Assembly (NCBI GenBank): GCA_021784635.1
Contig: JAJYHS010000167.1
Coordinates: forward strand, 1-5,611
DNA: 5,611 nt
Direction of reading: 5' to 3'
DNA from: a bacterium
Lineage (GTDB): Bacteria; Bdellovibrionota; Bdellovibrionia; Bdellovibrionales; UBA1609
The position numbers were made by a program, and so were the translations under genes. Below the pieces are notes generated by a model that saw nothing but the letters and a program-made list of their open reading frames with translations, was not told the origin of the DNA and searched no databases. This document shows positions 1 to 5,611 of the stretch, in pieces (position 1 is the stretch's first letter; the number at the start of each line of letters is the position of its first letter).

Positions 1-69
1 AAGATGGAGCGTCTGCGTGAATTGGGCGCATCTCCGAGCAAGAGCCTGCCAGCCGATCGACTTGAATAG
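1..69 (+). CDS. C-terminal end of an unidentified protein (5' truncated by window edge)
   Basis: Frame 1 is open from the first base to a TAG at 67-69 and gives 22 residues, from KMERLRELGASP to a hydrophilic end in ADRLE. Codon choice (CGT, CTG, GAA, GGC) is plausible for a real gene. The stop lies only 7 nt from the stop of the convergent minus-strand gene, a common arrangement for convergent genes. The fragment is too short to identify and shows no motif. It could also be a chance open frame, since a 22-codon stretch is not decisive. Confidence 0.5.
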   Translation, partial: KMERLRELGASPSKSLPADRLE

Positions 70-76
70 TTGATCT

Positions 77-319
77 TTAAGAATGCGTTCCGGGCGCTCC
101 GCGTGCGATTAGTACTTCGCGCCTATCGTGCAAAAGTTGCGCGGTTTCTTCTAAAACGTCGTAGATTTTTGCAAGTTCCGTTTGTTCATCGTGAGCATCT
201 TCTCGCGACTTAAGGCGATCTCTTAACGAATCAACCAGCAATAATGCCGTACTGATAGGCGTTGAAAGGCGATGAAGAAACTCCCGTTCATCGTTTTTGT
301 TTGACTCGGATTTGTTCAT
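77..319 (-). CDS. Standalone DHp/HisKA-like small protein, candidate phosphotransferase
   Basis: An 80-aa soluble protein that looks like the dimerisation and phosphoacceptor hairpin of a histidine kinase and nothing else. Residues about 9-38 form a first helix with an H-box-like motif, FLHRLSTPIS, with His16, Thr20 and Pro21 at the spacing of the usual HExRTP. A turn follows at about 39-44, then a second helix (about 45-72) with heptad-like hydrophobics. There is no N, G1 or G2 box, so it cannot bind ATP as a kinase. The acidic residue after the histidine, needed for autokinase activity in the family, is Arg17. ATG at 319 is chosen over an in-frame GTG at 352 because an AAAGGAG lies 10 nt upstream of it. 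It is the last gene of the block, 45 nt after the response regulator. By inference it may dimerise into a Spo0B/ChpT-like four-helix bundle and pass phosphate between receivers, or act as a phosphatase or decoy. A decayed kinase remnant is the main alternative. Confidence 0.7.
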   Translation of the reverse strand: MNKSESNKNDEREFLHRLSTPISTALLLVDSLRDRLKSREDAHDEQTELAKIYDVLEETAQLLHDRREVLIARGAPGTHS

Positions 320-329
320 GAAGAAAACG

Positions 330-336
330 CTCCTTT
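330..336 (-). promoter_or_regulatory. Shine-Dalgarno deciding the start of the DHp-like gene
   Basis: The minus strand reads AAAGGAG here, 10 nt before ATG at 317-319. The alternative GTG at 350-352 has no comparable purine-rich site upstream and would place this motif inside the coding region. This supports the 80-aa form over the 91-aa form. Confidence 0.7.
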
Positions 337-364
337 GAATAAAAATGGACACCCGAACATGGCG

Positions 365-1093
365 CTAGTATTTTGGTATAAATGATTTGGGGTTAAGTTC
401 TTCGGTTAAACGAATGATCCGATCGCGAAAATCATCTTGAATATGAACAAATTCGACACCGCAGCCTTTTGCCAAGTTGGCCGTTTTTTGCGTGCGCAAC
501 CAGCGCAAGATGCCGCGCCCCGAAAAATTCTCTTTCGTCGAGTTTTGAAACGCGACGGTAAAATTGATTTCAGAACCGATCGAAACGGGCAAATCTTCGG
601 ACATCGAGACAAACATGCCGCCTTGGCCCAGGCTCACGGCACGACTTTCAATCGCTTCGGCAAAATTCTGATAGTGAAGCCGCAAATTAAGGTTTGGTAG
701 CTGTATCGTCGTAGGATGGTCCCAGCGCTGTCTTTTTGGCAATAGAGCCAGATCGATGGTGTTATAAAGCGTCTTCCGGTTGAACGGTTTGGCGATCATT
801 GCGGCTGCGCCCTCGTGATAAGCGTCTTCGATGGCAAGCTCCGCGAAGCCGGTAAGTAAAAGAAAGACCGGGAATTCGCAATTTTGCTCGCGAATTTTCT
901 TCAGCAATTGAATGCCGTCGCCGTTAGGCATACGCACATCTGACAGAACGACATCTACTTTTGTGGTCTCGAGAATTTGAAGGGCTTGATTACCACTGTC
1001 GGCGAGTACAACCGTATACTGGCGCCTTTGAAAATCGTGGCCGATGGCTTCACGAAGCAATTTGTCGTCATCAACAATCAACACAGTGCGCAT
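365..1093 (-). CDS. Response regulator with N-terminal receiver and C-terminal PilZ-type domain
   Basis: A 242-aa cytoplasmic two-component response regulator. Residues 1-118 are a complete receiver: acidic pocket Asp8/Asp9 (in VDDD), phosphoacceptor Asp52 in VLSDVRMP, Thr81, and Lys102-Pro103. After a linker, residues about 130-232 resemble a PilZ domain of the kind often attached to receivers in deltaproteobacteria: an SLGQGGMFV turn at 154-162, LPVSIGSEINF at 168-178, a GRGILRW strand at 192-198, and GCGVEF at 210-215. In canonical PilZ domains an RxxxR and a [DN]xSxxG motif bind c-di-GMP. Here no RxxxR precedes the domain and the second motif reads SLGQGG, so Asp/Asn and Ser are replaced. 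It may therefore not bind the nucleotide and may act through protein contacts. No DNA-binding domain is present. ATG at 1093 gives the canonical MRTVLIVDDD start, with GAGG 4 nt upstream. It sits 100 nt downstream of the hybrid kinase, its probable phosphate source. Confidence 0.9.
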   Translation of the reverse strand: MRTVLIVDDDKLLREAIGHDFQRRQYTVVLADSGNQALQILETTKVDVVLSDVRMPNGDGIQLLKKIREQNCEFPVFLLLTGFAELAIEDAYHEGAAAMIAKPFNRKTLYNTIDLALLPKRQRWDHPTTIQLPNLNLRLHYQNFAEAIESRAVSLGQGGMFVSMSEDLPVSIGSEINFTVAFQNSTKENFSGRGILRWLRTQKTANLAKGCGVEFVHIQDDFRDRIIRLTEELNPKSFIPKY

Positions 1094-1193
1094 ATTGCCT
1101 CAGGTACAGTGACTCCGATTACGTTCTAATGCTTCATAACAAAACGTCGCTTTAACTATGCACGTAACTCATATCGGCAATAATTCTATAAAT

Positions 1194-2873
1194 CTAAATT
1201 GCGAATCGTTTTACAGTCTGGATCAGTTTGAGAAAATCAATGGGCTTTGTTAGGTAATCGTTGACGCCGCATTTAAATGATTTTTCACGTTCGCTAGCCA
1301 AAGCGCAAGCTGTAAGGGCAATAACCGGCGCGGTAATGCCGTTAGAGCGCAGTTGTTCGGTCGCGGAGTTGCCGTCTAAAACCGGCATTTGAATATCCAT
1401 GACAATCACGTCGTAATGTCGGCGACGCGCCTTTTCGACGGCAACTAACCCGTTTTCAGCTACTTCTACGACAGCGCCTTGTTCGGTTAAAACATGGTTG
1501 AGCAAATAGCGATTATCGGGCGCATCTTCAGCCAAAAGTATTTTTAAACCCTGAAGGCCAGGTTGAGTGTGAGACTCGTTTTGCTCCGAAGTATCAGCTT
1601 CGGCGACGTCGCATTTCAAAGTAAGGCAAAAGGTTGTACCTTGAGGAGTGCTCTGTATCAGATCCAATTCGCCGCCTAATTGGGCGGCGAGCTGCTTTGA
1701 AATATAAAGGCCGAGTCCTGTACCGCCGAATAAAAAGCCGGGCCGTTTGATTTGCTTAAAAGGCTCAAAAAGATGTACTTGATCGGCAAAAGGTATGCCG
1801 ACGCCGGTATCGCGAACCCAAATCTTTAAATAACGTTCATTTTGTCTTGTCGAAATTATACCAGGTGGCGCAGGTATAATGTGAAATTCTACATCAACGC
1901 CGCCTTGAAGAGTGAATTTGATAGCATTGCCGATTAAGTTAATCAGAATTTGTCGCAAGTGGGCCGGGTCCGAATAAATCGCAACATTTTCAGATGTTGT
2001 CAGGTTGAGATAGAGATTCTTCTCTTGCGCCTTTACTATTGTCGCCGATCGAACGTCATCGATTAAATCGGCGAGCGAGAAAAAGCAGCGATTAACTTCA
2101 ACCGCGTCCGCTTCAATTTTCGAAATATCGAGAATGTCTCCGATAAGAGCCGTCAAGTGCCGTGAATTTTTAATGATCCGATCGGTCCAGTGTTTTTGTT
2201 CGGACGTTAAACCAGGAGAACTGGCGATAAGGTCGGCAAACCCTTTTATGGCAGTGAGTGGTGTTCGAATCTCATGGCTGATATTGGCTAAGAAATTGGT
2301 TTTGGCGTGATTTGCGTCTTCGGCCTCTTGTCGCGCGTGTTGCTCTTGTTCAAAAAGCCGGACTCGTTCAATAGCCTGAGCAAAAAGGTTCGCGAGCGTC
2401 GTTACGAATTTCGGGTCGACAGGTCGCGCGGGCGCTTTATTGTAAGAAAATCCGATAATGCCGATCGGATTTTGATTCACGACTAGAGGTGCATAGGCAA
2501 CCGATTCACGCCTCGAATAATCAACAAGTTCGGTAGGTACGACGGATTCTTTTTTAAATTCGTCCGCTGTGCCCAAGAAAAAACTGTCGTGCGGATTATC
2601 TTTTAATAGTAACGGCAGCCATTGTTTCGGAATGCGATGGCATTTTTCTTTAAAATGTTGCGTACAGCCCATCTCAGCAACCATTTCATATTGGTCGTCG
2701 GGGCGTGAAAGAAAAAGACAAACGGCATCGGCATCGAAGGCGGCCGCACATTCGCTTACGATCGTCGTGTTTATAGAGTCGCCGGAGTTATGCCGCACCA
2801 GGATGGTTGCGACTCGCTGAATATATTGGTTTTCGCGCCGAAGTTGTTCCAGTTCAGATATCTCGCATTCCAC
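1194..2873 (-). CDS. Soluble hybrid sensor histidine kinase, GAF-HisKA-HATPase-REC
   Basis: A 559-aa hybrid histidine kinase without membrane segments, so it should sense a cytoplasmic cue. Order: short coiled coil (about 5-20); GAF-like sensor (about 20-172) containing FDADAVCLFL and APLVVNQNPIGIIGFSY; helical linker (about 173-192); HisKA with His200 in SHEIRTPL; HATPase with N-box Asn312/Asn316, G1 DTGVGI at 355-360, F-box FEPFKQ at 369-374 and G2 GGTGLGL at 383-389; and a C-terminal receiver (about 443-556) with Glu449/Asp450, phosphoacceptor Asp493 in VMDIQMP, Thr521 and Lys543-Pro544. All catalytic residues are intact. There is no Hpt domain, so onward phosphotransfer needs a separate histidine protein. 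The GTG start at 2873 has AAAAGGA 7 nt upstream and overlaps the preceding gene by 20 nt, suggesting translational coupling. The GAF ligand is unknown; Cys52, Cys70 and Cys78 lie inside the GAF, but a redox role is speculation. Family assignment is secure; the signal is not. Confidence 0.96.
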   Translation of the reverse strand: MECEISELEQLRRENQYIQRVATILVRHNSGDSINTTIVSECAAAFDADAVCLFLSRPDDQYEMVAEMGCTQHFKEKCHRIPKQWLPLLLKDNPHDSFFLGTADEFKKESVVPTELVDYSRRESVAYAPLVVNQNPIGIIGFSYNKAPARPVDPKFVTTLANLFAQAIERVRLFEQEQHARQEAEDANHAKTNFLANISHEIRTPLTAIKGFADLIASSPGLTSEQKHWTDRIIKNSRHLTALIGDILDISKIEADAVEVNRCFFSLADLIDDVRSATIVKAQEKNLYLNLTTSENVAIYSDPAHLRQILINLIGNAIKFTLQGGVDVEFHIIPAPPGIISTRQNERYLKIWVRDTGVGIPFADQVHLFEPFKQIKRPGFLFGGTGLGLYISKQLAAQLGGELDLIQSTPQGTTFCLTLKCDVAEADTSEQNESHTQPGLQGLKILLAEDAPDNRYLLNHVLTEQGAVVEVAENGLVAVEKARRRHYDVIVMDIQMPVLDGNSATEQLRSNGITAPVIALTACALASEREKSFKCGVNDYLTKPIDFLKLIQTVKRFAI

Positions 2874-4080
2874 GGTCGATTCCTTTTGTGGTGGCGTCTA
2901 CGTGTTGGGCGTTTTGCCGCAAGCGATTCATCATTTTCAAAAATTGAGGGCTGTTAACCGAAAGGTAGATAATGTATTCCGGTTCTTTATTTTGTGAGGT
3001 CGGCAATTTAGAAAAAATTTGAAATCCATAGCGCCGGTACAATCGCGCCGTGGCCGGGTCGGCTCCCGCGACAATATATTTAACCTTTCGATCGACAACT
3101 TTTTGAAATGCATAGAGTAGAAATCGATCGCGCACGTCCTGCGGCAGGGTCGAATCGAAAGACGCGTAACGCAACATTTCGCACGTGTGACGCGCCGGAA
3201 ATTTTGAATAAAACGCTTCGCGAAACTTCGCGCGAAGTTCGACTGGGATTCGATATTCAAACGGGAGCAGGTCGTTCTCATGTGAATTCGGAGTCTCATT
3301 TTTCAGTAGATCATCAACCGATGGCCTAAAAAACGAGCGCGTGCCGAAATACGAAATTTGAATGGTTAGTAGCACCCGGTTCGATATGCTTGAATTTTCG
3401 GTTGTTGGGTCGTGATCAAGAAGTGTGATCACATCGTTATTTGTAGAGGCCTCGTTCAAATCTTTGAGAATGCGAAAATCATTTTCGTTCAGGTAGGGTT
3501 TCGCTTCATGATAAGACCGCATGACGGCCTCATGTGTCGGCCAACGGTAAGACAAGATATAGTCGGCTAATCGCATGCGTTTCGAGTCGAATAGGACCGT
3601 CAAATTGTCGTCAGGATGAGCAATCAAGTGGCCAAGCACATAACGGTTTACCCGAATTGAATAAGGTTCGAGGTTTTTTAAGCCCACGTTTAATAATTCA
3701 AATCTGCGCCCGTGAGACTTCCAAATTTCTTTTTGTACAGCGGTGCCGAAATCGTTCGGCATAGAGCGCACTTGTACGGTTCGCATCGGCCGAGCGTCAT
3801 TTTGAGAATCAGATGTTGGATGGGTCAGGGTAAAACCCTCACGGCCGTCGATATAGCGAAATTGAAGGTGTTTGATAGTTTCAGTGACTCGCTTTATTAC
3901 GGCAAGATGGGCGGGGGAATCGGGCGGCTCCAAAATGAACTGGCAAACACTTGAAACCTGCTGTTGAGATTTGGCCGAATCGGCGACCGCTCGATTTGTT
4001 GCGACAAACGACGCGACCAAAATGACCCAATAGATCATGGCCGCAAGAGGTCGCCGTAAAGGCCTGTTATTTGAGTTCAT
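2854..4080 (-). CDS. Putative exported protein with GNAT/N-acyltransferase-like C-terminal half
   Basis: A 408-aa protein of no recognised named family. Residues 1-33 look like a signal peptide: basic n-region (R6, R9, R10), hydrophobic core at about 12-27, and an AVA site before Asp34. The Arg9-Arg10 pair only weakly resembles a Tat signal. Residues about 34-215 show no motif I recognise. The C-terminal part resembles N-acyl amino acid/autoinducer synthase-type GNAT folds: a strand RVLLTIQIS at 235-243, then CEMLRYASFD at 300-309 (like the E-x-x-R-x-a-V strand of LuxI/FeeM-type enzymes), a helix at about 314-330, KYIVAGADP at 334-342, and ARLYRRYGF at 345-353, the typical GNAT a-x-x-lYrr-GF helix. 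Export is odd for enzymes that use acyl-CoA or acyl-ACP. ATG at 4080 is preferred; an in-frame TTG at 4098 adds six residues, and neither has a clear Shine-Dalgarno. First gene of the block, overlapping the kinase by 20 nt. The gene call is sound; GNAT membership is moderately supported and the substrate unknown. Confidence 0.72.
   Translation of the reverse strand: MNSNNRPLRRPLAAMIYWVILVASFVATNRAVADSAKSQQQVSSVCQFILEPPDSPAHLAVIKRVTETIKHLQFRYIDGREGFTLTHPTSDSQNDARPMRTVQVRSMPNDFGTAVQKEIWKSHGRRFELLNVGLKNLEPYSIRVNRYVLGHLIAHPDDNLTVLFDSKRMRLADYILSYRWPTHEAVMRSYHEAKPYLNENDFRILKDLNEASTNNDVITLLDHDPTTENSSISNRVLLTIQISYFGTRSFFRPSVDDLLKNETPNSHENDLLPFEYRIPVELRAKFREAFYSKFPARHTCEMLRYASFDSTLPQDVRDRFLLYAFQKVVDRKVKYIVAGADPATARLYRRYGFQIFSKLPTSQNKEPEYIIYLSVNSPQFLKMMNRLRQNAQHVDATTKGIDRGMRDI
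2881..2887 (-). promoter_or_regulatory. Shine-Dalgarno supporting the GTG start of the hybrid kinase
   Basis: The minus strand reads AAAAGGA here, 7 nt before the GTG at 2871-2873. The site lies inside the coding region of the upstream gene, which ends 20 nt into the kinase gene. It supports a GTG start and translation coupled to the upstream gene. Confidence 0.75.
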
Positions 4081-4208
4081 GGTGTTGTGTTGTAGCAATG
4101 AAATAATTTTTATTTGTTAAACCGGAATTAAGATTTATTAAAACGGCAAGGCAATTTCTACAAATATCATGCGGCGGCTTTAGGTCCAGGTTTTATGGTT
4201 GTACTTTG

Positions 4209-4227
4209 CGGTTTTGGCACAAAACCG
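4209..4227. repeat. Perfect 8-bp inverted repeat with 3-nt spacer, possible operator
   Basis: The arms CGGTTTTG and CAAAACCG are exact reverse complements separated by GCA. The site lies midway between the divergent genes. It is not followed by a T-run on either strand, so an intrinsic terminator is unlikely. A binding site for a dimeric regulator is the simplest inference. Confidence 0.5.
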
Positions 4228-4254
4228 GCCTATTTATTTCGAGATTCTTTTAAC

Positions 4255-4264
4255 TTGGCGCCAA
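4255..4264. repeat. Perfect 10-bp palindrome TTGGCGCCAA upstream of the transporter promoter
   Basis: The ten bases read identically on both strands. They end 5 nt before the TTGACA box at 4270, a position suited to an activator or repressor. A chance palindrome of this length is possible, so its operator role is inferred from position only. Confidence 0.4.
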
Positions 4265-4269
4265 ACCAC

Positions 4270-4298
4270 TTGACAGAAAAATGGTCTGGTTGATGCTT
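4270..4298 (+). promoter_or_regulatory. Candidate promoter for the YbiR-like transporter
   Basis: A perfect TTGACA at 4270-4275 is followed, after 16-18 nt, by poor -10 matches around 4292-4298 (GATGCT or ATGCTT). Transcription would start at about 4303-4307, next to the GTG start codon, making the mRNA leaderless or nearly so. That fits the lack of a Shine-Dalgarno before the gene. The weak -10 is the main doubt. Confidence 0.4.
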
Positions 4299-4306
4299 TA
4301 CTTTCT

Positions 4307-5419
4307 GTGCAGAAAACTTTGGATCATCTTTTTCATGAGAAATTTTTAACCGTACTCGTGTTACTGGCCCTCGGGTTTGTGTTTTCGGGACGTCTGTTGC
4401 CTGAACGTGCCATCCACGTCGTGGAGTGGCGCACGGTGGGTACGCTATTCGGACTTTTGCTTTTAAGTTGTGGCCTAGAACAAAGCGGTTATTTGCACAG
4501 GTTCGGCCATCAACTTTTAAAGCGTTTACCGACCGAGCGGCGAGTCGCGGCTTTTTTCGTTGTGAGTGCCGCGGCGATGGCGACAGTAATTACGAACGAT
4601 ATTTCACTGTTTATTGTTATTCCATTAGCGCTTGAAGTAGGGCGTTCATTGAAAGGCTACCCGACAGGGCGACTCATCATTTTTGTCGCTCTCGCCGTCA
4701 ACGTCGGATCGTCTCTAACGGCGGTTGGCAACCCGCAAAATATATTCTTGTGGCAGACGTCACACGTGAGTTTTGTTCAATTCGCCGAAACGATGTTACC
4801 GTTCGCCGGGTCGCTTTTTTTAGTCCTATTATTTGGCGTTTTTTTCGCTTTTCGACCGCTTCCGCTCGTTTTAAACAATGTTCAAATAGCTAATACGCTT
4901 GATTCAAGGCTTTTCACGGCGTCGATTCTGCTTTACCCGGTTTTTCTGACGGCGGTTGATAACGGGTTTATTCGAACGGCGCTTCTTGTTGTTTTGCTGG
5001 TCTTTTTATTCGTCGGGCGAAAGGCGTTTCGGCGATTAGATTGGGCCTTGCTCGCGGTTTTTGTGTTTATGTTCATCGATTTTAAGTCTATAGCGGCACT
5101 CCCGCTGGTGCAGAGCTTGGCTTTGCAGGCCCTACATTGGAAGTACGGGGCATTTAAATCGGGGCTGCTGTTTTCGCAGGTGTTGTCGAATGTACCGGCG
5201 ACTATTTTGCTGCAGTCGTTTCATCCACCGTGGCGCGAATTGGCCTGGGGGGTGGCCGTTGGTGGATTTGGTTTAGCAATCGGCTCGCTTGCCAACTTGA
5301 TTGCGCTTCGGCTTGCGCGAATAAAGCGCCTTTGGGTCGAGTTTCATGTATGGTCGCTTGCCATGTTTGCCGTGTCGTTTCTGATTGGTTTAGTTTTGCT
5401 CCATATCGTTCAACCTTAG
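4307..5419 (+). CDS. ybiR: YbiR-family inner-membrane transporter (ArsB/NhaD ion transporter superfamily)
   Basis: A 370-aa, very hydrophobic protein with about ten membrane segments, nearly the length of E. coli YbiR (372 aa as recalled). Conserved stretches match that family: VITNDISLFIVIPL at 94-107, the re-entrant-loop-like NVGSSLTAVGNPQN at 132-145, SQVLSNVPATILL at 290-302, and GSLANLIALRLARIKRLW at 326-343 near the C-terminus. The two N/G/P-rich segments correspond to the pseudo-symmetric substrate-site loops of the ion transporter superfamily. The E. coli protein is an uncharacterised anion-transporter-like protein, so the substrate is unknown; arsenite or Na+/H+ transport should not be assumed. 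The GTG at 4307 is the most upstream usable start: the frame is closed by TGA at 4271 and no ATG, GTG or TTG lies between. Its N-terminus aligns well with YbiR. No Shine-Dalgarno is seen. It is transcribed divergently from the signalling block, with no obvious functional link. Confidence 0.92.
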   Translation: MQKTLDHLFHEKFLTVLVLLALGFVFSGRLLPERAIHVVEWRTVGTLFGLLLLSCGLEQSGYLHRFGHQLLKRLPTERRVAAFFVVSAAAMATVITNDISLFIVIPLALEVGRSLKGYPTGRLIIFVALAVNVGSSLTAVGNPQNIFLWQTSHVSFVQFAETMLPFAGSLFLVLLFGVFFAFRPLPLVLNNVQIANTLDSRLFTASILLYPVFLTAVDNGFIRTALLVVLLVFLFVGRKAFRRLDWALLAVFVFMFIDFKSIAALPLVQSLALQALHWKYGAFKSGLLFSQVLSNVPATILLQSFHPPWRELAWGVAVGGFGLAIGSLANLIALRLARIKRLWVEFHVWSLAMFAVSFLIGLVLLHIVQP

Positions 5420-5439
5420 AAATCAACCCAATGTTTCGG

Positions 5440-5468
5440 TTGACTCAAAATCATTCGGCTTCTAAAGT
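5440..5468 (+). promoter_or_regulatory. Sigma-70-type promoter for the initiator tRNA
   Basis: TTGACT at 5440-5445 matches the -35 consensus in 5 of 6 positions. An exact 17-nt spacer follows, then TAAAGT at 5463-5468 (4 of 6 for -10). Transcription would start near 5475, leaving a 5' leader of about 40 nt for RNase P to remove from the tRNA. The site lies just after the transporter stop codon, so the tRNA need not depend on read-through. Confidence 0.65.
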
Positions 5469-5515
5469 GGCAATCCTTACCGGTGTGATCGATTCAGTCT
5501 TTTTAAGCGTATTAT

Positions 5516-5592
<77 letters not shown>

Positions 5593-5611
5593 ATTCCCAA
5601 ACAGCCCTCAT

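Follow-up and report, generated by a model that had tools for sequence, protein, structure and literature searches.

A large family of stand-alone DHp-like hairpin proteins in Bdellovibrionota and its possible role in phosphoryl transfer

Introduction

Can the DHp hairpin of histidine kinases do useful work as a protein of its own? The question is raised by an 80-aa protein encoded in a member of the Bdellovibrionota. The window, that is, the whole stretch of DNA analyzed here, is an entire contig of 5,611 bases, and its source genome is 76% complete. In a kinase, the DHp hairpin is the dimerization unit; it accepts phosphate from ATP via the ATPase domain, gives it to a receiver, and also hydrolyzes receiver phosphate. 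Because a bare DHp has no ATPase domain, uptake of ATP-derived phosphate is out for such a protein unless it is supplied by another one. In the relay of Bacillus subtilis, which has the order Kin-Spo0F-Spo0B-Spo0A, the transferase Spo0B retains a second, degenerate ATPase-like domain.

Phosphotransferases of the DHp type are thus known already. The two-helix hairpins of two Spo0B subunits build a four-helix bundle, as described in PMC3433190, and Spo0B is grouped with degenerated kinases in the account of PMC5898713. Alphaproteobacterial ChpT, according to PMC3433190, contains a DHp hairpin with the catalytic His, does not autophosphorylate, and has a kinase-like architecture. PhyT of Sphingomonas is presented in PMC5898713 as a kinase-derived transferase that, with no hybrid kinase involved, takes phosphate from the single-domain receiver SdrG to a regulator with an output. 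A sequence-only reading of the window had proposed that the 80-aa protein is a still smaller part of this kind, a bare DHp hairpin acting beside a hybrid kinase and a regulator. Here we describe the family to which this protein belongs and weigh what it may do.

Results

A predicted DHp-like hairpin without a second domain

The gene and its features are as follows.

77..319, minus strand: bare DHp-like protein, 80 aa (coding 80-319, stop 77-79), from translation and family membership
272..274, minus strand: His16 codon, predicted phospho-acceptor, from alignment A2 and the hhalign comparison with kinase DHp regions
257..262, minus strand: Thr20-Pro21 codons (H+4 and H+5), from alignment A2
212..313, minus strand: predicted helix 1, residues 3-36, from the AlphaFold2 model
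98..193, minus strand: predicted helix 2, residues 43-74, with the conserved Arg66-Arg67, from the AlphaFold2 model and the alignment
329..336, minus strand: AAAGGAGC, a ribosome-binding-like stretch read from the sequence, 9 nt upstream of the ATG at 319

The translation and the Pfam scan agreed with the proposal of an 80-aa protein that carries His16-x3-Thr20-Pro21 and no ATPase domain. The sole Pfam match was HisKA (13.9 bits, E 0.058, residues 16-64), below the curated cut-off of 26.9 bits for this family (PF00512). No other Pfam family was matched at E ≤ 10, hence neither HATPase nor Hpt (PF01627), and NCBIfam gave no match. In the H-box, His, Thr20 and Pro21 are present, and the acidic residue at H+1 is replaced by Arg17. 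The AlphaFold2 model, a single chain computed from an input alignment of 117 rows including the query, consists of helices 3-36 and 43-74 (mean pLDDT 85.9, pTM 0.70), with His16 inside helix 1, which bears out the two-helix hairpin. The protein stops after this hairpin; a second, ATPase-like domain is absent from translation and model alike.

Structure comparison did not discriminate, as a two-helix hairpin resembles designed bundles and many unrelated coiled coils; Foldseek of the hairpin model against the PDB gave no match at E ≤ 0.001. A sequence search of the PDB with the family profile yielded 31 matches at E ≤ 10, mostly helical noise, and included two kinases matched from the His onwards (4jas, E 0.055, and 3a0r, 'Sensor protein', E 0.7).

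A large family of short, separate genes related to kinase DHp domains

A search with the single sequence hit 95 of 196 relatives at E ≤ 1, and short separate frames made up most of the best hits. With a profile (A1) built from 28 stand-alone homologues, 221 of the 368 genomes of the phylum matched at E ≤ 0.01, a count that overstates the genomes with a bare DHp, because some of the weaker matches are long, kinase-sized frames. Among the 111 best matches (E ≤ 1.1e-9), whose median length is 93 aa, 108 are open frames of at most 160 aa; these come from 106 genomes. Three frames deviate: one has an artefactual 5' extension, judged by the letters (L010/L039), in another the DHp is joined to a thioesterase-like domain (L035), and in the third it is joined to a receiver (L155). 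Had homologues always been part of full-length kinases, this would have spoken against a stand-alone part; they are not.

Searches of protein databases yielded 188 distinct homologues. The named ones come mostly from Bdellovibrio, Bdellovibrionales, Pseudobdellovibrionaceae and Bacteriovoracia, with one from a 'Deltaproteobacteria' assembly, and most are annotated as hypothetical proteins; a precomputed Pfam domain was present in only one of the database homologues (P0128, HisKA). By its homologues, the 80-aa protein is a member of a large, conserved, stand-alone family, and not an oddity, an orphan or recent debris.

The kinship of this family is to kinase DHp domains. In hhalign, alignment A2 of the family matched the DHp regions of 24 kinases encoded at these loci with a probability of 95.9 and an E of 5e-9, His on His. 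When the 117 members of A2 were scanned against Pfam at E ≤ 0.1, HisKA was matched by 31 (best E 1.3e-6), SPOB_a, the Spo0B-type helical domain, by 12, and the next family by five. Neither Hpt nor HPTransfase was among the best 25 of the 111 Pfam families matched by these members.

In a tree of the 117 bare and 24 kinase DHps, the label 'bare' required two changes, compared with a mean of 22.5 after shuffling. The resolution of this tree is poor (83 columns, long branches, unsettled bootstrap), and it was used only for the clustering of labels and for placing the kinase of the window; many separate, recent losses of an ATPase domain are not the picture that it gives. These results bear on the concern, voiced in the sequence-only reading, that the protein could be the debris of a decayed histidine kinase. 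The weak Pfam score, the lack in the window of the Asp17 of near homologues, and an erosion of the active site in one branch (see below) would fit such debris. However, the label clustering, with the small number of columns and the poor resolution of the tree in mind, and the conservation of length and motif across families argue against it. Recent decay is now unlikely, and debris is to us the most improbable of the readings considered.

A conserved His, and its loss in one branch

Alignment A2 comprises 117 rows, namely the genes with a fetched neighborhood and four database proteins; only five rows are of the Bdellovibrio type. His16 is invariant in A2 (117/117), a count that excludes the Gln-for-His gene of genome G121 (L022, the same as L085) and is to be read beside that for the 187 database homologues given below. 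Position H+1 is D or E in 100 of the 117 rows, H+4 is N, S or T in 112 (Ser in 20), and H+5 is Pro in 47. Strong conservation is also seen in an opening E-R-x-F-[L/I]-H and in a pair R-R close to where helix 2 ends.

In a second alignment, A5, of the query and 25 selected homologues (26 rows), most of the near homologues have DEREFLHDLA[T/S]P at their N-terminal end, and RGVPSAR is common at the C-terminal end. Here H+1 is Asp in 24 of 26 rows; the window protein has Arg17, and its 99% identical relative has Ser. The Arg after the His had been taken as a sign of a protein that is not an autokinase. The residue is real; judged by these alignments, it is a private substitution of the window protein, and we dropped it as a mark of the family.

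Residues at these positions have been assigned to activities: according to PMC3510030, in HisKA proteins the acidic residue at H+1 serves the kinase reaction and autophosphorylation, and Thr or Asn at H+4 serves the phosphatase and not the kinase. In a grouping that was chosen after seeing the data, H+1 is non-acidic in six of the nine members linked to REC-PilZ genes versus 11 of the 108 others, which by sequence would fit a protein that faces receivers only. The same data bring in a receiver phosphatase: the bare DHp would bind phosphorylated REC-PilZ or a sister REC, Thr20 would speed hydrolysis, and the His would position the reaction and carry no relay phosphate. The occupancy of H+4, the very position whose Thr or Asn the phosphatase requires in the account of PMC3510030, favors this possibility, as does the missing kinase-specific acidic residue in the REC-PilZ-linked members, with the same caveat of post hoc grouping; moreover, phosphatase activity of EnvZ without its catalytic domain is on record, as cited in PMC7005713. 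However, the ATP-binding domain and nucleotide stimulate such activity, again according to PMC7005713, and the 80-aa protein has no such domain; the Ser found at H+4 in part of the family differs from the classical Thr/Asn; and the invariance of the His exceeds the cited requirement for Thr or Asn. A phosphatase, which the motif would fit nearly as well as it fits a phosphoryl carrier, is a close rival of the latter, and we consider it possible, if on the unlikely side.

The wider set of database proteins revealed where the His is lost. In the 187 of 188 proteins that could be scored, the His is missing in 27, and all 27 belong to a Bdellovibrio-type branch with the motif xIGVSLNAALF and variants of it. 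Membership of this branch was decided by a rule for the motif that follows the His; the rule wrongly takes in P0170 (His present) and leaves outside the akin-looking, His-bearing P0061, P0063, P0077 and P0080. The branch keeps the His in 49 of its 76 members and lacks it in the other 27. The replacements are Asn, Arg, Tyr, Asp, Gln or Lys (for example in P0042, P0046 and P0050, and also in L022), and H+4 is frequently other than Thr/Asn. In the other branches, all 111 scored homologues have the His, and N, T or S stands at H+4 in 107 of them. The expectation that stand-alone homologues conserve His16 held throughout A2 and these branches and failed in part of the Bdellovibrio-type branch.

In all five Bdellovibrio-type neighborhoods examined, those of His-bearing genes (L037, L038, L045, L061 and L063), there is no REC within two genes. 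Since all 27 losses fall in this branch and these five neighborhoods are free of REC, the active site appears to erode there only, and the branch looks orphaned, in the material examined. The replacement of the His suggests that the phospho-chemistry was lost and the gene retained. The branch also bears on the idea of a dimerization or docking partner, a hairpin that would pair with a kinase hairpin or cover receiver surfaces and so block or insulate signaling without chemistry at His16. By nature a DHp hairpin is a dimerization unit, and the Bdellovibrio-type proteins keep the remaining sequence pattern, yet lose the His in many cases. A pure scaffold would, however, not need the His that all 111 homologues of the other branches and all rows of A2 possess, and we regard docking alone as improbable.

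Receivers adjoin the gene in part of the range

Gene neighborhoods were analyzed in 119 stretches (the window, L031-L068 and L098-L177). Four of them, L055, L058, L062 and L064, were left out, as they had no bare DHp at E < 1e-8, so that 115 targets remained, some genomes giving two. Genes were picked by open frames, by which the REC-PilZ genes beside L109 and L162 were missed; these were recovered by a REC-PilZ profile search.

A REC gene adjoins 29 of the 115 targets, very unevenly across the families into which these fall. In family f17 this is the case for 10 of 11 targets, and REC occupies 12 of 22 adjacent slots versus one of 46 slots at a distance of at least four genes. Among the small families, which were pooled, REC adjoins seven of 11 targets (9 of 22 adjacent versus 1 of 33 distant slots). 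In f10 it adjoins six of seven, with 6 of 14 adjacent versus 13 of 51 distant slots, which is not above the local background (p 0.17). The values are four of 17 in f1, the window's own family, one of six in f8 and one of 63 in f18, whose neighborhoods rest on counts, with the loci seen in part. Most family members lie outside any two-component operon.

The families also differ in their other neighbors. In f1, a thioesterase-like gene lies within two genes of 11 of the 17 targets; a single REC stands between the DHp and the thioesterase-like gene at L041 and L059, and at L047, where the thioesterase-like gene is missing, a single REC comes after the DHp. In genome G011 (L035:6859-7440), a DHp-like segment forms an in-frame fusion with a thioesterase-like domain of the 4HBT_2 family, and the flanking genes, from the starts of their sequences, resemble what we take to be a menaquinone cluster. 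The f18 genes (L098-L146 and others) are mostly found in one conserved neighborhood without REC or kinase, next to genes for proteins of about 580-610 aa (AMP-ligase-like by eye), about 80-90 aa, about 134 aa (secreted-looking) and about 577 aa (lipoprotein-like). Two f10 clusters (L039:9013-9423 and L050:2336-2725) combine a bare DHp, a stand-alone Hpt-like protein, which is above the Pfam cut-off in G055, several RECs and a kinase, so that both types of transferase may coexist in one pathway.

REC-PilZ genes, for which the sequence-only reading had suggested a survey of recurring homologues beside them, were found together with a DHp gene at nine loci in varied gene order, seven with the two genes within two genes of each other and the two recovered ones. 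Viewed from the other side, a bare DHp was present within flanks of up to 1.5 kb at eight of 30 REC-PilZ loci, and at a ninth, L178, just outside; seven of the 30 had served to build the REC-PilZ profile, and among the other 23, a bare DHp was found at only two. An obligatory partnership with REC-PilZ was rejected on this count. No bare DHp lies near five closely similar REC-PilZ genes (G144, G052, G364, G177 and G317) or at a sixth locus, in G360, and a kinase or a lone REC is found near these six. Since similar REC-PilZ genes occur there without it, the bare DHp is dispensable at these loci.

At six loci (L031, L032, L033, L140, L151 and L155), the DHp gene or domain lies between or beside two receivers. 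The order in G188 (L031) is kinase, single-domain REC, DHp and REC-HD, which recalls Kin-Spo0F-Spo0B-Spo0A. A REC-HD_5 protein adjoins the DHp at L031 and L151, and REC-HD proteins that look similar by their letters are found at L033, L043, L109 and L140. At L032 the DHp stands between two REC genes, one with a Trans_reg_C output. In G326 (L155:4983-5609), a 208-aa REC-DHp fusion, in which no ATPase domain was matched, is followed by a REC-CheX protein.

A gene with an ATPase domain lies within two genes of 11 of the 115 targets, and only in the window and at L149 does the kinase have a receiver in the same frame. The proposed relay from a hybrid kinase is hence not the arrangement that the family conserves, as only two of these 11 targets have a receiver-bearing kinase. 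One might suppose instead a split kinase, in which the ATPase domain of a neighboring kinase phosphorylates His16 in trans and His16 then feeds receivers; a kinase gene is indeed part of the operons at L031, L136, L142, L151, L153 and L158. Yet each of these six kinases has its own DHp, ATPase-domain genes are absent from the vicinity of most targets, and the acidic H+1 needed for autophosphorylation (PMC3510030) is Arg in the window protein and non-acidic in most REC-PilZ-linked members. A split kinase is in our view highly improbable.

The window's own neighbors

The following further features were assigned in the window.

365..1093, minus strand: REC-PilZ response regulator, 242 aa (Pfam Response_reg 88.8 bits, PilZ 26.8 bits), Asp52 codon at 938-940
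1194..2873, minus strand: GAF-HisKA-HATPase-REC hybrid kinase (Pfam), His200 codon at 2274-2276, Asp493 codon at 1395-1397
2854..4083, minus strand: 409-aa protein directly upstream of the kinase and overlapping its start, predicted acyltransferase fold (weak model)
4307-5419, plus strand: CitMHS-type transporter (PF03600, 92.9 bits)
5516-5592, plus strand: tRNA-Met (CAT), near the contig end

On the minus strand, the order is 409-aa protein, hybrid kinase, REC-PilZ, a gap of 45 bases and the 80-aa protein. Beyond it, a plus-strand frame is open from the contig end to a stop at base 69, and the gene run is not visible further. The neighbors are as the sequence-only reading had it, a GAF hybrid kinase, in which Pfam gave no Hpt match, and a REC-PilZ regulator. 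The latter is the likely partner of the 80-aa protein, and the hybrid kinase is a possible source of the phosphoryl group. A classical Hpt above the Pfam cut-off is encoded elsewhere in the same genome, and the idea that the genome is short of Hpt and needs a substitute was rejected.

In the tree, the DHp of the window's kinase stands apart from a cluster formed by the kinase DHps of L031, L033, L136, L142, L151, L153 and L158; the kinase next to the REC-PilZ and DHp genes of the window is thus of another kind. A gene for a homologue of the 409-aa protein and, after it, one for a GAF-HisKA-HATPase-REC kinase are also present in G005, from the same genus, and in G043, from the same family, with neither REC-PilZ nor a bare DHp behind the kinase, so that this part of the arrangement exists without the proposed relay. 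From these few loci, REC-PilZ and DHp are likely to be a unit that came to adjoin a different kinase in the window.

The 409-aa protein has no Pfam match, and its AlphaFold2 model is weak (pLDDT 66.6, four sequences in the alignment). The model matches GNAT acyltransferases, the N-acyl amino acid synthase FeeM and acyl-homoserine-lactone synthases of the LuxI type (best E 3.3e-5, TM by query about 0.3). This protein and the adjoining GAF hybrid kinase could be a pair of signal synthase and receptor. In a comparison of the window with a plasmid collection, the best 20 of 148 matches all fell on the tRNA-Met.

Discussion

At the level of sequence, the analysis revealed a stand-alone family, a conserved His, the H-x-x-x-[T/N/S] pattern, profile kinship to DHp, a receiver neighborhood in several lineages and one fusion; of these, the neighborhood and the fusion speak for transfer between receivers. 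The reading that we prefer, and to which we give close to an even chance, is that the 80-aa protein is a DHp-type hairpin dimer and a minimal, Spo0B-like phosphoryl carrier between a receiver and Asp52 of the REC-PilZ protein. Two of the hairpins predicted for the single chain would pair into a dimeric four-helix bundle, His16 would take phosphate from one receiver, and this phosphate would be passed to or from Asp52. For the window, the route would lead from His200 of the kinase via its Asp493 to His16 of the DHp protein and on to Asp52 of REC-PilZ. As the DHp of a kinase can serve a receiver directly, the conserved role is more likely the coupling of two receivers, or control over the time for which one receiver keeps its phosphate, than an obligatory step after a hybrid kinase. 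We prefer the carrier to the phosphatase because losses of the His are confined to one of the branches examined, because six loci have two receivers, and because Spo0B, ChpT and PhyT are carriers. One protein may also act as both.

The comparison with these carriers shows what would be special about the family. With Spo0B, which carries phosphate between receivers, it shares a His-bearing helical hairpin, predicted here, and SPOB_a as the second most frequent weak Pfam match; however, Spo0B has a second, ATPase-like domain, whereas the bare DHp family ends after the hairpin. ChpT likewise has the DHp hairpin with its His, predicted for the present family, but also a C-terminal atypical Bergerat-fold domain that the family lacks. 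PhyT, which in PMC5898713 seems to be named PhyP, is described there as a protein predicted to lie in the membrane, and a degenerate ATPase domain and an HRxxN motif also set it apart. Hpt proteins (PF01627) would do the same job; the present family aligns to kinase DHp, and the 80-aa protein has no Hpt match. The P2CS database has a class for HisKA-only proteins (PMC2716373), which is a category of detection and not a described family, and the 80-aa protein falls under the Pfam HisKA cut-off.

Among the matches listed in searches of the open-access literature, there was no description of a family of DHp-only proteins, in Bdellovibrionota or elsewhere. As far as these listed matches show, what is new is a large, coherent family consisting of the hairpin only, here below the Pfam cut-off, part of which has receivers as recurring neighbors. 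A broader proposal, which we hold tentatively and at somewhat less than even chance, is that bare-hairpin dimers, unannotated and encoded in a large share of the genomes across the phylum, are a third structural type of histidine phosphotransfer protein in addition to Hpt and pseudo-kinases, and that they shuttle phosphate among receivers and tie together REC-PilZ and REC-HD (c-di-GMP-type) outputs, sometimes as a REC-DHp fusion.

If this is true, one hairpin of 70 residues suffices for histidine phosphotransfer, and censuses of two-component systems that rely on domain cut-offs miss a stand-alone component in at least 106 of the 368 genomes of the phylum examined (E ≤ 1.1e-9, at most 160 aa). 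The family would offer a very small natural system for the questions of whether a DHp by itself acts as carrier, phosphatase or both and of how it chooses its receiver in the absence of an ATP-lid, and the Bdellovibrio-type branch with its eroding active site would provide a ready natural contrast.
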